64,000 bases of DNA from Devosia sp. YR412 (GTDB taxonomy: Bacteria > Pseudomonadota > Alphaproteobacteria > Rhizobiales > Devosiaceae): contig NZ_FOFL01000006.1 of NCBI RefSeq assembly GCF_900110945.1, positions 124,001 through 188,000 on the forward strand, written 5' to 3'. Positions 1-64,000 of the stretch are shown in pieces. Numbering within the stretch: position 1 is the first letter of the stretch; each line of letters begins with the position of its first letter. The position numbers were made by a program, and so were the translations under genes. A model generated the notes under the pieces. The model was not told the DNA's origin, searched no databases, and was given only the letters and a program-made list of their open reading frames with translations.

Positions 1-1
1 G

Positions 2-850
2 ACCATGCTGAGCGCGGGACGGCGGATCGGCTTTGTGGTTGATCAACTGGCCACCAGTCCCGAGGCCATGGTGGCGATCGAGGGGGTGACGCAGGCGTCG
101 CGACCGGCGGGCGACCTGGTGCTGGTGGCGCAGACGCATAGCGATGCCGAACTGGAAGCCGAGCTGATCCGCACCTTTGTCGAACAGCGCGTTTCGGCGC
201 TGGTCTATATGACGATCTTCACCCGCGAAGTGGAGCTGCCGGCGCAGCTGCGGTCGCTGGATATCCCGGTGCTGCTGCTCAATTGCTATACGCCGGACCA
301 GGGCTTTCCGGCCGTCGTGCCGAGCGAGATTGCCGGCGGGCAGCGCAGCACGCGGCATCTGATCGACAAGGGCCATAGGCGCATTGCCACCATTACCGGG
401 GAAATCTGGATGGAGGCGGCGCAGGACCGGCTCAAGGGTTATCGCCGGGCGCTGGCCACCGCCGACATTCCCTATGATCCGGCGCTGGTGATCGAGGGCA
501 ATTGGTCGGCCAGTGCCGGCTATGAGGCGACGCGCCGGCTGCTGGAGCTGGCCGAACCGCCGACGGCGATCTTCTGCCAGAACGACCGGACGGCCATCGG
601 CTGCTATGAGGCACTGAAGGAAGCTGGGCTGCGCATCCCCACCGACATGTCGGTGGTGGGCTATGATGATGAGGAAATCTCGCGGCATCTGCATCCGCGG
701 CTGACCACCTCCATCCTGCCGCATCGGGCCATGGGGCACTGGATCGTCGAGCAGCTGGACGAGGTCTCGCCAAACGGGCGGCGCTATCCGCTGGTCAAGC
801 TGGAATGCCCGCTGGTCGAGCGGGATTCGGTAGCGGCACCAAGGGCCTAG
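2..850 (+). CDS. LacI-family transcriptional regulator, 5' end outside window
   Basis: Sugar-responsive DNA-binding repressor of the LacI family. The frame is already open at the window edge, so the N-terminal helix-turn-helix (roughly 55-60 residues) lies upstream and is not seen. What is visible is the whole periplasmic-binding-protein-like effector domain, opening RRIGFVVDQL and carrying the blocks GHRRIATITG, PPTAIFCQNDR and VVGYDDEE typical of the family. It is a clear paralogue of the convergent gene that follows (same GHRRIA, PPTAIFC and AIGCYEA blocks); the two stop codons are only 3 bases apart. Its place beside a glycoside hydrolase and sugar importer suggests a carbohydrate effector. 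The ligand cannot be told from sequence. Confidence 0.88.
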   Translation, partial: TMLSAGRRIGFVVDQLATSPEAMVAIEGVTQASRPAGDLVLVAQTHSDAELEAELIRTFVEQRVSALVYMTIFTREVELPAQLRSLDIPVLLLNCYTPDQGFPAVVPSEIAGGQRSTRHLIDKGHRRIATITGEIWMEAAQDRLKGYRRALATADIPYDPALVIEGNWSASAGYEATRRLLELAEPPTAIFCQNDRTAIGCYEALKEAGLRIPTDMSVVGYDDEEISRHLHPRLTTSILPHRAMGHWIVEQLDEVSPNGRRYPLVKLECPLVERDSVAAPRA

Positions 851-853
851 GCT

Positions 854-1876
854 CTACTCGCGCAAGGCGGCGATGGAGTCGCGCTCGACCAGTTCGCATT
901 CGAATTTGACCTTTTGCAGCCGCTCGTCCTGATCGGCACCGCTATAGCTGTCGAGCAATTCGGCCACCGCCCAGCGGGCCATTTCGTCGTGCGGCAGGAT
1001 GACTGTCGAGAGCGGCGGATCCATATTGGCGGCGAGGTCTTCATTGTCGAAGCCCATGATGGAGAGGTCCTGCGGGATGGCCATGCCCAGCTTGCGGGCG
1101 GCCTCATAGCACCCGATGGCCATGCGGTCGTTGAAGCAGAAAATGGCCGTGGGCGGATTGGGCAGCGCCAGCAGCGCCGCGGCCCGTTCGCGGCCGGCGC
1201 GAATGCTCCAGCCGCCCTGCTGGACGAGGTCTTCGTCAATGGCGACACCGGCTTCAGCCATGGCCTGGCGATAGCCTTTCTCACGATCGACGGCGGCTTC
1301 GACGAAATACTCGCCGGCCATATGGGCGATGCGGCGATGGCCGGCCTTGAGCAAAGCGCGGGTGGCGGTATAGCCGCCGACGACGTCGCCGGGCACGACG
1401 GAGGGATAGCGGAGCTTCTTCTCAAAGCAATTGAGCAACACCAGCGGCAGTTCAGAAAAGGCTTCGGGGACAGTGACTTGCCGGGTCATCAGCGAGGCAT
1501 AGACAATGCCGATGGTCTTTTGCGCGACCAGCAGATCGATGGCCGCCTGCTCCAGCGCCGGGTCGGAGCGGGTGCAGAAGACGGCGACCGAGACATCCTG
1601 CAGCGCGGCTTCGTCGCGGGCGCCTTCGATGAACTGGGCGGCGAAGGGGGTGGTCGAGACTTCGTCGAGGAAGAGGCCTATGACGCGCTGGCGGCCCTCG
1701 GGGACCGGATGGGCCTTGCCGCGGCGGTAGTTCAGCGCCTCGGCCGATTCCAGCACGCGGCGCCGTGTTGCGCGGGAAATGCGGGCATTGGCGACGCCGT
1801 TGAGCACCAGGGAGACGGTGGCCTGGGACACGCCGGCCAGCTCGGCCACGTCCACCATGGTTGCGCGTTTTTCCAC
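854..1876 (-). CDS. LacI-family transcriptional regulator
   Basis: Complete LacI-type repressor of about 340 residues. The N-terminal helix-turn-helix is MVDVAELAGVSQATVSLVLN followed by the hinge; the effector domain carries GHRRIAHMAGE, PPTAIFCFNDR and IMGFDNED. I chose the GTG at 1876 (VEKRATMVDV) because it gives the usual family length; a GTG at 1915 and the ATG at 1858 are alternatives, and no strong ribosome-binding site decides. It is divergent from the family 2 glycoside hydrolase across a short AT-rich gap, the usual position of a local repressor, so I infer that it controls the hydrolase and the transporter behind it. It is paralogous to the regulator ending at 850. Confidence 0.88.
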   Translation of the reverse strand: MEKRATMVDVAELAGVSQATVSLVLNGVANARISRATRRRVLESAEALNYRRGKAHPVPEGRQRVIGLFLDEVSTTPFAAQFIEGARDEAALQDVSVAVFCTRSDPALEQAAIDLLVAQKTIGIVYASLMTRQVTVPEAFSELPLVLLNCFEKKLRYPSVVPGDVVGGYTATRALLKAGHRRIAHMAGEYFVEAAVDREKGYRQAMAEAGVAIDEDLVQQGGWSIRAGRERAAALLALPNPPTAIFCFNDRMAIGCYEAARKLGMAIPQDLSIMGFDNEDLAANMDPPLSTVILPHDEMARWAVAELLDSYSGADQDERLQKVKFECELVERDSIAALRE

Positions 1877-1915
1877 CCTGTAACCAGCTCCCGATCCGTC
1901 ACTATCGGTTAGCAC

Positions 1916-2016
1916 ACTGTTGGCATTGACGTCACCAGATGATCCCCACTTGCCATCGTCCAGCGCCCGCCCTATGGTGATAAATATATAACTAATATTG
2001 CTTGGGAGGGCACGGA
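1916..2016. promoter_or_regulatory. Divergent control region, LacI gene / glycoside hydrolase
   Basis: AT-rich gap in otherwise GC-rich DNA. It holds a small dyad AATAT-N7-ATATT (1983-1999) and -10-like TATAAC/TAATAT hexamers just before the hydrolase ribosome-binding site. No textbook LacI-type operator is obvious. Assignment as the divergent promoter region is inferred from position and base composition. Confidence 0.5.
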
Positions 2017-4806
2017 ATGGCGCAGCCAGATCTGACGCAGGGCGGCACGGTAGAATCGGGTGCTCGTCACCATCAGTCGCTGGATGGCGTCTGGCAGTTC
2101 AGCCACGAGAACGGCGCCTGGCGCGAAGCGCAGGTGCCCAATCCATGGCAGGCCGAATTCGCCGACCTGGTCGATGCCAGCGGCAGCGCCGTCTACAAGC
2201 GCAGCTTTACCCTGCCCCAGAACTGGTCCGAGCAGGAAGTGGCGATCAAGTTCGGCGCCGTCAGCTATTTCTCCGAAGTCAGCGTCAACGGCCAGGTCGT
2301 TGGCAGCCATGAAGGCGGCTATCTGCCGTTCGAATTCGTACTACCCAAGGCGCTGCTCAAGGCCGAGAACGAGGTGGAAGTCCGTGTCGTGCTGCCGACC
2401 GGCGACCATACGCTGTACCCCGACTATCCCTTTGCCGAGACGCCGCATGGCAAGCAGAGCTGGTATGGCCCGCTCGGCGGCATCTGGCAGTCGGTGACGC
2501 TCGAGGCGCGCGACACCCGCCATGTCGAGCATGTCGCCATCACCGCCGGCATGGATGGCCAGTTCTCCGCCGTGCTGGAAACCAGTGCTGCCGGGCAAGA
2601 GGCACGCATTGAAATCCGCGCCGCCGATGGCACGGTCGTGGCCGAAACCACCCTGCCCCTGACCGGCAAGGATACCGCCAGCCTTTCGGTCGCCGCGCCA
2701 AAGCTCTGGTCGATCGAAGAGCCGAACCTCTACACGCTGGTGGTTTCTATTGTGGCCGATGGCAAGGTCGTCGATAGCCATGTCGAGGCCTTCGGCTTCC
2801 GCACGGTGGAAACGCGCGACGGCAAGATCCTGCTCAATGGCAAGCCGGTCTATATGCGCGCCGCGCTCGACCAGGACTATTATCCGGACGGCATCTGCAC
2901 CCCGCCATCACTGGAGTTCCTCGAAGATCAGGCCCGCAAGGCCAAGCATCTCGGGCTCAATACGCTGCGCTGCCACATCAAGGTGCCGGACCCGCGCTAC
3001 CACGACGTTGCGGACCGCTTTGGCCTGCTGGTCTGGACCGAAATTCCCAACGTCCAAATCATGACCGAGAAGTCGGCGCAGCGCCTGCGCGATACGATGG
3101 AAGGCATTTTGCGCCGCGACGGCAATCATCCGTCGATCGTCTGCTGGACCATTATCAACGAGGACTGGGGCACGCGCACGGTCGAGAATGCCGACCATCG
3201 CCAGTGGCTCAAGGACACCTATGATTGGCTCAAGGCCCTCGACCCCAGCCGTATGGTGGTCGACAATTCGGCCTGCTTCCCCAATTTTCACGTCAAGACC
3301 GACCTCAACGACTATCACTATTACCGCTCGGTGCCCGAACGCCGCCAGGAATGGGACGACATCACCGCCCAGTTCGCAGCCGGTGCCGACTGGACCTATT
3401 CGACGCTGGGCGATGCCGAGCGGCTCGGCGACGAACCGCTGATCGTTTCCGAATTCGGCGTCTGGGGCCTGCCCGATCCGGCCAAGCTGCGCGAAGCGGA
3501 TGGCAGTGAGCCTTTCTGGTTCGAGACCGGCGCCAGCTGGGGCGATGGCGTTGCGCTGCCGCATGGCATCGAGCGGCGCTTCCAGGCGCTGAACCTGAGC
3601 AAAACCTTCGGCGATTTCGCCAGCTTCATCACTGCGGTGCAGTGGTACCAGTTCAACAATCTCAAATATGAGATCGAGGTGATGCGCGCCCATGACTCGA
3701 TCATGGGCTATGTCATCACCGAGCTGACCGATGTGCATTGGGAAGCCAATGGGCTGATGGATATCAAGCGCAATCCGCGCGTCTTCCATGATGTGTTCGG
3801 CCAGATCAACGCCGATATCGTCATCGTGCCCAAGCCCGAACGCTATGCCGCCAAATCGGGCGAGACATTGGGCGTGGCGCTGGCCGTCGCCACTGGCGGC
3901 GCCGAGATTGGCGCAGGGGCTGAACTGGTGTGGTCCGGCGATGTGTCGGGTCGCGTCGCGGTCCCCGCCACCTCCTATGTAACGACGGTCGATCTTGGCC
4001 GCCAGGCGTTTGTCCTGCCGCAGACCGACAGCAATCGCACCCTGCATATCGACTTCACCCTGCAGCAGGGCGGCACGGTGCTGGCCCGCAATTCCATCGC
4101 GATTTCGCTGTTTGCCCTGCGCAAGAGCCAGGGCCTGCCCAAGCTGGCCGCTCCCGATGCCAAGCTCGCGAGCTTTGTCTCCGGCCTCGGCTATCAGGTG
4201 GTCGATGCCGCGGCGGCCGATATCGTCGTCGTGCATGCGCTGGATGCCGGCGATATCGAGGCGATGCGCGAATCTGGCCGCAAATATCTGGTGCTGGCCG
4301 ATGGTTCGGTCAAAACCCACCGTAATCTGCGCGTCGATATTCCGGCCGGCGAGGCACCCTATCGCGCCATGATTGCCGATGAGCGCAACCTGCCGGTCGG
4401 CATCGACCAGCAATTGCCCGGCATGGGCCTGGTCGATCGCGACAGCAATATCTGGCGGGGCGACTGGATTGCCGGCTTCTCCTGGATCCGTCGCGAAGGC
4501 GCTTTTGCCGATCTGCCGGGCGGTCCGCTGCTCGACCTCTCCTATGACAATGTGGTGCCGCATCACGTGCTGACCGGCTTCCGCACCTGGGAATATGGCA
4601 GCACGGTCAAGGCCGGCCTTGTTGTAGGCTGGTGCCACAAGCCCGGCGCGCTGATTGCCGAGCGGCAGGTTGGGCGTGGCGGCGTGGTGGCCACGACCTT
4701 CCGGCTGACCAATGAAGCGCCGGGTGCTGATCCGGTCGCCGCGGCCCTGTTCGATGCCCTGGTGGTGACGGCGGGCGAATTGCCCGTCGACGGTCCGAAG
4801 GGATGA
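2017..4806 (+). CDS. Glycoside hydrolase family 2 protein (beta-galactosidase/glucuronidase-like)
   Basis: Cytoplasmic beta-glycosidase of about 929 residues; no signal peptide is seen. Domains in order: sugar-binding jelly roll (about 20-170), immunoglobulin-like domain (about 170-270), TIM barrel (about 270-590) and a long C-terminal extension. Family catalytic residues are present: acid/base Glu382 in IINEDWG and nucleophile Glu479 in VSEFGVWG. An upstream TTG at 2002 is in frame, but the start is more likely the ATG at 2017, because the Shine-Dalgarno GGGAGGG (2004-2010) lies 6 bases before it and inside the TTG-started version. It heads the transporter genes downstream, so it probably cleaves the oligosaccharide or glycoside they import. 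Exact substrate is unknown. Confidence 0.85.
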   Translation: MAQPDLTQGGTVESGARHHQSLDGVWQFSHENGAWREAQVPNPWQAEFADLVDASGSAVYKRSFTLPQNWSEQEVAIKFGAVSYFSEVSVNGQVVGSHEGGYLPFEFVLPKALLKAENEVEVRVVLPTGDHTLYPDYPFAETPHGKQSWYGPLGGIWQSVTLEARDTRHVEHVAITAGMDGQFSAVLETSAAGQEARIEIRAADGTVVAETTLPLTGKDTASLSVAAPKLWSIEEPNLYTLVVSIVADGKVVDSHVEAFGFRTVETRDGKILLNGKPVYMRAALDQDYYPDGICTPPSLEFLEDQARKAKHLGLNTLRCHIKVPDPRYHDVADRFGLLVWTEIPNVQIMTEKSAQRLRDTMEGILRRDGNHPSIVCWTIINEDWGTRTVENADHRQWLKDTYDWLKALDPSRMVVDNSACFPNFHVKTDLNDYHYYRSVPERRQEWDDITAQFAAGADWTYSTLGDAERLGDEPLIVSEFGVWGLPDPAKLREADGSEPFWFETGASWGDGVALPHGIERRFQALNLSKTFGDFASFITAVQWYQFNNLKYEIEVMRAHDSIMGYVITELTDVHWEANGLMDIKRNPRVFHDVFGQINADIVIVPKPERYAAKSGETLGVALAVATGGAEIGAGAELVWSGDVSGRVAVPATSYVTTVDLGRQAFVLPQTDSNRTLHIDFTLQQGGTVLARNSIAISLFALRKSQGLPKLAAPDAKLASFVSGLGYQVVDAAAADIVVVHALDAGDIEAMRESGRKYLVLADGSVKTHRNLRVDIPAGEAPYRAMIADERNLPVGIDQQLPGMGLVDRDSNIWRGDWIAGFSWIRREGAFADLPGGPLLDLSYDNVVPHHVLTGFRTWEYGSTVKAGLVVGWCHKPGALIAERQVGRGGVVATTFRLTNEAPGADPVAAALFDALVVTAGELPVDGPKG

Positions 4807-4970
4807 TCGCCGTCACAACCATATCATAAAATGTGATTGTTATCGTATTTTGTTGATTTGGATTGACTTAGCCGATCTAATAATCTGAATAGTAATATAA
4901 ATGGAGGGGAAAGGGCCGCAGAGCCACCCCCTCCGAGACGTCAGGGCCAGGGCCCGGCAGAGGAGAAGCA
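4807..4970 (+). promoter_or_regulatory. AT-rich gap before the sugar transporter genes
   Basis: 164-base gap with a strongly AT-rich stretch (about 4825-4900) that differs from the flanking DNA and contains several TTGAnn and TAATAT-like hexamers. It ends in a good ribosome-binding site (GAGGAG) before the ATPase gene. Probably a second promoter for the transporter; no clean operator was identified. Confidence 0.4.
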
Positions 4971-6056
4971 ATGTCCGATATCGTCCTCAAAGAGGTCAGC
5001 AAGTCCTATGGCGCCGTGAGCGTGCTGGACAAGGTGTCCATGCATATCCAGTCGGGCGAGTTCATTGTCTTCCTCGGACCATCGGGCTGCGGCAAGTCCA
5101 CCCTGCTGCGCATGATCGCCGGCCTTGAAGAGTGCAATGACGGCGAAATCTTCATTGGCGGCGAGCGCGTCGACCAATTGCCGCCCAACCAGCGCGGCGT
5201 CGCCATGGTGTTCCAGAATTATGCGCTCTATCCGCATATGACGGTGCGCGACAACATGTCGTTCGGCCTGGAGAACGTGAAGACACCCAAGGCCGAAATC
5301 ACCCGCCGGGTGGAAGACGCGGCCCGCATGCTCGAAATCACCCAGCTGCTCGATCGCAAGCCGGCCCAGCTTTCGGGTGGCCAGCGCCAGCGCGTCGCCA
5401 TCGGCCGCGCCATCGTGCGCGACCCCAAGGCATTCCTGCTCGACGAGCCGCTGTCCAACCTCGACGCCGGCCTGCGCGTCCGCACCCGGCTCGAGCTGGC
5501 GCAGCTGCACAATCGCATCAAGGCGACGATGATCTTCGTCACCCATGACCAGATCGAAGCCATGACGCTGGCCACGCGCATCGTGGTGATGAACAACAAG
5601 AAGATCGAGCAGATCGGTACGCCGATGGAAATCTATGCTCGACCGGCAACGCGGTTCGTCGCCAGCTTCGTCGGCTCGCCAGCGATGAATTTCGTGCCGG
5701 TGGCCGCAGTCAGCGATGTGGGTGGCAAGGCCGCCATCACCTTCGCGGGCCAGCAGCCGGTGCAGACGGCCGTGCCAGTGGCCGGCCTGCCGACAGGCAA
5801 CCTGACGCTGGGCATTCGTGCCGAAGCGGCGCGCATCACCCATGACGGCACGGGCATCAAGGGCGTCGCCGATGTGATCGAGCGCCTGGGCGAACGCACG
5901 CTGGTCTATACCAAGCTGCTCGACGGCACGATCCTCGTGGCCGAGGACGAGGGCATCTCGACGATCCAGCCCGGCGACAATGTCAGCATCGCGCTCGACG
6001 GCAATGCCGCCATCGTCTTCGACGCGGCCGGCAAGGCATTTCACGCCGCCGTCTAG
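4971..6056 (+). CDS. Sugar ABC transporter ATP-binding protein (UgpC/MsmK type)
   Basis: Energises sugar import at the inner membrane. 361 residues with Walker A GPSGCGKST (36-44), Q-loop in VFQNYALYPHM, signature LSGGQRQR, Walker B AFLLDEPLSNLD and switch His in FVTHDQ, then the C-terminal TOBE-type regulatory domain typical of the CUT1 (MalK/UgpC) class. An AGAGGAGAAGCA ribosome-binding region precedes the ATG. The binding protein and two MalF/MalG-type permeases follow on the same strand, so this is the ATPase of that importer; enzymes of this class are often shared by several importers. Confidence 0.92.
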   Translation: MSDIVLKEVSKSYGAVSVLDKVSMHIQSGEFIVFLGPSGCGKSTLLRMIAGLEECNDGEIFIGGERVDQLPPNQRGVAMVFQNYALYPHMTVRDNMSFGLENVKTPKAEITRRVEDAARMLEITQLLDRKPAQLSGGQRQRVAIGRAIVRDPKAFLLDEPLSNLDAGLRVRTRLELAQLHNRIKATMIFVTHDQIEAMTLATRIVVMNNKKIEQIGTPMEIYARPATRFVASFVGSPAMNFVPVAAVSDVGGKAAITFAGQQPVQTAVPVAGLPTGNLTLGIRAEAARITHDGTGIKGVADVIERLGERTLVYTKLLDGTILVAEDEGISTIQPGDNVSIALDGNAAIVFDAAGKAFHAAV

Positions 6057-6122
6057 CGGCATCGCAATATCGGGACAGAGCGCGACAAGCGCCACACCGC
6101 AATGGTGAGCCCCTCAGAGGAA

Positions 6123-6150
6123 TTCAGCACTGCTCCAGCAGTGATCTGAA
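6123..6150 (+). other. Stem-loop upstream of the binding-protein gene
   Basis: TTCAG-CACTGCT cc AGCAGTG-AT-CTGAA forms a near-continuous hairpin about 80 bases before the binding-protein start. No T-run follows, so it is not a classical terminator; an mRNA-processing or stabilising role is possible. Confidence 0.4.
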
Positions 6151-6228
6151 CACTGGCGCGGATCGCATCGCCGGCGAGCCGCAATGCCGAGGAATGGCGC
6201 TGGGGACAACCCCCAAGGGAGGACGAAC

Positions 6229-7506
6229 GTGAAGACTTTTTTCAAGATCGCCATGCTGTCGACCGCATTGCTGTCGATTGGCGCTGCGCAGGCTGCGGAA
6301 GACGTGGTCTGGTGGGACTTTCTGAGCGGTGGTGACGGCGTCCGCATGAAGGCGCTGATCGAGCAGTTCAACACCGAACATGCTGGCGAGATCACGATCC
6401 AGCCGACGACGCTCGAATGGGGCACCCCGTTCTACACCAAGGTGCAGACCTCGGCCGCCATCGGCGAAGGTCCTGACGTCATGACCTATCACCTGTCGCG
6501 CGTGCCACTCGGGGTTGCCTCGGGAGCCCTGGCCCCGATCAGCGCCGAAGACCTCAGCAGCGTCGGCCTCAGCGGCGACGTGTTCGCCCCGGCCAACTGG
6601 GAAGCCGGCCAGAGCGAAGGCGCGCAGTATGCCGTGCCGTTCGATATCCACTCGATCATCCTCTACTACAACAAGGACAAGCTGGCTGAAGCTGGTCTGC
6701 TCGATGCGAATGGCCTGCCGACCGGCCTCGATGGCGCCGAGAACTTCACCGCTGCTCTCGAAAAGCTGAAGGCCGGCTCGGAATATCCGCTGTCGCTGCA
6801 GACCTCGGGCGACGGTACCCCATGGCGCGTGTTCTACTCGCTGTTCGGCCAGCAGGACGGCACCTTCCTCGCTGAAGACGGCACCTTCTTCCCTGATGAA
6901 AGCATCCCGAAGGCCGTCAAGGCCGTCGAGACCATGGCCAGCTGGGTTGAAGGCGGCTACGCCCCTGCCCTGACCGAATATGAAGGCTCGGTTGCCCTGT
7001 TCACCTCGGGTGAATCGGCTCTCCACCTCAATGGCGTGTGGGAAGTCCCCACCATGGCTGACCTCGCTGCCAAGGGCGAGCTGGGCTTTGAATGGGGCGC
7101 TGTCGCTGTCCCGACCTTCTTTGACCATCCCGCCACCTGGGCTGACTCGCATGGCTTTGCCATTCCGAACAATGTCGGCAAAGAAATGACCCCCGAGAAG
7201 AAGGCTGCCGTTCTGGAAGTCATCTCCTGGATGAACAAGAACTCGCTCGCCTGGGCCAATGCCGGCCATATCCCGGCCTATACCCCGACTCGCGAAAGCG
7301 AAGAGTTCAAGACCATGCAGCCCAACGCCACCTATTCGGTGCTGGCTGACACGGCCGTGTTCGATCCGAAGTCGGTTCTCGCTGGCGTGGCTTCGCCTGT
7401 CTACGACGCCGTGGCCAACTATATCAGCCCCGCCATGAACGGCGAGCTGGGTGCCCAGGAAGCCATCGACGAGATGAAGGCCGACCTGCAGGACCAGGCC
7501 GACTAA
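6229..7506 (+). CDS. Extracellular sugar-binding protein (family 1) of ABC importer
   Basis: Periplasmic receptor that delivers a carbohydrate to the MalF/MalG-type permeases downstream. About 425 residues. I place the start at GTG 6229 (MKTFFKIAMLST), because AAGGGAGGA sits 5 bases upstream and this yields a clean signal peptide ending near AQAAED; the longer frame from 6184 would spoil it. The mature part has the family 1 solute-binding pattern (VVWWDFLSGGD, GEGPDVMTYHL, ESALHLNGVWE, PAYTPTRESEEF). Coding sequence uses noticeably more GCT/CTC codons than the neighbours, as expected for a highly expressed receptor. A strong hairpin follows its stop. Confidence 0.92.
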   Translation: MKTFFKIAMLSTALLSIGAAQAAEDVVWWDFLSGGDGVRMKALIEQFNTEHAGEITIQPTTLEWGTPFYTKVQTSAAIGEGPDVMTYHLSRVPLGVASGALAPISAEDLSSVGLSGDVFAPANWEAGQSEGAQYAVPFDIHSIILYYNKDKLAEAGLLDANGLPTGLDGAENFTAALEKLKAGSEYPLSLQTSGDGTPWRVFYSLFGQQDGTFLAEDGTFFPDESIPKAVKAVETMASWVEGGYAPALTEYEGSVALFTSGESALHLNGVWEVPTMADLAAKGELGFEWGAVAVPTFFDHPATWADSHGFAIPNNVGKEMTPEKKAAVLEVISWMNKNSLAWANAGHIPAYTPTRESEEFKTMQPNATYSVLADTAVFDPKSVLAGVASPVYDAVANYISPAMNGELGAQEAIDEMKADLQDQAD

Positions 7507-7517
7507 TAACGATCAAA

Positions 7518-7543
7518 GGTCCGGCGGTATGGCCCGCCGGACC
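7518..7543 (+). other. Intercistronic stem-loop after the binding-protein gene
   Basis: Perfect 10-bp stem GGTCCGGCGG / CCGCCGGACC with loop TATGGC, between binding protein and first permease. No T-tract follows. Such hairpins behind binding-protein genes (compare malE-malF) protect the upstream mRNA and lower permease expression; that role is inferred here. Confidence 0.6.
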
Positions 7544-7565
7544 CATTCTTTGAGGCGGGAACACC

Positions 7566-8444
7566 ATGCTTAGGAATCATTCACGCGAGACGGCAGTCGC
7601 GCTCCTCTTCGTACTGCCATTCGTCTTGATCTATGGCGTGCTGTTCCTGTGGCCGACCGTGCAGATGGTGCTGCTCAGCTTCACCGATGCGCCGCTGATC
7701 GGGCCGGGCAAGTGGATCGGCATCGAGAATTATGTCGAGATGTTCGACGACCGGCGCTTCTGGACCTCGGTGCGCAATACCGCCTATTTCGTCGCGCTGA
7801 CGGTGATCCCCAATACCCTGATCGGCCTGGCCATCGCCATGATGGTGTCGCGCCTCAAGGGCTGGCAGCAGAGCATTATTCTGGCGATGTTCTTCCTGCC
7901 CTATATCCTGCCGGTGTCGGTGGTCTATCGCATCTGGAACTGGATGTTCAATCTGCAGTTCGGCATCATGCAGTATCCGCTGACCTGGATTTTCGGCGAG
8001 GCAACGCCGGTGTTCCGCACGCAGTGGATGTTCATGCCGGCCGTGGCCTTTGTCACCATCTGGTGGACCTGCGGCTTCAATATCCTGCTGTTCCTGTCCG
8101 GCCTGCGCTCGATCTCGACCGATATCTATGAAGCCGCAGCGCTCGACAATGCCAGCCGCTGGACCATTTTCCGCCGCATCACCTGGCCACTGATCTGGCC
8201 GGTGACGGCGCTGGTGCTGACCATCCAGCTGATCCTGCAGCTCAAGATTTTCGACCAGGTCTATCTCTTCGTGCAGGGCGGGCGACCCGACCCTTCGATG
8301 GTGCTGGTGCAATATATCTACAACCAGGCCTTCCAGAAGAACGAAGGCGGCTATGCCGCGGCCGTCTCGGTGGCGCTGTTTGTCATCGTCATCGTCTTCT
8401 CCGTCCTGCAGTTCCAGTTCCTTCGTGCCCGAGGTGAAAAATGA
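7566..8444 (+). CDS. Sugar ABC transporter permease (MalF/UgpA type)
   Basis: Inner-membrane permease subunit, 292 residues, with six predicted hydrophobic segments starting at AVALLFVLPFVLIYGVLFLW. The cytoplasmic coupling loop (EAA motif) reads YEAAALDNASRWTIFRRITWP, the docking site for the ATPase. The ATG follows GAGGCGGGAACACC. The gene overlaps the next permease by four bases (ATGA), so the two subunits are translationally coupled and expected to form a heterodimer. Confidence 0.93.
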   Translation: MLRNHSRETAVALLFVLPFVLIYGVLFLWPTVQMVLLSFTDAPLIGPGKWIGIENYVEMFDDRRFWTSVRNTAYFVALTVIPNTLIGLAIAMMVSRLKGWQQSIILAMFFLPYILPVSVVYRIWNWMFNLQFGIMQYPLTWIFGEATPVFRTQWMFMPAVAFVTIWWTCGFNILLFLSGLRSISTDIYEAAALDNASRWTIFRRITWPLIWPVTALVLTIQLILQLKIFDQVYLFVQGGRPDPSMVLVQYIYNQAFQKNEGGYAAAVSVALFVIVIVFSVLQFQFLRARGEK

Positions 8445-9334
8445 GCGTCGCTGAAAGCCGCAATCCCGACCTCGCTGCTACGCAGGCGCCAGCCAAAATG
8501 CGGACCATGAAGGCGCTCGATATCGGTGGACTGATCCTGACGCTGATCACGGTCATCTTCGCCGTGCTCTGGGCTTTCCCGATCTATTGGGGCGTCATCA
8601 CCTCGCTCAAGCCCGAGTCGCAGGTGATCGCCAAGACGGTGGAATTCCTGCCGCGCACCTGGACGATCGAGGCCTATTGGCAGGTGCTGGTCAATACGAT
8701 GATCGGCCGCTGGTACATCAACTCGCTGATCACCTCGCTGGGCGTCACCGCCATCACGCTGGCCACTTCGGCGCTGACCGCCTATGCGCTGTCGCAGCTG
8801 CGGTTTCCGGGCCGGCTGGTGCTGTGGTACCTGATCCTGGCCAGTTTCATGGTTCCGCTGACCGCGCTGATCGTCAACCACTTCATCCTGATGGCGCAGT
8901 TGCAGCTGATCAACAACTGGATGGGCGTCATCCTGCCCCAGCTGATCCACCCGGTGGTGATCATCGTCTACAAGAACTTCTTTGACTCGGTGCCCAAGGA
9001 ATATCGCGAAGCCGCCAAGATGGATTCGGCCAGCGAATGGCGCATCTTCTCGCGCATTTACCTACCGATGAACTGGGGCGTCACCACGGCTCTGGCTATC
9101 GTCACCTTCATCGGCGCCTGGAACAACTTCCTCTGGCCGTTCCTCGCGGTGTCGAAGCCCGAGATGATGAACGTGGCCGTCGGCATCACCCAGGTCAACG
9201 ACGCCTTTGGCGTGCAATATGCCCGCGAACTGGCTGCTGCTATCCTCGCTGCTTTGCTGGTTGCCGTGCTCTACCTGATCTTCCAGCGCCGCGTCACCCA
9301 GGCCATCATGCTGTCGGCCGGGGTCAAGGGCTAA
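8441..9334 (+). CDS. Sugar ABC transporter permease (MalG/UgpE type)
   Basis: Second membrane subunit of the importer, 297 residues. A polar N-terminus of about 30 residues precedes the first membrane helix (GGLILTLITVIFAVLWAFPIYW); the EAA coupling loop is YREAAKMDSASEWRIFSRIYLP, as in MalG-like permeases. Start is the ATG overlapping the preceding stop. The gene ends 11 bases from the convergent CcdA-like gene with no visible terminator hairpin in the gap. Confidence 0.93.
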   Translation: MSVAESRNPDLAATQAPAKMRTMKALDIGGLILTLITVIFAVLWAFPIYWGVITSLKPESQVIAKTVEFLPRTWTIEAYWQVLVNTMIGRWYINSLITSLGVTAITLATSALTAYALSQLRFPGRLVLWYLILASFMVPLTALIVNHFILMAQLQLINNWMGVILPQLIHPVVIIVYKNFFDSVPKEYREAAKMDSASEWRIFSRIYLPMNWGVTTALAIVTFIGAWNNFLWPFLAVSKPEMMNVAVGITQVNDAFGVQYARELAAAILAALLVAVLYLIFQRRVTQAIMLSAGVKG

Positions 9335-9345
9335 GGCCCAACGCT

Positions 9346-10068
9346 CTAGAGGCTGGGACGCGGTTCCCAGCCGGTCAGCGCCAGTTCCCAATCGGGGAAC
9401 CAGGTGAGCAGCAGGATCTGGATCTGACGGTCCCAGCCAAAGAAGATGGCGAGGCCTGTCAGCACCAGGATGGCGCCAAGCACCTGCTGGATGCCGCTGG
9501 CGTTTTGCTGGAACCAGCCGAGCCGGCGCACCAGCTGGCGGCCGCCGAGCATGATGGCGGCCATCGGCAGGGCCGTGCCGAGTGAGAAGGCCAGGGTCAC
9601 CGCCAGCGCACCGGCATCGACCTGCTGGTTAAGCGCCAGGGTAATGACCGAGGCCATGATCGGCCCGACGCAGGGGCTCCAGGCGAGACCCAGGCCAGCG
9701 CCAATCGCCAGCCCGCCGCCAAAGCCCGAACCATTCTGCGGCACCGGCAGCCTGCTCGCGAGGTTGCCTGCCAGGCGCTCGAAGCCGCGATGCAGTGGCG
9801 GCAGGGCCAGCACGAGACCGAGCAGGATCAGCACCGTACCGGCCAGCAGGCGATTGAGATCGGGCGGCACGCCGAGCGCGCGGACTAGGTAGCTCAGCGC
9901 CAAAGTGGCCAGGGTGAAGGATGCAACAAAGCCGACGATCAGCCCGATCGGGCGCGCCCTGCCCTCTTGCGCGGCGGAGCCGAGAATGACCGGGAGCAGC
10001 GGCAGCACGCAGGGCGACAGCACCGTGATGATGCCGGCGAGGAAGGCAAAGCCAATGGTGACGAGCAT
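9346..10068 (-). CDS. CcdA/SoxV-like membrane thiol-disulfide electron carrier
   Basis: Integral membrane protein of 240 residues with six hydrophobic helices that moves reducing equivalents from cytoplasmic thioredoxin to periplasmic thiol proteins (CcdA/DsbD-beta/SoxV family). The two redox cysteines are in the family motifs SPCVLP (about residues 18-23) and SPCVGP (about 131-136). It is downstream of, and 5 bases from, a secreted thioredoxin-like protein on the same strand, the arrangement of soxV-soxW. No sox oxidation genes or cytochrome c maturation genes are in the window; the divergent rhodanese and YeeE genes point to sulfur handling rather than cytochrome assembly. Confidence 0.85.
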   Translation of the reverse strand: MLVTIGFAFLAGIITVLSPCVLPLLPVILGSAAQEGRARPIGLIVGFVASFTLATLALSYLVRALGVPPDLNRLLAGTVLILLGLVLALPPLHRGFERLAGNLASRLPVPQNGSGFGGGLAIGAGLGLAWSPCVGPIMASVITLALNQQVDAGALAVTLAFSLGTALPMAAIMLGGRQLVRRLGWFQQNASGIQQVLGAILVLTGLAIFFGWDRQIQILLLTWFPDWELALTGWEPRPSL

Positions 10069-10073
10069 ATCTG

Positions 10074-10484
10074 TTAGCTGGCGCTATTGCTGTTGAGGCC
10101 GTCAACGCCGCCGCTGTTCCAGGATTTGACGCCATTGCCCTGCGCATCGAGCAAAACGAACGTGTCCTGATAGGTCACGCCGAACTTGCCCTTGAGGGCG
10201 GCTTCCTTGTCATAGTCGGCAATCACCAGCGTCAGGTCCGGGTCGACCTCGTCGAAGCGGGCATTGAGCTCGGTAATGGTGGCGCGGCAATTGGGGCACC
10301 AGGCCGCATAGAAGAACACCACCGTCTTGCCGGCCGCCGCCAGCTCATTGACCTGCGCCTCGCTCTGGAAATCGATCACCGCGGCGCGCGGCGCAGCCTG
10401 TTCGGTGGCGGCCTCCTGCGCAAAGCCGGAAAGCGGCAGGACGGCGAGTGCGAAAGCAACGAGGAGACGGAGGATCAGGGTCAT
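10074..10484 (-). CDS. Periplasmic thioredoxin-fold protein (SoxW-like)
   Basis: Small secreted thiol-disulfide protein of about 136 residues. Start chosen at ATG 10484 (MTLILRLLVAFALAVLPLSG), which gives an ideal signal peptide cleaved near GFAQE; the open frame reaches back to 10565 but the extra residues look like shadow sequence. The active site is FFYAAWCPNCR, i.e. CPNC in the usual thioredoxin position, with a later TYQDTFVLLD segment before the final strands. Immediately followed by the CcdA/SoxV-like carrier, its likely reductant. Substrates could be the rhodanese or the Cys-rich repeat protein of the divergent operon; this is inference. Confidence 0.83.
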   Translation of the reverse strand: MTLILRLLVAFALAVLPLSGFAQEAATEQAAPRAAVIDFQSEAQVNELAAAGKTVVFFYAAWCPNCRATITELNARFDEVDPDLTLVIADYDKEAALKGKFGVTYQDTFVLLDAQGNGVKSWNSGGVDGLNSNSAS

Positions 10485-10585
10485 GGTCAATTCGGGTCGG
10501 GAAATCTCGGGGTGGCCGCAGTATCGTCCCTGGGCCGCGACCTGCCCAGCCGGGCATGAGAACAATCCTTCGGCTCAATCTCGAC

Positions 10586-10608
10586 CCATTAGATAGATTT
10601 TCTAATGG
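10586..10608. promoter_or_regulatory. Perfect inverted repeat between thioredoxin and rhodanese genes
   Basis: CCATTAGA-N7-TCTAATGG: an 8-7-8 perfect dyad in the 217-base divergent gap, AT-rich against its surroundings and about 95 bases before the rhodanese start. Size and position fit a repressor operator serving one or both sulfur/thiol transcripts. Persulfide-sensing ArsR-family repressors (BigR/SqrR) use AT-rich dyads and control rhodanese/YeeE operons in related bacteria, but no such regulator is in the window. Confidence 0.55.
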
Positions 10609-10701
10609 CGCGCACGGGTTTGGAAGTCCTTGGGCCGCGCTTTGCGCCGCGACATGCAATTATGCGCCACCTTCCGTAAGCCGCATCTCAAGGAGTTTTC
10701 C

Positions 10702-11619
10702 ATGCGTCTCACCCTCGCTGGCGCCGCCATGGCCGCCGCACTGCTGTTCACCGGCGCTGCCCATGCCGAGCGCCTCACCGAGCAGCCGCTGGTCGATAGC
10801 GCCTGGCTCAAGGACCATCTCGGCAACCCAAGCCTGGTCGTGCTCGACATCCGCGACGCGACCGATGCCGGCGATCTCTATGCCGCCGGCCACGTCCCCG
10901 GCGCCGTTGCTGCCCCCTATGCCGCTTCGGGCTGGCGCGCCAAGGTCGGCGATGTCCCCGGCCTGCTGCCTACCGAAGACGCTATCGAAAAGCTGGTTTC
11001 CGGCCTCGGGGTTTCCAATGACAGCCATGTCGTGATCCTGACCGGCGGCGCCAATGCTTCCGACTTCGGTGGCGCCACCCGTGTCTACTGGACCTTCAAG
11101 GTCTATGGCTTTGACAATGTCTCGATCCTCGACGGCGGCTATGCGGCCTGGACCAAGGCCAATGGCGAACTCTCGACCGATGCCGTGACCCCGGTTGCCG
11201 CGACCTTTGACGCCGCCTTCCGCCCGGAACTGCGCGCTGAAGTTGCTGAAGTCAACGAAGCCATCGCCAATGACGTGAACCTGATCGACGCCCGTTCGGT
11301 GGCCCAGTTCATCGGCCAGGAAAAGACCAATACCGTTCAGGCGCTGGGCCACATCCCGTCGGCGGTCAACATCAACTTCGACAAGTTCTATGATGCCGAA
11401 AAGCCGGCTTTCGCCAGCGCCGACGTCATCGCCCAGCTGGCCAAGGCTGCCGGCGTCAATGACAGCGAAGGCTTCATCTCCTTCTGCAACACCGGCCACC
11501 TCGCTTCCATCGCCTGGTTCGGCCTGTCGGAAGTCGAAGGCCTGCCGAATGTGCGCCTCTATGATGGTTCGATGTCCGACTGGACCTCGGATCCGAGCCG
11601 CCCGGTTGTCACCAACTGA
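10702..11619 (+). CDS. Periplasmic sulfurtransferase with two rhodanese domains
   Basis: Thiosulfate/3-mercaptopyruvate sulfurtransferase-type enzyme of about 305 residues that moves sulfane sulfur via an enzyme persulfide. Start at ATG 10702 (AAGGAG 6 bases upstream) gives a signal peptide ending ...AAHAERL, so it should act in the periplasm. The first rhodanese domain (about 30-155; WLKDHL, VVLDIRD, HVPGAV) is structural; the second ends in the active loop with Cys262 in FCNTGHLAS. The loop lacks the CRKGVT or CGSGVT form of classical thiosulfate or mercaptopyruvate enzymes, so the donor is uncertain. It leads an apparent operon with a YeeE transporter, the NPCA-repeat protein and an unknown protein. 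Confidence 0.87.
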   Translation: MRLTLAGAAMAAALLFTGAAHAERLTEQPLVDSAWLKDHLGNPSLVVLDIRDATDAGDLYAAGHVPGAVAAPYAASGWRAKVGDVPGLLPTEDAIEKLVSGLGVSNDSHVVILTGGANASDFGGATRVYWTFKVYGFDNVSILDGGYAAWTKANGELSTDAVTPVAATFDAAFRPELRAEVAEVNEAIANDVNLIDARSVAQFIGQEKTNTVQALGHIPSAVNINFDKFYDAEKPAFASADVIAQLAKAAGVNDSEGFISFCNTGHLASIAWFGLSEVEGLPNVRLYDGSMSDWTSDPSRPVVTN

Positions 11620-11644
11620 TTGATCTGAAATACCCATTGTGAAG

Positions 11645-11679
11645 CTTGCCCGGGCGTCGAGTCCGGGCAAGTTCGTTTT
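11645..11679 (+). terminator. Terminator-like hairpin between rhodanese and YeeE genes
   Basis: 9-bp perfect stem CTTGCCCGG / CCGGGCAAG, 9-base loop, then TTCGTTTT. Just before the YeeE ribosome-binding site. The T-tract is interrupted, so it may only reduce read-through from rhodanese into the transporter. Confidence 0.55.
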
Positions 11680-11692
11680 ATCGAGGCATTTG

Positions 11693-12904
11693 ATGACTGA
11701 TACGACCGCGGGCCAATTGCGTCCGGCCCCCATTCCCTTCGATCACGGCCCGGTCTGGTTCGCCAGCCTGGCGCTGGCTTTGGGCACCTTCTCCATCTGG
11801 CAGTTGGTCGACCTGCGACAGGCGGCGCTGTTCCTGATCGGCAGCCTGATGGGCCTGACGCTTTATCATGCCTCCTTCGGTTTCACCGGCGGCTGGCGGC
11901 GGTTTGTCGTCGAACAGCGCGGCCATGCCATGCGCGCACAGATGCTGATGATCGGCGTCGCCGCACTGGCCTTTATTCCGCTGCTGACGCTGGGCAATCC
12001 CTTCGGCATGCCGCTGGCTGGAGCGACGGCCCCGGTTGGTGTCTCAGTCTTGTTCGGCGCGGCGCTGTTCGGGCTCGGGATGCAGCTGGGCGGCGGTTGC
12101 GGTTCGGGCACGCTGTTCACCGTTGGTGGCGGCAGCAGCCGCATGCTAGTGACGCTGGCCTTCTTCATCATCGGTGCCCTGCTGGGCACGGCGCACCTGC
12201 CTTTTTGGCTGACCCAGCCATCGCTGCCGGCAATCAGCCTCGGCACCAGCCTCGGCGTGCCGCTGGCCCTGGTCGTGACCTTCGCCGGTCTCGCTGCGGT
12301 GGCTGCCATCACCATCTTTGTGGAACGCCGCTCGCATGGCAGTCTCGAAGTGATCAAGACCCCAGCCAATCGCGGCTGGACGCGCTTTTTGCGTGGTCCC
12401 TGGCCACTGATCGGCGCCGGTCTGGCGCTGGCCGGGCTCAATATCCTGACGCTGCTGGTGGCCGGCCATCCCTGGTCGATCACCTATGGTTTTGGCCTCT
12501 GGGGCGCCAAGATCGCCCAGGCCGTCGGCGTGCCCGTGGCCAGCTGGGAATTCTGGACCTGGCCAGCCCAGGCCCAGGCCCTGCAGGCCAGCGTGCTTGA
12601 AGACTCCACCTCGGTGATGGATTTCGGCCTGATCCTTGGCGCGGCGCTTGCGGCAGGTCTGGCCGGCAAGTTCGCCCCCAAGGCAGCACTGCCACTGCTG
12701 TCGCTGGTCGCCGCGGCGATTGGCGGCGTGCTGATGGGCTATGGCGCACGCCTCAGCTTTGGCTGCAATATCGGCGCGCTGTTCTCGGGCATTGCCTCGG
12801 GCAGCGTGCATGGCTGGCTGTGGTTCGCCGCGGCTTTCGTCGGCAGCCTCGGCGGTATTTTCGCCCGTCCCCTGTTCGGTCTCGATGGGTTCAAGTCCAA
12901 ATGA
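11693..12904 (+). CDS. YeeE/YedE-family sulfur (thiosulfate) transporter
   Basis: Polytopic inner-membrane protein of about 403 residues, fused two-half form of the YeeE/YedE (TsuA) family that imports thiosulfate or related sulfur compounds. Each half has the conserved Cys-containing signature: GLGMQLGGGCGSGTLF in the first and GARLSFGCNIGALFSGIASGS in the second; these cysteines line the sulfur path in characterised members. Start at ATG 11693, with GAGG 6 bases upstream; the frame could be read from 11639 but that region is the hairpin. The stop overlaps the start of the NPCA-repeat gene (ATGA), so the two are translationally coupled, which ties the repeat protein to sulfur transport. Confidence 0.88.
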   Translation: MTDTTAGQLRPAPIPFDHGPVWFASLALALGTFSIWQLVDLRQAALFLIGSLMGLTLYHASFGFTGGWRRFVVEQRGHAMRAQMLMIGVAALAFIPLLTLGNPFGMPLAGATAPVGVSVLFGAALFGLGMQLGGGCGSGTLFTVGGGSSRMLVTLAFFIIGALLGTAHLPFWLTQPSLPAISLGTSLGVPLALVVTFAGLAAVAAITIFVERRSHGSLEVIKTPANRGWTRFLRGPWPLIGAGLALAGLNILTLLVAGHPWSITYGFGLWGAKIAQAVGVPVASWEFWTWPAQAQALQASVLEDSTSVMDFGLILGAALAAGLAGKFAPKAALPLLSLVAAAIGGVLMGYGARLSFGCNIGALFSGIASGSVHGWLWFAAAFVGSLGGIFARPLFGLDGFKSK

Positions 12905-13332
12905 GCGCTCGTAATACGCTACTGTTCGGCGCTGCCGCCCTCGTCGCCACTGCCGCCGTCGCCGCCGACCACGTGACCAGCGCGGCCCGCGCGCCGGCAC
13001 CGGTTCCCGCCGCTGCTGCTGCGGCCAACCCTTGCGCGGCTGCTAACCCTTGCGGGGCAGCCAACCCCTGCGCTGCAGGCAACCCCTGTGCCGCGGGCAA
13101 TCCCTGCGCTGCATCGGCGCCGGCCAATCCCTGCGCAGCGAGCAATCCTTGCGCGGCGGGTGCTCCCGCAGCCGCGGCAAACCCTTGCGCCGCCGGTGCT
13201 CCGGCCGCCGCTGCCAACCCCTGTGCAGCCGGCGCACCCTGTGCCGCTGCGGCACCGGCCCCGGCGGCCAATCCTTGTGCGGCGGGTGCACCCTGTGCTG
13301 CGGTCAATCCCTGCGCGGCAAGGGCGCAATAG
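12901..13332 (+). CDS. Secreted NPCA-repeat cysteine-rich protein, function unknown
   Basis: 143 residues. MSARNTLLFGAAALVATAAVAADH is a signal peptide; a short Ala/Pro linker follows and then, from about residue 41 to the end, NPCAA-type units: 11 NPC motifs plus 2 APC, 13 cysteines in all and no other chemistry but Ala, Gly, Asn, Pro and a few Ser. There is no predicted fold and no His or Met. Start ATG overlaps the YeeE stop by four bases, so expression is coupled to the transporter. A periplasmic sulfane-sulfur or soft-metal (Cu, Zn) carrier or thiol buffer is a reasonable inference, kept reduced by the CcdA/thioredoxin pair encoded divergently. The family was not recognised by function. 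Confidence 0.8.
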   Translation: MSARNTLLFGAAALVATAAVAADHVTSAARAPAPVPAAAAAANPCAAANPCGAANPCAAGNPCAAGNPCAASAPANPCAASNPCAAGAPAAAANPCAAGAPAAAANPCAAGAPCAAAAPAPAANPCAAGAPCAAVNPCAARAQ

Positions 13333-13341
13333 GAGGCGGGC

Positions 13342-13938
13342 ATGGACGCAGAGCGCGAGCGGGCAACGCAGGAAGCCGCGTTTTGCGAGCGGCTGCTCGC
13401 CAAGTCGGGCGAGAATGTGCTGCGCGAAACCCTGCGCGATGCGCCGGTCACCGCCTGGGAGCACTATCCGCCCGGCGACGTGTTCGACCCAGAAAGCGGT
13501 GGGCAGTGGTATTACCACTGCCACCTGCCGCCGGCCGATGACGTCGAGCACGGGCACTTCCACTGCTTCGTCCGCCCCGCGGGCGCGCAGGGTCCAGTGC
13601 ATCACCTGATCGCCATTGGCGTCGATGCCTATGGCAGGCTGCACCGGCTGTTCACGGTCAACCAATGGGTGGTCGGCGACGCCTGGCTCGATGCCGAGCC
13701 GACGATTGCGCTGCTGCCGCGCTTCGACATGCAGCTGGCCAAGCCGAGCTATCTGGTCAACCGCTGGCTGACCGCCATCGTGACGCAATACCAGTCCGAG
13801 ATCGAACAGCTGATCCGCGAGCGCGATGTGGCCCTTGCCGGGCATGCGGTGGGTGGGGACCTGGATGCCATGCGGCAGAACCGGGAATTTGAGGTGATGT
13901 CGTCGCTGGTGATTGGGGCACCGGCTAGGGCAGGCTAG
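13342..13938 (+). CDS. Conserved-looking protein with WYYHCH / HGHFHCF motif, function unknown
   Basis: 198 residues, soluble, no signal peptide. Start ATG 13342 follows AGGAGGCGGGC. The striking part is a His/Cys cluster at residues 56-76: WYYHCH (56-61) then HGHFHCF (70-76), with HH at 87-88; it looks like a metal-binding site. A tryptophan-rich middle (NQWVVGDAWLD) and an amphipathic C-terminal helix with YQSEIEQLIRERD follow. It begins 10 bases after the NPCA-repeat gene and is probably cotranscribed. From memory it may belong to the uncharacterised DUF6969 group, but I cannot confirm that. A role with the repeat protein (maturation, metal delivery) is only context-based inference. Confidence 0.75.
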   Translation: MDAERERATQEAAFCERLLAKSGENVLRETLRDAPVTAWEHYPPGDVFDPESGGQWYYHCHLPPADDVEHGHFHCFVRPAGAQGPVHHLIAIGVDAYGRLHRLFTVNQWVVGDAWLDAEPTIALLPRFDMQLAKPSYLVNRWLTAIVTQYQSEIEQLIRERDVALAGHAVGGDLDAMRQNREFEVMSSLVIGAPARAG

Positions 13939-13994
13939 CGCATACGCTCTTCATGCAGTTGCAATTGCCCGCGCGCTGGGCTCTGTGTGAAGCC

Positions 13995-15119
13995 ATGTTT
14001 CGTTTCCTGCACAGCTCTGATTTGCACCTCGGCAAGCGCTTCGGCAATTTCCCTGACGACCTGCGTGGCCGCTTGCGCGAGGCGCGGCACGGCGCCATCG
14101 GCAGGCTGGCGGCACAGGCCCTTGCCAATGGTGCCAACACCATTCTGCTGGCCGGCGACACATTCGATACCGAAACGCCGACCCCGGCCATCCTGCGCCA
14201 GGCGCTGGCGGAAATGGGGCGGCATGCCAGCCTGACCTGGATCATGCTGCCGGGCAATCACGACAGCCTGCTGGCCGATCAACTCTGGGACGCGGCACGG
14301 GCCGCGGCGCCAGCCAATGTGGTGCTGGCGGTGACGACGGCGCCGATCGACCTTGCGCCTGATATCACCGTGTTGCCGGCGCCCTGCACCGCGCGGCGGC
14401 CGGGGCGCGATTTGACCGACTGGATGAGTTCCGCGGCAACGCCGGAGGGCACGCTGCGTATCGGCCTCGCCCATGGCGCGATCCAGCAGTTTTCCGAGGA
14501 TACGGCGGCGTCCGACGTCATCGCGCCCAATCGCGCCACGCTGGCCGGACTCGACTATCTGGCGCTGGGCGACTGGCATGGCCAGATCGCCGTCAATGAG
14601 CGCACCTGGTATAGCGGCACACCCGAGCCGGATCGCTTCAAGCATGACCGGCCGGGCAGCGCGCTGCTCGTGACGCTGGATGGCGCCGGCGCGCCGCCGC
14701 AGGTCAGCGCGGTCGAGACGGCGAGCTTTACCTGGCGCGATCTGTCGCTGGAGCTGTTGTCGGGCGAGGATGGTGTCATGGCACTGGAGACGCTGTTGCC
14801 GATAGCGGTTGATCGGCGCCAGACCCTGCTTCGGGTGATGGCCAATGGCCGGACGCGACTGCCGGCGCGCACGGCCCTGCTGGCGGCGCTCGACCAGATC
14901 GCGCCCGACTTTGCCCATCTCGAAGTGAACGCCGACGGGCTGGCCACCGATGCCGATGCGGCCGATCTCGACCGGATCGATCGCAGCGGCGCCTTGCGCG
15001 ATGCAGCCAATGCGCTGCTGCTGGAGAGCCAGGATGCTGCGCGCTCCGAGGCCGAACGCGAGATAGCCAATGCGGCGCTGGTGCGGTTGTTCACCTATTG
15101 CGAGGCCATTGCGCCATGA
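13995..15119 (+). CDS. SbcD/YhaO-like DNA repair exonuclease (metallophosphoesterase)
   Basis: Manganese-dependent nuclease subunit of an SbcCD/Mre11-Rad50-like complex. About 374 residues; start at ATG 13995 (MFRFLHSSDLHLGK) because the calcineurin-type phosphoesterase domain begins there; the frame extends to 13953 but without a better start. Motifs in order: SSDLHLG, LAGDTFD, LPGNHDS, GLAHGAI and LGDWHGQ, all five metal-ligand blocks of the family. The gene overlaps the next one by four bases (ATGA), which encodes its ATPase partner. The C-terminal third is the capping and partner-binding region. Acts on DNA ends or hairpins in the cytoplasm. Confidence 0.87.
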   Translation: MFRFLHSSDLHLGKRFGNFPDDLRGRLREARHGAIGRLAAQALANGANTILLAGDTFDTETPTPAILRQALAEMGRHASLTWIMLPGNHDSLLADQLWDAARAAAPANVVLAVTTAPIDLAPDITVLPAPCTARRPGRDLTDWMSSAATPEGTLRIGLAHGAIQQFSEDTAASDVIAPNRATLAGLDYLALGDWHGQIAVNERTWYSGTPEPDRFKHDRPGSALLVTLDGAGAPPQVSAVETASFTWRDLSLELLSGEDGVMALETLLPIAVDRRQTLLRVMANGRTRLPARTALLAALDQIAPDFAHLEVNADGLATDADAADLDRIDRSGALRDAANALLLESQDAARSEAEREIANAALVRLFTYCEAIAP

Positions 15120-17746
15120 AGCTCACCGCGCTGCGGCTGCATAACGTCAAGCGTTTCGGTGGGCATGGCGTGGCCATCGAGGGCATTGGCGACGGCGTCA
15201 ATGTGCTGACGGCGGCCAATGAACATGGCAAATCCACCGCCTTCGAGGCGCTGCATGCGCTGTTCTTTCAGCCGCATACCAGCGCCGGCAAGAGCGTACA
15301 GCTGCTAAAACCCTATAGCGGCGGCAATCCGCTGGTCGAGGCCGATATTGCCGCGGCGGACGGGCAGTTTCGGCTGACCAAGCAGTTTTACACCGGCAAA
15401 AGAGCGGAGGTGCGCGATCTCGGTACGGGGCGGCTAATTGCCCAGGCCGACGAGGCCGAGGCTTTCATCGGCGAATTGACCCGCGGCGGCTCGGCCGGGC
15501 CGGCCGGCCTGCTCTGGGTGCGGCAGGGCATGACCGGCATCGAACAGCGCAGCAAGGGCGACGAGGAAAGCGACAAGCGCGTGCGCGAAACGCTGCTGTC
15601 GTCCGTGCAGGGCGAAGTCGAAGCACTGACCGGCGGCCGCCGCATGGCGGAAATTCTGAGCGCCTGCGAGGAGGAATTGTTCAAGCTGGTGACGGCGACG
15701 CTGCGCCCCAAGGCGGGCGGGCGCTATGCCGGGGCGATTGAGGAGCGCGATCGGCTGGCGTCGGACGAGGTGCGGCTGGCGAGCGAAGTCACCACTTTGC
15801 GTGAGGCGCTGGACAAGCGCCGGGTGGCCCGCATGCGGTTGACCGAGCTGGAACAGCCGGACGAGCAGAAGGGGCGCAAGGATGCGATTGCGGCGGCCGA
15901 AGCTGCCTTCGAAGCGGCCAAAAGTCATAGCGAGGCGCTGAAGGCGGCAGAAGCCGAGGCGACATTGGCGCGGCATCACGCGGAGAAAGCCGCCACTGAT
16001 CTGGCTGGGTTCACCGCGGCGCTGGAGCAGGCGGGAAGACTAGCGCAGCAGCGGGTCGAGACGCAGACGCGGCGCGACCAGGCCGTGAGCCAGCGGGCCA
16101 TGGCGGCGGCGGAGAGCGATCAGGCTTTGGCCGCGGTAACGACGGCCGAGACCGAGGAGCGCGAGCATCGGGCGCTGCTGACCCGCCTCGATGCCGCCAT
16201 GCAGGCGCGGGATGCGGCGGACAGGCTGGCGCAATTGCGCGGTCAGCTTGAGCGAGCCGAGGCGGCGCGGCTCAGCGTCGAGCAGGCGGAAGCAGCCTTG
16301 GCGGTGCTCATCATTGCCCCGGCGGCAATTGCGCAATTGCAGACGGTTGAGCTGGACCTCGTGCGCCTGCGGGCGGCGCAGGAGGCGACACTGCCGACGC
16401 TGCGGATGGACTATGCGGCCGGCGGCGAGGGCACGATTACCGCAGGCGGCGTGCCTGTGGACGGTGGTGCCGATGTGGGCTTTGCGCATTCCTTGCGGCT
16501 GGATATCGCCGGCGTTGGTGCGCTGACGCTGCGGTCCAACCGTCCGGCTGAAGCCGATCGCGGTATCGAGCAGGCGATTGGCAAGCGTGACAAATTGCTG
16601 GACGCGCTTGGCGTCGAGAGCTTGGCTGCTGCGCTACAGCGGCAGGCGGAAGCACAGCAAAAATCTGCTGCGCTCGATCTGGCCCGCCAAAGGCTCGCCG
16701 ATCTGGCACCGCAAGGTCTTGCCGCGCTGCAGGCCGAGATTGCCCGCTGGGGTGATCTCGGTGCGGTGGACCTTGTACTCAAGGGCGATCCGGCCGCATT
16801 GCGCGTGGTTCATGCCACGCTGGCCCAAACTATCGACATGGCACGAAACCTTGCCCGCGAGCGACAGCCGGCCTTGGCACAGGCCACCACGGCGGCCGTG
16901 GCAGCCGAAGCGCGGCTCGCTGTCATTGTGGCCGAGATCGCGACGCTCGACAGCCAACTTGGGCCAGTGGCCGAACGTGGCGCCCGTCAGGCGGCGCTGA
17001 CCGAGGCACGCATACGCCTACAACAGGCACACGCTGCCGCCGAAGCCCATGCCGCTGCGCTTCGACCAAAAGCGCATGATCTGGTGGCGGCCGAAGCCAC
17101 ATTGCGCAGGTTGCGCTCGGTGGCAGCGGCGGCCGATCAGGAGGCGGGCCAATTGCGCGTCACGCTGGCCGATCTCAATGGCAATATCACCGCCCGCGCC
17201 GATAGCGCAGTGGAGGAGGTCTGGCAGGAGACCAACGAGGCCTTGGCCAAGGCCAGTGCCGATGTGGCGCGGTTCGAAAGCGAAGTCGCCGTGCTGACAA
17301 GGCTCCGCGCTGGCCTCATTGCTGCCCGCTCGTCGGCGCGGGACCTCTATCTCAAGCCCGTGGTCAGCGAATTGCTGCCGCTGCTCGGCCTGCTGTTCGA
17401 CGACATTTCCATCCAGTTCGACGAAGACACCCTGCTGCTGCAATCGGTGCGGCGCAACGGGCTGGACGAACAGGTCGAGCGCCTCAGCGGCGGCATGCGC
17501 GAGCAGCTATCAGTGCTGACCCGACTGGCCTTTGCCAGTCTGCTGGCCCGCGATGGCCGGCCGGCGCCGGTGATCCTCGACGATGCTCTGGTCTATTCCG
17601 ACGACGACCGCATCGAGCGCATGTTCAATGCGCTGCACCAGCAGGCGCGCGAGCAGCAAATCCTGGTCTTCTCCTGCCGCCAGCGCGCCTTTGCGAAGCT
17701 CGGCGGCAATGTGCTGCAGATGCAACCGTGGACGCCGACGGCTTAG
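15116..17746 (+). CDS. SbcC/YhaN-like AAA ATPase, coiled-coil DNA repair partner
   Basis: Rad50-like ATPase of about 876 residues. Start is ATG 15116, overlapping the nuclease stop. N-terminal half-ATPase with Walker A NEHGKST (about residues 38-44), a long Ala/Glu/Arg-rich coiled coil (about 190-360 and 490-740) and a C-terminal half with signature LSGGMREQLSVLTRLAFA and Walker B PVILDDALVYSDDDR. The hinge contains no CxxC zinc hook, as in YhaN rather than SbcC. It ends four bases into the convergent epimerase gene. The pair probably trims DNA ends during break repair. Confidence 0.87.
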   Translation: MKLTALRLHNVKRFGGHGVAIEGIGDGVNVLTAANEHGKSTAFEALHALFFQPHTSAGKSVQLLKPYSGGNPLVEADIAAADGQFRLTKQFYTGKRAEVRDLGTGRLIAQADEAEAFIGELTRGGSAGPAGLLWVRQGMTGIEQRSKGDEESDKRVRETLLSSVQGEVEALTGGRRMAEILSACEEELFKLVTATLRPKAGGRYAGAIEERDRLASDEVRLASEVTTLREALDKRRVARMRLTELEQPDEQKGRKDAIAAAEAAFEAAKSHSEALKAAEAEATLARHHAEKAATDLAGFTAALEQAGRLAQQRVETQTRRDQAVSQRAMAAAESDQALAAVTTAETEEREHRALLTRLDAAMQARDAADRLAQLRGQLERAEAARLSVEQAEAALAVLIIAPAAIAQLQTVELDLVRLRAAQEATLPTLRMDYAAGGEGTITAGGVPVDGGADVGFAHSLRLDIAGVGALTLRSNRPAEADRGIEQAIGKRDKLLDALGVESLAAALQRQAEAQQKSAALDLARQRLADLAPQGLAALQAEIARWGDLGAVDLVLKGDPAALRVVHATLAQTIDMARNLARERQPALAQATTAAVAAEARLAVIVAEIATLDSQLGPVAERGARQAALTEARIRLQQAHAAAEAHAAALRPKAHDLVAAEATLRRLRSVAAAADQEAGQLRVTLADLNGNITARADSAVEEVWQETNEALAKASADVARFESEVAVLTRLRAGLIAARSSARDLYLKPVVSELLPLLGLLFDDISIQFDEDTLLLQSVRRNGLDEQVERLSGGMREQLSVLTRLAFASLLARDGRPAPVILDDALVYSDDDRIERMFNALHQQAREQQILVFSCRQRAFAKLGGNVLQMQPWTPTA

Positions 17747-18149
17747 CTGGCCACCTGCTCCAGCTCGATCAGCGTGCCGTCAAAGTCCTTGGGATGCAGG
17801 AACAGCACCGGCAGCCCATGCGCCCCGGTCTTGGGCTTTCCATCGCCCAGCACCCGCGCGCCGCTGGCGGTCAGCATCGCTGCGGCGGCAAGAATGTCGG
17901 GCACTTCAAAGCAGATGTGATGCATGCCGCCTGCCGGGTTCTTGGCCAGGAAAACCGCAATCGGCGAGCCCGCGCCCAGCGGCTCCAGCAGTTCCACCTT
18001 GGAATTGCCGGTGTCGATGAACACCACCGTCACCCCATGCTCGGGCAAGACGATTGGCTGGCCGACATGGGCACCCAGCAGGTCGCGATATTTCGCGGCA
18101 GCTGTGGCCAAATCCGGCACGGCGATGGCGATGTGATTGAGGCGGCCGA

Positions 18150-18153
<4 letters not shown>
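17743..18153 (-). CDS. mce: Methylmalonyl-CoA epimerase
   Basis: 136 residues of the glyoxalase (VOC) fold. Interconverts (S)- and (R)-methylmalonyl-CoA in the propionate route. Starts [15 protein letters not shown], where the His is a metal ligand; [12 protein letters not shown] supplies another and the C-terminal ...[10 protein letters not shown] the acidic ligand, as in the family. ATG overlaps the mutase stop by four bases. Its stop overlaps that of the convergent SbcC-like gene. Last gene of a four-gene overlapping operon, so dosage is linked to the carboxylase and mutase. Confidence 0.93.
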
Positions 18154-20263
<2,110 letters not shown>

Positions 20264-20264
<1 letters not shown>

Positions 20265-22279
20265 CACACCGCCTCGAATTCGAGGATCACCGCATCCACC
20301 GCCAGCACGGCGCCAGCCACGGCATGCACCTTGCTCACGCGAGCGCGCTTTTCGGCCTTCAGCACATTTTCCATCTTCATGGCTTCGACAATGGCCAGCG
20401 TCTGGCCATCCTCCACCACATCGCCTTCGCTGACATCGATCCGCACCACCTGCCCCGGCATGGGGCAAAGCAGGAAGCGGCTCATGTCGGGCGGCACTTT
20501 CACCGGCATATGCCCCAGCAAGGCCGCGACATGCGGCCGGACCACCATGACCTTGAGATCGGCGCCGCGATAGCGGATGCGGAAGCCGGCCGTCGTGGCA
20601 TTGACCTTGAGCACCGAGGTCTCGCCGGTCGACCAGGTCACGCTGGCCAGAGTCTCACCCGGCTGCCAGGCAAAACCCTGAGCGGTGAGCGCGGTGTCGA
20701 ACAGGTTCAGTTCCCAACGCCCAGCCGGATCGAGCCGATGCAGGGTCACTGGGATATGTTCGCCCGCGATCACCACGACATATTCGCCATAGAGTTCTGA
20801 GGTCGAGACCAGCGGCGCATGCGCCACGAGACCCTTGCGATCCTCCTGCACCAACCGCATCATCGCGGCGGCCGAGGCCACCTCGATCAGCCGGCCGCGC
20901 GGCAATTCGGCGCCGGAAAAGCCCTCGGGAAATTCCTCGGCGATATAGCCGGTGGTCAGCTGCCCTTCGCGGAAGCGGTCCTGGTCCATCACGGTCGAGA
21001 GGAACGGCAGGTTGTTGCCGACGCCTTCTACTTCAAAACTATCCAGCGCCTCAGCCATGGCGTCGATCGCCTCGAGCCGCGTCGGTGCCCAAGTGCAGAG
21101 CTTTGCGATCATCGGATCGTAGAAGGTGGAAATCTCGCCGCCTTCGAAGACGCCAGTGTCATTGCGCACGGCCAGCTTTTCGGACGCGCTTTCCGCCGGC
21201 GGCCGGTAGCGGCTCAGCCGGCCGGTCGAGGGCAGGAAATTGCGATAAGGGTCCTCGGCATAAAGCCGGCTCTCGATGGCCCAGCCCTTTCGCTGCACCT
21301 CGGCCTGCGTCAGCGCCAGTTTTTCGCCATTGGCGACACGCAGCATCAGCTCCACCAGGTCCAGCCCGGTGATCAACTCGGTCACCGGATGTTCCACTTG
21401 CAGCCGCGTATTCATCTCGAGGAAATAGAAATTGCGCTCGCCGTCGACGATGAATTCCACCGTGCCGGCCGAGGTATAGCCAACCGCCTTGGCCAGCGCG
21501 ACCGACTGCTCGCCCATGGCTTTGCGGGTGGCTTCATCCAGAAAGGGGCTCGGCGCCTCCTCGATGACCTTCTGGTTGCGGCGCTGGATCGAGCATTCGC
21601 GCTCGTTGAGATAGAGCACGTTGCCGTGCTGGTCGCCGATCAGCTGGATCTCGATATGGCGCGGCTCGGTGACGAATTTCTCGATGAAGATGCGATCATC
21701 GCCAAAGCTGGATGCGGCCTCGGACTTGCTGCGCTCGAAACCCTCGCGCGCCTCGGCATCGTTCCAGGCAATGCGCATACCCTTGCCGCCACCGCCCGCC
21801 GAGGCCTTGATCATCACCGGATAGCCGACCGACTGGCTGATTTTCACCGCCTCGTCGGCATCGGCAATCAGCCCCATGTGGCCAGGCACGGTCGATACAC
21901 CGGCCGCCGCCGCCAACTTCTTGGACGTGATCTTGTCGCCCATCGCCTCGATGGCTTTGACCGGCGGGCCGACAAAAATGATCCCGGCCGCCTCCAGCGC
22001 CTCGGCAAACTTGGAGTTTTCGCTGAGAAAACCATAGCCCGGATGCACCGCCTGCGCCCCAGTCTGCTGGCAGGCCGCAATGATCCTGTCGATCTGCAGA
22101 TAGGAATCCTTGGCCGGCGGCGCCCCAATATGCACCGCCTCGTCAGCCATCCGCACATGCAGCGCCTCGCGGTCGGCGTCGGAATAGACCGCTACGGTGG
22201 CAATGCCCATTTTCCTGGCCGTCTTGATGACTCGACAGGCAATCTCGCCGCGATTGGCGATGAGGAGTTTGGTGATCAC
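20264..22279 (-). CDS. pccA: Propionyl-CoA carboxylase, biotin carboxylase/carrier subunit
   Basis: About 671 residues. Carboxylates its own biotin with bicarbonate and ATP. N-terminal biotin-carboxylase domain ([18 protein letters not shown]-grasp loop [15 protein letters not shown]; catalytic [13 protein letters not shown]), a BT linker region, and a C-terminal biotinyl domain with the acceptor Lys in EAMKMEN. I prefer GTG 22279 ([11 protein letters not shown]) as start because GAGGAGA lies 6 bases upstream; the GTG at 22294 contains that ribosome-binding site. It overlaps the mutase gene by four bases. The MKMEN-ending carrier and operon partners favour propionyl-CoA over acetyl-CoA. Confidence 0.94.
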
Positions 22280-22290
22280 GCTATCTCTCC

Positions 22291-23823
22291 TCACAGCGGA
22301 ATATTGTCGTGCTTCTTCTTGGGCATTTGCACGCTCTTGTGGCGCAGCGTCGAGAACGCCCGGATCACCCGGCGCCGCGTGCCATGCGGCATGATCACGT
22401 CGTCGATGAAGCCGCGCTCCGCCGCGACAAAGGGATTGGCAAACCGCGCTTCGTAATCGGCGGTGCGCTGGGCGATCTTGTCCTTGTCGCCCAGTTCGGA
22501 GCGGTAGAGGATTTCCGTGGCGCCCTTGGCCCCCATCACGGCGATTTCGGCCGAGGGCCAGGCGTAGTTGACGTCGGCCTTGATATGCTTGCTCGCCATC
22601 ACGTCATAGGCGCCGCCATAGGCCTTGCGCGTGATGACGGTGACTAGCGGCACGGTGGCTTCGGCATAGGCGAACAGCAGCTTGGCGCCATGCTTGATGA
22701 TACCGCCATATTCCTGCGCCACGCCGGGCAGGAAGCCGGGCACGTCGACAAAGGTCAGGATGGGGATTTCAAAGCTGTCGCAGAAGCGGATGAAGCGCGC
22801 GGCTTTCTTTGAGGCATTGATGTCGAGACAGCCGGCCAGCACCAGCGGCTGGTTGGCGACGACGCCGACGGTGTGGCCGTCGAGCCGGATAAAGCCGCAG
22901 AGGATATTGCCGGCGTGGTCCTTCTGGATTTCGAGGAACTCGCCCTCGTCGGCCACCTTTTCCACCACCTCGCGCATGTCATAGGGCTTGCTGGCGCTGT
23001 CGGGGATGATGGTGTCGAGGCTGTCATCGCGGCGGTCGACCGGATCAAGCGTCGGCAGGCGCGGCGGCTTCTGCCCGGCGGCCAGCGGCAGATAGGCGAA
23101 CAGGCGCCGCACTTCGAGCAGGGTCTCGATGTCATTGTCGAAGGCGGCATCGGCCACTGAGGAGATTTTCGTGTGCGTCGAGGCGCCCCCGAGTTCTTCC
23201 TGGGTGACGCTTTCATTGGTGACTGTCTTCACCACATCCGGCCCGGTGACGAACATGTAGCTCGTGTCTTTGACCATATAGATGAAGTCGGTCATCGCGG
23301 GCGAATAGACCGCTCCGCCGGCGCAGGGGCCCATGATTACAGAAATCTGCGGCACGGCGCCGGAGGCCTGCACATTGCGCCAGAACACATCGGCATAGCC
23401 GCCAAGCGAGGCGACGCCCTCCTGGATGCGGGCGCCCCCGCTATCATTGAGCCCGATCACCGGCGCGCCATTCTGCAGCGCCAGGTCCATGATCTTGCAG
23501 ATTTTCTTGGCATGGGTTTCGCTGAGCGAGCCGCCGAACACGGTGAAATCTTGCGAAAACACGTAGACCAGCCGGCCTTCGATCGTGCCCCAGCCGGTGA
23601 CGACGCCATCGCCGGGGATGATGGTATCGGCCATGCCGAAATCCACCGCGCGATGGGTGACGAACATGTCGTATTCTTCGAAAGAACCTGGATCGAGCAG
23701 CACGTCGAGCCGTTCTCGCGCCGTCAGCTTGCCTTTGCCATGCTGGGTGTCGATGCGTTTCTGGCCACCGCCGAGCCGCGCCTGGGCGCGCTTGTCTTCG
23801 AGTTCGGCGATGATTTTCTGCAT
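22291..23823 (-). CDS. pccB: Propionyl-CoA carboxylase, carboxyltransferase (beta) subunit
   Basis: 510 residues, the usual length. Transfers CO2 from carboxybiotin to propionyl-CoA. Starts [21 protein letters not shown] at ATG 23823; the extension to 23880 is not coding by context. Two crotonase-fold halves with oxyanion motifs: [13 protein letters not shown] and [12 protein letters not shown] in the first, [23 protein letters not shown] and [12 protein letters not shown] in the second. First gene of the pccB-pccA-mutase-epimerase operon; a hairpin separates it from treY. Confidence 0.95.
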
Positions 23824-23838
23824 GGCAATACTTGTCCG

Positions 23839-23861
23839 GTGGTCGGCAGCGATCCGACCAC
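23839..23861 (-). other. Hairpin between treY and pccB
   Basis: Perfect 8-bp stem GTGGTCGG / CCGACCAC with a 7-base loop in the 69-base gap. No T-run follows on the minus strand, so it is a weak terminator candidate for treY or a leader structure of pccB. Confidence 0.35.
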
Positions 23862-23892
23862 ACCAGCGCGCATATTCCAAGGTGCCAAAGCG

Positions 23893-26292
23893 TTAGTTCT
23901 GGCGGTATCCGACAAACAGCGTGCGCAGTGCGTCAGAGCCATTGGTATCGGCCAGTACATCGGTCCAGTCGCCAAGGTTTGGCGGCAGAGTCATGGGACC
24001 GTTGGCCGCCAGATTGGCCACGACCAGCAGGGCGTTGCCGCCATATTCTCGCTGGAAAGCGATCGTGCCGGGGGCGGCGTCGAGCGGTTGGCAGCTGCCG
24101 CGGGCGAAGAGGTCCGGGAAGCGCTGGCGGAGCTGCAGCAGTTTTTGCGTCAGGATCAGCTTGTCGTCGCGCGAGCCCTGCGGATTAGCAAGGCGCTGCG
24201 CCAATGCGACGAAATCCACCGGGCGGCGGTTGTCGGGGTCGACGAAGCTTTGCTCCCAGTCCTCGGCGCCGCGATAGGTATCGGGCATGCCCGGCACGGT
24301 CAGCTTGAGCGCAGCCTGAACCAGGCCCTTGCGCAGGCCGGTTGCGAGGAAGGGTTCGCGGTCCTGCTGGAAGCGGGCCATGAAGGCGGAATTGCTTAGC
24401 GCCGCATCGATGAAGTCGGCGACGCGGCTTTCGTAACCGGTGTTGTTGACGCCCCAGTCCGTGTGCTCGCGGGCCTCGCGCAGGGATTTTTCCATGGCGC
24501 CCTTGATGCGGGTGGCAAAGTCTTCGGGTTCGCCAAAGGCCGGCCAGCCGCCGAGCAGGAGCTGGAAAAACAGGTAGAGGTCATTGGCGTGGATGGCTTC
24601 GGCCGGCAACATGTCGCGCCAGGCTTTGACGGCGCGGTCCCACTCCGCCGGATGCTCAGCAATGGCGCCGACAATGGCGCGCAGGTCTTCACCGCGCTTG
24701 GTGTCATGCGTGGAAGTAGTCAGCATGGCGTCGGGGCTATCGGCAAGGCGCCGCTGGTTGGCGTCTTGGAAGGCGGCGACGCTGATGGAGAAACGCTCGG
24801 GATGGGCGCCGACTTCGTTGAGCGCGATCAGGCGGTGGTGGCGATAGAGCGCCGTGTCTTCCAGTCCCTTGGCCATGACCGGACCGGAATATTGCTGGAA
24901 TTTGCCAATGGCGGTGCGGATCAGCCGCGGGTCATATTCGGCGCCAAGATGACCACCGAGCAATTCCTCGATGAAGTCGAACAGCGCCGGGGTGAAATGC
25001 GGCTTGGCGCGGCGGGCCTTGGCGAGCGCGAGGCCGATTTCACGGCGATCGCGGGGCGTGGCGCCGCTGTCGTCGATATAGGTGCGATAGACGGTCAGAT
25101 GGGCGATGACTTCGCGGATCGCCTTGCGCAGGCCGTTTTCGGTGAGGTCGTGCGTTTCGCCATGCGACCAGGCCACGGCCGACAGATGCTTGGCGAGCGC
25201 CGACAGTTCGGCCGCCAATTCATTGTCCATCACCCTGAGTTTGCAGAGATATTCCTGATCCTGCGGCGCCAGCACCGGACCGACGAAGTCTTCGTAGGTC
25301 GCGCTGAGCGCCGTCTCGGCTGTCGCGGGCACCAGCAATCGGGTCAGTTGGGCGCCGAATTCATAGCCGGTGGTACCATCGACCGGCCAATCGGGCCGCA
25401 GGCGCTCATGAGGCGCGAGGATTTTCTCGATCAGCAGATAGATCGGCCTGGGCGTCTTGGCCTGCAGGGTTTCGACATAGCCCTTGGGATCGAGCAGGCC
25501 GTCGACATGATCGATGCGCAGGCCCTGGATCAGGCCTTCCTCGACCAGCTGGAAGATCAGTTGATGCGCATGATCGAACACATCCGGACGGTCGATGCGA
25601 ATGCCGCCGAGGTCGGAATTGATGAAAAAACGCCGGTAGTTGATCTCGTCGGCGGCCACAGCGTGATGGGCCAGGCGCCAATGCTGGCGTTGGATCAGGG
25701 CGTCGAGAGCGGAGCCTGTGAGGGCCGCGATGGCGGCTTCCGGGGTGCCGTAATGATCGTTCAAAGTCCGCTCATCTTCGGGGCGGAGGGGCAGTTTTTC
25801 GTTGTCGTTGGCCCAGATGGCGAAGCCGTCGCTGTCGGATTTGAGCACGATGTCGCCGGCGGCCAAGGCTTCGGCATAGGTCTTACCGAGGAAGGGGACG
25901 AGCAGCTTTCTGCTCCAGTCGATGTCGAACCACTCGGCATATTTGCTGTCCTGACCGTGCTTGAGCACGTCGAGCCAAAGCCCATTATGCGCGCCGCCGA
26001 CGCCCATGTGATTGGGGACGAAATCGACAAGCAAACCCATGTTTGCAGCCTGCATTCGTGCTGCAAGACTACGGAATGCAGCCAGATTGCCGAGCTCTGG
26101 ATTGATCCTTGCATGGTCCACCGTGTCATAGCCATGCGTGCTGCCCGGTCGCGCCATCAGGATGGGCGAGAGGTAGACGTGGCTGATGCCGAGATCGCTG
26201 AGATAGGGGATCAGCGCCTCTGCATGGGCGAAGGTGAAATCCCGGTTGAGCTGGAGACGATAGGTGGCGCGGAAGCTTGGGGTGCTGGACAT
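23893..26292 (-). CDS. treY: Maltooligosyl trehalose synthase
   Basis: 799-residue GH13 enzyme that turns the reducing end of a maltodextrin into a trehalosyl unit, first step of the TreY-TreZ trehalose route. Starts SFRATYRLQLNRDFTFAHAEALIPYLSDLGISHVYLSP, a TreY hallmark, followed by STHGYDTVDHARINPELG, VDFVPNHMG, catalytic region GLRIDHVDGLLDPKGY and STHDTKRGEDLR. Its usual partner treZ (and treX) is not in this window, so the second enzyme must be elsewhere or the gene works with other glucan enzymes. It lies between the ytf-type operon regulator and pccB, all on the minus strand. Confidence 0.93.
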   Translation of the reverse strand: MSSTPSFRATYRLQLNRDFTFAHAEALIPYLSDLGISHVYLSPILMARPGSTHGYDTVDHARINPELGNLAAFRSLAARMQAANMGLLVDFVPNHMGVGGAHNGLWLDVLKHGQDSKYAEWFDIDWSRKLLVPFLGKTYAEALAAGDIVLKSDSDGFAIWANDNEKLPLRPEDERTLNDHYGTPEAAIAALTGSALDALIQRQHWRLAHHAVAADEINYRRFFINSDLGGIRIDRPDVFDHAHQLIFQLVEEGLIQGLRIDHVDGLLDPKGYVETLQAKTPRPIYLLIEKILAPHERLRPDWPVDGTTGYEFGAQLTRLLVPATAETALSATYEDFVGPVLAPQDQEYLCKLRVMDNELAAELSALAKHLSAVAWSHGETHDLTENGLRKAIREVIAHLTVYRTYIDDSGATPRDRREIGLALAKARRAKPHFTPALFDFIEELLGGHLGAEYDPRLIRTAIGKFQQYSGPVMAKGLEDTALYRHHRLIALNEVGAHPERFSISVAAFQDANQRRLADSPDAMLTTSTHDTKRGEDLRAIVGAIAEHPAEWDRAVKAWRDMLPAEAIHANDLYLFFQLLLGGWPAFGEPEDFATRIKGAMEKSLREAREHTDWGVNNTGYESRVADFIDAALSNSAFMARFQQDREPFLATGLRKGLVQAALKLTVPGMPDTYRGAEDWEQSFVDPDNRRPVDFVALAQRLANPQGSRDDKLILTQKLLQLRQRFPDLFARGSCQPLDAAPGTIAFQREYGGNALLVVANLAANGPMTLPPNLGDWTDVLADTNGSDALRTLFVGYRQN

Positions 26293-26340
26293 GCCAGCGC
26301 AACGACAGGCGCGGCGCTTCGTTCCGGCAGGGCTGGTTTG

Positions 26341-27081
26341 CTAGCTTAGCGCCATCATCGCACAAGCCTGATCGAGATCGATGACCTGTTCGACACAGCG
26401 CGTCGCCGCGTTGGAATCCAGCTCGCCGATCGCCTGGACCAGCGAGGTCAGCGTGTCGAGCGAGGCGCGCAGATAGGGTTCAGCGCCGGCCTTGCCGGAC
26501 TCGCGCAGCGCCAGGGCCAGCGTCAGTTCGACAATGCCGGTGACCGAGCGCATCATCGGATTGCCCGATGTGTCGGCCAGGGTGCGGTGGATTTCCAGCG
26601 CGGCAATGCCGTGGTTTTCCAGATCGCCATTGGCCGAGTCCATCTGGTGCAGCCAATATTTCATGACGCGGATGTTTTCCGCCGTGCGGCGCTGTGCTGC
26701 CAAGGCCGCCGCGCGGGTTTCGAGGGCCCGGCGGGTGTCGAACAGGCTTTCGTAAAAGCGCCGGTCGGGCTTGGCGTAATAGTGCCAGGAGAGAACTTGC
26801 GGATCAAACAGGCTCCAGCGGCTGGTGGGCGAGACGCGGGTGCCGACCTTGGGACGGGCTTCGACCAGGCCTTTGGCTTCGAGGGTTTTTAGCGCCTCGC
26901 GCAGCACGGTGCGGGAGACGCCATAGGTCTCCATCATCACCGCGTCGCTGGCCAGGATCGAGCCGACGGCAAACTTGCCGGTGACAATGCCCAGACCGAT
27001 TTCGTTGATCACGAAGGTATGGAAATTGCGCGCAGCGGGTCGCCCGGAAAGGGAGCGAATAAGGCTGCCGGCTTCGATCAT
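26341..27081 (-). CDS. FadR/GntR-family transcriptional regulator
   Basis: 246 residues. N-terminal winged helix (GKFAVGSILASDAVMMETYGVSRTVLREALKTLEAKGLVEARPKVGTRV) followed by an all-helical FCD ligand-binding domain (RRFYESLFDTRRALETRAA ... EIHRTLADTSGNPMM). Start ATG 27081 (MIEAGSLIRSL); the longer frame to 27276 runs through the permease gene and is a shadow. One base separates it from the yjfF-like stop, so it is the last gene of the sugar-transport operon and probably its local regulator. Confidence 0.9.
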   Translation of the reverse strand: MIEAGSLIRSLSGRPAARNFHTFVINEIGLGIVTGKFAVGSILASDAVMMETYGVSRTVLREALKTLEAKGLVEARPKVGTRVSPTSRWSLFDPQVLSWHYYAKPDRRFYESLFDTRRALETRAAALAAQRRTAENIRVMKYWLHQMDSANGDLENHGIAALEIHRTLADTSGNPMMRSVTGIVELTLALALRESGKAGAEPYLRASLDTLTSLVQAIGELDSNAATRCVEQVIDLDQACAMMALS

Positions 27082-27082
27082 A

Positions 27083-28060
27083 CTAGGCTTTCTCGGGCTT
27101 CTCTTCTCCGGGGGCGGAGGCGGCAAAAATGATGCGTTGCAGGACGATGAACAGGAAGAGCAGCACGCCGATGACGATCTTGGTCCACCAGCTCGACAGC
27201 GTGCCGTCGAAGATGATGTAGGTCTGTACGAGGCCCAGCAGCATGACGCCGACGAAAGTGCCGAGCACGAAGCCATAGCCGCCGGTAAGCAGGGTTCCGC
27301 CGATCACCACCGCGCTGATGGCATCGAGCTCGACGCCCACCGCCGCCAGCGGATAACCGGCCGAGGTGTAGAGCGAAAAGACGATGCCCGACAATGCGGC
27401 AAGTGTGCTCGACAGCATGTAAATCTGCACCGTGGTGCGCGCCACGGGCACGCCCATCAGCGAGGCCGAGATGGGATTGCCGCCCAGGGCATAGACATAG
27501 GAACCAAAGCGGGTGCGGTGCGCCAGCAGAGCGCCGACGAGGAAAATGAAGACCATCAGCAGGCCGATGAAGCTGAGCCGGCCACCGCCGGGCAGGCGGA
27601 TGATCAGGTCGGAAATCATGCCGTAGAACTCGTGGTTGATCGGCACGGAATCCTGGGTGATGACCGAGGCACCGCCGCGGGCGAGGAACATGCCGGCCAG
27701 CGTCACGATGAAGCTCGGCACCTGCAAATAATGGATGGTCAGGCCCATGGCCGCGCCAAACAGGGCCGCGACTCCGAGCGCGATGACGAAGGCGACCAGC
27801 GGGTGAAAGCCCAGCCAGGAGATCAAAACGGCCACCAAGACGCCGGTGAAGCCGATCACCGCGCCGACCGAGAGGTCGATGCCGCCCGAGATGATGACGA
27901 AGGTCATGCCGACGGCGGCAATGCCGAGGAAGGCATTGTCGGTGAGGAAATTGCCGAGCACGCGGGTCGAGAGCATGCCCGGAAACTGGAAGACACTCAG
28001 CGCATAGGCGATGATGAAGATGACGGCAGTGGCGGCCAGCGGGCGGAGACTACGCTTCAT
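27083..28060 (-). CDS. yjfF: Sugar ABC transporter permease, YjfF type
   Basis: 325-residue RbsC-family membrane permease with about eight to ten helices, containing GGIDLSVGAVIGFTGVLVA and GGTLLTGGYGFVLGTFVG, the conserved blocks of ribose/galactofuranose permeases. Start overlaps the preceding permease stop by four bases. Together with the next gene it should form the heterodimeric pore of a YtfQRT-YjfF-type importer. The C-terminus ends in a charged tail (PGEEKPEKA). Confidence 0.9.
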   Translation of the reverse strand: MKRSLRPLAATAVIFIIAYALSVFQFPGMLSTRVLGNFLTDNAFLGIAAVGMTFVIISGGIDLSVGAVIGFTGVLVAVLISWLGFHPLVAFVIALGVAALFGAAMGLTIHYLQVPSFIVTLAGMFLARGGASVITQDSVPINHEFYGMISDLIIRLPGGGRLSFIGLLMVFIFLVGALLAHRTRFGSYVYALGGNPISASLMGVPVARTTVQIYMLSSTLAALSGIVFSLYTSAGYPLAAVGVELDAISAVVIGGTLLTGGYGFVLGTFVGVMLLGLVQTYIIFDGTLSSWWTKIVIGVLLFLFIVLQRIIFAASAPGEEKPEKA

Positions 28061-29061
28061 TTGGAGACCACCCGCTTGTTGTCGCGCTTGAAGAAGCCGG
28101 CGGCGTGGCCGAGCAGCGGGCTTTGCAGCATGAGGATCAGGATGATCATGCCGGCCTTGACGATGAGGTTGAATTCGGGCCGGAAGCCCGAGACCAGAAT
28201 GCCGGTGTTCATCGCCTGGATGATGATGGCGCCGACCACGGCCAGCGGGATGGAGAACTTTCCGCCGAGCAGCGAAGTGCCGCCGATGACCACGGCGAGG
28301 ATGGCGTCGAGTTCGAGCCAGAGGCCGGAATTGTTGGCATCGGCGCCGCGAATATCGGCAGCGACGATAATGCCGGCAATGGCGGCGCAGAAGCCACTGG
28401 TGGCATAGACCAGCATCAGCAGCATGCGGCTATGGATGCCGGCCAGCGAGGCGGCGGCGCGATTGACGCCGATGGCCTGGATGAACAGGCCAATGGCGGT
28501 GCGCTTGACCACGAGGGTCACGAGGATCATCAGCACCAGGGCGATCACTGCCGCCATGGGAAAGCCCAGCACCGAGCCGGTGCCGATAAAGATCAGGGCG
28601 GGATCGTTGAAGGTGACGATATAGCCCTCGGTGATCAGCTGGGCGATGCCGCGACCGGCCACCATCAGGACGAGGGTGGCGATGATCGGCTGGATATCCA
28701 GCACGGCGACGAGAAAGCCGTTCCACAATCCGCAGGCCAGGCCCACGGCAAGCGCGGCGATGACGGCCACCGGGGTCGGATAACCGGCCACGACCATGGT
28801 CGCCGCCACCGCGCCGCAGACTGCCATGATGGCGCCGACCGAAAGATCGACGCCCTTGGTGGCGATGACGCCGGTCATGCCGATGGCGAGGATAGCCACC
28901 GGCGCGCCGCGGTTGAGCACGTCGATGGCGCTGCCGAACAGCCTCCCGTCCTGCCAGGTGATACGGAAGAAATTGGGGAACAGCGCCCAGTTGATCAGCA
29001 GCACGGCGGCTAGAGCCAGCAGCTGCGGATTGGCGAGGCGTTCGAGATGGAGCCGCTTCAT
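28057..29061 (-). CDS. ytfT: Sugar ABC transporter permease, YtfT type
   Basis: 334-residue RbsC-family permease. Begins MKRLHLERLANPQLLALAAVLLINWALFPNFF and has the conserved blocks KGVDLSVGAIMAVCGAVAATMV and GGTSLLGGKFSIPLAVVGAIIIQAMNTGIL. ATG overlaps the ATPase stop by four bases. Paired with the YjfF-type permease and the YtfQ-type receptor, so a pentose/furanose substrate is likely. Confidence 0.9.
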   Translation of the reverse strand: MKRLHLERLANPQLLALAAVLLINWALFPNFFRITWQDGRLFGSAIDVLNRGAPVAILAIGMTGVIATKGVDLSVGAIMAVCGAVAATMVVAGYPTPVAVIAALAVGLACGLWNGFLVAVLDIQPIIATLVLMVAGRGIAQLITEGYIVTFNDPALIFIGTGSVLGFPMAAVIALVLMILVTLVVKRTAIGLFIQAIGVNRAAASLAGIHSRMLLMLVYATSGFCAAIAGIIVAADIRGADANNSGLWLELDAILAVVIGGTSLLGGKFSIPLAVVGAIIIQAMNTGILVSGFRPEFNLIVKAGMIILILMLQSPLLGHAAGFFKRDNKRVVSK

Positions 29062-30575
29062 GCGACAGCCTCGTCGGGGTTATTGGCGATCGCCTGGACG
29101 ATGACGCCGGGATTGATGTTCTTGCCGCGCAGTTCGGCGACCATTTCGCGGTCGCGCATCACGACGATACGGGAGGAATAGGCCACCACTTCGTCGAGCT
29201 CGGAGGAAATGACCAGCATGGCCATGCCCTCGTCGCGCAGGCGGTTGATGGTGCGGACGATTTCGGCATGGGCGCCGACGTCGATGCCGCGGGTCGGCTC
29301 GTCGAGAATGAGAAAGGCCGGATCGGTGGCCAGCCAGCGCGACAGGATGACCTTCTGCTGGTTGCCGCCGGAGAGGAGTTTCACCGGCATGTCGAGCGAG
29401 GCGGCACGGATATCCATGGCCTCGCCAAAGCGCCCGGCAATCTCGAGCTGTTCGTCGCGGTTGAGCGCCTTGAACCAGCCGAGCTTGCCCTGCAGCGCGA
29501 TGACGATGTTTTCGCGCACCGATAGGTCGCCGAGAATGCCTTCGGCCTTGCGGTCCTCGGGGCAGAAGCCGAAGCCATGCTTGATGGCGTCGGTGGTCTT
29601 GCGGATGGCGCTGGGCTGGCCATTGACCGAGACGGTGCCCTGATCGGCCGGATCGGCGCCGAACATGATGCGAGCGACTTCGGTGCGCCCCGAGCCGAGC
29701 AGGCCCGCGACGCCGACCACTTCGCCCTTGTGGATGGTCAGGTCAAACGGCAGCACGCTGCGCTTGCGGCCATAGCCCTTGAAGGTGAGCAGCACTTCGT
29801 TGGGCGTCTCGCTGGGCTCGACATCAGTGGCGCCGGAAAAGGCAATGTCCTTGCCCAGCATCAGGCGCACCACGTCGGTGCGGCTCAAGGCATCAAGTGG
29901 GCGGGTGTCGATCAGCTTGCCGTTGCGCAGCACGGTGACGCGGTCGGAAATGGCAAAGACCTGGTCGAGGAAATGGGTGATGAAGATGATGGCAAGGCCG
30001 CGCGCCTTGAGGCCGCGCACCACTTCGAACAGGCGTTCGACCTCGTTGCGATCAAGGCTGGCCGTGGGTTCGTCAAGGATCAGCACCTTGCCCGAGAGCT
30101 GCACGGCGCGGGCGATCGCGACGATCTGCTGCACGGCGACCGAATGGGTGCCGAGTTCGCTGGATGGATCGATATGCAGGTCATATTTGGCGAGGATGGT
30201 CTTGGCGTCGGCCTCCATCTTGCGGAAGTCGACAAAGCCCCAGCGTAGCGGCTGGTGACCGAGGAAGAGGTTTTCCGCCACCGAGCGATTGGGCAGCAGA
30301 TTGACCTCCTGATAGACCGTGCCGATGCCGAAGGTCTGGGCATGGAGGGGATTGTCGAGCGAGACTTGCTGGCCATCGACATAGATGCCGCCGCCATCGG
30401 GCTGGTAGGCACCGGTCAGGATTTTGATCAGGGTGGATTTGCCGGCGCCATTTTCGCCGAGCAGGGCATGCACTTCGCCGGCTTTGAGGCCGAAATCGAC
30501 GTTGTCGAGCGCGACATGATTGCCGAAAATCTTCATCACGCCGCGTGCTTCGAGCACGTAGTGATCATCGGCCAT
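29058..30575 (-). CDS. ytfR: Sugar ABC transporter ATP-binding protein, YtfR type
   Basis: 505-residue double ATPase of the RbsA/MglA class. First half: Walker A GENGAGKST, signature region THSVAVQQIVAIARAV, Walker B LILDEPTASLD. Second half: degenerate Walker A LLGSGRTEV, signature LSGGNQQKVILSRWL, Walker B LILDEPTRGIDVGAH, as usual for this class where one site is weakened. Start ATG 30575 (MADDHYVLEARGVMKIFG) with GGGAG 6-7 bases upstream; the frame to 30665 runs into a palindromic repeat. The receptor gene is separated from it by 258 bases of repeats. Confidence 0.92.
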   Translation of the reverse strand: MADDHYVLEARGVMKIFGNHVALDNVDFGLKAGEVHALLGENGAGKSTLIKILTGAYQPDGGGIYVDGQQVSLDNPLHAQTFGIGTVYQEVNLLPNRSVAENLFLGHQPLRWGFVDFRKMEADAKTILAKYDLHIDPSSELGTHSVAVQQIVAIARAVQLSGKVLILDEPTASLDRNEVERLFEVVRGLKARGLAIIFITHFLDQVFAISDRVTVLRNGKLIDTRPLDALSRTDVVRLMLGKDIAFSGATDVEPSETPNEVLLTFKGYGRKRSVLPFDLTIHKGEVVGVAGLLGSGRTEVARIMFGADPADQGTVSVNGQPSAIRKTTDAIKHGFGFCPEDRKAEGILGDLSVRENIVIALQGKLGWFKALNRDEQLEIAGRFGEAMDIRAASLDMPVKLLSGGNQQKVILSRWLATDPAFLILDEPTRGIDVGAHAEIVRTINRLRDEGMAMLVISSELDEVVAYSSRIVVMRDREMVAELRGKNINPGVIVQAIANNPDEAVA

Positions 30576-30613
30576 GCCTAACTCCCTGTCGTCTTTTCTA
30601 ACTGATGGCCCCA

Positions 30614-30712
30614 CACCCACGATGTCACCCTGCCGCCAGATCGAACCACCTTGCGGCTGTGGCACGATCTCGGGATGGATCCCGGCTCAAGGCCGGGATG
30701 ACATCGTGGGTG
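30614..30712. repeat. Palindromic intergenic repeat, family 1 copy A
   Basis: Bounded by a perfect 14-bp inverted repeat (CACCCACGATGTCA / its complement) and containing the right arm CCCGGCTCAAGGCCGGG; the left arm is deleted relative to copies at 48923, 50485 and 55906. Sits between the ytfQ- and ytfR-like genes. Confidence 0.8.
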
Positions 30713-30758
30713 CGAAAGCATCTCAGATAAACTGTCACTTCCCTTAAGTGAGGATCGA

Positions 30759-30796
30759 GGGAGGGGTGGTTTGGTGGACGCCAAACTACCCCTCCC
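30759..30796. other. Long hairpin downstream of the receptor gene
   Basis: 16-bp stem with one mismatch (GGGAGGGGTGGTTTGG and its partner), loop TGGACG, in the gap between receptor and ATPase genes. No T-tract. Likely slows 3' decay of the receptor mRNA, giving more receptor than membrane components; inferred. Confidence 0.55.
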
Positions 30797-30833
30797 CAGC
30801 CCTCCGTTGGGAGAGGTGGTTATCGTCCGAGTC

Positions 30834-31808
30834 TTAGTAGCCCAGGCCCTTGCGGGTGTCGTATTCGCCCTGCGGATTGTCGGCCGGGGTATAGAGCTTG
30901 GACTCGGTGATGATGAACTTTTCGGGTGCGGTGCCATCGGCGAGGAAGGCCGAGAGGGCATCGAAGGCGGGACCGGCCATGTTGGGGGTCAGTTCCACGG
31001 TGGCATTGGCTTCGCCGGCGACCATGGCGGCAAAGATATCCGGCACGCCGTCGATCGAAACCACCTTGATGTCGGTGCCGGGCTTGAGACCGGCGTCCTT
31101 GATGGCCTGGATGGCGCCTACGGCCATGTCGTCATTGTGGGCATAGACCGCGCAGATATCGGCGCCGCCGTTTTCGGCCTTGATGAAGCCTTCCATGACT
31201 TCCTTGCCCTTGGCGCGGGTGAAATCACCGGTCTGGCTGCGGGCGATGGTCAGGTTGGCATGGCCGGCAATGGCTTCTTCGAAACCCTGCTTGCGGTTGA
31301 TCGCCGGGGTCGAGCCGACGGTGCCCTGCAGCTCGACGATCTTGCAATCGGCATCGCCGACTTCCTTGACCAGCCATTCGCCGGCCACGCGGCCTTCGAG
31401 CACCTGATCGGAGGCGACCGAAGTCAGATAAAGGTCTTCCGGCGCATCAACGCCGCGGTCGAGCAGCATGACGGGGATTTCGGCTTCCTTGGCTTCGGTG
31501 AGCACGTCTTCCCAGCCGGTGGCGACCACGGGGGCCACGAGGATGGCGTCGACGCCCTGGGCGATGAAGCCGCGGATCGCCTTGATCTGGTTTTCCTGCT
31601 TCTGCTGGGCATCGGCAAACTTGAGGTCGATGCCGCGTTCCTCGGCCTGCTGCTTGGTCACCGAGGTTTCGGCAGCGCGCCAGCCGGATTCCGAACCGAT
31701 CTGGGAAAAGCCCACGACGAGGCCGTTGAGATTGTCCTGGGCTACGGCGACAGATGTCAAAGCGGTAGCGAGGCTTGCCGCGATGGCAAGCTTGGAAATG
31801 ATGGTCAC
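30834..31808 (-). CDS. ytfQ: Galactofuranose-type ABC transporter substrate-binding protein, YtfQ type
   Basis: 324-residue periplasmic receptor. Start at GTG 31808 (VTIISKLAIAASLATALTS) with GGGAGGA 5 bases upstream gives a signal peptide ending near VAVAQD. The mature protein follows E. coli YtfQ closely: GFSQIGSESGWRAAETSVTK, QQKQENQIKAIRGFIAQGVDA, APVVATGWEDVL, VYAHNDDMAVGAIQAIKDAGLKPG, VELTPNMAGPAFDAL and a terminal KGLGY. First gene of the operon. Binding of galactofuranose is the expected role from the family; other furanoses are possible. Confidence 0.93.
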   Translation of the reverse strand: MTIISKLAIAASLATALTSVAVAQDNLNGLVVGFSQIGSESGWRAAETSVTKQQAEERGIDLKFADAQQKQENQIKAIRGFIAQGVDAILVAPVVATGWEDVLTEAKEAEIPVMLLDRGVDAPEDLYLTSVASDQVLEGRVAGEWLVKEVGDADCKIVELQGTVGSTPAINRKQGFEEAIAGHANLTIARSQTGDFTRAKGKEVMEGFIKAENGGADICAVYAHNDDMAVGAIQAIKDAGLKPGTDIKVVSIDGVPDIFAAMVAGEANATVELTPNMAGPAFDALSAFLADGTAPEKFIITESKLYTPADNPQGEYDTRKGLGY

Positions 31809-31861
31809 GATGTCCTCCCAATGTGATCGCCGCGGCGTGTTCACCGTCGGCAATAAGGGGA

Positions 31862-31894
31862 CGCTACATAAAGTACTATTATATGTAAATAGCG
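31862..31894. promoter_or_regulatory. AT-rich dyad upstream of the ytfQ-like gene
   Basis: CGCTA and TACATA on the left (31862-31870) are mirrored by TATGTA (31882-31887) and TAGCG (31890-31894) around an AT-rich centre. It lies about 55-85 bases before the receptor start, the right place for promoter plus operator. The GntR-type regulator at the operon end is the obvious candidate binder. Confidence 0.5.
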
Positions 31895-32029
31895 AAAAAC
31901 GGCGCCGTACGGCGCTCCCTCTTGGGTGAAAGCATAGGTCCTGTGTCGCCGCAGCGCTTGCGCCTTCGCGCCCCGGATGCTTTAGGGGCGGGCAAATGGC
32001 GCCCCGTTGGCGCAAAGGGTTTTACGCGC

Positions 32030-33652
32030 ATGATCCGTCTCGAAAGCATCGGCAAACAGAACGGCAAGCAGATCGTCTTCATCGACGCATCGGCCGTGTT
32101 GCAGAAGGGCGAAAAGATCGGTCTGGTCGGTCCCAATGGCGCCGGCAAGACCACCTTGTTCCGCATGATCACTGGCGAGGAGCAGCCCGACGAAGGCCAG
32201 GTCTCGATGGAGCGCGGCTTGACCATTGGCTATTTCAGCCAGGATGTCGGCGAAATGGAAGGCCGCAGCGTCGTGGCCGAAGTGATGGATGGCGCCGGCC
32301 CGGTCTCGGCGCTGATCACCGAAATGCGGGCGCTCGAAGCCGACATGGGCGATCCCGACAAGGCCGACGAAATGGACGCCATCATCGAGCGCTATGGCGA
32401 GGTGCAGCACCAGTTCGAGGAGCTCGACGGCTATTCGCTGGATGGCCGCGCCCGCGAAGTGCTGGATGGCCTCGGCTTCTCGCAGGAGATGATGGACGGC
32501 GATGTTGGCAAGCTGTCGGGCGGCTGGAAGATGCGCGTGGCCTTGGCCCGCATCCTGCTCATGCGCCCCGATGCGCTGCTGCTCGACGAGCCGAGCAACC
32601 ATCTCGACCTCGAAAGCCTGATCTGGCTGGAAGACTTCCTGCAGAATTATTCCGGCGCGCTGTTCATGACCAGCCATGACCGCGAATTCATGAACCGCAT
32701 CTGCACCAAGATCGTCGAGATCGACGCGGGTTCATTGACCACCTATTCGGGCAACTACGAATTCTACCAGCAGCAGCGCGCCATTGCCGAGAAGAACCAG
32801 CAGGCGCAGTTCGAGCGGCAGCAGGCGATGCTGGCCAAGGAGCTGGACTTCATCGCCCGCTTCAAGGCGCGCGCCAGCCATGCCGCGCAGGTGCAGAGCC
32901 GGGTGAAGAAGCTCGACAAGATCGACCGCGTCGAGCCGCCCAAGCGCCGCCAGACGGTGGAATTCGAATTCCGCCAGGCGCCGCGTTCGGGCGAGGATGT
33001 TGCCCTGCTCAAGGGTGTGTCCAAGAGCTATGGCAGCCGGTCGATCTATGACGGGCTGGACTTTCATGTGCGGCGCAAGGAGCGCTGGTGCATCATGGGC
33101 GTCAATGGCGCCGGCAAGTCGACGCTGCTCAAGCTGGTGACCGGCACGGCCGATCCCGATGCCGGCACGGTGAGCCGCGGGCCTTCGGTCAAGATGGCCT
33201 ATTTCGCCCAGCATGCAATGGACGTGCTGGAAGGCGATCTGACGGTATTCCAGCAGCTTGAGAGCTCGTTCCCGCAGGCGGGCCAGGCGCCGCTGCGGGC
33301 GTTGGCGGGGGCCTTCGGCTTCACCGGCGACGATATCGAGAAGAAGTGCCGCGTGCTGTCGGGTGGCGAAAAGGCGCGGCTGGTCATGGCCATGATGCTG
33401 TTCGATCCGCCGAACTTTCTGGTGCTCGACGAGCCGACCAACCATCTCGACATCGCCACCAAGGAAATGCTGATCACCGCGCTCAGCGCCTATGAGGGCA
33501 CCATGCTGTTCGTCAGCCATGATCGCCATTTCCTCGCGGCGCTCAGCAATCGCGTGCTGGAGCTGACGCCCGAGGGCGTGCATGTCTATGGCGGCGGCTA
33601 TACCGAATATGTGCAGTCGACCGGGCAGGAAGCGCCTGGCCTCCGCAGCTAG
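32030..33652 (+). CDS. ABC-F family ATPase (ribosome-associated, YbiT/Uup-like)
   Basis: 540-residue soluble protein with two ABC domains and no membrane part. Domain 1: Walker A GPNGAGKTT, signature LSGGWKMRVALARIL, Walker B LLLDEPSNHLD. Linker of about 80 charged residues (EKNQQAQFERQQAMLAKE ...). Domain 2: Walker A GVNGAGKST, signature LSGGEKARLVMAMML, Walker B LVLDEPTNHLD. Start ATG 32030 (MIRLESIGKQNGKQ); the open frame to 31922 lacks a site. Members act on the ribosome E-site to rescue or tune translation; which subfamily, and whether it gives antibiotic protection, is not decided. Divergent from ytfQ. Confidence 0.88.
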   Translation: MIRLESIGKQNGKQIVFIDASAVLQKGEKIGLVGPNGAGKTTLFRMITGEEQPDEGQVSMERGLTIGYFSQDVGEMEGRSVVAEVMDGAGPVSALITEMRALEADMGDPDKADEMDAIIERYGEVQHQFEELDGYSLDGRAREVLDGLGFSQEMMDGDVGKLSGGWKMRVALARILLMRPDALLLDEPSNHLDLESLIWLEDFLQNYSGALFMTSHDREFMNRICTKIVEIDAGSLTTYSGNYEFYQQQRAIAEKNQQAQFERQQAMLAKELDFIARFKARASHAAQVQSRVKKLDKIDRVEPPKRRQTVEFEFRQAPRSGEDVALLKGVSKSYGSRSIYDGLDFHVRRKERWCIMGVNGAGKSTLLKLVTGTADPDAGTVSRGPSVKMAYFAQHAMDVLEGDLTVFQQLESSFPQAGQAPLRALAGAFGFTGDDIEKKCRVLSGGEKARLVMAMMLFDPPNFLVLDEPTNHLDIATKEMLITALSAYEGTMLFVSHDRHFLAALSNRVLELTPEGVHVYGGGYTEYVQSTGQEAPGLRS

Positions 33653-33713
33653 CTGAGCCAAGTGTTGCCGCAATGGGTGGCAATGCCCGTGGGCGATTCA
33701 GGAATGACAAACT

Positions 33714-33733
33714 CTTAGGTGGTATACCCTAAG
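33714..33733. promoter_or_regulatory. Dyad upstream of diguanylate cyclase gene
   Basis: CTTAGG-N8-CCTAAG with GGTATACC inside it, about 35-55 bases before the cyclase start. Shape suits a regulator site; the binder is unknown. Confidence 0.35.
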
Positions 33734-33767
33734 GGGGATCTCTCCCTGACTGGCCTATGGAGGCATC

Positions 33768-35666
33768 GTGACGTCACCGTGGCAGATGCTGGCCGGCAAC
33801 CTCGCCGTCGTTGCTCTGTTCGTGCTCGGATGGGGGCATGCGCGCTACTGGCTGCGCAGCGTGCCCGGCGTCGTCCGCAGTGCCCTGTTTGGTCTCGCCA
33901 TGGGTCTGGGCGCCATTGCCTCCATGCTGATGGCCGCCGAAATCGACAATGGCTATTTCATCGACCTGCGCCTGTCGCTGCTGGCCATTGCCGCCTTCTG
34001 TGGCGGCCCGCTGGCGGCCCTCCTCACCAGTGCATTGGCGATGAGCTGGCGCGTGCATATGGCCGGCGCGGGCATGATTGCCGGCCTGCTGCTGATGGCT
34101 GGCTCCATCATGCTCGGCCTGATCTGGCGCCTGCTGTTTCGCCGGCGCGATACGTCGGCCCGGCAGGTGCTGACACTCGGGCTCGCCGTGGCGCTGATGA
34201 TCGGCTCCGTCATCTTTGCCGTGCCGGCGCCGTCGCGGCTCGATAGTTTCGTCAATTACATCCTGCCCACCGGCCTGTTGAACCTGATCGGCACCATCAT
34301 CGGCGGCCTCGTGGTGATGCAGGCGCGGCGGCTGGCGGCCGAGCGCGACCTGCTGCTGGCCGCGATGAACCAGGCGCCGGACTATACCTATGTCAAGGAT
34401 CGCCACAGCCGCTTTGCCGTGGTCAACCGGGCCGTCGCAGCCTTCAACGGCTTTGCCAATCCGCAGGACATGATCGGCAAGACCGATTTCGACCTGACGA
34501 CGCCCGAGCGCGCCCAGACCCTGTTCGACCTCGAACAGCAGATCATTGCCACTGGCGAGCCGCAACTCGAGCGCGAGGAAAACCTGCCCGATAACCAGGG
34601 CCGCATGCGCTGGTTCACCACGGCCAAAGTGCCCCTGCTCAATGCCAGCGGCGAGATGATCGGCATTGCCGGGGTGACGCGCGACATCACCGACGACAAG
34701 CAATTGCGCCAGGACCTGATCGACAGCCGCAATACGCTCTCCTATGCCCTGACCGAAATGAGCGATGGCCTGGCCATGTTCGACAGCGAAGGCCGCATCG
34801 AATTTTGCAACGAGCAGTATCGCGCCTGCTTTCCTTACACTGGCGAGCTGCGCCGGCCCGGCGCGCATATGCGCGATATCCTCGAAGCGGTGATCGAGAG
34901 CGGCGAGCAGGTCAGCGCCCCCAGGCAATCGCCGGACGGCTGGATCGAGCGGATTGTCGAGAACCTGCATCGCGAGAGCGAGGAAGAGGTCAACCTGTTC
35001 GATGGCCGCTGGCTGCAGGTCCGCACGCGACCAACCACCGAGGGCAAGACCTTGGTGGTGGTGACCGATGTGACCCGCATCAAGCAGGCCGAGGTCGAGC
35101 TGCAATCGGCTACCGACCAGCTCAAGCATCTGGTGCGCACCGACAGCCTGACCGGCCTGCTCAACCGCCGCGCTTTCGACAATGCCATGGATGCCGAGAT
35201 CACGCGCAGCGCGCGTGCGGGCACACCGATGAGCCTGCTGCTGATCGATGTCGATCGTTTCAAGGCCTATAATGACGAATATGGCCATCCGTCGGGCGAT
35301 GAATGCCTCAAGCTGGTGGCCAAGCACCTGCAGAAAAGCCTCAAGCGTTCGGCCGACATGGCGGTGCGCTATGGCGGCGAAGAATTTGCCGCCATCCTTC
35401 CTGGCACCGACGAGGACGGCGCTTATCTCGTGGCCGAGATGTTCCGCAAGTCGCTGGCCGATGCCCGCCTGCCGCACAAGGGCACCGAGCGCGGCATTCT
35501 CACCGCCAGCGTTGGCGTGGCCACTTACATGCCCGACAACCTGCATCGCAGTGTGGGCGAGCTGATCCAGACCGCCGACGAAGCGCTGTATAGCGCCAAG
35601 GCTGCGGGCCGCGACCGGGTCTATGGCACGCGGGTGCGCGCCAAGCAGAGCAAATATGCCGATTAG
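33768..35666 (+). CDS. Membrane-anchored PAS-GGDEF diguanylate cyclase
   Basis: 632 residues, GTG start at 33768. N-terminal five- to six-helix membrane sensor (about 1-185, resembling the 5TM LytS-type module: IDLRLSLLAIAAFCGGPLAALL), then two PAS-like domains (about 195-320, ending in GVTRDITDDKQ, and about 325-445) and a C-terminal GGDEF domain (about 450-620). The active site is YGGEEF and catalytic DVDRFKAYND is intact; RSAD five residues before GGEEF is a full RxxD inhibition site, so product feedback is expected. No EAL domain. It should make cyclic di-GMP in response to a membrane or small-molecule signal. Its stop abuts the next gene's stop directly. Confidence 0.88.
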   Translation: MTSPWQMLAGNLAVVALFVLGWGHARYWLRSVPGVVRSALFGLAMGLGAIASMLMAAEIDNGYFIDLRLSLLAIAAFCGGPLAALLTSALAMSWRVHMAGAGMIAGLLLMAGSIMLGLIWRLLFRRRDTSARQVLTLGLAVALMIGSVIFAVPAPSRLDSFVNYILPTGLLNLIGTIIGGLVVMQARRLAAERDLLLAAMNQAPDYTYVKDRHSRFAVVNRAVAAFNGFANPQDMIGKTDFDLTTPERAQTLFDLEQQIIATGEPQLEREENLPDNQGRMRWFTTAKVPLLNASGEMIGIAGVTRDITDDKQLRQDLIDSRNTLSYALTEMSDGLAMFDSEGRIEFCNEQYRACFPYTGELRRPGAHMRDILEAVIESGEQVSAPRQSPDGWIERIVENLHRESEEEVNLFDGRWLQVRTRPTTEGKTLVVVTDVTRIKQAEVELQSATDQLKHLVRTDSLTGLLNRRAFDNAMDAEITRSARAGTPMSLLLIDVDRFKAYNDEYGHPSGDECLKLVAKHLQKSLKRSADMAVRYGGEEFAAILPGTDEDGAYLVAEMFRKSLADARLPHKGTERGILTASVGVATYMPDNLHRSVGELIQTADEALYSAKAAGRDRVYGTRVRAKQSKYAD

Positions 35667-36554
35667 CTAGAGGCCGAACTTTTCCAGCACGTCCTCATAT
35701 TCGTCGCGCACCACTTCCGCGTCGCGTCCCGAATTCCAGCCGGCAGCGATCTGCGCCTTGATGGCTGGATCTAGCGCCGCCCATTTGGCATCCCAATCGG
35801 CGCCATTGGCGGTCCAGTAGCCGACCAGCTCGTAGCGCTCGGGCGGCAATCGCAGCTCCTGGCGGACGAATTTGCGAATTGACCGCACCACCTTCTGCTC
35901 ACCGGCCACCCAGATATAGCCGGGCGTCCTGGGCAGCGGCACCGCGCCGACCACTTCGCCCATGCGGCTCGGCGCCACGCCGTTGCCGCTCTTGTGCAGC
36001 CAGGTCACTTTGGCTGCCGGATGATGCGGCAGCACCAGCTCGTCTTCGGCAGACGCCACTTCGACAAACATTCGGCTTTCGATGTGGCGCGGGGTCTGTT
36101 CGAGAATGCGCGACAGGGCCGGCAGACCGGTGGCATCGCAGACCAGCAATTGCCAGAGCGCATCCGCCGGGCGGCTATAGAGTCCACGCGGGCGGTTGAT
36201 GGTGACCGTGTCGCCGACCTTGGCATCCAGCGCCCAGGCGCAGGCCAGGCCACCCTCGTGAATGACGAAATCCACGTCGATCTCGACCGGGTCGGCGCGG
36301 TAGCGGCGCACGGTATAGGTCGAGCAGCGGATGGCGTCCTGTCCGTCGGGATAGGTCCAGCGGCCATTGTCGGTGATCACCGGCAGGTGCAGCTTGCCGG
36401 TCTTTTCATTGGGGAAGAACAGCCGCAGATATTCGTCGCCGATGCCGGTGGTGGTGAGCTCGGAGAGCCCTGCCCCGCCCAAGGTCAGCCGCAGCATGCC
36501 CGGGGTCAGTTGCTGACGCGACAGCACCCTGGCTTCGTGGAACATCCGGCTCAT
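35667..36554 (-). CDS. Siderophore-interacting protein (ferric-siderophore reductase, ViuB type)
   Basis: 295-residue cytoplasmic flavoprotein that releases iron from imported siderophores. FAD-binding barrel with CSTYTVRRYR and the segment DVDFVIHEGGLACAWALDAKVGDTVTINRPRG, then an NAD(P)H-binding SIP domain with LLVCDATGLPALSRILEQ and YIWVAGEQKVVRSIRKFVRQELRL, all typical. ATG 36554 with CGGAG upstream. A TGA-N9-TCA dyad lies about 75 bases before the start, matching an iron-responsive operator. No siderophore receptor or synthesis gene is beside it. Confidence 0.92.
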   Translation of the reverse strand: MSRMFHEARVLSRQQLTPGMLRLTLGGAGLSELTTTGIGDEYLRLFFPNEKTGKLHLPVITDNGRWTYPDGQDAIRCSTYTVRRYRADPVEIDVDFVIHEGGLACAWALDAKVGDTVTINRPRGLYSRPADALWQLLVCDATGLPALSRILEQTPRHIESRMFVEVASAEDELVLPHHPAAKVTWLHKSGNGVAPSRMGEVVGAVPLPRTPGYIWVAGEQKVVRSIRKFVRQELRLPPERYELVGYWTANGADWDAKWAALDPAIKAQIAAGWNSGRDAEVVRDEYEDVLEKFGL

Positions 36555-36629
36555 GCTAACTCCGCTGCGCAGACACGATGGCAGGGCCGGTAACGGGCAG
36601 CCCGGCCTATTGCTGCGTGCTATATTTCC

Positions 36630-36644
36630 TGACCGGTTTAGTCA
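36630..36644 (-). promoter_or_regulatory. Iron-responsive-operator-like dyad (TGA-N9-TCA)
   Basis: TGACCGGTTTAGTCA overlaps a TTGACT -35-like hexamer on the minus strand upstream of the siderophore-interacting gene. TGA-N9-TCA is the IRO motif recognised by the rhizobial iron repressor RirA. Short motif, so chance occurrence is possible, but the target gene fits. Confidence 0.5.
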
Positions 36645-36646
36645 AG

Positions 36647-38491
36647 TTATGAGCCGCGCAGCCAGCCGAGCCGCCGGCCGGCGATGCGCCTGGCCGCCAG
36701 AGCAGGCACGGCTGGCTGGTGCGGAGTCTTGAACCAGTAGAAGGGCTTGTACACCAGTTCGCGCAGAGCCCGCAGCGTGGCGAGACCAATCAGCAGCCAA
36801 TAGAGCGGCAGGAAGACCTGCCGCGACAGCAGATGGAGATGGCCCAGCCGGGTCAGTCCTCTGACCGTCATGGCCAGCGCGCTGCCATAACCCAGGGCCA
36901 GCATGGCGAGATAGAAGACGGTCCATAGCGAGCCATCGACCAGGCCGGCTCCGGCGGCGATGCGCCAGGTGAGTGTCGCGAGGAAGGCGCAATGCAATAC
37001 CGGGGCGACGATCATCCCCAGCACCAGCGTCTGGAAGGCGAGAAAGCCCGGCCAGCCCATTTCCTTCAGCAAGGTGCCGGGATCACGATTGTGCACGATA
37101 AAGGTCTGCATCCAGCCCTTCATCCAGCGCGTGCGCTGGCCGAGCCAAGGTGCCAGTTTGGTCGGCGCATGTTCGAGTGTGTGCGATTCCAGCACATCCA
37201 CGCGTAGCCGCCGCCGTGCCAACCGCGTGCCGAGGTCGGCATCTTCGGTGACGTTGAAGGCGTCCCAACCACCCAGCTGACGCAAAGCCTCAAGGCGAAA
37301 GTGGTTGGAGGTACCGCCGAGCGGCATGGGTAGGCGCCAGCGCGCCAGGGCCGGCAAGAGCACCGAGAACAGGCCGGCATATTCGCCGGCAAATTGCGCC
37401 GTCAGCCAACTGGCGCGGCCATTGTCGATCACCAATTGCGCCTGCAGGCAGACCAGCTCCGGCGCATCGCGAAAGCGCACGGCGGCTTTCCAGAGCTGGT
37501 CGGGGTCGGGAATGTCTTCGGCGTCAAACACCACGACATGTTCGCCCAGGCACAGCGGCAGGGCAAAATCGAGCGCCTTGGGCTTGGTGCGCGGCGCCGC
37601 ATCGGGCACGCTGACCAGCGAGAAGCGCGGCTCGCCCAGATGCCGCCGCACGGCGGCAATGGTATCAAGCGAGGCGGCTTCGACGACAAATTTAATGTCC
37701 AATCGGTCTTCCGGATAGTCCAGCGCCCGCATCGCCGCAAACAGCTGGCTGACCATGGCGGCCTCGTTACGCAGCGGGATCAGCACGGAATAGACCGGCA
37801 GCTCTTCATCAACCGGCCGCACCAGCCTTGTCGGCGCAGGCAGCGGTTCAAAGGCTGCGGCCAGACGGATTGCCGCCGGAGCCAGCAGCAGCACCATGGT
37901 CACCGGCAGAAGCAGAAGCTGGGCGAAATGCGGTGCCGTCAGCACCAACGCGACCAGCAGGATGATGGCGGCGACGAAGCTTTGCCGCGCCGGCCTGGTC
38001 AGTTCGAGTTGCGCCGTGGCGAAGGGCCAGCGCCGCGCCAGGTTTTGTCGCGCTGCATCGATCAGCGCCGGGCTGGCCGCGGTAACGAGGTAATCGCGCA
38101 GGGCCGCCTCGGGGACGATGCAGACCAGATGGCGCAGATGGGGCTTGCTGAGCAGGCGCTTCCTGAGCCGGATCAGGTCGAAGAAATCGGGCGCCGTGAA
38201 CGCCATTTCGCAATCGGGCAGTCGCAGGCGCAGCAGCCGCACCGACGCCAGCCCTTCGAGCCGGGTCGGCTCCATCTCACCCTGCAGGCTATCGGGCACG
38301 CGGTCATAGAAGCTGTAACCGGCCCACGCCGCGGCGCGCTGCATCACCACCGTCGGGTGCATGCCCAGCGCGGTGGCGCAATAGAGCAGGACATCGACCT
38401 CGCGCAGCAGCGCTGTTTCGAGGACGTTCAGCGCCCTTTCTTCGGGAGCGCCTGCCAGGATGGCCTTGACCAGATCGAGTGCGTGCGACAT
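36647..38491 (-). CDS. Membrane family 2 glycosyltransferase
   Basis: 614 residues. N-terminal soluble region (about 1-170), a pair of membrane helices (FVAAIILLVALVLTAPHFAQLLLLPVTMVLLL), a GT2 catalytic domain and three or four C-terminal helices. Catalytic markers: SVLIPLRNEAAMV, VFDAEDIPDPDQLW (DxD-like), NVTEDADLGTRLA (acceptor-side TED) and QRTRWMKGW (QxxRW), the set found in processive cellulose/chitin-synthase-like enzymes. Probably assembles or exports a surface polysaccharide at the inner membrane; the sugar is unknown. It stands alone, without other polysaccharide genes, next to a LuxR-type regulator on the same strand. Confidence 0.83.
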   Translation of the reverse strand: MSHALDLVKAILAGAPEERALNVLETALLREVDVLLYCATALGMHPTVVMQRAAAWAGYSFYDRVPDSLQGEMEPTRLEGLASVRLLRLRLPDCEMAFTAPDFFDLIRLRKRLLSKPHLRHLVCIVPEAALRDYLVTAASPALIDAARQNLARRWPFATAQLELTRPARQSFVAAIILLVALVLTAPHFAQLLLLPVTMVLLLAPAAIRLAAAFEPLPAPTRLVRPVDEELPVYSVLIPLRNEAAMVSQLFAAMRALDYPEDRLDIKFVVEAASLDTIAAVRRHLGEPRFSLVSVPDAAPRTKPKALDFALPLCLGEHVVVFDAEDIPDPDQLWKAAVRFRDAPELVCLQAQLVIDNGRASWLTAQFAGEYAGLFSVLLPALARWRLPMPLGGTSNHFRLEALRQLGGWDAFNVTEDADLGTRLARRRLRVDVLESHTLEHAPTKLAPWLGQRTRWMKGWMQTFIVHNRDPGTLLKEMGWPGFLAFQTLVLGMIVAPVLHCAFLATLTWRIAAGAGLVDGSLWTVFYLAMLALGYGSALAMTVRGLTRLGHLHLLSRQVFLPLYWLLIGLATLRALRELVYKPFYWFKTPHQPAVPALAARRIAGRRLGWLRGS

Positions 38492-38671
38492 CGGACCGCT
38501 CCCGCGTCAGCATAAATCCGGCGCAGTCGATCCTGATGAAGTCTTGCAGAAAATATTATGAAACGACCGACAGTTAGCACCATACACGAACGCAGCAAAG
38601 CCAAGCACAGTCATCATATTGCCCCTCAACAACAACGATACTGCCCAACAAGGCACGCTATACCTTATTCG

Positions 38672-38699
38672 TATAATTACTTATTGGGAAGTAATTGTA
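38672..38699. other. AT-rich inverted repeat downstream of luxR-type gene
   Basis: TATAATTACTT-N6-AAGTAATTGTA (10 of 11 paired) just past the stop of the LuxR-type gene and about 180 bases before the glycosyltransferase start. No T-run on the minus strand, so it may be an operator rather than a terminator. The surrounding 218-base gap is unusually AT-rich. Confidence 0.4.
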
Positions 38700-38709
38700 T
38701 TTTGTTGTT

Positions 38710-39420
38710 TCAGAGGACGATAAGCTTGCGACGGACAGCTTCGACGACAGTCTGCACGCGATTACTGGTGCCGAGACGCTTCTGCGCATTCTCGCAATGC
38801 TGGTTGATTGTCCGTGCGCTCAAGCCGGTGATTTCGGCGATCTCCGACGCAGTCTTGCCCGCCGCCACCCATTTGAGCACTTCGCCCTCGCGCTCGGTGA
38901 TGATGCGGTCCGGTTCGGGCTGGCGGTTGAGATAGCGCAACTGGCCATAGGTGTAGAGCGCCAGCATATGCAGTTCGAGCCGCTGCTGCTCGTCGAGGCC
39001 CTTCGGATCACCGACGAGGGACACCCCGCCTTCAAGCGCGCCTTCGATATGGATGGGAATGCAAAGCCCACCGGTCAGGCCGTGCTCTGCGGCCTCGATC
39101 TTGAGCTTGTGCATTTCAGGCTCGGTGACCGGATCGTAAGGCGCTTCATCCCAGTCGAAGGGCATGCTGGTGGTCATGCAGTGGCGCGCTATGTAGTCGT
39201 AGCGCATATAGCCCATTTTGACGTAGTGCTCGTACCAGGCGATATTGCCGCCAAACAGCAGGACGGCGTCGCTGATATCCATATTGGCGTCGGGCAGGCC
39301 GGAAATGAAAAAGCTGCGGAAGCCGTAACTGCCGATAGCGTCCTGAAAAATTTCCAGAATACCGCGCGTGCTGGTCTGCTGCTGGATCGTTTCGATGATC
39401 GCTTTAAGATTGGCGTTCAC
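38710..39420 (-). CDS. LuxR-family quorum-sensing regulator (solo)
   Basis: 236 residues, the usual size for acyl-homoserine-lactone receptors. Start taken at GTG 39420 (VNANLKAIIETIQQQ), preceded by GGGGGA; a GTG at 39453 is an alternative. N-terminal autoinducer-binding domain: with TraR numbering W57, Y61, D70, W85 and the Gly at 113 are all kept with exact spacing (AWYEHY, YD, PFDW, TGGLCIP), while P71 is replaced by Tyr. C-terminal LuxR helix-turn-helix: ITEREGEVLKWVAAGKTASEIAEITGLSARTINQHCENAQKRLG. No luxI synthase is in the window, so it is a solo that may listen to its own or foreign lactones. Confidence 0.9.
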   Translation of the reverse strand: MNANLKAIIETIQQQTSTRGILEIFQDAIGSYGFRSFFISGLPDANMDISDAVLLFGGNIAWYEHYVKMGYMRYDYIARHCMTTSMPFDWDEAPYDPVTEPEMHKLKIEAAEHGLTGGLCIPIHIEGALEGGVSLVGDPKGLDEQQRLELHMLALYTYGQLRYLNRQPEPDRIITEREGEVLKWVAAGKTASEIAEITGLSARTINQHCENAQKRLGTSNRVQTVVEAVRRKLIVL

Positions 39421-39486
39421 CTTGTCCCCCCACCAGATTTCATATCCCACCACTGGTCAATTTCGGCGTCACATGCAAGGGCGCCA

Positions 39487-39504
39487 ATGTACGGATTCGT
39501 ACTT
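39487..39504. promoter_or_regulatory. tra/lux-box-like dyad upstream of the LuxR-type gene
   Basis: ATGTACGGATTCGTACTT, core GTACG-N4-CGTAC perfect. It matches the 18-bp tra box at 12 of 18 positions by eye and sits 67-84 bases before the chosen start. Suggests autoregulation. Confidence 0.5.
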
Positions 39505-39508
39505 TAAA

Positions 39509-39540
39509 CTGAAACGGCCGCCCGATGGCGACCGTTTCAG
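39509..39540 (-). terminator. Intrinsic terminator of hslO
   Basis: 9-bp stem CTGAAACGG / CCGTTTCAG with extra inner pairs, beginning 16 bases past the hslO stop and followed on the minus strand by TTTAAAG. Short T-run but well placed. Confidence 0.65.
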
Positions 39541-39556
39541 CACGACAGCAATGTCG

Positions 39557-40579
39557 CTAGTGCTTGGCGTCAAATTGATGCGGATTGAAGTGATAGGCGG
39601 TCGAGCAGAACTCGCAGACAACTTCGATCTCGCCGTCGACAGCCATTTCCTCGCGGTCTTCGGCAGTGAAATTGGTGCCCAGCATGTCTTCGATGCGATC
39701 GGCCGAGCAGGAGCAGCGCTCGACCATCGGCATGGGCGCGAACACCCGCACCCCGGTCTCGTGATAGAGCCGGAACAGCAGGCGTTCGGAGGTCAGGTCC
39801 GGATCGGCCAGTTCGAGATCGTCGAGCGTCGACAGATGCACCTTGGCCTCGTTCCAGCCATCCGCCTCGATGAAATCGGGGTCGGCGGTATTGGGATTGT
39901 CGAAATTGCCGTCCCCCGGCAGGTCCTTCATATGCGAGATGCCGTGCTCGGGCAGATGCTGGATCAACACGCCACCGGCGCGCCAATGCGGGCGATGATC
40001 GCCCTTCTTGGTGAACTCGGCGACGGCCAGGCGCACCTGGGTCGGGATTTGCTCGGACTGCATGAAATAGGTATGCGCGACCTCTTCGAGCGAATTGCCT
40101 TCCAGCGCGACAATACCCTGGTAGCGCTCGGTGTGCGGGCCCTGGTCGATGGTCATGGCCAGATGCCCCTTGCCGAGCAATTGGCTGGGCCTGGTGCGAC
40201 CCTCTTCGGCGGCCTTGACCAGCGCTTCGCGGTCGAAACGGGCATAGCCGCGCAAGCCATCGGGCGCGTCGAAATCGACGACGATCAGGTTCACCGGACC
40301 ATCGGTCTGGGTCTGCATGATGAACTTGCCCTCGAATTTGAGCGAGGAGCCGATCAGCGCGGCCAGAACCACCGCTTCGCCGAGCAGGCGCGCGACGGGG
40401 GCGGGATAATTGTGGCGGGACAGAATCGTATCGAGCGCCTCGCCCAGCCGCACGCTGCGGCCGCGGGTATCGAGCTTGTCCAGCGTAAACGGCACGACGG
40501 TATCATCGCCGCTTTCCGGCCGGTCGAGCCCGAGGGCATTCATCAGGTTCTCGGTCATGGTCGTGCTATCCGTCGTCAT
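39557..40579 (-). CDS. hslO: Hsp33 redox-regulated holdase chaperone
   Basis: About 340 residues; slightly long for Hsp33 because of an N-terminal tail. Cytoplasmic chaperone switched on by oxidation that releases zinc. The four zinc cysteines are present near the C-terminus: RCSCSADR (CxC) and CEFCSTAYHF (CxxC). Core motifs include ARLLGEAVVLAALIGSSLKFEGKF and YMQ-type region HTYFMQSEQIPT. The start is uncertain: ATG 40579, GTG 40588 or ATG 40558, none with a strong ribosome site. It follows argF on the same strand, an arrangement common in alphaproteobacteria. Confidence 0.94.
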   Translation of the reverse strand: MTTDSTTMTENLMNALGLDRPESGDDTVVPFTLDKLDTRGRSVRLGEALDTILSRHNYPAPVARLLGEAVVLAALIGSSLKFEGKFIMQTQTDGPVNLIVVDFDAPDGLRGYARFDREALVKAAEEGRTRPSQLLGKGHLAMTIDQGPHTERYQGIVALEGNSLEEVAHTYFMQSEQIPTQVRLAVAEFTKKGDHRPHWRAGGVLIQHLPEHGISHMKDLPGDGNFDNPNTADPDFIEADGWNEAKVHLSTLDDLELADPDLTSERLLFRLYHETGVRVFAPMPMVERCSCSADRIEDMLGTNFTAEDREEMAVDGEIEVVCEFCSTAYHFNPHQFDAKH

Positions 40580-40630
40580 TGTGGTCACGTGGCTTTCGGT
40601 GGGCCGATCCTTCGGGCGCCGGAAAGACTA

Positions 40631-40663
40631 CTGCGTCGCCTCCCCTCAAGGGAAGCGACGCAG
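40631..40663 (-). terminator. Hairpin between argF and hslO
   Basis: Perfect 9-bp outer stem CTGCGTCGC / GCGACGCAG with further pairing inside (CCCCTCAAGGG). On the minus strand TAGTCTTTCC follows, a weak T-run. Probably limits read-through from argF to hslO. Confidence 0.5.
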
Positions 40664-40695
40664 CAATGGTATCACAGCAGCTGCAGTCGAAACGT

Positions 40696-41628
40696 CTAAT
40701 TCACGTCGACGCCGAAGGCCCAGCACAGGATGGCTTTTTGGGCATGCAGGCGATTTTCGGCCTCGTCGAACACCACCGACTGGGGACCGTCGATTACCTC
40801 GTCGGTCACCTCGTCGCCGCGATGGGCGGGTAGGCAGTGCATGAAGAGGGCGTTTTTATCCGCCAAGGCCATCAAATTGGTGTTGACCTGATAGGGTTTC
40901 AAGACCCGGCGGCGCTCGGCGGCATCGACGTCGCCCATCGACACCCAGGTATCGGTGATGACGAGATCGGCGCCTTCCACGGCCTCGCGCGGATCTTCGA
41001 TCAGTTTGACCCGCGAACCGGCGCGCTGGATGTCCAGCATCAGGTCCTTCTCGGGGCTATATTCATCGGGCACGGCAATGGTCAGGTCGCAACCGAACAC
41101 TTCGGCGGCATTGACCCAGGAGTGCAGCACATTGTTGCTGTCGCCAACCCAGGCCACCTTGGCACCCTTGATATTGCCGCGGTGCTCTTCGAAGGTCTGG
41201 AGGTCGGCCATGATCTGGCAGGGATGCGCCCGGCGGGTCAGGCCGTTGATCACCGGCACGGTGGCGCCTTCAGCCAGTTCGAGCAGGTCGGCATGGCTGA
41301 GGATACGGATCATGATGGCATCGACATAGCGGCTCATCACCTTGGCGGTGTCTTCCAGCGTCTCTTCACGCGACAGCTGCATTTCCTGGCCGGAGAGCAT
41401 GATGGTCTCGCCGCCGAGTTGGCGCATGCCGACGTCGAAGGACACGCGGGTGCGGGTCGACTGGCGCTCGAAGATCATCGCCAGGACCTTGTCCTTGAGC
41501 GGCTGCGGCCGGTCGCCGTCCTTGAGACGCGCTTTCAGCGATGCAGCCGTGTCGAGCATGCCGCGCAGGGTGGTGTAGTCGAAGTCGTCGATCGATAGAA
41601 AATGCCGTGGGGTGCCGGTCGAAGTCAT
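40696..41628 (-). CDS. argF: Ornithine carbamoyltransferase
   Basis: 310 residues. Makes citrulline from ornithine and carbamoyl phosphate in arginine biosynthesis. Carbamoyl-phosphate motif [23 protein letters not shown], ornithine-binding region [10 protein letters not shown] and catalytic HCLPAHRG are all intact. Follows argD by 120 bases on the same strand, so the two form an arginine operon with hslO behind. Confidence 0.96.
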
Positions 41629-41748
41629 GATCCGGGTTCCTTTGTGACGCTATGGAATGATGCGTGCTAAAATAGCCTGCCACCCTACCGGGGCGGAGGG
41701 AACAGACCGCGTCGTCGGCGCCCGAAATAACGCACGCTCAAAGCCATG

Positions 41749-42948
41749 TCAGTCGACCGCTGGAACCGAAGCCGTCTCGGCCTCGATCGCCTCGAAGGCC
41801 GCGCCGAGTTTGGCGACGGCTTCCTCGATATCGGCTTCGGTGACGATCAGCGGCGGGATCAGCCGCAGCACATTGTCACCGGCGCCAATGGCCAGCAGGC
41901 GGTGGTCGTCGCGCAGCCGCGACACGAAATCGCGCACCGGCGGGGTGATCTTGATGCCGGCGAGGAGACCCTTGCCGCGCAGTTCCAGCACATAGTCAGG
42001 ATATTTCTGCGCCAGCTGCTGCAGGTGCCAGGCGAGCTTCTGGCCCATCTGGTTGACGTGATCGATGAAGCCGGGTGCCAGGATGCGATCCAGCACAGCG
42101 TTGCCGACGGCCGTGGCCAGCGGATTGCCGCCATAGGTCGAACCATGCGTGCCGGGGACCATGGAGGCGGCGACATCGCCCTTGGCGAGGCAGGCGCCGA
42201 GCGGAAAGCCGCCGCCGATGGCCTTGGCCACTGCAACGATATCGGGGGTGATGCCACTCCATTCGAAAGCAAAGAAGCGGCCGGTGCGGCCATAGCCGCA
42301 TTGCACTTCGTCAAGGATTAGCAGCATGCCATGTTCGTCACAGAGCGCGCGCAGGCCCTGCATGAATTCAGGCGTCATCGCTGTCACGCCGCCCTCGCCC
42401 TGCACGGTTTCGATCAGAATGGCGCAGGTCTGCTTGCCGATCAGCGCCTTGACGGCTTCGAGGTCGCCGGGCGCGGTATGCTTGAAGCCCTGCATCGGCG
42501 GGCCAAAGCCTTCGAGATAGCTGGGGTTACCGCCGGCCGCGATCGTGCCCATGGTGCGGCCATGGAAAGAGCCGGTAAAGGCAATGATCTCGTAGCGATC
42601 GACTTCGCCCTTGGCCCAGAAATAATGCCGCGCGGTCTTGATGGCGCATTCGAGCGCCTCGGCGCCGGAATTGGTGAAAAACACGCTATCGGCAAAGGTC
42701 GCATCGACAAGCCGCTGGCCCAGCCGCTCCTGCTCGGGAATGGTGAAGACGTTACTGGTGTGCCAGACCTTGTCGGCGGCAGATTTCAGCGCCGAGACGA
42801 TATGCGCGTCGCCATGGCCGAGCGCGTTGACGGCAATGCCGGAATGGAAATCGAGATAATCTCGGCCCTGCTGGTCATACAGGCGCATGCCTTCGCCCCG
42901 CTCGAAAGCGAGATCGGACCGGGCATAGGTGCCGTAGAGCGCAGACAT
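41749..42948 (-). CDS. argD: Acetylornithine aminotransferase
   Basis: 399-residue PLP enzyme that converts N-acetylglutamate semialdehyde to N-acetylornithine. Start ATG 42948 (MSALYGTYARSDLAFERGEG) because AAGGA lies 7 bases upstream; ATG 42954 is too close to it. Motifs: FTNSGAEALECAIKTAR (PLP phosphate), TGSFHGRTMG, LDEVQCGYGRTG and the Schiff-base Lys in VAVAKAIGGGFPLGA. A terminator-like hairpin with T-rich tail lies in its leader, about 60 bases before the start codon. Confidence 0.95.
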   Translation of the reverse strand: MSALYGTYARSDLAFERGEGMRLYDQQGRDYLDFHSGIAVNALGHGDAHIVSALKSAADKVWHTSNVFTIPEQERLGQRLVDATFADSVFFTNSGAEALECAIKTARHYFWAKGEVDRYEIIAFTGSFHGRTMGTIAAGGNPSYLEGFGPPMQGFKHTAPGDLEAVKALIGKQTCAILIETVQGEGGVTAMTPEFMQGLRALCDEHGMLLILDEVQCGYGRTGRFFAFEWSGITPDIVAVAKAIGGGFPLGACLAKGDVAASMVPGTHGSTYGGNPLATAVGNAVLDRILAPGFIDHVNQMGQKLAWHLQQLAQKYPDYVLELRGKGLLAGIKITPPVRDFVSRLRDDHRLLAIGAGDNVLRLIPPLIVTEADIEEAVAKLGAAFEAIEAETASVPAVD

Positions 42949-43007
42949 GGTCATTTCCTTATCTATAGGGGCTGAAAACAGCGTGGCGGGTGAACGTGAC
43001 AATAGCG

Positions 43008-43046
43008 CCACAAAAATCAAAAACGCGCTCGTTGCGCAGCGCGTTT
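43008..43046 (-). terminator. Terminator-like hairpin in the argD leader
   Basis: On the minus strand AAACGCGCT-N8-AGCGCGTTT (9-bp perfect) is followed by a broken T-tract TTTTTGATTTTTG. No minus-strand gene lies upstream, so it sits in the 5' leader of argD rather than at a gene end, as an attenuator would. Confidence 0.55.
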
Positions 43047-43109
43047 ACCTGCCTGAGTAAGGCCGTTTTTGCGATATAAGTCAATGATCACGGGGCAAGT
43101 GCCTGATTT

Positions 43110-43307
43110 GACTCAGCAAGTCGTTAAGGCAATTTTAACCAGTGAATATACGGGGAAAGTCGCCCCCGACTCTTGATCCTGATTCCACCGATAGCGTATC
43201 CTCTCAGTTATTGGGAAACACGACATCTCGTGTGGCGGACCCATCAAGCATACGACGCCTAGCGTTTGACGGCTGCCATGGCCATTTGGCGGCGCAATGA
43301 AGGATTC
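43110..43307. promoter_or_regulatory. Cluster of four GANTC (CcrM) sites at gcrA
   Basis: GACTC at 43110 and 43168, GATTC at 43181 and 43303. GANTC is the target of the alphaproteobacterial cell-cycle methylase CcrM, and GcrA acts at methylated GANTC. Four sites in 200 bases of GC-rich DNA upstream of gcrA itself suggest methylation-dependent control. Confidence 0.6.
43124..43138. promoter_or_regulatory. CtrA box upstream of gcrA
   Basis: TTAA-GGCAATT-TTAA, a perfect full CtrA site (TTAA-N7-TTAA), about 160 bases before gcrA. CtrA represses gcrA in Caulobacter. Confidence 0.7.
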
Positions 43308-43902
43308 TGTTTTGACGATGGTTTCAGGAGCACAACCGGCGGGCTGGACTGACGAGCGCGTCGAGACCCTTAAGAAGCTCTGGATGGAAGGGCTCAGCGC
43401 CAGCCAGATTGCCGGCGAACTCGGCGAAGGCGTGACCCGCAATGCCGTGATCGGCAAGGTTCACCGCCTCAAGCTTTCAGCCCGGGCCAAGCCCACCAAT
43501 TCGGCACCCCGCGCCCGTCCGGCAGCACGCCCGGCCCCGCGCCGCGTCGCCAGCCCTTCGGCCGGCGTCTCGTCGTCCGCGTCGATGTCGGGTGGCGCGG
43601 CCAAAATGGCGCGTCCGACCATGCAGGCCTCGCGGCCACAGTCGATCGGCGCCACCGCGCTGGCCATGGACCCGCAGATGGATGCCGAGCTCTATGTGGC
43701 CCCCGCCGCAGCCGAGCTGTTCATCCCCGAGGACAAGCGCCTCAACCTGCTGCAGCTCACCGAAGCCACCTGCAAGTGGCCGATCGGCGACCCGCTGACC
43801 AAGGATTTCTACTTCTGCGGCCAGCACAGCCTCGAAAGCGGCCCCTACTGCGATTTCCACTCCCGTCGCGCCTATCACCAGGTCGACAAGAAGCGCCGCT
43901 GA
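43297..43902 (+). CDS. gcrA: GcrA cell-cycle regulator
   Basis: 201 residues (194 if ATG 43318 is used; neither start has a strong ribosome site). Alphaproteobacterial sigma-70 cofactor that activates S-phase genes at methylated GANTC sites. N-terminal helix-turn-helix GWTDERVETLKKLWMEGLSASQIAGELGEGVTRNAVIGKVHRL is diagnostic; a Pro/Ala/Ser-rich linker follows; the C-terminal RNA-polymerase-binding domain shows CKWPIGDP, FCGQHSLESGPYCDFHSRRAY. An intrinsic terminator follows. Confidence 0.96.
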   Translation: MKDSVLTMVSGAQPAGWTDERVETLKKLWMEGLSASQIAGELGEGVTRNAVIGKVHRLKLSARAKPTNSAPRARPAARPAPRRVASPSAGVSSSASMSGGAAKMARPTMQASRPQSIGATALAMDPQMDAELYVAPAAAELFIPEDKRLNLLQLTEATCKWPIGDPLTKDFYFCGQHSLESGPYCDFHSRRAYHQVDKKRR

Positions 43903-43925
43903 TTTTACGGCAGCATCGGAATCAG

Positions 43926-43954
43926 AAAAGGGCGCCCGCGAGGCGCCCTTTTTT
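43926..43954 (+). terminator. Intrinsic terminator of gcrA
   Basis: 11-bp stem AAAAGGGCGCC / GGCGCCCTTTT, 5-base loop, run of six T. Just downstream of the gcrA stop. Confidence 0.9.
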
Positions 43955-44009
43955 GTTTTGGACAGAGTCGCGGTTATCTCAGATCTTGCCACAGGCACGG
44001 GACGGACTT

Positions 44010-44030
44010 CCCTCCCCCTTGTGGGGAGGG
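44010..44030. repeat. GC-rich hairpin between gcrA and phoR
   Basis: CCCTCCCC-CTTGT-GGGGAGGG between convergent genes. Resembles one arm of the other CT-rich palindromic repeats in the window; probably a decayed copy. Confidence 0.45.
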
Positions 44031-44104
44031 AGTGAGGTGGGGGTGATGGGTGACAGCCGAGAGTTAGGAGGGGCACTCAAACAAAAGTGCCATAGGCTCA
44101 AGCC

Positions 44105-45388
44105 TTACGGCAAGAACACATCCACCCGCATGCCCTCGCCCGGCTTGCTCTTGATCGCCAGTTGGCCGCGATGGCGGTTGACGATGTGCTTGACGATGGC
44201 CAAGCCGAGGCCGGTGCCTTTTTTCTTGCGGCTGGCGTCGGCGTCGATGCGATAGAAGCGTTCGGTCAGCCGCGGCACGTGTTCGGGCTCGACGCCGGGG
44301 CCGTGGTCGACCACGGTCACCTGATGCTGGTAGCCGGGGCGGCTGGAGGGGGCCAGGTCGATCTCGATGGTCTTGCCGCCGGCGCCGTATTTGATGGCGT
44401 TTTCGACGAGGTTTTCGAAGACTTCATACATCTGCCCGCGATCGCCGGTCGTGGTGCTGGGGCCGTCGAACAGCGTCATGCGGATTTCAAGATCAGCCGC
44501 CTTGGCCTGGACCGACAGGCCCTCGCGCACTTCGCGCAGCAGGCCCGCCAGTTCGATACGGCCGGTGGGGCGCACATGCTGGTGCATTTCAATGCGCGAA
44601 AGGCTCAGCATATCGTCGATCAGTTTGCTCATCCGCTCGGCCTGGCCGCGCATGATGAGAAGGAATTTCTCGCGCGCTGCCGTGTCCTTGGCCGCCGGGC
44701 CGAGCAGCGTGTCGATAAAGCCCATCAGCGAGGCCAAAGGCGTGCGCATTTCATGGCTGGCATTGGCGATGAAGTCGCTGCGCAGCGCATCGACGCGTTT
44801 GAGTTCGGTGAGGCTCTGGAAGGTCACCAGCAATTGGCGATCCTCGTCGCCCAGCCAGTCCTCGCCGCGATGGCGCAGCGGCGACAGCACGACCTTCTCC
44901 CAGGTCTCGGACGGTATGGTCTCATGCAGTTCGATGGTCCGCACCGTGCCCGAGCGCATGGCGTGATCGACGGCCTCGACCAGTTGCGGATTGCGCATGG
45001 CAAAGGTCAGCGGATTGCCACGCGTTACCGAGGGGAACTGCCGACCGGCTGCGGCATTGGCATGCAGCACGACGCTGCGGCGATCGAGCACAAGACAGGG
45101 ATCGGCCAGCGCATCGGCGACGGCAAACACTGCGATATCGTCATTGACCGGCGGCGGCGGGGCGATTTCGACAGTGCGCGTCACGGTGATGGTCGGCGAC
45201 GGAAGCATGGAGACGCCTGCCAGCACGACCAGGAAACTGACCACAGCGGCAATGGGGCTCAATTCACCAAACAGCACCAGCGCCGCAAAGACGCCGAACA
45301 GGCCTGACAGAAGACCGGCCTGGGCGACCAGGCGCGCAGCAGCCACCGCAAAAGGGGATATCGGCTGCTGGAACTGCGGCTCGTCCAT
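44105..45388 (-). CDS. phoR: PhoR-like sensor histidine kinase
   Basis: 427 residues. Short N-terminus, two membrane helices close together with almost no periplasmic part (GLLSGLFGVFAALVLFGELSPIAAVVSFLVVLAGVSML), a PAS-like region (about 85-190) and a kinase core: H-box FIANASHEMRTPLASL, N-box FENLVENAIKYG, G1 VVDHGPGV, G2 GTGLGLAIVKH. This layout is that of the phosphate-starvation kinase PhoR. No phoB or pst gene is in view; they may lie elsewhere. Divergent polyphosphate kinase supports a phosphate role. Confidence 0.85.
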   Translation of the reverse strand: MDEPQFQQPISPFAVAAARLVAQAGLLSGLFGVFAALVLFGELSPIAAVVSFLVVLAGVSMLPSPTITVTRTVEIAPPPPVNDDIAVFAVADALADPCLVLDRRSVVLHANAAAGRQFPSVTRGNPLTFAMRNPQLVEAVDHAMRSGTVRTIELHETIPSETWEKVVLSPLRHRGEDWLGDEDRQLLVTFQSLTELKRVDALRSDFIANASHEMRTPLASLMGFIDTLLGPAAKDTAAREKFLLIMRGQAERMSKLIDDMLSLSRIEMHQHVRPTGRIELAGLLREVREGLSVQAKAADLEIRMTLFDGPSTTTGDRGQMYEVFENLVENAIKYGAGGKTIEIDLAPSSRPGYQHQVTVVDHGPGVEPEHVPRLTERFYRIDADASRKKKGTGLGLAIVKHIVNRHRGQLAIKSKPGEGMRVDVFLP

Positions 45389-45421
45389 GTTTTTTTTCTG
45401 TGAATCAGCCAGTTGCGACGC

Positions 45422-45437
45422 CCCTTGCGCGCAAGGG
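45422..45437. promoter_or_regulatory. 16-bp perfect palindrome between phoR and ppk2
   Basis: CCCTTGCGCGCAAGGG in the 90-base divergent gap. Candidate operator or supercoil-sensitive site; it does not resemble the PhoB box. Confidence 0.35.
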
Positions 45438-45478
45438 CGCCTTCATAGCACGGTGAAGATGACAATGGAGCGACACCA

Positions 45479-46336
45479 GTGACCGACCCTCTCGACGGCT
45501 TTGACCTCGACAATCCCGAACTGCCCAAGGCGATCAAGAAACACGCCATGGCTTCGGGCGGCTACCCTTATGAGGATAAGCTCGATAGCGACATCTATGA
45601 AGCCCATATGCTGGCTTTGCAAAAGCAATTGGTGCTGCTGCAGGCTCATCTCGCCAAGAGCGGCGAGCGCATCATGGTGGTGTTCGAGGGGCGCGATGCC
45701 GCCGGCAAGGGCGGCACGATCAAGACCTATCTGGAAAACCTCAATCCCCGCTACAATCTGATCGCCGCCCTGCCCAAGCCCAACGATCGGGAAAGCACGC
45801 AATGGTATTTCCAGCGCTATGTCGACTGGATGCCGGCGGCCGGGGAAACCGTGCTGTTCGACCGCTCCTGGTATAACCGCGCCGGCGTCGAGCGCGTTAT
45901 GGGCTTCTGTACGCCCGAGCAGACCGAGCATTTCCTCGAAGAGGCGCCGGAATTCGAAAAGCGCATCACCAAGGACGGCATCCATCTGTTCAAATTCTGG
46001 CTGTCGATCGGCCAGGAAATGCAGCTCAAGCGCTTCCACGACCGGCGGCATGATCCGCTGAAAGTCTGGAAGCTGTCGCCGATCGACCTCGAGGCGCTCA
46101 ACAAGTGGGACGCCTATAGCGAAGCGCGCGACGAGATGCTGAAACGCACCGACAAGCCGCATGCGCCCTGGACGGTAATCCGCGCCAATGATAAGCGCCG
46201 CGGCCGGATTAACGTCATCCAGACCGTGCTGGATCGGCTGGAGTTTGCGGGCAAGGACGGCAAGGCCATTGGCGAGATCGATCCGAAAATTACGCTGAGT
46301 GCGGCGGATTTTATGAAGCTGCAGAAGGCGGAGTGA
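45479..46336 (+). CDS. ppk2: Polyphosphate kinase 2
   Basis: 285 residues, single-domain PPK2. Transfers phosphate between polyphosphate and a nucleoside di- or monophosphate, in the cytoplasm. GTG start at 45479. Walker A GRDAAGKGG, Walker B/lid FDRSWYNRAGVERVMGF, and the characteristic RFHDRRHDPLKVWKLSPIDLEALNKWD are intact. The sub-class (GDP/ADP-phosphorylating class I) is likely from length but not proven. Its head-to-head pairing with phoR links it to phosphate status. Confidence 0.94.
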   Translation: MTDPLDGFDLDNPELPKAIKKHAMASGGYPYEDKLDSDIYEAHMLALQKQLVLLQAHLAKSGERIMVVFEGRDAAGKGGTIKTYLENLNPRYNLIAALPKPNDRESTQWYFQRYVDWMPAAGETVLFDRSWYNRAGVERVMGFCTPEQTEHFLEEAPEFEKRITKDGIHLFKFWLSIGQEMQLKRFHDRRHDPLKVWKLSPIDLEALNKWDAYSEARDEMLKRTDKPHAPWTVIRANDKRRGRINVIQTVLDRLEFAGKDGKAIGEIDPKITLSAADFMKLQKAE

Positions 46337-46352
46337 TCGGCGGCAAGCAAGA

Positions 46353-46469
46353 ATACCCCCACCTAGCCTCCCCCTGAAAAGGGGGAGGAATCCGCGCGGT
46401 GGTTGGGCAAAATGTGCCTCAAACTGGATCGGTTCCTCCCCCTATCAGGGGGAGGGTAGGTGGGGGTAT
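46353..46469. repeat. Palindromic intergenic repeat, family 3
   Basis: Large inverted repeat: left arm ATACCCCCACCTAGCCTC plus CCCCTGA, right arm its near-perfect complement ending TGGGGGTAT; each arm folds further on itself. Fills most of the 229-base gap between ppk2 and the amidohydrolase gene. Confidence 0.75.
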
Positions 46470-46565
46470 CCCGACAAAGACTCGTCTTCGCCACCTCCCC
46501 ATTGACACCCCATGCCAATGTGAAACTACTGTTACAAAAGCGACAATTGCTGCGCAGGGGCCAAG

Positions 46566-47336
46566 TTGGACGTTAGCGGTCAAAAGGCGGTGCTGGTTTC
46601 CAATGCGCGGGGGCAATCGCCCTTCGTCATTGTCTGCGACCATGCCAGCAACCGGATTCCCGCCAAATATGGCGACCTCGGCCTCAACCAGATCGAGCGC
46701 CTCAGCCACATTGCCTGGGACCCCGGCGCACTGGCCGTGAGCCGCACCCTGTCGGAACTGCTCGATGCGCCCCTGGTGCAATCGACCGTTTCCCGGCTGA
46801 TCATCGACTGCAATCGCGCCCATGACGCGCCGGACCTGATCTGGACGCTGTCGGAGGCCACGCGCATTGCCGCCAATGAAAATCTCGATGGTGACGAGCG
46901 GCAGTACCGCATCGACCGCTTCCATCGCCCCTATCACGCCTCCATCGAGACGCTGCTCGAGGCGCGCCGCCATGCCGGCCGCGAGACGATCCTGGTCTGC
47001 ATGCATTCCTTCACCCCGGTCTATCACGGGGTAAAACGCCCCTGGCCGATCGGGCTGATCCATGGGCTCGACACCGGATATACGGCAGCGCTCTATGATG
47101 CGCTCAAGGCGGACGACCCTTCGCTCAATGTCGGCTGGAACGAGCCCTATGCGGCGCTTAATGGCGTGACGCTGACGCTGGAAAAGCATGGTGACGGACG
47201 CGGGCTCGAAGCCACCATGGTGGAAATCCGCCACGACGAAATTCTCGAACCTGCCGGGGTGGCCCATTGGTCGGCCCGGCTGGCGCATTGTCTCGAAACG
47301 GCGCGGGTCGCGCGCAGAGGGGCAATGGCAGTCTAG
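46566..47336 (+). CDS. N-formylglutamate amidohydrolase family protein
   Basis: 256 residues, TTG start at 46566. Zinc-dependent amidohydrolase fold (PF05013 type): VIVCDHASNRIPAKYG with metal ligands D/H, LIIDCNRA, HRPYHASIETLL, VCMHSFTPVY and a C-terminal MVEIRHDEI. In histidine degradation such enzymes release glutamate from N-formylglutamate, but no hut genes are here. It instead opens a cluster with an ethanolamine-type permease, a glutamine-synthetase-like ligase and two dehydrogenases, so hydrolysis of a gamma-glutamyl or N-acyl intermediate is plausible. That role is inference. Confidence 0.85.
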   Translation: MDVSGQKAVLVSNARGQSPFVIVCDHASNRIPAKYGDLGLNQIERLSHIAWDPGALAVSRTLSELLDAPLVQSTVSRLIIDCNRAHDAPDLIWTLSEATRIAANENLDGDERQYRIDRFHRPYHASIETLLEARRHAGRETILVCMHSFTPVYHGVKRPWPIGLIHGLDTGYTAALYDALKADDPSLNVGWNEPYAALNGVTLTLEKHGDGRGLEATMVEIRHDEILEPAGVAHWSARLAHCLETARVARRGAMAV

Positions 47337-47363
47337 ATCTACCGGGCTTTAAATCAGGGGGAC

Positions 47364-48878
47364 GTGACTATGGCTGAGACGAGAAAGGTCGGCAGTGTCG
47401 CCTATGCGACGCGCGACAAGAGCTATTTCGAAAAACGCGGGCTGGAACGCTATGCGGGCATCTGGAGCCTTTGGGCTCTCGGTGTCGGCGCGGTGATTTC
47501 CGGCCATTTCTCCGGCTGGAATTTCGGCTTCATGACCGGCGGCTGGGGCGGCATGGTGGTCGCCGCCGCGATCATCGCCGTGATGTATCTGGGCCTCGTC
47601 TCCTCCATCGCCGAAATGAGCCCGGCCCTGCCGCATACCGGCGCGGCCTATTCCTTCGCCCGCACCTCGATGGGCCCCTGGGGCGGCTTCATCACCGGCC
47701 TGTTCGAAAACGTCGAATATGTGCTGACGCCAGCGGTGATCGTGACCTTCATCTCGGGCTATTTCGGCTCGATCACCGGGCTCGACACGGCATACTATCC
47801 GCTGCTTTGGGTGGTGTTCTTCGTCATCTTCCTCGCGCTCAACATCTACGGCGTGGCGCTCTCCTATAAGGTGACGCTGGTCGTCACCCTGATCTCACTG
47901 GCCGGCCTTGCCTTCTTCTGGGTCAGCGCCTTCCCCAATATCGACTTCTCGCGCTGGGCACTCAATATCGGCGTAGGCCCGGATGGCGGCGCCGTGGAAT
48001 TGCCCGAGGGCAATGGCGAGTGGTTCCCCTTCGGCTGGCAAGGCGTCCTCGCCACCCTGCCCTTCGCGGTCTGGCTGTTCCTTGCCATCGAGCAGGTGCC
48101 GCTGGCCGCCGAGGAATCGGTCGATCCCAAGCGTGACCTGCCGCGCGGCATCCTGCTCGGCTTCTGCACGCTCTTGCTATCGGCCTTCCTCATCGTGCTG
48201 CTCAACCCCTCCATTCCGGGCGTCGGCAGCTTTGCGCTGGGAAGCTCGCTGGAGCCAGCACTCGACGGTATCCGCGCCATCTATGGCGATGCCGCCGCGC
48301 CGATCTTTGGCGTCGTGGCGCTGATCGGGCTGGTCGCTTCATTCCACACCATCCTCTATGCGCAGGGCCGCCAGGTCTATTCGCTGAGCCGGGCCGGCTA
48401 TTTCCCGTCGGCGCTGTCGGTGACGCATGGCACGTACAAGACGCCGCATCTGGCGATGATCGCCGGCGCCACGCTGGGTCTCGTCGTCATGCTGGCGATC
48501 TGGTTCGTCAATGGCGGTGGTGGGCCGGGCGAGACCCAGCTCGGCGATGACATCATCGGCTCGGTGCTGCTTAACATGGCCGTGTTCGGCGCCATGCTGA
48601 GCTATATCATGCAGGCCCTGAGCTTTATCATCCTGCGCCGCAACCAGCCCAATATCGAGCGGCCGTTCAAGTCGCCCGTGGGCATTCCCGGTGCGGTTTT
48701 GACCATCATCATCGCGGCGGTAACGCTGTTCTACCAGCTGCAGGACCCGAACTTCTTCAAGGGCGTGATCTGGGTGGTCCTCTGGTGCGCCGTGGGCATT
48801 GCCTATTTCGCCCTGGTCGGCCGTCACAAGCTGATCATGTCGCCGGAAGAAGAATTCGCGCTCGAACACAAGGCGTAA
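47364..48878 (+). CDS. eat: APC-family permease, ethanolamine permease type
   Basis: 504 residues, about twelve helices. Opening RGLERYAGIWSLWALGVGAVISGHFSGWNFGF matches ethanolamine permeases (EAT subfamily of amino-acid/polyamine transporters); later PLAAEESVDPKRDLPRGI and LYAQGRQVYSLSRAGYFP are also family blocks. Starts 27 bases after the amidohydrolase; upstream GGGGGACGTG is the ribosome site. Expected to import ethanolamine or a similar amino alcohol for the enzymes that follow. Confidence 0.86.
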   Translation: MTMAETRKVGSVAYATRDKSYFEKRGLERYAGIWSLWALGVGAVISGHFSGWNFGFMTGGWGGMVVAAAIIAVMYLGLVSSIAEMSPALPHTGAAYSFARTSMGPWGGFITGLFENVEYVLTPAVIVTFISGYFGSITGLDTAYYPLLWVVFFVIFLALNIYGVALSYKVTLVVTLISLAGLAFFWVSAFPNIDFSRWALNIGVGPDGGAVELPEGNGEWFPFGWQGVLATLPFAVWLFLAIEQVPLAAEESVDPKRDLPRGILLGFCTLLLSAFLIVLLNPSIPGVGSFALGSSLEPALDGIRAIYGDAAAPIFGVVALIGLVASFHTILYAQGRQVYSLSRAGYFPSALSVTHGTYKTPHLAMIAGATLGLVVMLAIWFVNGGGGPGETQLGDDIIGSVLLNMAVFGAMLSYIMQALSFIILRRNQPNIERPFKSPVGIPGAVLTIIIAAVTLFYQLQDPNFFKGVIWVVLWCAVGIAYFALVGRHKLIMSPEEEFALEHKA

Positions 48879-48922
48879 ATAACTCCAGAGGTCGCGGTCA
48901 TGCACCGCGGCCTTCCCACGCC

Positions 48923-49048
48923 CGATGTCACCCCGGCCTTGAGCCGGGGCCCATCCCGAGATCAGGCCGCAAGATAGATCGAACGAGCCACCTTGCGGCT
49001 GCGCAGACATCTCAGGATGGATCCCGGCTCAAGGCCGGGATGACATCG
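48923..49048. repeat. Palindromic intergenic repeat, family 1 copy B
   Basis: Ends CGATGTCA / TGACATCG; left arm CCCCGGCCTTGAGCCGGGG, right arm CCCGGCTCAAGGCCGGG, with a CCGCAAG...CTTGCGG stem between them. Lies between permease and ligase genes, in the same orientation as copy C. Confidence 0.88.
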
Positions 49049-49088
49049 CGTGGGTGGATAGTGACGGTGGAATAAGAGGAGAATTCCC

Positions 49089-50450
49089 ATGGCCTACAGT
49101 CTTGCCGAACTGAAGAAGGACGTCGCTGCCGGGTCCATCGACACCGTGCTGGTCGCCTTTCCCGACATGCAGGGCCGCATGATCGGCAAGCGTTTCCAGG
49201 CCGAATATTTCCTCGAAGTCGCCAATGACGAGACGCATGGCTGCGACTATCTGCTGGCCGACGATATCGACATGGAACCGGTGCCCGGCTATGCGGCTGC
49301 AAACTGGGGCAAGGGCTATGGCGATTTCGTCATGAAGCCGGACCTCGCGACGCTGATGAAAGCCACCTGGCTCGAAGGCACCGCCATCGTGCTGTGCGAT
49401 CTCAGCGATCACCATCATCACGAACCGATCGCCCATAGCCCGCGCGCCATTCTCAAGCGCCAGCTCGATCGTCTCGCCGCTATGGGTTACACCGCCAATG
49501 CCGCTACGGAACTCGAATTCTATCTGTTCGACGAGGACTACCGCACCATCGCCCAGAAGGGCTTTGCCAAGGCACAGACCGCCGGCGATTACATCCAGGA
49601 TTACCACATCTTCCAGACCACCAAGGAAGAGGGCGTGATGCGCGCTTTGCGCAAGCATCTTCAGGCCTCGGGCATTCCGGTGGAAAGCTCGAAGGGCGAG
49701 TGGGGCCCGGGACAGGAAGAGATCAACGTCAAATATGCCGATGCGCTGACCATGGCCGACCGCCATGTCGTGCTGAAAAATGCCACCAAGGAAATCGCCT
49801 GGGCGCAAGGCAAGGCCGTGACCTTCATGGCCAAGTGGGACTATGCGCTGGCCGGCTCGTCGAGCCATATCCACATGTCGCTGGCCGATAAATCGGGCAA
49901 GCCGATGTTCGTCGATGCCAAGGACGAGCGCGGCATGAGCGATGTGATGAAGCATTTCATGGCCGGGCAACTGGCCTATGCCCGCGACATCACCTATTTC
50001 CTCGCGCCCTATATCAACAGCTACAAGCGCTTCCAGGCCGGCACGTTTGCGCCGACCAAGGCGATCTGGTCGCCCGACAACCGCACCGCCGGCTTCCGCC
50101 TCTGCGGCGAGCATTCCAAATCCATCCGCGTCGAATGCCGCATGGGCGGCGCCGACCTCAATCCCTATCTGGCCCTGGCCGCCCTGATCGCCGCCGGCAT
50201 CGAGGGCATCGAGGAAAAACTGCCGCTCGAACCGGCCTTCGTCGGCGACGCCTATGTCACGCAAAAGCTGCGCGAAATTCCCAAAACTCTGCGCGAGGCG
50301 ACTGACACGCTGCGCGGTTCCGCCATGCTGAAGGATGCCTTTGGCGAAGAGGTCATCGCCCATTATGTGCACACGGCCGAATGGGAACAGGGCGAATATG
50401 ATCGCCGGGTGACCGACTGGGAACTCAAGCGCGGCTTTGAGCGGAGCTAG
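49089..50450 (+). CDS. Glutamine-synthetase-family ligase (gamma-glutamylamide synthetase-like)
   Basis: 453 residues; AGAGGAGAATTCCC precedes the ATG. ATP-dependent amide ligase of the GlnA/PuuA/GlnT superfamily. Metal and glutamate residues: ATELEFYLFDE, GEWGPGQEEINVKYADAL, SSSHIHMSL, NRTAGFRL and VECRMGGADLNPYLALAA. The adenylylation Tyr loop (NLYDLP) of true glutamine synthetase is missing, and neighbours are dehydrogenases and an ethanolamine-type permease, so gamma-glutamylation of an amine is more likely than ammonia assimilation. The gene is flanked on both sides by direct copies of repeat family 1. Confidence 0.88.
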   Translation: MAYSLAELKKDVAAGSIDTVLVAFPDMQGRMIGKRFQAEYFLEVANDETHGCDYLLADDIDMEPVPGYAAANWGKGYGDFVMKPDLATLMKATWLEGTAIVLCDLSDHHHHEPIAHSPRAILKRQLDRLAAMGYTANAATELEFYLFDEDYRTIAQKGFAKAQTAGDYIQDYHIFQTTKEEGVMRALRKHLQASGIPVESSKGEWGPGQEEINVKYADALTMADRHVVLKNATKEIAWAQGKAVTFMAKWDYALAGSSSHIHMSLADKSGKPMFVDAKDERGMSDVMKHFMAGQLAYARDITYFLAPYINSYKRFQAGTFAPTKAIWSPDNRTAGFRLCGEHSKSIRVECRMGGADLNPYLALAALIAAGIEGIEEKLPLEPAFVGDAYVTQKLREIPKTLREATDTLRGSAMLKDAFGEEVIAHYVHTAEWEQGEYDRRVTDWELKRGFERS

Positions 50451-50484
50451 GTCTCCTTGCTGCCACACATCATACGGCATACTC

Positions 50485-50615
50485 CGTGTCACCCCGGCCT
50501 TGAGCCGGGGCCCATCCCGAGATAGTGCCACAGCCGCAAGATCGACCGAACGAACCACCTGGCGGCAGGACGAGCATCTCGAGATGGATCCCGGCTCAGG
50601 GCCGGGATGACACCG
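50485..50615. repeat. Palindromic intergenic repeat, family 1 copy C
   Basis: Same arms and order as copy B (left CCCCGGCCTTGAGCCGGGG, right CCCGGCTCAGGGCCGGG with one change), ends CGTGTCA / TGACACCG. Sits between ligase and aldehyde dehydrogenase genes. Confidence 0.88.
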
Positions 50616-50638
50616 TGAATTGGGAGAGGCCCTGAAGA

Positions 50639-52021
50639 ATGACTGACACTGTAAAAATCATCTCCCCCGTGGACGGCAGCATCTATGCCGAGCGGCCCGT
50701 CGCCACTGCCGTCGAGATCGAGGCCTCGGTCATCCGGGCCAAAGCCGCGCGGCATGCCTGGCATGAGACGACGATTGCCGAACGGCAGAAGATCCTGACG
50801 CATTTCGTCGATGCGCTGCTGCTGATGAATGACGATATCGTTCCTGAACTGGCCTGGCAGATGGGTCGCCCGATCCGTTTTGGCGGCGAAAAGCGCGGCG
50901 TCGAGGAGCGTGCGCGCTATATGATCGAGCTGGCCGCCGAGGCACTGGCGCCGTCGATCAAGCCCGAGAAAGAGGGTTTCACCCGCTACATCACCCGTGA
51001 GGCGCTCGGCACCGTCATGGTGATCGCGCCGTGGAACTATCCCTTCCTCACCGCGGTCAATTCCATCGTGCCGGGCCTGATGGCGGGCAATGCGGTGATC
51101 CTCAAGCATGCCTCCCAAACGCTGCTGGCCGGCGAGCGCTTCGCCGCTGCTGCCGAAAGCGCCGGGCTACCCGTTGGCCTGTTCCAGAATCTAGTGCTGG
51201 GTCACGAGGATACCGAAAAGCTGATCGGCTCGGGCCAGATCGACCATATCAATTTCACCGGCTCGGTCGAAGGCGGCCGCCGCATCGAAAAAGCCGCCGC
51301 CGGCACCTTTGCCACGCTCGGCCTCGAACTCGGCGGCAAGGACCCGGCCTATGTCCGCGCCGATGCCAATCTCGACAATGCCGTCGAAAACCTCGTCGAT
51401 GGCTCGTTCTTCAATTCCGGCCAGTCCTGCTGCGGCGTCGAGCGCATCTATGTGCATGAAAGCGTCTATGGCAATTTCGTCGAACGCTTCATCGACAATG
51501 CCCGCGGCTGGCCCCTGGGCAATCCGCTCGATGCCGACACGATCGTCGGCCCGATGGCCCGCGGCAATTTTGCCGACCATGTGCGCCAGCAGACCGAAGA
51601 GGCACTGCGCGGTGGCGCGACGCGCCATCTCAACACAAAGCATGACCTCGACAAGCCTGGCTCGCCCTATCTGGCGCCGGAAGTGCTGACCAATGTCAAT
51701 CACCAGATGTCGGTGATGCGGGAGGAAAGCTTTGGCCCGGTGGTCGGCATCATGAAGGTGGCCGACGACGCCGAAGCCATCACCCTGATGAACGACAGCC
51801 CCTATGGCCTCACCGCCTCGATCTGGACCGAAGACCTCGACGCCGCTGCCCATATCGGGGCGCGGGTTGAAACCGGTACGGTCTTTGCCAATCGCTGCGA
51901 CTATCTAGATCCGGCGCTGGTCTGGACCGGCGTCAAGGACACCGGCAAGGGCGGCGGCCTCTCAGAAATCGGCTATGCCAATTTGAGCCAGCCGAAATCC
52001 TATCACCTCAAGCGGGTATGA
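50639..52021 (+). CDS. Aldehyde dehydrogenase (NAD(P)+-dependent)
   Basis: 460 residues, soluble. Oxidises an aldehyde to an acid. Catalytic Cys in FFNSGQSCCGVER, general-base Glu in LGLELGGKDPAYV, proton-relay Asn in IAPWNYPF, cofactor loop FTGSVEGGRRI. Start ATG 50639 lies just after repeat copy C. Overlaps nothing but is only 4 bases from the alcohol dehydrogenase gene, so the two enzymes probably act in sequence on the alcohol end of the imported or glutamylated compound. Confidence 0.93.
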   Translation: MTDTVKIISPVDGSIYAERPVATAVEIEASVIRAKAARHAWHETTIAERQKILTHFVDALLLMNDDIVPELAWQMGRPIRFGGEKRGVEERARYMIELAAEALAPSIKPEKEGFTRYITREALGTVMVIAPWNYPFLTAVNSIVPGLMAGNAVILKHASQTLLAGERFAAAAESAGLPVGLFQNLVLGHEDTEKLIGSGQIDHINFTGSVEGGRRIEKAAAGTFATLGLELGGKDPAYVRADANLDNAVENLVDGSFFNSGQSCCGVERIYVHESVYGNFVERFIDNARGWPLGNPLDADTIVGPMARGNFADHVRQQTEEALRGGATRHLNTKHDLDKPGSPYLAPEVLTNVNHQMSVMREESFGPVVGIMKVADDAEAITLMNDSPYGLTASIWTEDLDAAAHIGARVETGTVFANRCDYLDPALVWTGVKDTGKGGGLSEIGYANLSQPKSYHLKRV

Positions 52022-52025
52022 CCTG

Positions 52026-53180
52026 ATGACCAAAGCCAACTGGAACTACCCCACCGCCATTAAGTTCGGTCCCGGCCGCATTGCCGAACTGCCTGAAGCG
52101 CTGAAGGCTGCCGGCATTTCCCGGCCGCTGCTTGTCACTGACTCTGGCCTCGCCGGTCTGCCGGTGACGCAGAATACGCTGAAGCTCCTAAAGGACGCCG
52201 GCATTCCGGTTGGTCTGTTCGCCGATGTGAAGCCCAATCCGATCTCGGCCAATGTCGAGGCCGGCATCAAGGTCCTCCGCGAGGGCGGCCATGATGGCGT
52301 CATCGCCTTCGGTGGCGGCTCGGGCCTCGATGTCGGCAAGGTCATTGCCTTCATGGCCGGCCAGACCCGCCCGATGTGGGATTTCGAGGATATCGGTGAT
52401 TGGTGGACCCGCGCCGATCCCGCTGGCATTTTCCCGATCGTCGCCGTGCCGACCACCGCCGGCACCGGTTCGGAAGTCGGCCGCGCCGGCGTCATCACCG
52501 ACGAGACCACCCATACCAAGAAGGTGATCTTCCACCCGCTGATGATGCCAAAAGTCGTCATCGCCGATCCAGAGCTCACCGTGGGCATGCCCAAATTCAT
52601 CACCGTCGGCACAGGCATGGATGCGCTGGCACACTGTTTGGAGGCCTATTGCGCGCCGGGCTATCATCCGCTGGCCGATGGCATTGCGGTGGAAGGCATT
52701 CGCCTGGTGTTTGAAAACCTGCCCAAGGTCTATGCCGATCCGCTTGACGTCGAAGCCCGCGGCCATCTGATGAGCGCCGCCGCCATGGGCGCCACGGCCT
52801 TCCAGAAGGGGCTCGGTGCCATTCACGCGTTGAGCCATCCGGTCGGCGCGCTCTATGACACCCACCACGGCATGACCAATGCGGTGTTCATGCCCTATGT
52901 GCTGGCCGTCAATCGGGTGGCGGTGGAAGCGAAGCTGGCGCGGCTCTCGGCCTATCTCGGGCTGGCGCCGACCTATGAGGCGTTCCTGCACGCCGTGATC
53001 GCCCTGCGACTGCGCCTCGACGTGCCGCATACTCTGGCGGAGTTCAAGGTCGATGGCAGCAAGCGCGAGCTGATCGGCGACATGGCGATTGTCGACCCGA
53101 CGGCGGGGGGCAATCCGGTGGAATTGACCAAAGATCGCGCGCTGGAGATTTTCGATCGGGCAATGGAGGGGCGGGTTTAG
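52026..53180 (+). CDS. Iron-containing alcohol dehydrogenase
   Basis: 384-residue group III dehydrogenase. N-terminal Rossmann-like part with IAFGGGSGLDVGKVIAFM and VPTTAGTGSEVG, C-terminal helical part with iron ligands in GTGMDALAHCLEAY and HALSHPVGALYDTHHGMTNAVFMP (Asp/His set complete). Starts 4 bases after the aldehyde dehydrogenase. Expected to turn a primary alcohol into an aldehyde for that enzyme. Last gene of the cluster; a family 2 palindromic repeat follows. Confidence 0.93.
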   Translation: MTKANWNYPTAIKFGPGRIAELPEALKAAGISRPLLVTDSGLAGLPVTQNTLKLLKDAGIPVGLFADVKPNPISANVEAGIKVLREGGHDGVIAFGGGSGLDVGKVIAFMAGQTRPMWDFEDIGDWWTRADPAGIFPIVAVPTTAGTGSEVGRAGVITDETTHTKKVIFHPLMMPKVVIADPELTVGMPKFITVGTGMDALAHCLEAYCAPGYHPLADGIAVEGIRLVFENLPKVYADPLDVEARGHLMSAAAMGATAFQKGLGAIHALSHPVGALYDTHHGMTNAVFMPYVLAVNRVAVEAKLARLSAYLGLAPTYEAFLHAVIALRLRLDVPHTLAEFKVDGSKRELIGDMAIVDPTAGGNPVELTKDRALEIFDRAMEGRV

Positions 53181-53196
53181 CGAAACGCGAAACCGG

Positions 53197-53356
53197 CAGT
53201 CGTCCACCCTCCCCCTTGAGGGGAGGGAAGCGAGATAGGACTTAGCTCTTCGCTAAGTCCGTCATCGAGCAGGAAGGGGGTATTTGTCCGCGAGCTCAGT
53301 GCGTGGGGCCCACCCCCTCCCTTGATCCCTTCCCTCAACGGGGAGGGTGTCGACTG
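53197..53356. repeat. Palindromic intergenic repeat, family 2 copy 1
   Basis: About 160 bases, ends CAGTCG / CGACTG, CT-rich and GA-rich arms (CCCTCCCCCTTGAGGGGAGGG) and a central stem GACTTAG-CTCTTCG-CTAAGTC. Fills the gap between convergent genes; a near-identical copy is at 60846-61004. Confidence 0.88.
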
Positions 53357-53361
53357 AACCT

Positions 53362-54837
53362 TCAGTCGTTCTCAGCAACAACCTCCGCCACTGTCTCCCG
53401 CACCCCAATCTCGAACAAACTATCCAGATGCGTCGCCACCGTTTCGCCGAAGGTCTGGTTGTCGCCCAGATCCGTGCCAAACACCTCGGTCAGCGCTGCC
53501 AGGCCGATATAGAGCTCCTCGGCATCATCGATATTGTCCGCCGCAATCGCCATCATCCGCATCGCCAACGGATCGCGCACGTCGATGCTCTCGCCATTCT
53601 CGTCGATCCCCACCACATAGCGCATCCAGGCCGCTACCCCGAGGCCGAGCCGCTCGAAAGGCTGGCCCGCGGCAAGGCGATCGCGGATGGTGCCGAGCAG
53701 GCGCTGCGGCAGTTTTTGTGAGCCGTCCATGGCGATCTGCCAGGTGCGGTGTTTCAGCGCCGGATTGCGGAAGCGCTGCAGCAGGTCGTCGCGGTAGCTT
53801 TCGAGTTCATCGCGCGGCATGTCCAGCGTCGGCATGGCCTCTTCGGTCATCAGCCCATGGATCAGCGCGACGAAATCCGCATCGCCCATCACGTCGGAAA
53901 TATATTCATAGCCCGCCAGATAGCCGAGATAGGCCATGGTCGAATGGCTGCCATTGAGCATGCGCAGCTTCATGCGCTCGAAGGGTTCGACGTCGCTGAC
54001 CATCTGCGCCCCGGCCTTTTCGAAGGGCGGGCGGCCGTCGGGGAAATGATCCTCGATCACCCATTGGGTGAAGGGTTCGGTGACGATCGGCCAGGCGTCT
54101 TCGGCGCCGATCAGGCCGGCCACAGTTTCGCGGTCGGCATCGGTGGTCGAGGGCACGATGCGGTCGACCATGGTGCCGGGGAAAGCCACGGTGCTGATCC
54201 ATTCGCCCAGCGCTGGGTCGCGCAGCGCGGCGAATTTGCTGACGATGCGCTTCACCGTCGCGCCATTGCTCGGCAGGTTATCGCAGCTCATCACCGCAAA
54301 GGGGGTGATGCCCGCAGCATGCCGCCGGGCCAGCGCTTCCACCAGCATGCCAGGTGCGGATTTCGGCGCGGTCGGATTGGCCAGGTCATGCACGACGTCA
54401 GGGTGGCGCTGGTCGAGTTCGCCGGTCGCCGGATCGTGGCAATAGCCCTTTTCGGTGACGGTCAGCGAGACGATGCGGATCTGCGGGCTGGCCATCAGCG
54501 CCAGCAGCTCCTCGCGCTGCGTATTGGCGTCGAGGACTTTCAGGATCGAGCCGATGACCCGCGGGTGCGTCCCCTCTGCATCGCGCACCGCCACGGTGTA
54601 CAGCCCGTCCTGCGGCTCAAGCGCTTCCTTGGTATCGGGCCGGCGCAGGCTGGCGCCGACAATGGCCCAATCGGGATGGGTCTTCAGCAGATCATCGACA
54701 TAAACCGCCATATGCGCGCGGTGAAAGGCTCCGATGCCCAGATGCACAATGCCCGGGGTGATCTGCTCGCGGTCATAATCGGGCAGGCGCACGCCGGCGG
54801 GGACATTGGCAAGGGTGGCGGCGCTGAGACGCGTCAT
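53362..54837 (-). CDS. uxuB: Mannitol dehydrogenase family oxidoreductase, probably fructuronate reductase
   Basis: 491 residues, ATG 54837 with GGAG 6 bases upstream; the frame to 54999 is not used. Long-chain NAD-dependent polyol dehydrogenase: N-terminal GIVHLGIGAFHRAHMAVYVDDLL (cofactor), VSLTVTEKGY, SCDNLPSNG, and catalytic lysine region KLRMLNGSHSTMAYLGYLAGY. Length and the divergent 2-keto-3-deoxygluconate kinase favour D-fructuronate reductase (hexuronate breakdown) over mannitol dehydrogenase. A mannonate dehydratase, needed to link the two, is not in the window. Confidence 0.8.
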   Translation of the reverse strand: MTRLSAATLANVPAGVRLPDYDREQITPGIVHLGIGAFHRAHMAVYVDDLLKTHPDWAIVGASLRRPDTKEALEPQDGLYTVAVRDAEGTHPRVIGSILKVLDANTQREELLALMASPQIRIVSLTVTEKGYCHDPATGELDQRHPDVVHDLANPTAPKSAPGMLVEALARRHAAGITPFAVMSCDNLPSNGATVKRIVSKFAALRDPALGEWISTVAFPGTMVDRIVPSTTDADRETVAGLIGAEDAWPIVTEPFTQWVIEDHFPDGRPPFEKAGAQMVSDVEPFERMKLRMLNGSHSTMAYLGYLAGYEYISDVMGDADFVALIHGLMTEEAMPTLDMPRDELESYRDDLLQRFRNPALKHRTWQIAMDGSQKLPQRLLGTIRDRLAAGQPFERLGLGVAAWMRYVVGIDENGESIDVRDPLAMRMMAIAADNIDDAEELYIGLAALTEVFGTDLGDNQTFGETVATHLDSLFEIGVRETVAEVVAEND

Positions 54838-54874
54838 GGTCGACTCCGGGGTAAATGCGGCGCCACCATAAGGC

Positions 54875-54894
54875 CTTCCATTCTTGTATGGAAG
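54875..54894. promoter_or_regulatory. Dyad in the uxuB / kdgK divergent promoter
   Basis: CTTCCAT-TCTTGT-ATGGAAG, a perfect 7-6-7 inverted repeat 38 bases from the uxuB start and 68 from kdgK. Probable shared operator; no regulator gene is adjacent. Confidence 0.5.
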
Positions 54895-54961
54895 ATAGTG
54901 ACTTGCGGCCAAATCGGCTTTACCGGCATAAGCCTTGGGTCGATAGCGGAGGGCAAGGGCT

Positions 54962-55876
54962 TTGACACAGAAGCGGTTCGTCAGCATCGGGGAATGCATG
55001 ATCGAAATGAGCGGCGGCGAGGATCGCCAGTATCGCCTCGGCTATGCCGGCGACACGCTCAACACAGCCTGGTACATGCGCGCTTTGCTCGGCAAGGACT
55101 GGTCGGTCGATTATTTCACCGGCCTTGGCGAAGACCGCTATTCCTCCGATATCCGCGGCTTTCTCGATGCCAATCATATCGGCACCAGCCATATCCGCAC
55201 CGTGCCCGGCCGCCGCCCCGGTCTCTATATGATCCACCAGGATAAGGGCGACCGTCACTTCACCTATTGGCGCGATACGAGTGCCGCCAAGCTTTTGGCC
55301 GACGACAAGGAAGCGCTCGCCGCCGCCGTCAAGGGCGCTAGCATGGTGTATTTCTCGGGGATCACGCTGGCCATCCTCGCCCCGCGCGCCCGTGGCCGGC
55401 TGCTCGGCGCGATCGTCAAGGCGCGCGATGCCGGTGCCCGCGTGGTGTTCGACACCAATATCCGCCCTGCCCTGTGGACCAGCCCGCGCGTCATGACCTC
55501 GGTGCTCACCGCCGCCGCCACGCTGTGCGACGTGGTACTGCCGACCCATACCGACGAAGCCCCGCTGTTTGGCGACAAGTCGGTGGAGGATACGGCAGAT
55601 CGCTATCTCGAGCTGGGTGTCGAGGAAGTGGTGGTCAAGGATGGTGCGGGGGAAGCGCTGATCGCTACGGCGAGCGAGCGGGTGCGGGTTGCGCCGAAGC
55701 CGGGGGCCAAGGTGGTGGATGCGACTGGGGCTGGGGATAGCTTTAACGGGGCGTATCTCTCGGCACGGCTGGCTGGCAAGGGGTTGCGGGAAAGTGCCGA
55801 AGAGGGTCACCGGGTGGCCGGCGTGGTGATCGGGCAAAAGGGTGCGCTGGTGGAACCGGGGTTGCTGTCCCGATAG
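54962..55876 (+). CDS. kdgK: 2-keto-3-deoxygluconate kinase (PfkB family)
   Basis: 304 residues with TTG start at 54962. Phosphorylates 2-keto-3-deoxygluconate for the Entner-Doudoroff aldolase. Opens RFVSIGECMIEMSGG ... GYAGDTLNTAWYMRALLG as KdgK does, and ends with the PfkB anion-hole motif DATGAGDSFNGAYLSARLAG holding the catalytic Asp. The 3' third uses GGG/GCG-rich codons more than the 5' part. Divergent from the fructuronate reductase-like gene. Confidence 0.9.
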   Translation: MTQKRFVSIGECMIEMSGGEDRQYRLGYAGDTLNTAWYMRALLGKDWSVDYFTGLGEDRYSSDIRGFLDANHIGTSHIRTVPGRRPGLYMIHQDKGDRHFTYWRDTSAAKLLADDKEALAAAVKGASMVYFSGITLAILAPRARGRLLGAIVKARDAGARVVFDTNIRPALWTSPRVMTSVLTAAATLCDVVLPTHTDEAPLFGDKSVEDTADRYLELGVEEVVVKDGAGEALIATASERVRVAPKPGAKVVDATGAGDSFNGAYLSARLAGKGLRESAEEGHRVAGVVIGQKGALVEPGLLSR

Positions 55877-55905
55877 CGTGTTTGCAACCGGCCATTCCAA
55901 ACTCT

Positions 55906-56037
55906 CGATGTCATCCCGGCCTTGAGCCGGGACCCATCCTGAGATTTCTGGTCTGCCGCAAGGTGGCTCGTTCGATCGACCTTGCGGCTGTGGCGTGATC
56001 TCGAGATGGGCCACGGCTCAAGGCCGGGGTGACATCG
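55906..56037. repeat. Palindromic intergenic repeat, family 1 copy D
   Basis: Ends CGATGTCA / TGACATCG, left arm CCCGGCCTTGAGCCGGG, right arm slightly mutated (CACGGCTCAAGGCCGGG). Fills the gap between convergent kdgK and DUF924 genes. Confidence 0.88.
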
Positions 56038-56073
56038 TGGATGGGGCAACCTCAGCGGCAGTCCGAGGTCCCC

Positions 56074-56616
56074 TCAAAACATACTATCGCCCTGCGCCTG
56101 CATATAGGCGACCTCGGCCGCCGTGCTCTCCCGACCCAGCGCCTTGTTGCGAAACGGAAACCGCCCAAACTTCGCGATACAATCGCGATGCCCGGTCATG
56201 AACTTCAGCATGTCGGGCCCGAACTGCTCGAAATGCTTCACGCCCTCCTCCTGGATCACCAGCGACTCCGCATGCATGAAGGGCATGAACAGGAACATCC
56301 GCCGTTCCATGGCAATGGCCTGGTCGGCGCCGACCGCAATCGCCTCCTGCGTCAAAGCCGTGGCCATCTTGTCCTGCGCGAAGGCTTCCGCAGAGCCACG
56401 GTGCAATTGCCGCGAGAACTGGTCCAGCACGATGATCTCGGCCAGCCGGCCCTCGGGCGTCGTGCGCCATTCCCAGGCCTCGGCCCGCGCCACGGCCGCA
56501 TGGGTCTCGGCAAATTGCGCCGCCAGTTCGGCATCGAACTCCGCCTTGCCGCCGAACCAGTCGTCCTTGGTATGCTCGGCAAACCAGAAGCGTAAAACGT
56601 CGTCGGCTGTGCGCAT
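56074..56616 (-). CDS. DUF924 family protein
   Basis: 180 residues, all-helical, soluble. Conserved blocks DDVLRFWFAEHTKDDWFG, RLAEIIVLDQFSRQLHRGS, ERMFL-like ERRMFLFMPFMHAES and GRFPFRNKALGRES are characteristic of DUF924, a TPR-like family of unknown function. 14 bases separate it from the upstream Zn-alcohol dehydrogenase on the same strand, so they may be cotranscribed. No function can be given. Confidence 0.9.
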   Translation of the reverse strand: MRTADDVLRFWFAEHTKDDWFGGKAEFDAELAAQFAETHAAVARAEAWEWRTTPEGRLAEIIVLDQFSRQLHRGSAEAFAQDKMATALTQEAIAVGADQAIAMERRMFLFMPFMHAESLVIQEEGVKHFEQFGPDMLKFMTGHRDCIAKFGRFPFRNKALGRESTAAEVAYMQAQGDSMF

Positions 56617-56630
56617 GATCTTCTCCGGTT

Positions 56631-57632
56631 CTAGAGCGTAATGATCGCCTTGATCAGCCCGTTCCGCTCATGCGCCCATTTTGGCAGGTTGACCGGCACG
56701 TCTTCAAAGCTCGTAGCATGTGTGGCAAGCTGATCGGTTGGCACAAGGCCGTTGCGGATCGAGGCCATGACATGGTCGAAATCCTCGCGAGTGGCATTGC
56801 GAGAGGCGCGGATGGTCAGTTCGCGCCGGTGGATTTCCGGATCTTCCCAGCTGAGCGTGCCCTTGACCACGCCGACCAGGGTCAGCGCACCGCCATTGCG
56901 GCAGTAGGTCACCGCCTGGTTCATCGCCGGAATCGAACCCGTCGCGTCGAAGACGGCATCAAAGCCGGTGCCCATGCTCTGCCGGAACCCGGTCCCGTCG
57001 CGCTCGTCCAGCGACACCGCGCCAAAGCCGAAGCCGCGCGCCGCTTCCAGCTTATCGGCGGCGGCATCGAGAATGGTCACATCCGCTCCAGCGATACCAG
57101 CAAAGAAGGCCACGCCCAGCCCGATCGGTCCACCGCCGACCACCAGCACGCGCCAGCCCGGCTTGAGCTCAGTGCGCCGCACGGCATGGGCGCCGATGGC
57201 CAAAAATTCCACCATGGCGGCATCGCGCAGGCTCAGGCCGTCGGCCTTGTAGAGATTGGCTTCGGGCAGGACGATTTCCTCGGCCATGCCGCCGTCGCCA
57301 TGCACGCCGAGCACGGTCAGCGTCTCGCAGGCATTGGTCTTGCCCTCACGGCATGCGGGGCATTGGTAGCAGGGCAGATAGGGATTGATGACCACCGCGT
57401 CGCCATCGCGAAGCGTTGCCGCGCCATTGGCGTCGCGCACCACGCCGCTCAGCTCATGGCCCATGATGCGCGGATATTGCAGGAAGGGGTGCTTGCCTTC
57501 GTAGATGTGATAATCGGTGCCGCAGATGCCGATATGGCTGATGCCGACCCGCACCCAGCCGGGCTTGAGCTCCGGCCGCGCGATATCGATCAGCGCCAGT
57601 TCGCCCGGCGCAGCGCAGGATATGGCCCGCAT
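56631..57632 (-). CDS. Zinc-binding alcohol dehydrogenase (L-galactonate/polyol dehydrogenase-like)
   Basis: 333-residue medium-chain dehydrogenase. Catalytic zinc Cys in GICGTDYHIYEGKHP with GHE in IMGHELSG; structural zinc cysteines in CYQCPACREGKTNAC; cofactor loop VVGGGPIGLGVAF. The hydrophobic DGGMAEEIVLP segment and length suit sugar-acid or polyol dehydrogenases such as L-galactonate oxidoreductase. Neighbours for hexuronate breakdown support a sugar-acid substrate; this is not certain. Confidence 0.87.
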   Translation of the reverse strand: MRAISCAAPGELALIDIARPELKPGWVRVGISHIGICGTDYHIYEGKHPFLQYPRIMGHELSGVVRDANGAATLRDGDAVVINPYLPCYQCPACREGKTNACETLTVLGVHGDGGMAEEIVLPEANLYKADGLSLRDAAMVEFLAIGAHAVRRTELKPGWRVLVVGGGPIGLGVAFFAGIAGADVTILDAAADKLEAARGFGFGAVSLDERDGTGFRQSMGTGFDAVFDATGSIPAMNQAVTYCRNGGALTLVGVVKGTLSWEDPEIHRRELTIRASRNATREDFDHVMASIRNGLVPTDQLATHATSFEDVPVNLPKWAHERNGLIKAIITL

Positions 57633-57681
57633 GAAAATCCTCCCGATATTTCACCGGGAGGACTAACATGTTAGGGACAGT

Positions 57682-58602
57682 TTAGGCCAGCACGACCTTG
57701 ATGCGATTGCCGAACGGGTCCTGCGTTTCGATCCCGCCCTCTATCAGCGAGAACGGCGCCTTGACGCCATCCAGCCGCGCCTTGACGCCCTCCAGCGCCA
57801 CCGCATCGGGCAGCACGATATGGAAGAAGCGCAGGCCGGCCGCACCGGCCGGCGGCAGCGCCGCATTGGGGCCGGACCAGATGTTGAAGGCCACGGTATG
57901 GGGCATGTAGTCGAGCCCGACGTCGCCCATGCCGAAGGAATGGATCAACAGGAAACCGGCAAAACCGATGACGTCGCGATAGAAATCCATCGCCAGGCCA
58001 AGGTCGTTCACATGCACATGGATATGGCCGATGCGCGTGCCAGCCGGCATGCGGGCCAGCAGCACCGGGCTTTCGCCCAGCTCAGCCAGCAGGCCATCGA
58101 GGTCGATGGGGTCGCGGCCTGAGTGCGGCTTGCCTTCGGTGGTCACGGCATAGGTCTCGCCCTTGTCGGGATCGCCCAGCGTGCCGCGCCAAGGCGTCTC
58201 GAAGGTGATCTCGATGCCATTGCCGTCGAGGTCCCATAGATAGATGGCTTCGCTGACCAGGTGATCGGTCGGCGAAATCCGCACATTGCGCTGCAGCGCC
58301 CGCACCGCCATCTGTGCCAGATCGACGCGATGGGGAACGTGGACCGCCACATGATAGAGCCCGATGGTGCGTGGCACCGATGGGCGGGTGGCGCCGGTTT
58401 CCAGCACGATCAACACCTTGCCACCAGCGCCCAGCGCCAGCGCATTGCCGGTCTCGGAGATCAGCTCGAGGCCGACGACGTCCTGCCAGATGGCGAGCGC
58501 CTTGGCGCGGTCGGTGACGGCGATATGCACGGGACCGAGCGTCGTGCTCAGCGGCAGCAGGGGTTTGGATTTCACATTGGTCTGTACGGAAGCGTCGATC
58601 AT
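57682..58602 (-). CDS. VOC family protein, CatE-like (catechol-2,3-dioxygenase type)
   Basis: 306 residues made of two glyoxalase-fold halves. First half: GPVHIAVTDRAKALAIWQDVVGLE, YHVAVHVPHRVDLAQMAVRAL, DHLVSEAIYLWDLDGNGIEITFE; second half: GHIHVHVNDLGLAMDFYRDVIGF, FHIVLPDAVAL, DPFGNRIKVVL. The pattern matches B. subtilis CatE-like proteins. In the last motif the usual acidic metal ligand is replaced by Lys/Val, so metal binding in the second half is doubtful. Start ATG 58602 with GAGGA upstream. Substrate is unknown. Confidence 0.83.
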   Translation of the reverse strand: MIDASVQTNVKSKPLLPLSTTLGPVHIAVTDRAKALAIWQDVVGLELISETGNALALGAGGKVLIVLETGATRPSVPRTIGLYHVAVHVPHRVDLAQMAVRALQRNVRISPTDHLVSEAIYLWDLDGNGIEITFETPWRGTLGDPDKGETYAVTTEGKPHSGRDPIDLDGLLAELGESPVLLARMPAGTRIGHIHVHVNDLGLAMDFYRDVIGFAGFLLIHSFGMGDVGLDYMPHTVAFNIWSGPNAALPPAGAAGLRFFHIVLPDAVALEGVKARLDGVKAPFSLIEGGIETQDPFGNRIKVVLA

Positions 58603-58846
58603 GACGAGGTCCTCAAAATTCAACAATTGAGCAAGATATAGACCCGGCCCCGTCTTGCGGCCATTGGCACCAGACCGAAGGCATCGTTCGTAAAACCGGG
58701 GCCAATACTCCCGTGCGCTGCATGAGACCCATGCAAACCTTCGAAACGCGAGTATTTTCACGGTAATTTAAGCAGATTCACCGAGAGCTATGGACAACTC
58801 CGGGGCAGAAGCCCGCGGACTATCTCTTGGGGCGACAGGTAAAGTC

Positions 58847-60772
58847 ATGAATTTCCGCAATATTCCGATCCTGCAGAAGCTGGTTCTTACCGTCCTGCTG
58901 ATGGGCGTCGTCGCCACAGCCATTGCCGCCATCGGCTGGCGCGAGTTGAGTTCGCTGAGCAATGTGATGAACAATGTGGGTGCCAAGGAAGTGGCCGCCC
59001 GCGAAGCCATGGACCTGCGCCTCGACGTCATCGGCATGAGCCGCATGACCTATCAGCTGGTGGTCAATCCGGAAAAAGTCGCCGACTTCGTCACCAATTT
59101 CGAGAAGCGAAAGGTCGAGATGCAGGCGCGCTTCCCGATCATCGAGGCCGGTTCGGATGCGACCGAGCTCAAGCAGCTCAACGCGGCCAAGCCAATGATC
59201 GACAGCTATTATGCTGAAGTGCAGACCATGCTGGATGTCGCGGCGGCACAGCCGTTCGATGCGGCGGCTCTTACGGCGGCATTGGGCGAGGCCCTGGCTG
59301 CCCAGCAGATGGTGACCGATACCATCAAGATCTACTCCACCTATTCGGGCGAGTTGATGGGCAACATGCGCAGCGCCGCCGAAGCCTCGGCCTTCACCGC
59401 CATGCTGACCCTCGCCATCTCGGCCGCCGTCGGTATCGTCATCGGCCTCGGCGCCAGCCTGCTGATCGGCCGTCGTACCATCGTCAATCCGGTGCGTGAG
59501 CTGACCCAGACCATGAGCGAGTTGGCCGATGGCAAGCTCGACGTCTCCATCGACAATGCCGATGCCAAGGACGAAATCGGCGCCATGGCCCGCGCCGTGG
59601 AAGTGTTCCGCCAGAACGCCAAGCGCGTCGCCGCCCTTAGCGCCGAAGAGGCCATGCGCAATCTCTCGATCGTCGAGCGCGCCGATATGATGGCGTTGCT
59701 GCAGGCCGAACTCGGTTCGGTGATGAAGGCCGCCAGCGCCGGCGACTTCAACCAGCGCGTGCCGACCGATTTCAGCGATGACGAACTCAACAGCCTTGCC
59801 GCCAGCGTCAATGGCCTGGTGGAAACCGTCGATCGTGGCCTCGCCGAAACCGGCACCGTGCTCTCGGCCATCGCCAATACCGACCTGACCCAGCGCGTCA
59901 CCGGCCACTACCAGGGCGCCTTCGGTGCCCTCAAGGACAATACCAATGCCGTGGCGGAAAAGCTGGCCGACATCGTCGCCCAGCTGCGCGGCACCTCGCG
60001 CTCGCTCAAGACCGCGACCAGCGAAATCCTCGCCGGCGCCAATGACCTCAGCGAGCGCACCACCCGCCAGGCGGCGACCATCGAGGAAACCTCGGCCGCC
60101 ATGGAACAGCTCGCCACCACCGTCATGGAAAACGCCAAGCGCGCCCAGGATGCCAATGGCAATGCAACCAAGGTCACCGTCTCGGCCGAACAGGGCGGCG
60201 CGGTAATGGCCCAGGCCACCGGCGCCATGGAGCGCATCACCACCTCCTCGGCCAAGATCTCCAACATCATCGGGCTGATCGACGACATCGCCTTCCAGAC
60301 CAATCTGCTCGCCCTCAACGCTTCGGTCGAAGCCGCCCGCGCCGGTGATGCCGGCAAGGGCTTTGCCGTGGTCGCCGTCGAAGTGCGACGCCTCGCCCAG
60401 TCCGCCGCCTCGGCCTCGGCTGACGTCAAGGTGCTGATCGAGCAGTCGGCCAAGGAAGTGCGCGACGGCAGCCGCCTCGTGGCCGATGCCGCCGACCGCC
60501 TCAACGGCATGCTGGAAGGCGTGCGCTCCTCCTCGACCCTGATGGAAGGCATTTCGCGCGACAGCCAGGAACAGTCGACCGGCATCACCGAAGTGTCGAT
60601 CGCCGTCCGCCAGATGGACGAAATGACCCAGCACAATGCCGCGCTGGTCGAAGAAATGAATGCCGCCATCGAGCAGACGGAAAACCAGGCGACGCAGCTC
60701 GATGCGATCGTCGAGATCTTCAAGGTGAGTGAGGCCCCCATCACCCGCCGCGGCATGTCCCGCGCGGCGTAA
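58847..60772 (+). CDS. Methyl-accepting chemotaxis protein
   Basis: 641 residues, ATG 58847 ([20 protein letters not shown]). First membrane helix about 8-30, periplasmic helical sensor (four-helix bundle-like, about 31-180), second helix about 183-208 ([21 protein letters not shown]), HAMP domain, an additional HAMP-like region, and a cytoplasmic signalling hairpin with the conserved tip [37 protein letters not shown]. No C-terminal CheR-tether pentapeptide. Sends signals to CheA; no che genes are nearby. Ligand unknown. Confidence 0.93.
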
Positions 60773-60791
60773 GCCAGCACAGCCGATCAGC

Positions 60792-60823
60792 AAAACGCCG
60801 GGGCACAAGCCCCGGCGTTTTTT
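60792..60823 (+). terminator. Intrinsic terminator of the chemoreceptor gene
   Basis: 13-bp stem AAAACGCCGGGGC / GCCCCGGCGTTTT, loop ACAA, run of six T. Very strong. Confidence 0.93.
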
Positions 60824-60845
60824 GTTTGGCCCAGAACAAGACCCT

Positions 60846-61004
60846 CAGTCGACCACCCCCCCTTGAGGGGAGGGAAGCGAGATAGGACTTAGCCCTTTGC
60901 TAAGTCCGTCATCGAGCAGGAAGGGGGGTATCGTACCATAAGCTCAGTGCTCGTGGCCTACCCCCTCCCTTGATCCCTCCCCTCAAGGGGGAGGGTGTCG
61001 ACTG
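60846..61004. repeat. Palindromic intergenic repeat, family 2 copy 2
   Basis: Ends CAGTCGACC / its counterpart GGTGTCGACTG; same internal order as copy 1 at 53197 (central GACTTAG-CCCTTTG-CTAAGTC stem, AAGCGAGATAG block). Again lies between convergent genes. Confidence 0.88.
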
Positions 61005-61024
61005 CAACATCCCGTCAAAGACGG

Positions 61025-62821
61025 TTACGCAACCAGCCCCTTAGTCAGTTCCAGCGCCTGCCGCTCGAACAGCCTCCGGTAAATCCCGCCCTGCAGCCGG
61101 ATCAGTGCCTGGTGGTCGCCCTCCTCGACGATCCGCCCCTTGTCGAACACCAGCAGGCGATCCAGCGCCCGCACGGTGGACAGACGGTGGGCAATCACCA
61201 GCGTGGTGCGGCCTTCCATCAGCCGTTCCATCGCCTCCTGGATCTGAACTTCGCTCTCGCTGTCGAGGCTCGAGGTCGCCTCGTCAAGGATCAGCACCCG
61301 CGCATCGGCCAGGAACGCCCGGGCAATCGCCACGCGCTGCCGCTCGCCACCCGAGAGCTTCACCCCGCGCTCGCCGACCAGGGTTTCGTAGCCCTTGGGC
61401 AGGTTGAGGATGAAGTCATGCGCATTGGCCTGCTGCGCCGCCAGCTCGATCTCGGCCCGCGTTGCTTCGGGCCTTGCATAGGCGATGTTCTCGGCCAGCG
61501 TCCGGTGAAACAGGATCGGCTCCTGCTGCACGATGGCGATCTGGCCGCGCAGGCTTGCCTGCTGCACATCGGCGATATTCTGCCCGTCGATACGGATGCT
61601 GCCGTCATTGACGTCATAGAGCCGCTGGATCAGCTTGACGAAGGTGGTCTTGCCCGAGCCCGAATGGCCAACCAGACCCACGCGTTCGCCCGGTGCAATG
61701 GTCACCGAGAAATCGCGATAGAGCGGCGTCGGATGGCTGCCATACTGGAAAGTGACGTGATCGAAGGCGATCTCGCCCTTGCCGATGGCAATGGCCTTGG
61801 CGCCCTTCCTGTCGTCGATGCCGAGCGGCGTCTTGCTCAGCGCCACCAGCTCTTCCATGTCGTTGACCGCCCGCTGCAGGTTGCGGATATGCTGGCCGAC
61901 ATCGCGTAGATAGCCCTGCAGCACGAAGAACATGGCGAGCACAAAGGTGATGTCGCCCGGCGTCGCCAGCCCGCGCTGCCACATGATGAGGCCAGTGCCG
62001 AGGATGCCGGCCTGCATAGAGACCATCATGAAGCCCTGGATGGTGCCGCTCAGCGTGCCGCGCTTCCAGGTGCGGCGGGTACGGATATCCCACTTGCCCA
62101 GCACGTGGCGCAGCCGCTCCTCTTCACGGTCCTCGGCGCCAAAGGCCTTGACCACGGAATTGCAGCTCACCGCATCGGCCAGCGCGCCGCCGAGCCGGGT
62201 GTCCCAGGCATTGGCAAGGCTGGCCGCCGGCGAAACATAGCCCATGGAAAGCATCACTGTGACGCCGATATAGATCACCGAGCCCAGGCCCACGATCAGG
62301 CCCATGACGGGCCAATAGGAGCCGAGGATGACGCTGGCGCCAACCAGCATGACAAAGCTCGGGAGCAGCGCCACCAGCAGCAGGTCATTGAGCGAATCCA
62401 GCGCCCACATGCCACGGGTAATCTTGCGCACGGTCGAGCCGGCAAAGCTGTTGGCATGCCAGTCGGTCGAAAAGCGCTGCACGCGGTGAAAACCGTCCTG
62501 CACCACTTCCGACATCATGCGGATGGTCAGCCGGATGACGCCCTGGAAGATGAACCAGCGCAGCACCACGCTGAGCAGGCCCAGGCCCACCACGATGAAA
62601 AAGGCGCGCAGCGCCTCGGACACGGCCGAGGTCTGTCCGCCGGCAATGGCATCGACGATCTGGCCGGAAAACACCGGCACCATGACTTCGGCCAGCGTCG
62701 AGGCGATCACCAGCACGCAGATAAAGCCAATCACCACCGGCCGGCCGGCCCAGCGACGGAAGGTAAAGCCGAGCACGTTGCGATAGGCATCGGCACGGAA
62801 GTCGAGTTTCTTGCGACTCAT
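61025..62821 (-). CDS. ABC exporter (fused permease-ATPase)
   Basis: 598 residues, start ATG 62821 (MSRKKLDFRADAYRNVLG). Six membrane helices (about 25-330) of the type IV exporter fold, then an ATPase domain with Walker A GHSGSGKTT, Q-loop in AIVQQEPILFH, signature LSGGERQRVAIARAF, Walker B LILDEATSSLD and switch His in VIAHRLST. All catalytic residues are intact, so a homodimer would be active. Family members move lipids, glucans, peptides or drugs; nothing nearby fixes the substrate. Confidence 0.92.
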   Translation of the reverse strand: MSRKKLDFRADAYRNVLGFTFRRWAGRPVVIGFICVLVIASTLAEVMVPVFSGQIVDAIAGGQTSAVSEALRAFFIVVGLGLLSVVLRWFIFQGVIRLTIRMMSEVVQDGFHRVQRFSTDWHANSFAGSTVRKITRGMWALDSLNDLLLVALLPSFVMLVGASVILGSYWPVMGLIVGLGSVIYIGVTVMLSMGYVSPAASLANAWDTRLGGALADAVSCNSVVKAFGAEDREEERLRHVLGKWDIRTRRTWKRGTLSGTIQGFMMVSMQAGILGTGLIMWQRGLATPGDITFVLAMFFVLQGYLRDVGQHIRNLQRAVNDMEELVALSKTPLGIDDRKGAKAIAIGKGEIAFDHVTFQYGSHPTPLYRDFSVTIAPGERVGLVGHSGSGKTTFVKLIQRLYDVNDGSIRIDGQNIADVQQASLRGQIAIVQQEPILFHRTLAENIAYARPEATRAEIELAAQQANAHDFILNLPKGYETLVGERGVKLSGGERQRVAIARAFLADARVLILDEATSSLDSESEVQIQEAMERLMEGRTTLVIAHRLSTVRALDRLLVFDKGRIVEEGDHQALIRLQGGIYRRLFERQALELTKGLVA

Positions 62822-63015
62822 GGGACAGTCCGGCGCCGTTCTCCGGCGACCAGCCCTCAAAACATCAGATGAAAGGCACAGCCGGAACGGGAAGCGAAAT
62901 GATCCCGTCAGATCAATCGGGCTGTGATGGAAAGACCGCGAGCGGCGGGCCTTGAACGGCGGGCCGCGGATGGCAGAGGCCTAACGTCGAGGCATGCCGG
63001 AAAGGGGAGGAATGA

Positions 63016-63189
63016 ATGTCACTGCCATACAACGCCTCCCTTGTTCGAGATCTAAAGCGGTGGACGTTTTGTAGCGAAGTGGTTCGGTCTTGCCAACCGG
63101 GTTTTTGCGACGTTGCAACGGGTGATGCTGGAAAGACACAGGGGTTGTTGGCACACTTTCACCCACCCACGGTGTCACCCCGGCCTTGA
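63016..63189 (+). pseudogene. 57-codon ORF, possible remnant of a DUF559-type gene
   Basis: ATG 63016 follows GGGGAGG by 5 bases, the best ribosome site in the gap. The product starts MSLPYNASLVRDLKRW; from memory many DUF559 (endonuclease-like) proteins open MSLPYN..LV, but the rest shows no match and the frame stops inside repeat copy E. Either a decayed or interrupted gene start or a small novel protein. Low confidence. Confidence 0.25.
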
Positions 63190-63206
63190 GCCGGGATGAC
63201 CTCGCG
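63164..63206. repeat. Palindromic repeat, family 1 copy E (single arm)
   Basis: CACCCACGGTGTCA followed by the arm CCCCGGCCTTGAGCCGGG and TGACC; only half of the full element is present. Confidence 0.75.
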
Positions 63207-63287
63207 CGAGTGGAAGGCTCAGATAATAACCACCCGCCATACGCCCGGCGCGCCATTCGAGCACAGGTCTCATGGCCTTCTTGCCTA

Positions 63288-63312
63288 AAAATCGCTCCAC
63301 TGGAGCGATTTT
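63288..63312 (-). terminator. Intrinsic terminator of the lipid kinase gene
   Basis: 11-bp stem AAAATCGCTCC / GGAGCGATTTT with 3-base loop; on the minus strand it ends in TTTTTAGG. A few bases past the kinase stop. Confidence 0.85.
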
Positions 63313-63317
63313 GCCTT

Positions 63318-64000
63318 TCAGGCCGGCGCGAAGACAGTCACAGCACTCGGCCGGATGACAAAATGCGCCGGCGTCTGTGTCACCAGATCGCCATCCGTAT
63401 TGATCGCCATCGGCTCCCTGGTCCGAATATCGAACTCAGTGCTCTTCGCCGTCCGCACCTCGTCCCAGGCACCATGTTCACCCCGCCGGAACGCACCGAG
63501 CATCAGGCCGAATTTCCAGACATTCTTGAGCTCCAGCGAATAAAGATCGAGATGCCCGTCCTCGATCGTCGCATCGGCATGGATCACCGTGCCACCGCCG
63601 TAATGCACGCCATTGCCCACCGCGATCTGCAGTGTCTTGACCTTGACCGTTCCACTATCGCTGATGATCTCCGCCCGGAACGGCTTGGCCTTCAGCGCCA
63701 CCTTGGTCGCCGCCATGGCATAGCCCAGCTTGCCCCAGCGCCGCTTGGCCTCAGGCGTCAGGCCCTTGGCAAGATCGACCGACAGGCCGAGGCTGGCCAC
63801 GTTGAAAAACGGATGGCCATTGACCTCGCCGAGATCGACCCGGCTGGTATGGCCGGCCACGATGATATCGGCGGCCTTCAGCAGATCGTCGGGAATGCCC
63901 AGCGTGCGCGCCAGGTCATTGGCCGTGCCCATCGGCATGACGCCCAAGGGCAGGCCGGTTTCCAGCACGCCGCGGGCCGCCGAATTGATCGTGCCATCAC
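63318..64000 (-). CDS. Lipid/diacylglycerol kinase (YegS/DagK type), 5' end outside window
   Basis: C-terminal about 227 residues of a diacylglycerol-kinase-fold protein; the frame is open to the window edge, where DGTINSAARGVLETG continues the catalytic GGDGT motif. Then PLGVMPMGTANDLARTLGI (nucleotide site), HPFFNVASLGLSVDLAKGL, AVGNGVHYGGGTVIHADATIEDGHLDLY and a terminal beta-sandwich (TDGDLVTQTPAHFVI), all typical. Phosphorylates a lipid at the inner face of the membrane; the lipid is not known. A good terminator follows. Confidence 0.9.
   Translation of the reverse strand, partial: DGTINSAARGVLETGLPLGVMPMGTANDLARTLGIPDDLLKAADIIVAGHTSRVDLGEVNGHPFFNVASLGLSVDLAKGLTPEAKRRWGKLGYAMAATKVALKAKPFRAEIISDSGTVKVKTLQIAVGNGVHYGGGTVIHADATIEDGHLDLYSLELKNVWKFGLMLGAFRRGEHGAWDEVRTAKSTEFDIRTREPMAINTDGDLVTQTPAHFVIRPSAVTVFAPA

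Follow-up and report, generated by a model that had tools for sequence, protein, structure and literature searches.

A cysteine-repeat gene overlapping a YeeE-family importer gene in Devosia, and its association with DUF6969

Results

A cysteine-repeat gene directly downstream of YeeE

The window analysed here is a stretch of 64,000 nucleotides from Devosia sp. YR412 (contig NZ_FOFL01000006.1, positions 124,001 to 188,000), in which the following features lie next to each other:

9346..10068, minus strand: CcdA/DsbD_TM-type thiol electron transporter, divergent (PF02683, E 5.5e-10)
10074..10484, minus strand: thioredoxin-like protein with WCPNC, divergent (PF00085, E 1.2e-8)
10702..11619, plus strand: two-domain rhodanese-type sulfurtransferase, with a signal-like N-terminus by eye and CNTGHLA in the C-terminal domain (PF00581, E 7.8e-29)
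11693..12904, plus strand: YeeE/YedE-family (Sulf_transp) importer, with Cys136 and Cys358 in conserved family motifs (PF04143, E 2.1e-70)
12901..12904, plus strand: ATGA shared by the end of YeeE and the start of the Cys-repeat gene, read in the sequence
12901..13332, plus strand: Cys-repeat gene, ATG at 12901 and TAG at 13330-13332, read in the sequence; the product has a conserved hydrophobic N-terminal segment, MSARNTLLFGAAALVATAAVAADH, followed by 13 xPC units
13342..13938, plus strand: DUF6969 protein, without a signal-like N-terminus by eye (PF22308, E 1.1e-70)

The Cys-repeat open reading frame is real, and what the initial annotation had said of its frame, start, 143-residue product and 13 cysteines, in 11 NPC and 2 APC units, was all borne out, as was the overlap of its ATG with the stop codon of YeeE (TGA, 12902-12904), which likely couples translation of the two genes. 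The N-terminus of the product is hydrophobic, with Phe9 within it and an AxA motif seen by eye, and His24 stands right behind a putative cleavage site between AVA and A; the protein had been described as free of aromatic residues and histidine, which holds only after about residue 30. Judging from these N-terminal features, the protein is probably exported.

Across the repeat units, Asn is encoded by AAC or AAT, Pro by CCT or CCC, Cys by TGC or TGT and Ala by all four codons, and Tandem Repeats Finder reports three arrays inside the repeat, with 69-78% matches. Because the units differ synonymously and the arrays match only to this degree, the amino acid pattern is preserved although the DNA drifts, and the synonymous differences rule out recent DNA slippage as the sole origin of the repeat. 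Long antisense open reading frames across it were regarded as frame artefacts to which the repeat gives rise. The 143-residue protein matched no Pfam family at E up to 1, and hence neither PF13501 (SoxY) nor DUF2282, and had no match in NCBIfam; its sequence matches in the PDB (FLVCR2, best E 0.0077) were judged to be low-complexity matches. A second NPC protein was not found in the same genome, where two weak matches (E 0.11 and 3.1) were set aside.

Conservation of the repeat in Devosia

Among 75 Devosia genomes, a Cys-repeat gene directly follows YeeE in all 55 YeeE loci; 52 copies are intact, one has an early frame break and two are cut by contig ends. The stop/start overlap is found in 51 of the 52 intact copies; the remaining one, in G042, begins 8 bases beyond the YeeE stop codon, and all 52 begin with the letters ATGA. 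No similarity match to the Cys-repeat protein (E up to 0.001) was found in the 20 Devosia genomes without YeeE.

The repeat unit is PC[AS]A rather than NPCA as had been annotated, since NPC occurs mainly in one clade and others carry APC or SPC. Proline precedes 356 of the 358 cysteines in the Devosia proteins. The Cys position of the unit is occupied by C 337 times, by S three times and by W once. The N-terminus (RNTLLFGA...DH) is unusually conserved, whereas repeat number and the Pro-rich tail differ strongly between clades: proteins contain from 2 to 16 cysteines, with only 2-4 in 28 of the 52 intact copies. Variable loss of cysteines had been proposed as a sign of drift, and their number does vary, but because cysteines within units are rarely replaced this variation reflects gain and loss of whole units, not drift. 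Purifying selection was seen in 12 genomes of the NPC clade. Of their 66 pairs, 20 could be aligned with no more than 12 gaps: dN/dS was 0.02-0.10 in 18 of these pairs, the other two being saturated, and 0-3 Cys sites differed per aligned pair.

Sulfur-related genes upstream

The window YeeE passes the PF04143 gathering score (238.2 bits vs 27), and across Devosia its motifs GGGCG and GCN are present in 54 and 55 of the 55 copies, respectively. It falls below the NCBIfam cut-offs for TsuA (61.3 of 400 bits for NF052577 and 33.8 of 645 bits for NF041049), and its best NCBIfam match, selenium-type YedE/FdhT, is also far below cut-off (111.3 of 350 bits), as is the second-best match of the window rhodanese, ExtH (84.4 of 200 bits). 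In 52 of the 55 Devosia loci YeeE is preceded by a co-oriented rhodanese gene, and all 52 of these rhodanese copies contain the C-x-TG motif. The linkage to sulfur genes is conserved; the divergent thioredoxin/CcdA pair adjoins the cassette in only 16 of the 55 loci.

YeeE-family proteins are described as importers of thiosulfate or zero-valent sulfur, with YeeD an essential partner of YeeE in E. coli (PMC11073785). No match to a YeeD-like protein was obtained among the six window genes scanned. A SoxY-family carrier is not found in the window's genome and is present in just 5 of the 75 Devosia genomes, so that a classical Sox carrier in Devosia is unsupported.

DUF6969, the downstream partner

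The product of the gene immediately downstream, which the initial annotation missed, passes the PF22308 gathering score (237.8 bits vs 27). Across 173 aligned DUF6969 sequences, His59, His61, His72, His74 and His88 are invariant and His41, Asp49 and Glu69 nearly so. YeeE and DUF6969 are present in an identical set of 55 of the 75 Devosia genomes and absent from the same 20, as judged by matching the two absence lists by eye, three of these 20 genomes being less than 80% complete. In three genomes (G011, G019 and G033) DUF6969 is present yet unlinked to YeeE, and another (G001) has two copies, the second adjoining a second NPC locus.

Two AlphaFold models of DUF6969 (pLDDT 94.1 and 94.9) gave lowest E values of 0.38 and 1.1 by Foldseek against the PDB, and best Z scores of 3.0 (rmsd 7.9, 85 aligned) and 4.9 (rmsd 4.0, 76 aligned) by VIA. 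A profile search of the PDB returned a single match, not significant (E 0.71), and comparison of the window model with viral predicted structures no usable one (lowest E 0.12). In these searches DUF6969 had no clear fold match in the PDB, and such absences are no proof of a new fold. A literature search for the term DUF6969 found no paper.

Cys repeats and DUF6969 outside the genus

In a sample of 385 alphaproteobacterial genomes, with YeeE counted at E up to 1e-20, YeeE was present in 47, DUF6969 in 90 and both in 33 (Fisher p 2e-13, which ignores kinship). DUF6969 is thus missing from 14 of the 47 YeeE genomes, and YeeE from 57 of the 90 DUF6969 genomes; in a separately checked set, which overlaps with this sample, 25 of 29 YeeE genomes contained DUF6969.

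From the 90 genomes we chose 60 DUF6969 loci, about one per genus, together with 20 control regions lying 50-100 kb away in 20 of the same genomes. A nearby Cys-repeat ORF, as defined by our own regular expressions, was flagged at 35 of the 60 loci and at none of the 20 controls, leaving 25 loci unflagged; review by eye left 34 after removal of one false positive (L328), or 36 with two loci added (L374 and L375). A looser Cys-window test was non-discriminating, because it was positive at 6 of the 25 unflagged loci and at 6 of the 20 controls. Cys repeats also stand beside DUF6969 in 18 of 35 class loci from genomes without this YeeE. Only four of the 60 loci have YeeE at a distance of up to 4 kb from DUF6969; CcdA adjoins DUF6969 in one (and is present in one of the 20 controls), FGE-fold neighbours occur at 19 and a SoxA-like segment at none. 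At the level of the phylum, xPC repeats were found at 11 of 21 DUF6969 loci and other Cys repeats, by eye, at three more.

The repeat types which accompany DUF6969 include NPC, CGAC, CCAAEG and KCAPKC, and DUF6969 is the partner most widely common to Cys-repeat proteins. On pSymA of Sinorhizobium medicae the gene order is sulfurtransferase, YeeE, an unannotated Cys-repeat ORF, DUF6969 and a sulfate ABC binding protein, while a DUF6969 locus on an Azospirillum plasmid (L402) has no xPC repeat ORF. Arsenosugar genes adjoin DUF6969 on a plasmid of Burkholderia glumae; a general arsenic theme was rejected, as relatives of these genes occur in at most 2 of the 119 NPC loci listed.

NPC loci and cytochrome fusions

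At least 119 NPC loci were collected by selecting for NPCAAxNPCAA, many of them cut by contig or stretch ends. A SoxA/TsdA-like domain was present in 42 of the 119 listed, and all 42 segments are fused to xPC repeats, as are 23 of 25 cytochrome P460 segments; because the loci were selected for NPC, these shares of repeat-fused cytochromes are biased upward. One SoxA-like representative matched PF21342 (E 5.8e-7) and also CCP_MauG (26.6 vs a cut-off of 25.6 bits). Among the loci listed, YeeE occurs in 24, an ECF sigma factor in 17, a VTT/FAD disulfide-reductase fusion in 12 and CcdA in nine. None of the six window genes or ten recurrent neighbour proteins scanned with Pfam was identified as a metal transporter. 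Literature searches for NPCAA-type strings returned only papers unrelated by title, and none was found for NPC cysteine repeats together with cytochrome P460.

Discussion

The initial annotation viewed the product as a flexible chain with thiols at even spacing, translationally coupled to YeeE, and left open whether it is a sulfane-sulfur acceptor, a thiol buffer or a metal store. The sulfur-linked chain stands, given the constant position after YeeE, the near-constant rhodanese and the SoxA/TsdA-type fusions, and of the three options the first is favoured, metal binding being its main rival. We propose, with a confidence just short of even, that the protein is a flexible poly-thiol arm which passes sulfane sulfur to YeeE, within a module formed by YeeE, the arm and DUF6969. 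The arm would sit at the cytoplasmic membrane, on its outer side. There its PC units would most likely take up sulfane sulfur as persulfides, with the periplasmic rhodanese, thiosulfate or polysulfide as the source, and, by analogy with the proposed transfer from SoxYZ to SoxT, present it to the YeeE cysteines for import. The conserved N-terminus may act as an anchor holding the arm near YeeE. DUF6969, which looks cytoplasmic, would most likely act on the Cys repeats before export, by metal-dependent modification, protection or loading; we propose this because it accompanies Cys-repeat proteins with differing units, also where this YeeE is missing. Several observations speak against this overall reading. 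The cytochrome P460 fusions and the FGE-fold neighbours do not point to sulfur import, the SoxA-like representative also scores marginally above the CCP_MauG cut-off, and the 60 class DUF6969 loci contain no SoxA-like segment, rarely have YeeE close by and in 25 cases went unflagged for a Cys repeat. More than half of the intact Devosia proteins have just 2-4 cysteines, DUF6969 is missing from 14 of the 47 class genomes with YeeE, and SoxY-family carriers are rare in the genus.

Metal or metalloid sequestration, in which the PC units serve as periplasmic ligands for Cu(I), Zn, Hg or As(III), like bufferins or metallothioneins, DUF6969 is a maturase or metal loader and YeeE belongs to the operon for another reason, would make good use of dense, spaced thiols, and known copper-binding bufferins are described as MNIO-modified exported Cys peptides with a Sec signal (PMC12452194). 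The ECF sigma factors and VTT/FAD fusions at NPC loci and the B. glumae arsenosugar genes also fit, but the strict YeeE link and near-strict rhodanese link in Devosia, the SoxA/TsdA-like fusions, the rarity of arsenosugar-gene relatives and the lack of a metal transporter among the proteins scanned do not, and we regard this explanation as unlikely, if worth keeping in mind. A broader role as a thiol-redox buffer or antioxidant in the periplasm, with the divergent thioredoxin/CcdA pair keeping the protein reduced, is decidedly less probable: the pair accompanies the window locus and each of the 12 Devosia loci whose protein has at least five NPC, and CcdA recurs at some NPC loci, yet most Devosia loci do without the pair while all 55 genomes keep YeeE and DUF6969, and CcdA is no more tied to DUF6969 in the class than to control regions.

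Ranking just behind it is the idea that DUF6969, rather than being a maturase, accepts or oxidises in the cytoplasm what sulfur YeeE imports, the Cys-repeat protein being a mere accessory of YeeE. The identical distribution of YeeE and DUF6969 in Devosia, their frequent co-occurrence in the class and the essential role of YeeD in E. coli (PMC11073785) are what one would expect from it; that most class genomes with DUF6969 have no such YeeE, that Cys repeats adjoin about half of the loci examined there and that repeats of differing types go with DUF6969 are not. Functionless low-complexity drift can appeal to the clade-to-clade variation in repeat number and Pro-rich tail, and is ruled out for practical purposes by the low dN/dS, the Pro-Cys context, the near-constant unit cysteine and retention at all 55 loci.

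As related Cys-repeat proteins travel with DUF6969 in many bacteria, the poly-thiol arm may represent an undescribed form of extracytoplasmic sulfur carriage. We suggest more tentatively, as a possibility well short of even, that DUF6969 founds an undescribed class of His-metal enzymes which modify or load exported Cys-repeat proteins (NPC, APC, CGAC, CCAAEG, KCAPKC), and that poly-thiol chains, free or fused to SoxA/TsdA-like or P460 cytochromes, form a periplasmic sulfur relay feeding YeeE in Devosia, Thalassospira and Sinorhizobium.

In the SoxT paper, as far as its available text goes, the hand-over of sulfur to YeeE/SoxT-type importers is put forward only as a proposal (PMC11582611), and a conserved poly-thiol protein whose gene overlaps YeeE offers a direct, testable answer to this question. 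DUF6969 gains a functional context from travelling with Cys-repeat proteins whose units are of several kinds and, if it modifies cysteines, would add a further route to modified exported Cys proteins besides the MNIO enzymes. Some copies reside in tractable rhizobia, such as on Sinorhizobium pSymA; S. medicae strain ml29 has the operon intact, and the type strain D. limi DSM 17137 is among the Devosia with a locus of this kind.

Among known systems, selenium-type YedE/FdhT and the ExtH rhodanese give the top and second-best NCBIfam matches of the respective window genes, both far below cut-off. The YeeE-YeeD (TsuA-TsuB) thiosulfate uptake system likewise combines a YeeE-family importer carrying conserved cysteines with a dedicated partner gene, although here the coupled partner is the Cys-repeat protein together with DUF6969, and the TsuA models score far below cut-off. 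Bufferins, Sec-exported Cys peptides associated with MNIO (DUF692) enzymes, resemble the present case in pairing an exported multi-Cys protein, as ours probably is, with a partner gene bearing putative metal ligands (PMC12452194). They differ in that the partner here is DUF6969, with neither a significant PDB sequence match nor a clear fold match, in that the repeat lacks DUF2282 and in its linkage to YeeE and SoxA/TsdA-like cytochromes; no MNIO enzyme was found among the six window genes scanned. In comparison with SoxYZ, the repeat presents many cysteines in a low-complexity chain in place of one carrier cysteine, has no Pfam match and occurs in a genus where SoxY (PF13501) is rare. SoxA-type cytochrome domains are nevertheless associated with relatives of the repeat, and the likeness to SoxYZ and SoxT/YeeE would lie in a periplasmic thiol holding sulfane sulfur near a YeeE-family importer, as we propose for the repeat.

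Operon structure

Four closely spaced genes on the + strand of the window encode, in order, a rhodanese, a YeeE-family transporter, the Cys-repeat protein and a DUF6969 protein.

Features of the operon and its surroundings
9346-10484, -: thioredoxin-like and CcdA-type genes, divergent, upstream of the operon
10702-11619, +: two-domain rhodanese with a signal-like start
11693-12904, +: YeeE/YedE-family sulfur transporter
12901-13332, +: Cys-repeat gene
13342-13938, +: DUF6969 gene
Next after DUF6969: SbcD-like gene, read as SbcD from the sequence by eye

The start of the Cys-repeat gene lies within the YeeE stop (ATGA). Its own stop is overlapped by an AGGAGG and lies nine bases ahead of the DUF6969 start. 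The rhodanese Cys loop is intact and YeeE keeps both cysteines. The Cys-repeat product had no match in Pfam or NCBIfam.

Conservation of the Cys-repeat gene

A similarity search with the Cys-repeat protein found matches in 37 of the 75 Devosia genomes sampled, an underestimate because the repeat sequence changes; YeeE was present in all 37, and in 55 of the 75. We read the next ORF after YeeE at all 55 loci (54 fetched plus the window) and found it intact in 52, window included; in genome G002 the overlapping start is present and the frame is broken early, and in G022 and G056 the gene, whose N-terminus matches, runs off the end of the contig. These loci bear out the overlap with the YeeE stop noted in the initial annotation, and also the conserved linkage to a sulfur gene whose absence it would have taken as a sign of drift, with ATGA in 51 of the 52 intact copies (the exception, G042, starts 8 bases past the stop). 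For CcdA, a neighbour that the initial annotation listed for tabulation, linkage holds only in part: the CcdA/thioredoxin pair was kept in 12/12 genus loci with at least five NPC, but in only 16/55 overall. Frame breaks confined to single genomes, which could be sequencing errors, were seen in G053, G004 and G002 (loci L072, L116 and L077); DUF6969 is in pieces in G053 and YeeE is split over two frames in G004.

The N-terminus is strongly conserved (MSxRNTLLFGAALxxxTAAIAxDH by eye). NPC, from which the protein had been described as an NPCA-type repeat, predominates in one genus clade, but others use APC or SPC, and proteins of the clade poor in Cys end in a Pro-rich tail. Cys number differs from 2 to 16 per protein (2–4 in 28 of 52), which the initial annotation had linked to possible low-complexity drift. 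However, Pro precedes 356 of the 358 Cys beyond residue 25 in the 52 intact proteins, and in [NAS]P-x-[AS]A units the Cys site is C 337 times, S 3 times and W once (a further 24 A, 13 V, 4 P, 2 T and 1 L were taken for spacers). Furthermore, 12 NPC-clade genomes make 66 pairs, of which 20 could be aligned with no more than 12 gaps; dN/dS was 0.02–0.10 in 18 of these, the other two being saturated. Taken together, the Pro-Cys context, the unit-position counts and the low dN/dS show that selection acts on this sequence at the protein level, unit number being the part that varies.

Outside the genus, the same N-terminal type or repeat stands immediately after rhodanese-YeeE in Thalassospira (loci L171, L188, L195). 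Of the class-level YeeE loci fetched, 29 besides that of the window, L261, L262, L264, L265 and L283 have the Cys-repeat form directly behind YeeE and L263 has a short 3-Cys form there, all with 63–67% YeeE identity; no such form was found directly behind YeeE in L266 (60%) and the less similar loci, L286 and L287 having an NPC gene nearby. On Sinorhizobium medicae pSymA a sulfurtransferase gene is followed, in this order, by YeeE, an ORF of this type that is absent from the gene table, DUF6969 and a sulfate ABC binding protein, and S. meliloti 1021 pSymA (L400) retains the Cys-repeat ORF and DUF6969, its upstream YeeE match comprising only the C-terminal 19 residues.

DUF6969 as a partner of Cys-repeat proteins

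DUF6969 occurs in 55/75 genus genomes, its 20 absences being the same 20 that lack YeeE; in G011, G019 and G033 it lies elsewhere in the genome, and G001 has a second copy adjoining a second NPC cluster with an NPC-cytochrome fusion. In a sample of 385 Alphaproteobacteria, 47 genomes carried YeeE (E up to 1e-20), 90 carried DUF6969 and 33 carried both (Fisher p 2e-13, without correction for kinship), DUF6969 missing from 14 of the 47. In 398 sampled Pseudomonadota, DUF6969 was found in 20; 11 of 21 loci had an ORF with at least three xPC inside 1.5 kb, and 3 more had other Cys-repeat lipoprotein-like ORFs by eye. At 60 class loci (about one per genus, up to 4 kb either side), a Cys-repeat ORF was flagged in 35 (one false, two added by eye), versus 0 of 20 other regions from the same genomes. 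The units vary: NPCAAK, APCAA, CGACGAC, CCAAEG and, on a Burkholderia glumae plasmid, KCAPKC. YeeE lay within the fetched stretch at only 4/60 loci, and the Cys repeat was still there at 18/35 loci from genomes without this YeeE; therefore the primary association of DUF6969 is with Cys-repeat proteins, and its tie to YeeE shows at the level of whole genomes.

A signal-bearing (by eye) gene of the FGE-sulfatase fold lies near DUF6969 at 19/60 class loci versus 0/20 controls, 16 of the 19 also having a Cys repeat (e.g. L323, L324, L337). Because FGE enzymes act on cysteines, this protein is possibly a second Cys-acting partner. P460-like proteins beside DUF6969 at L329:5771-7075 and L339:1645-2844 carry long CGACGAC-type repeats instead of NPC.

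An alignment of 173 DUF6969 sequences shows no variation at His59, His61, His72, His74, His88, Pro43, Gly71, Phe104, Asn107 and Arg161 (window numbering), and almost none at His41, Asp49, Glu69 and Asp162; these residues look like a putative metal site. The window protein begins MDAERERATQEAAF, an export signal being absent by eye. Confident AlphaFold models (pLDDT 94.1 and 94.9) predict an N-terminal helix, five strands with most His residues and a helical part. Against the PDB, the lowest Foldseek E was 0.38 and VIA matches all fell below Z 5, and the fold therefore offers no guide to function.

The wider family of NPC-repeat loci

An NPCAAxNPCAA scan gave at least 119 loci; among the 80 of them with titles are Alpha-, Beta- and Gammaproteobacteria, Rokubacteria, Nitrospinota and Tectomicrobia. 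Of the neighbours foreseen in the initial annotation, YeeE was indeed found, in 24/119 loci among the matches listed, but DUF6969, which it had not named, in 58/119; a SoxA-like domain occurs in 42/119, P460 in 25/119 and at least one of the four in 90/119. All 42 SoxA-like and 23 of 25 P460 segments there form fusions with xPC or CGAC repeats. One representative fusion matched SoxA-TsdA_cyt-c PF21342 (29.9 bits vs 27) and CCP_MauG (26.6 vs 25.6) in Pfam, another Cytochrome_P460. The nine families tested were absent from the 20 control regions, and the 60 class DUF6969 loci held P460 in 17 and a SoxA-like segment in 0.

Other genes recur among the matches listed. A periplasmic-looking protein with no Pfam match (L156:2671-3207, -; 18/119 loci) is reminiscent of a cupredoxin, and a protein that joins a VTT membrane domain to a pyridine nucleotide-disulfide oxidoreductase (L147:3357-5570, -) is found in 12/119. 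ECF sigma factors (e.g. L196:2626-3264) occur in 17/119, and on the B. glumae plasmid (at L403:1752-2545) a sigma-70-family gene and a zf-HC2 gene lie near DUF6969 and the KCAPKC-repeat ORF; this recurrence near NPC/KCAPKC repeats suggests stress-regulated expression.

Proposed mechanism and known systems

YeeE-family proteins transport thiosulfate or zero-valent sulfur, with conserved cysteines required in those tested, according to excerpts of PMC11073785, PMC10812762 and PMC11582611; in the last, the route from a periplasmic carrier to SoxT-type YeeE appears as a proposal only. Our preferred reading is that the Cys-repeat chain is a sulfur arm for YeeE, since an intact-loop rhodanese, a two-Cys YeeE and an overlapping poly-thiol gene share an operon and SoxY was not found in the window's genome. 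The conservation of its N-terminus exceeds what we would expect if this were a signal that is cleaved off, and hints at a tether for the chain. DUF6969 would most likely act on the Cys chain while it is nascent and not yet exported, which most simply accounts for the link of DUF6969 to Cys repeats unrelated in sequence. Export of the chain, its conversion to persulfides, sulfur transfer to YeeE and the chemistry of DUF6969 are all inferred steps.

Searches of open-licence PMC text returned no paper that mentions DUF6969 or brings P460 and NPC together, and for NPCAA-type strings only papers unrelated by title. By Pfam and NCBIfam tests the Cys-repeat protein belongs to neither SoxYZ nor the bufferins. 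Its mode of action would be that of SoxYZ, where a thiol carrier serves next to an importer of the YeeE type. Its genetic design would resemble that of bufferins as presented in excerpts of PMC12452194, an exported Cys protein together with a metal enzyme.
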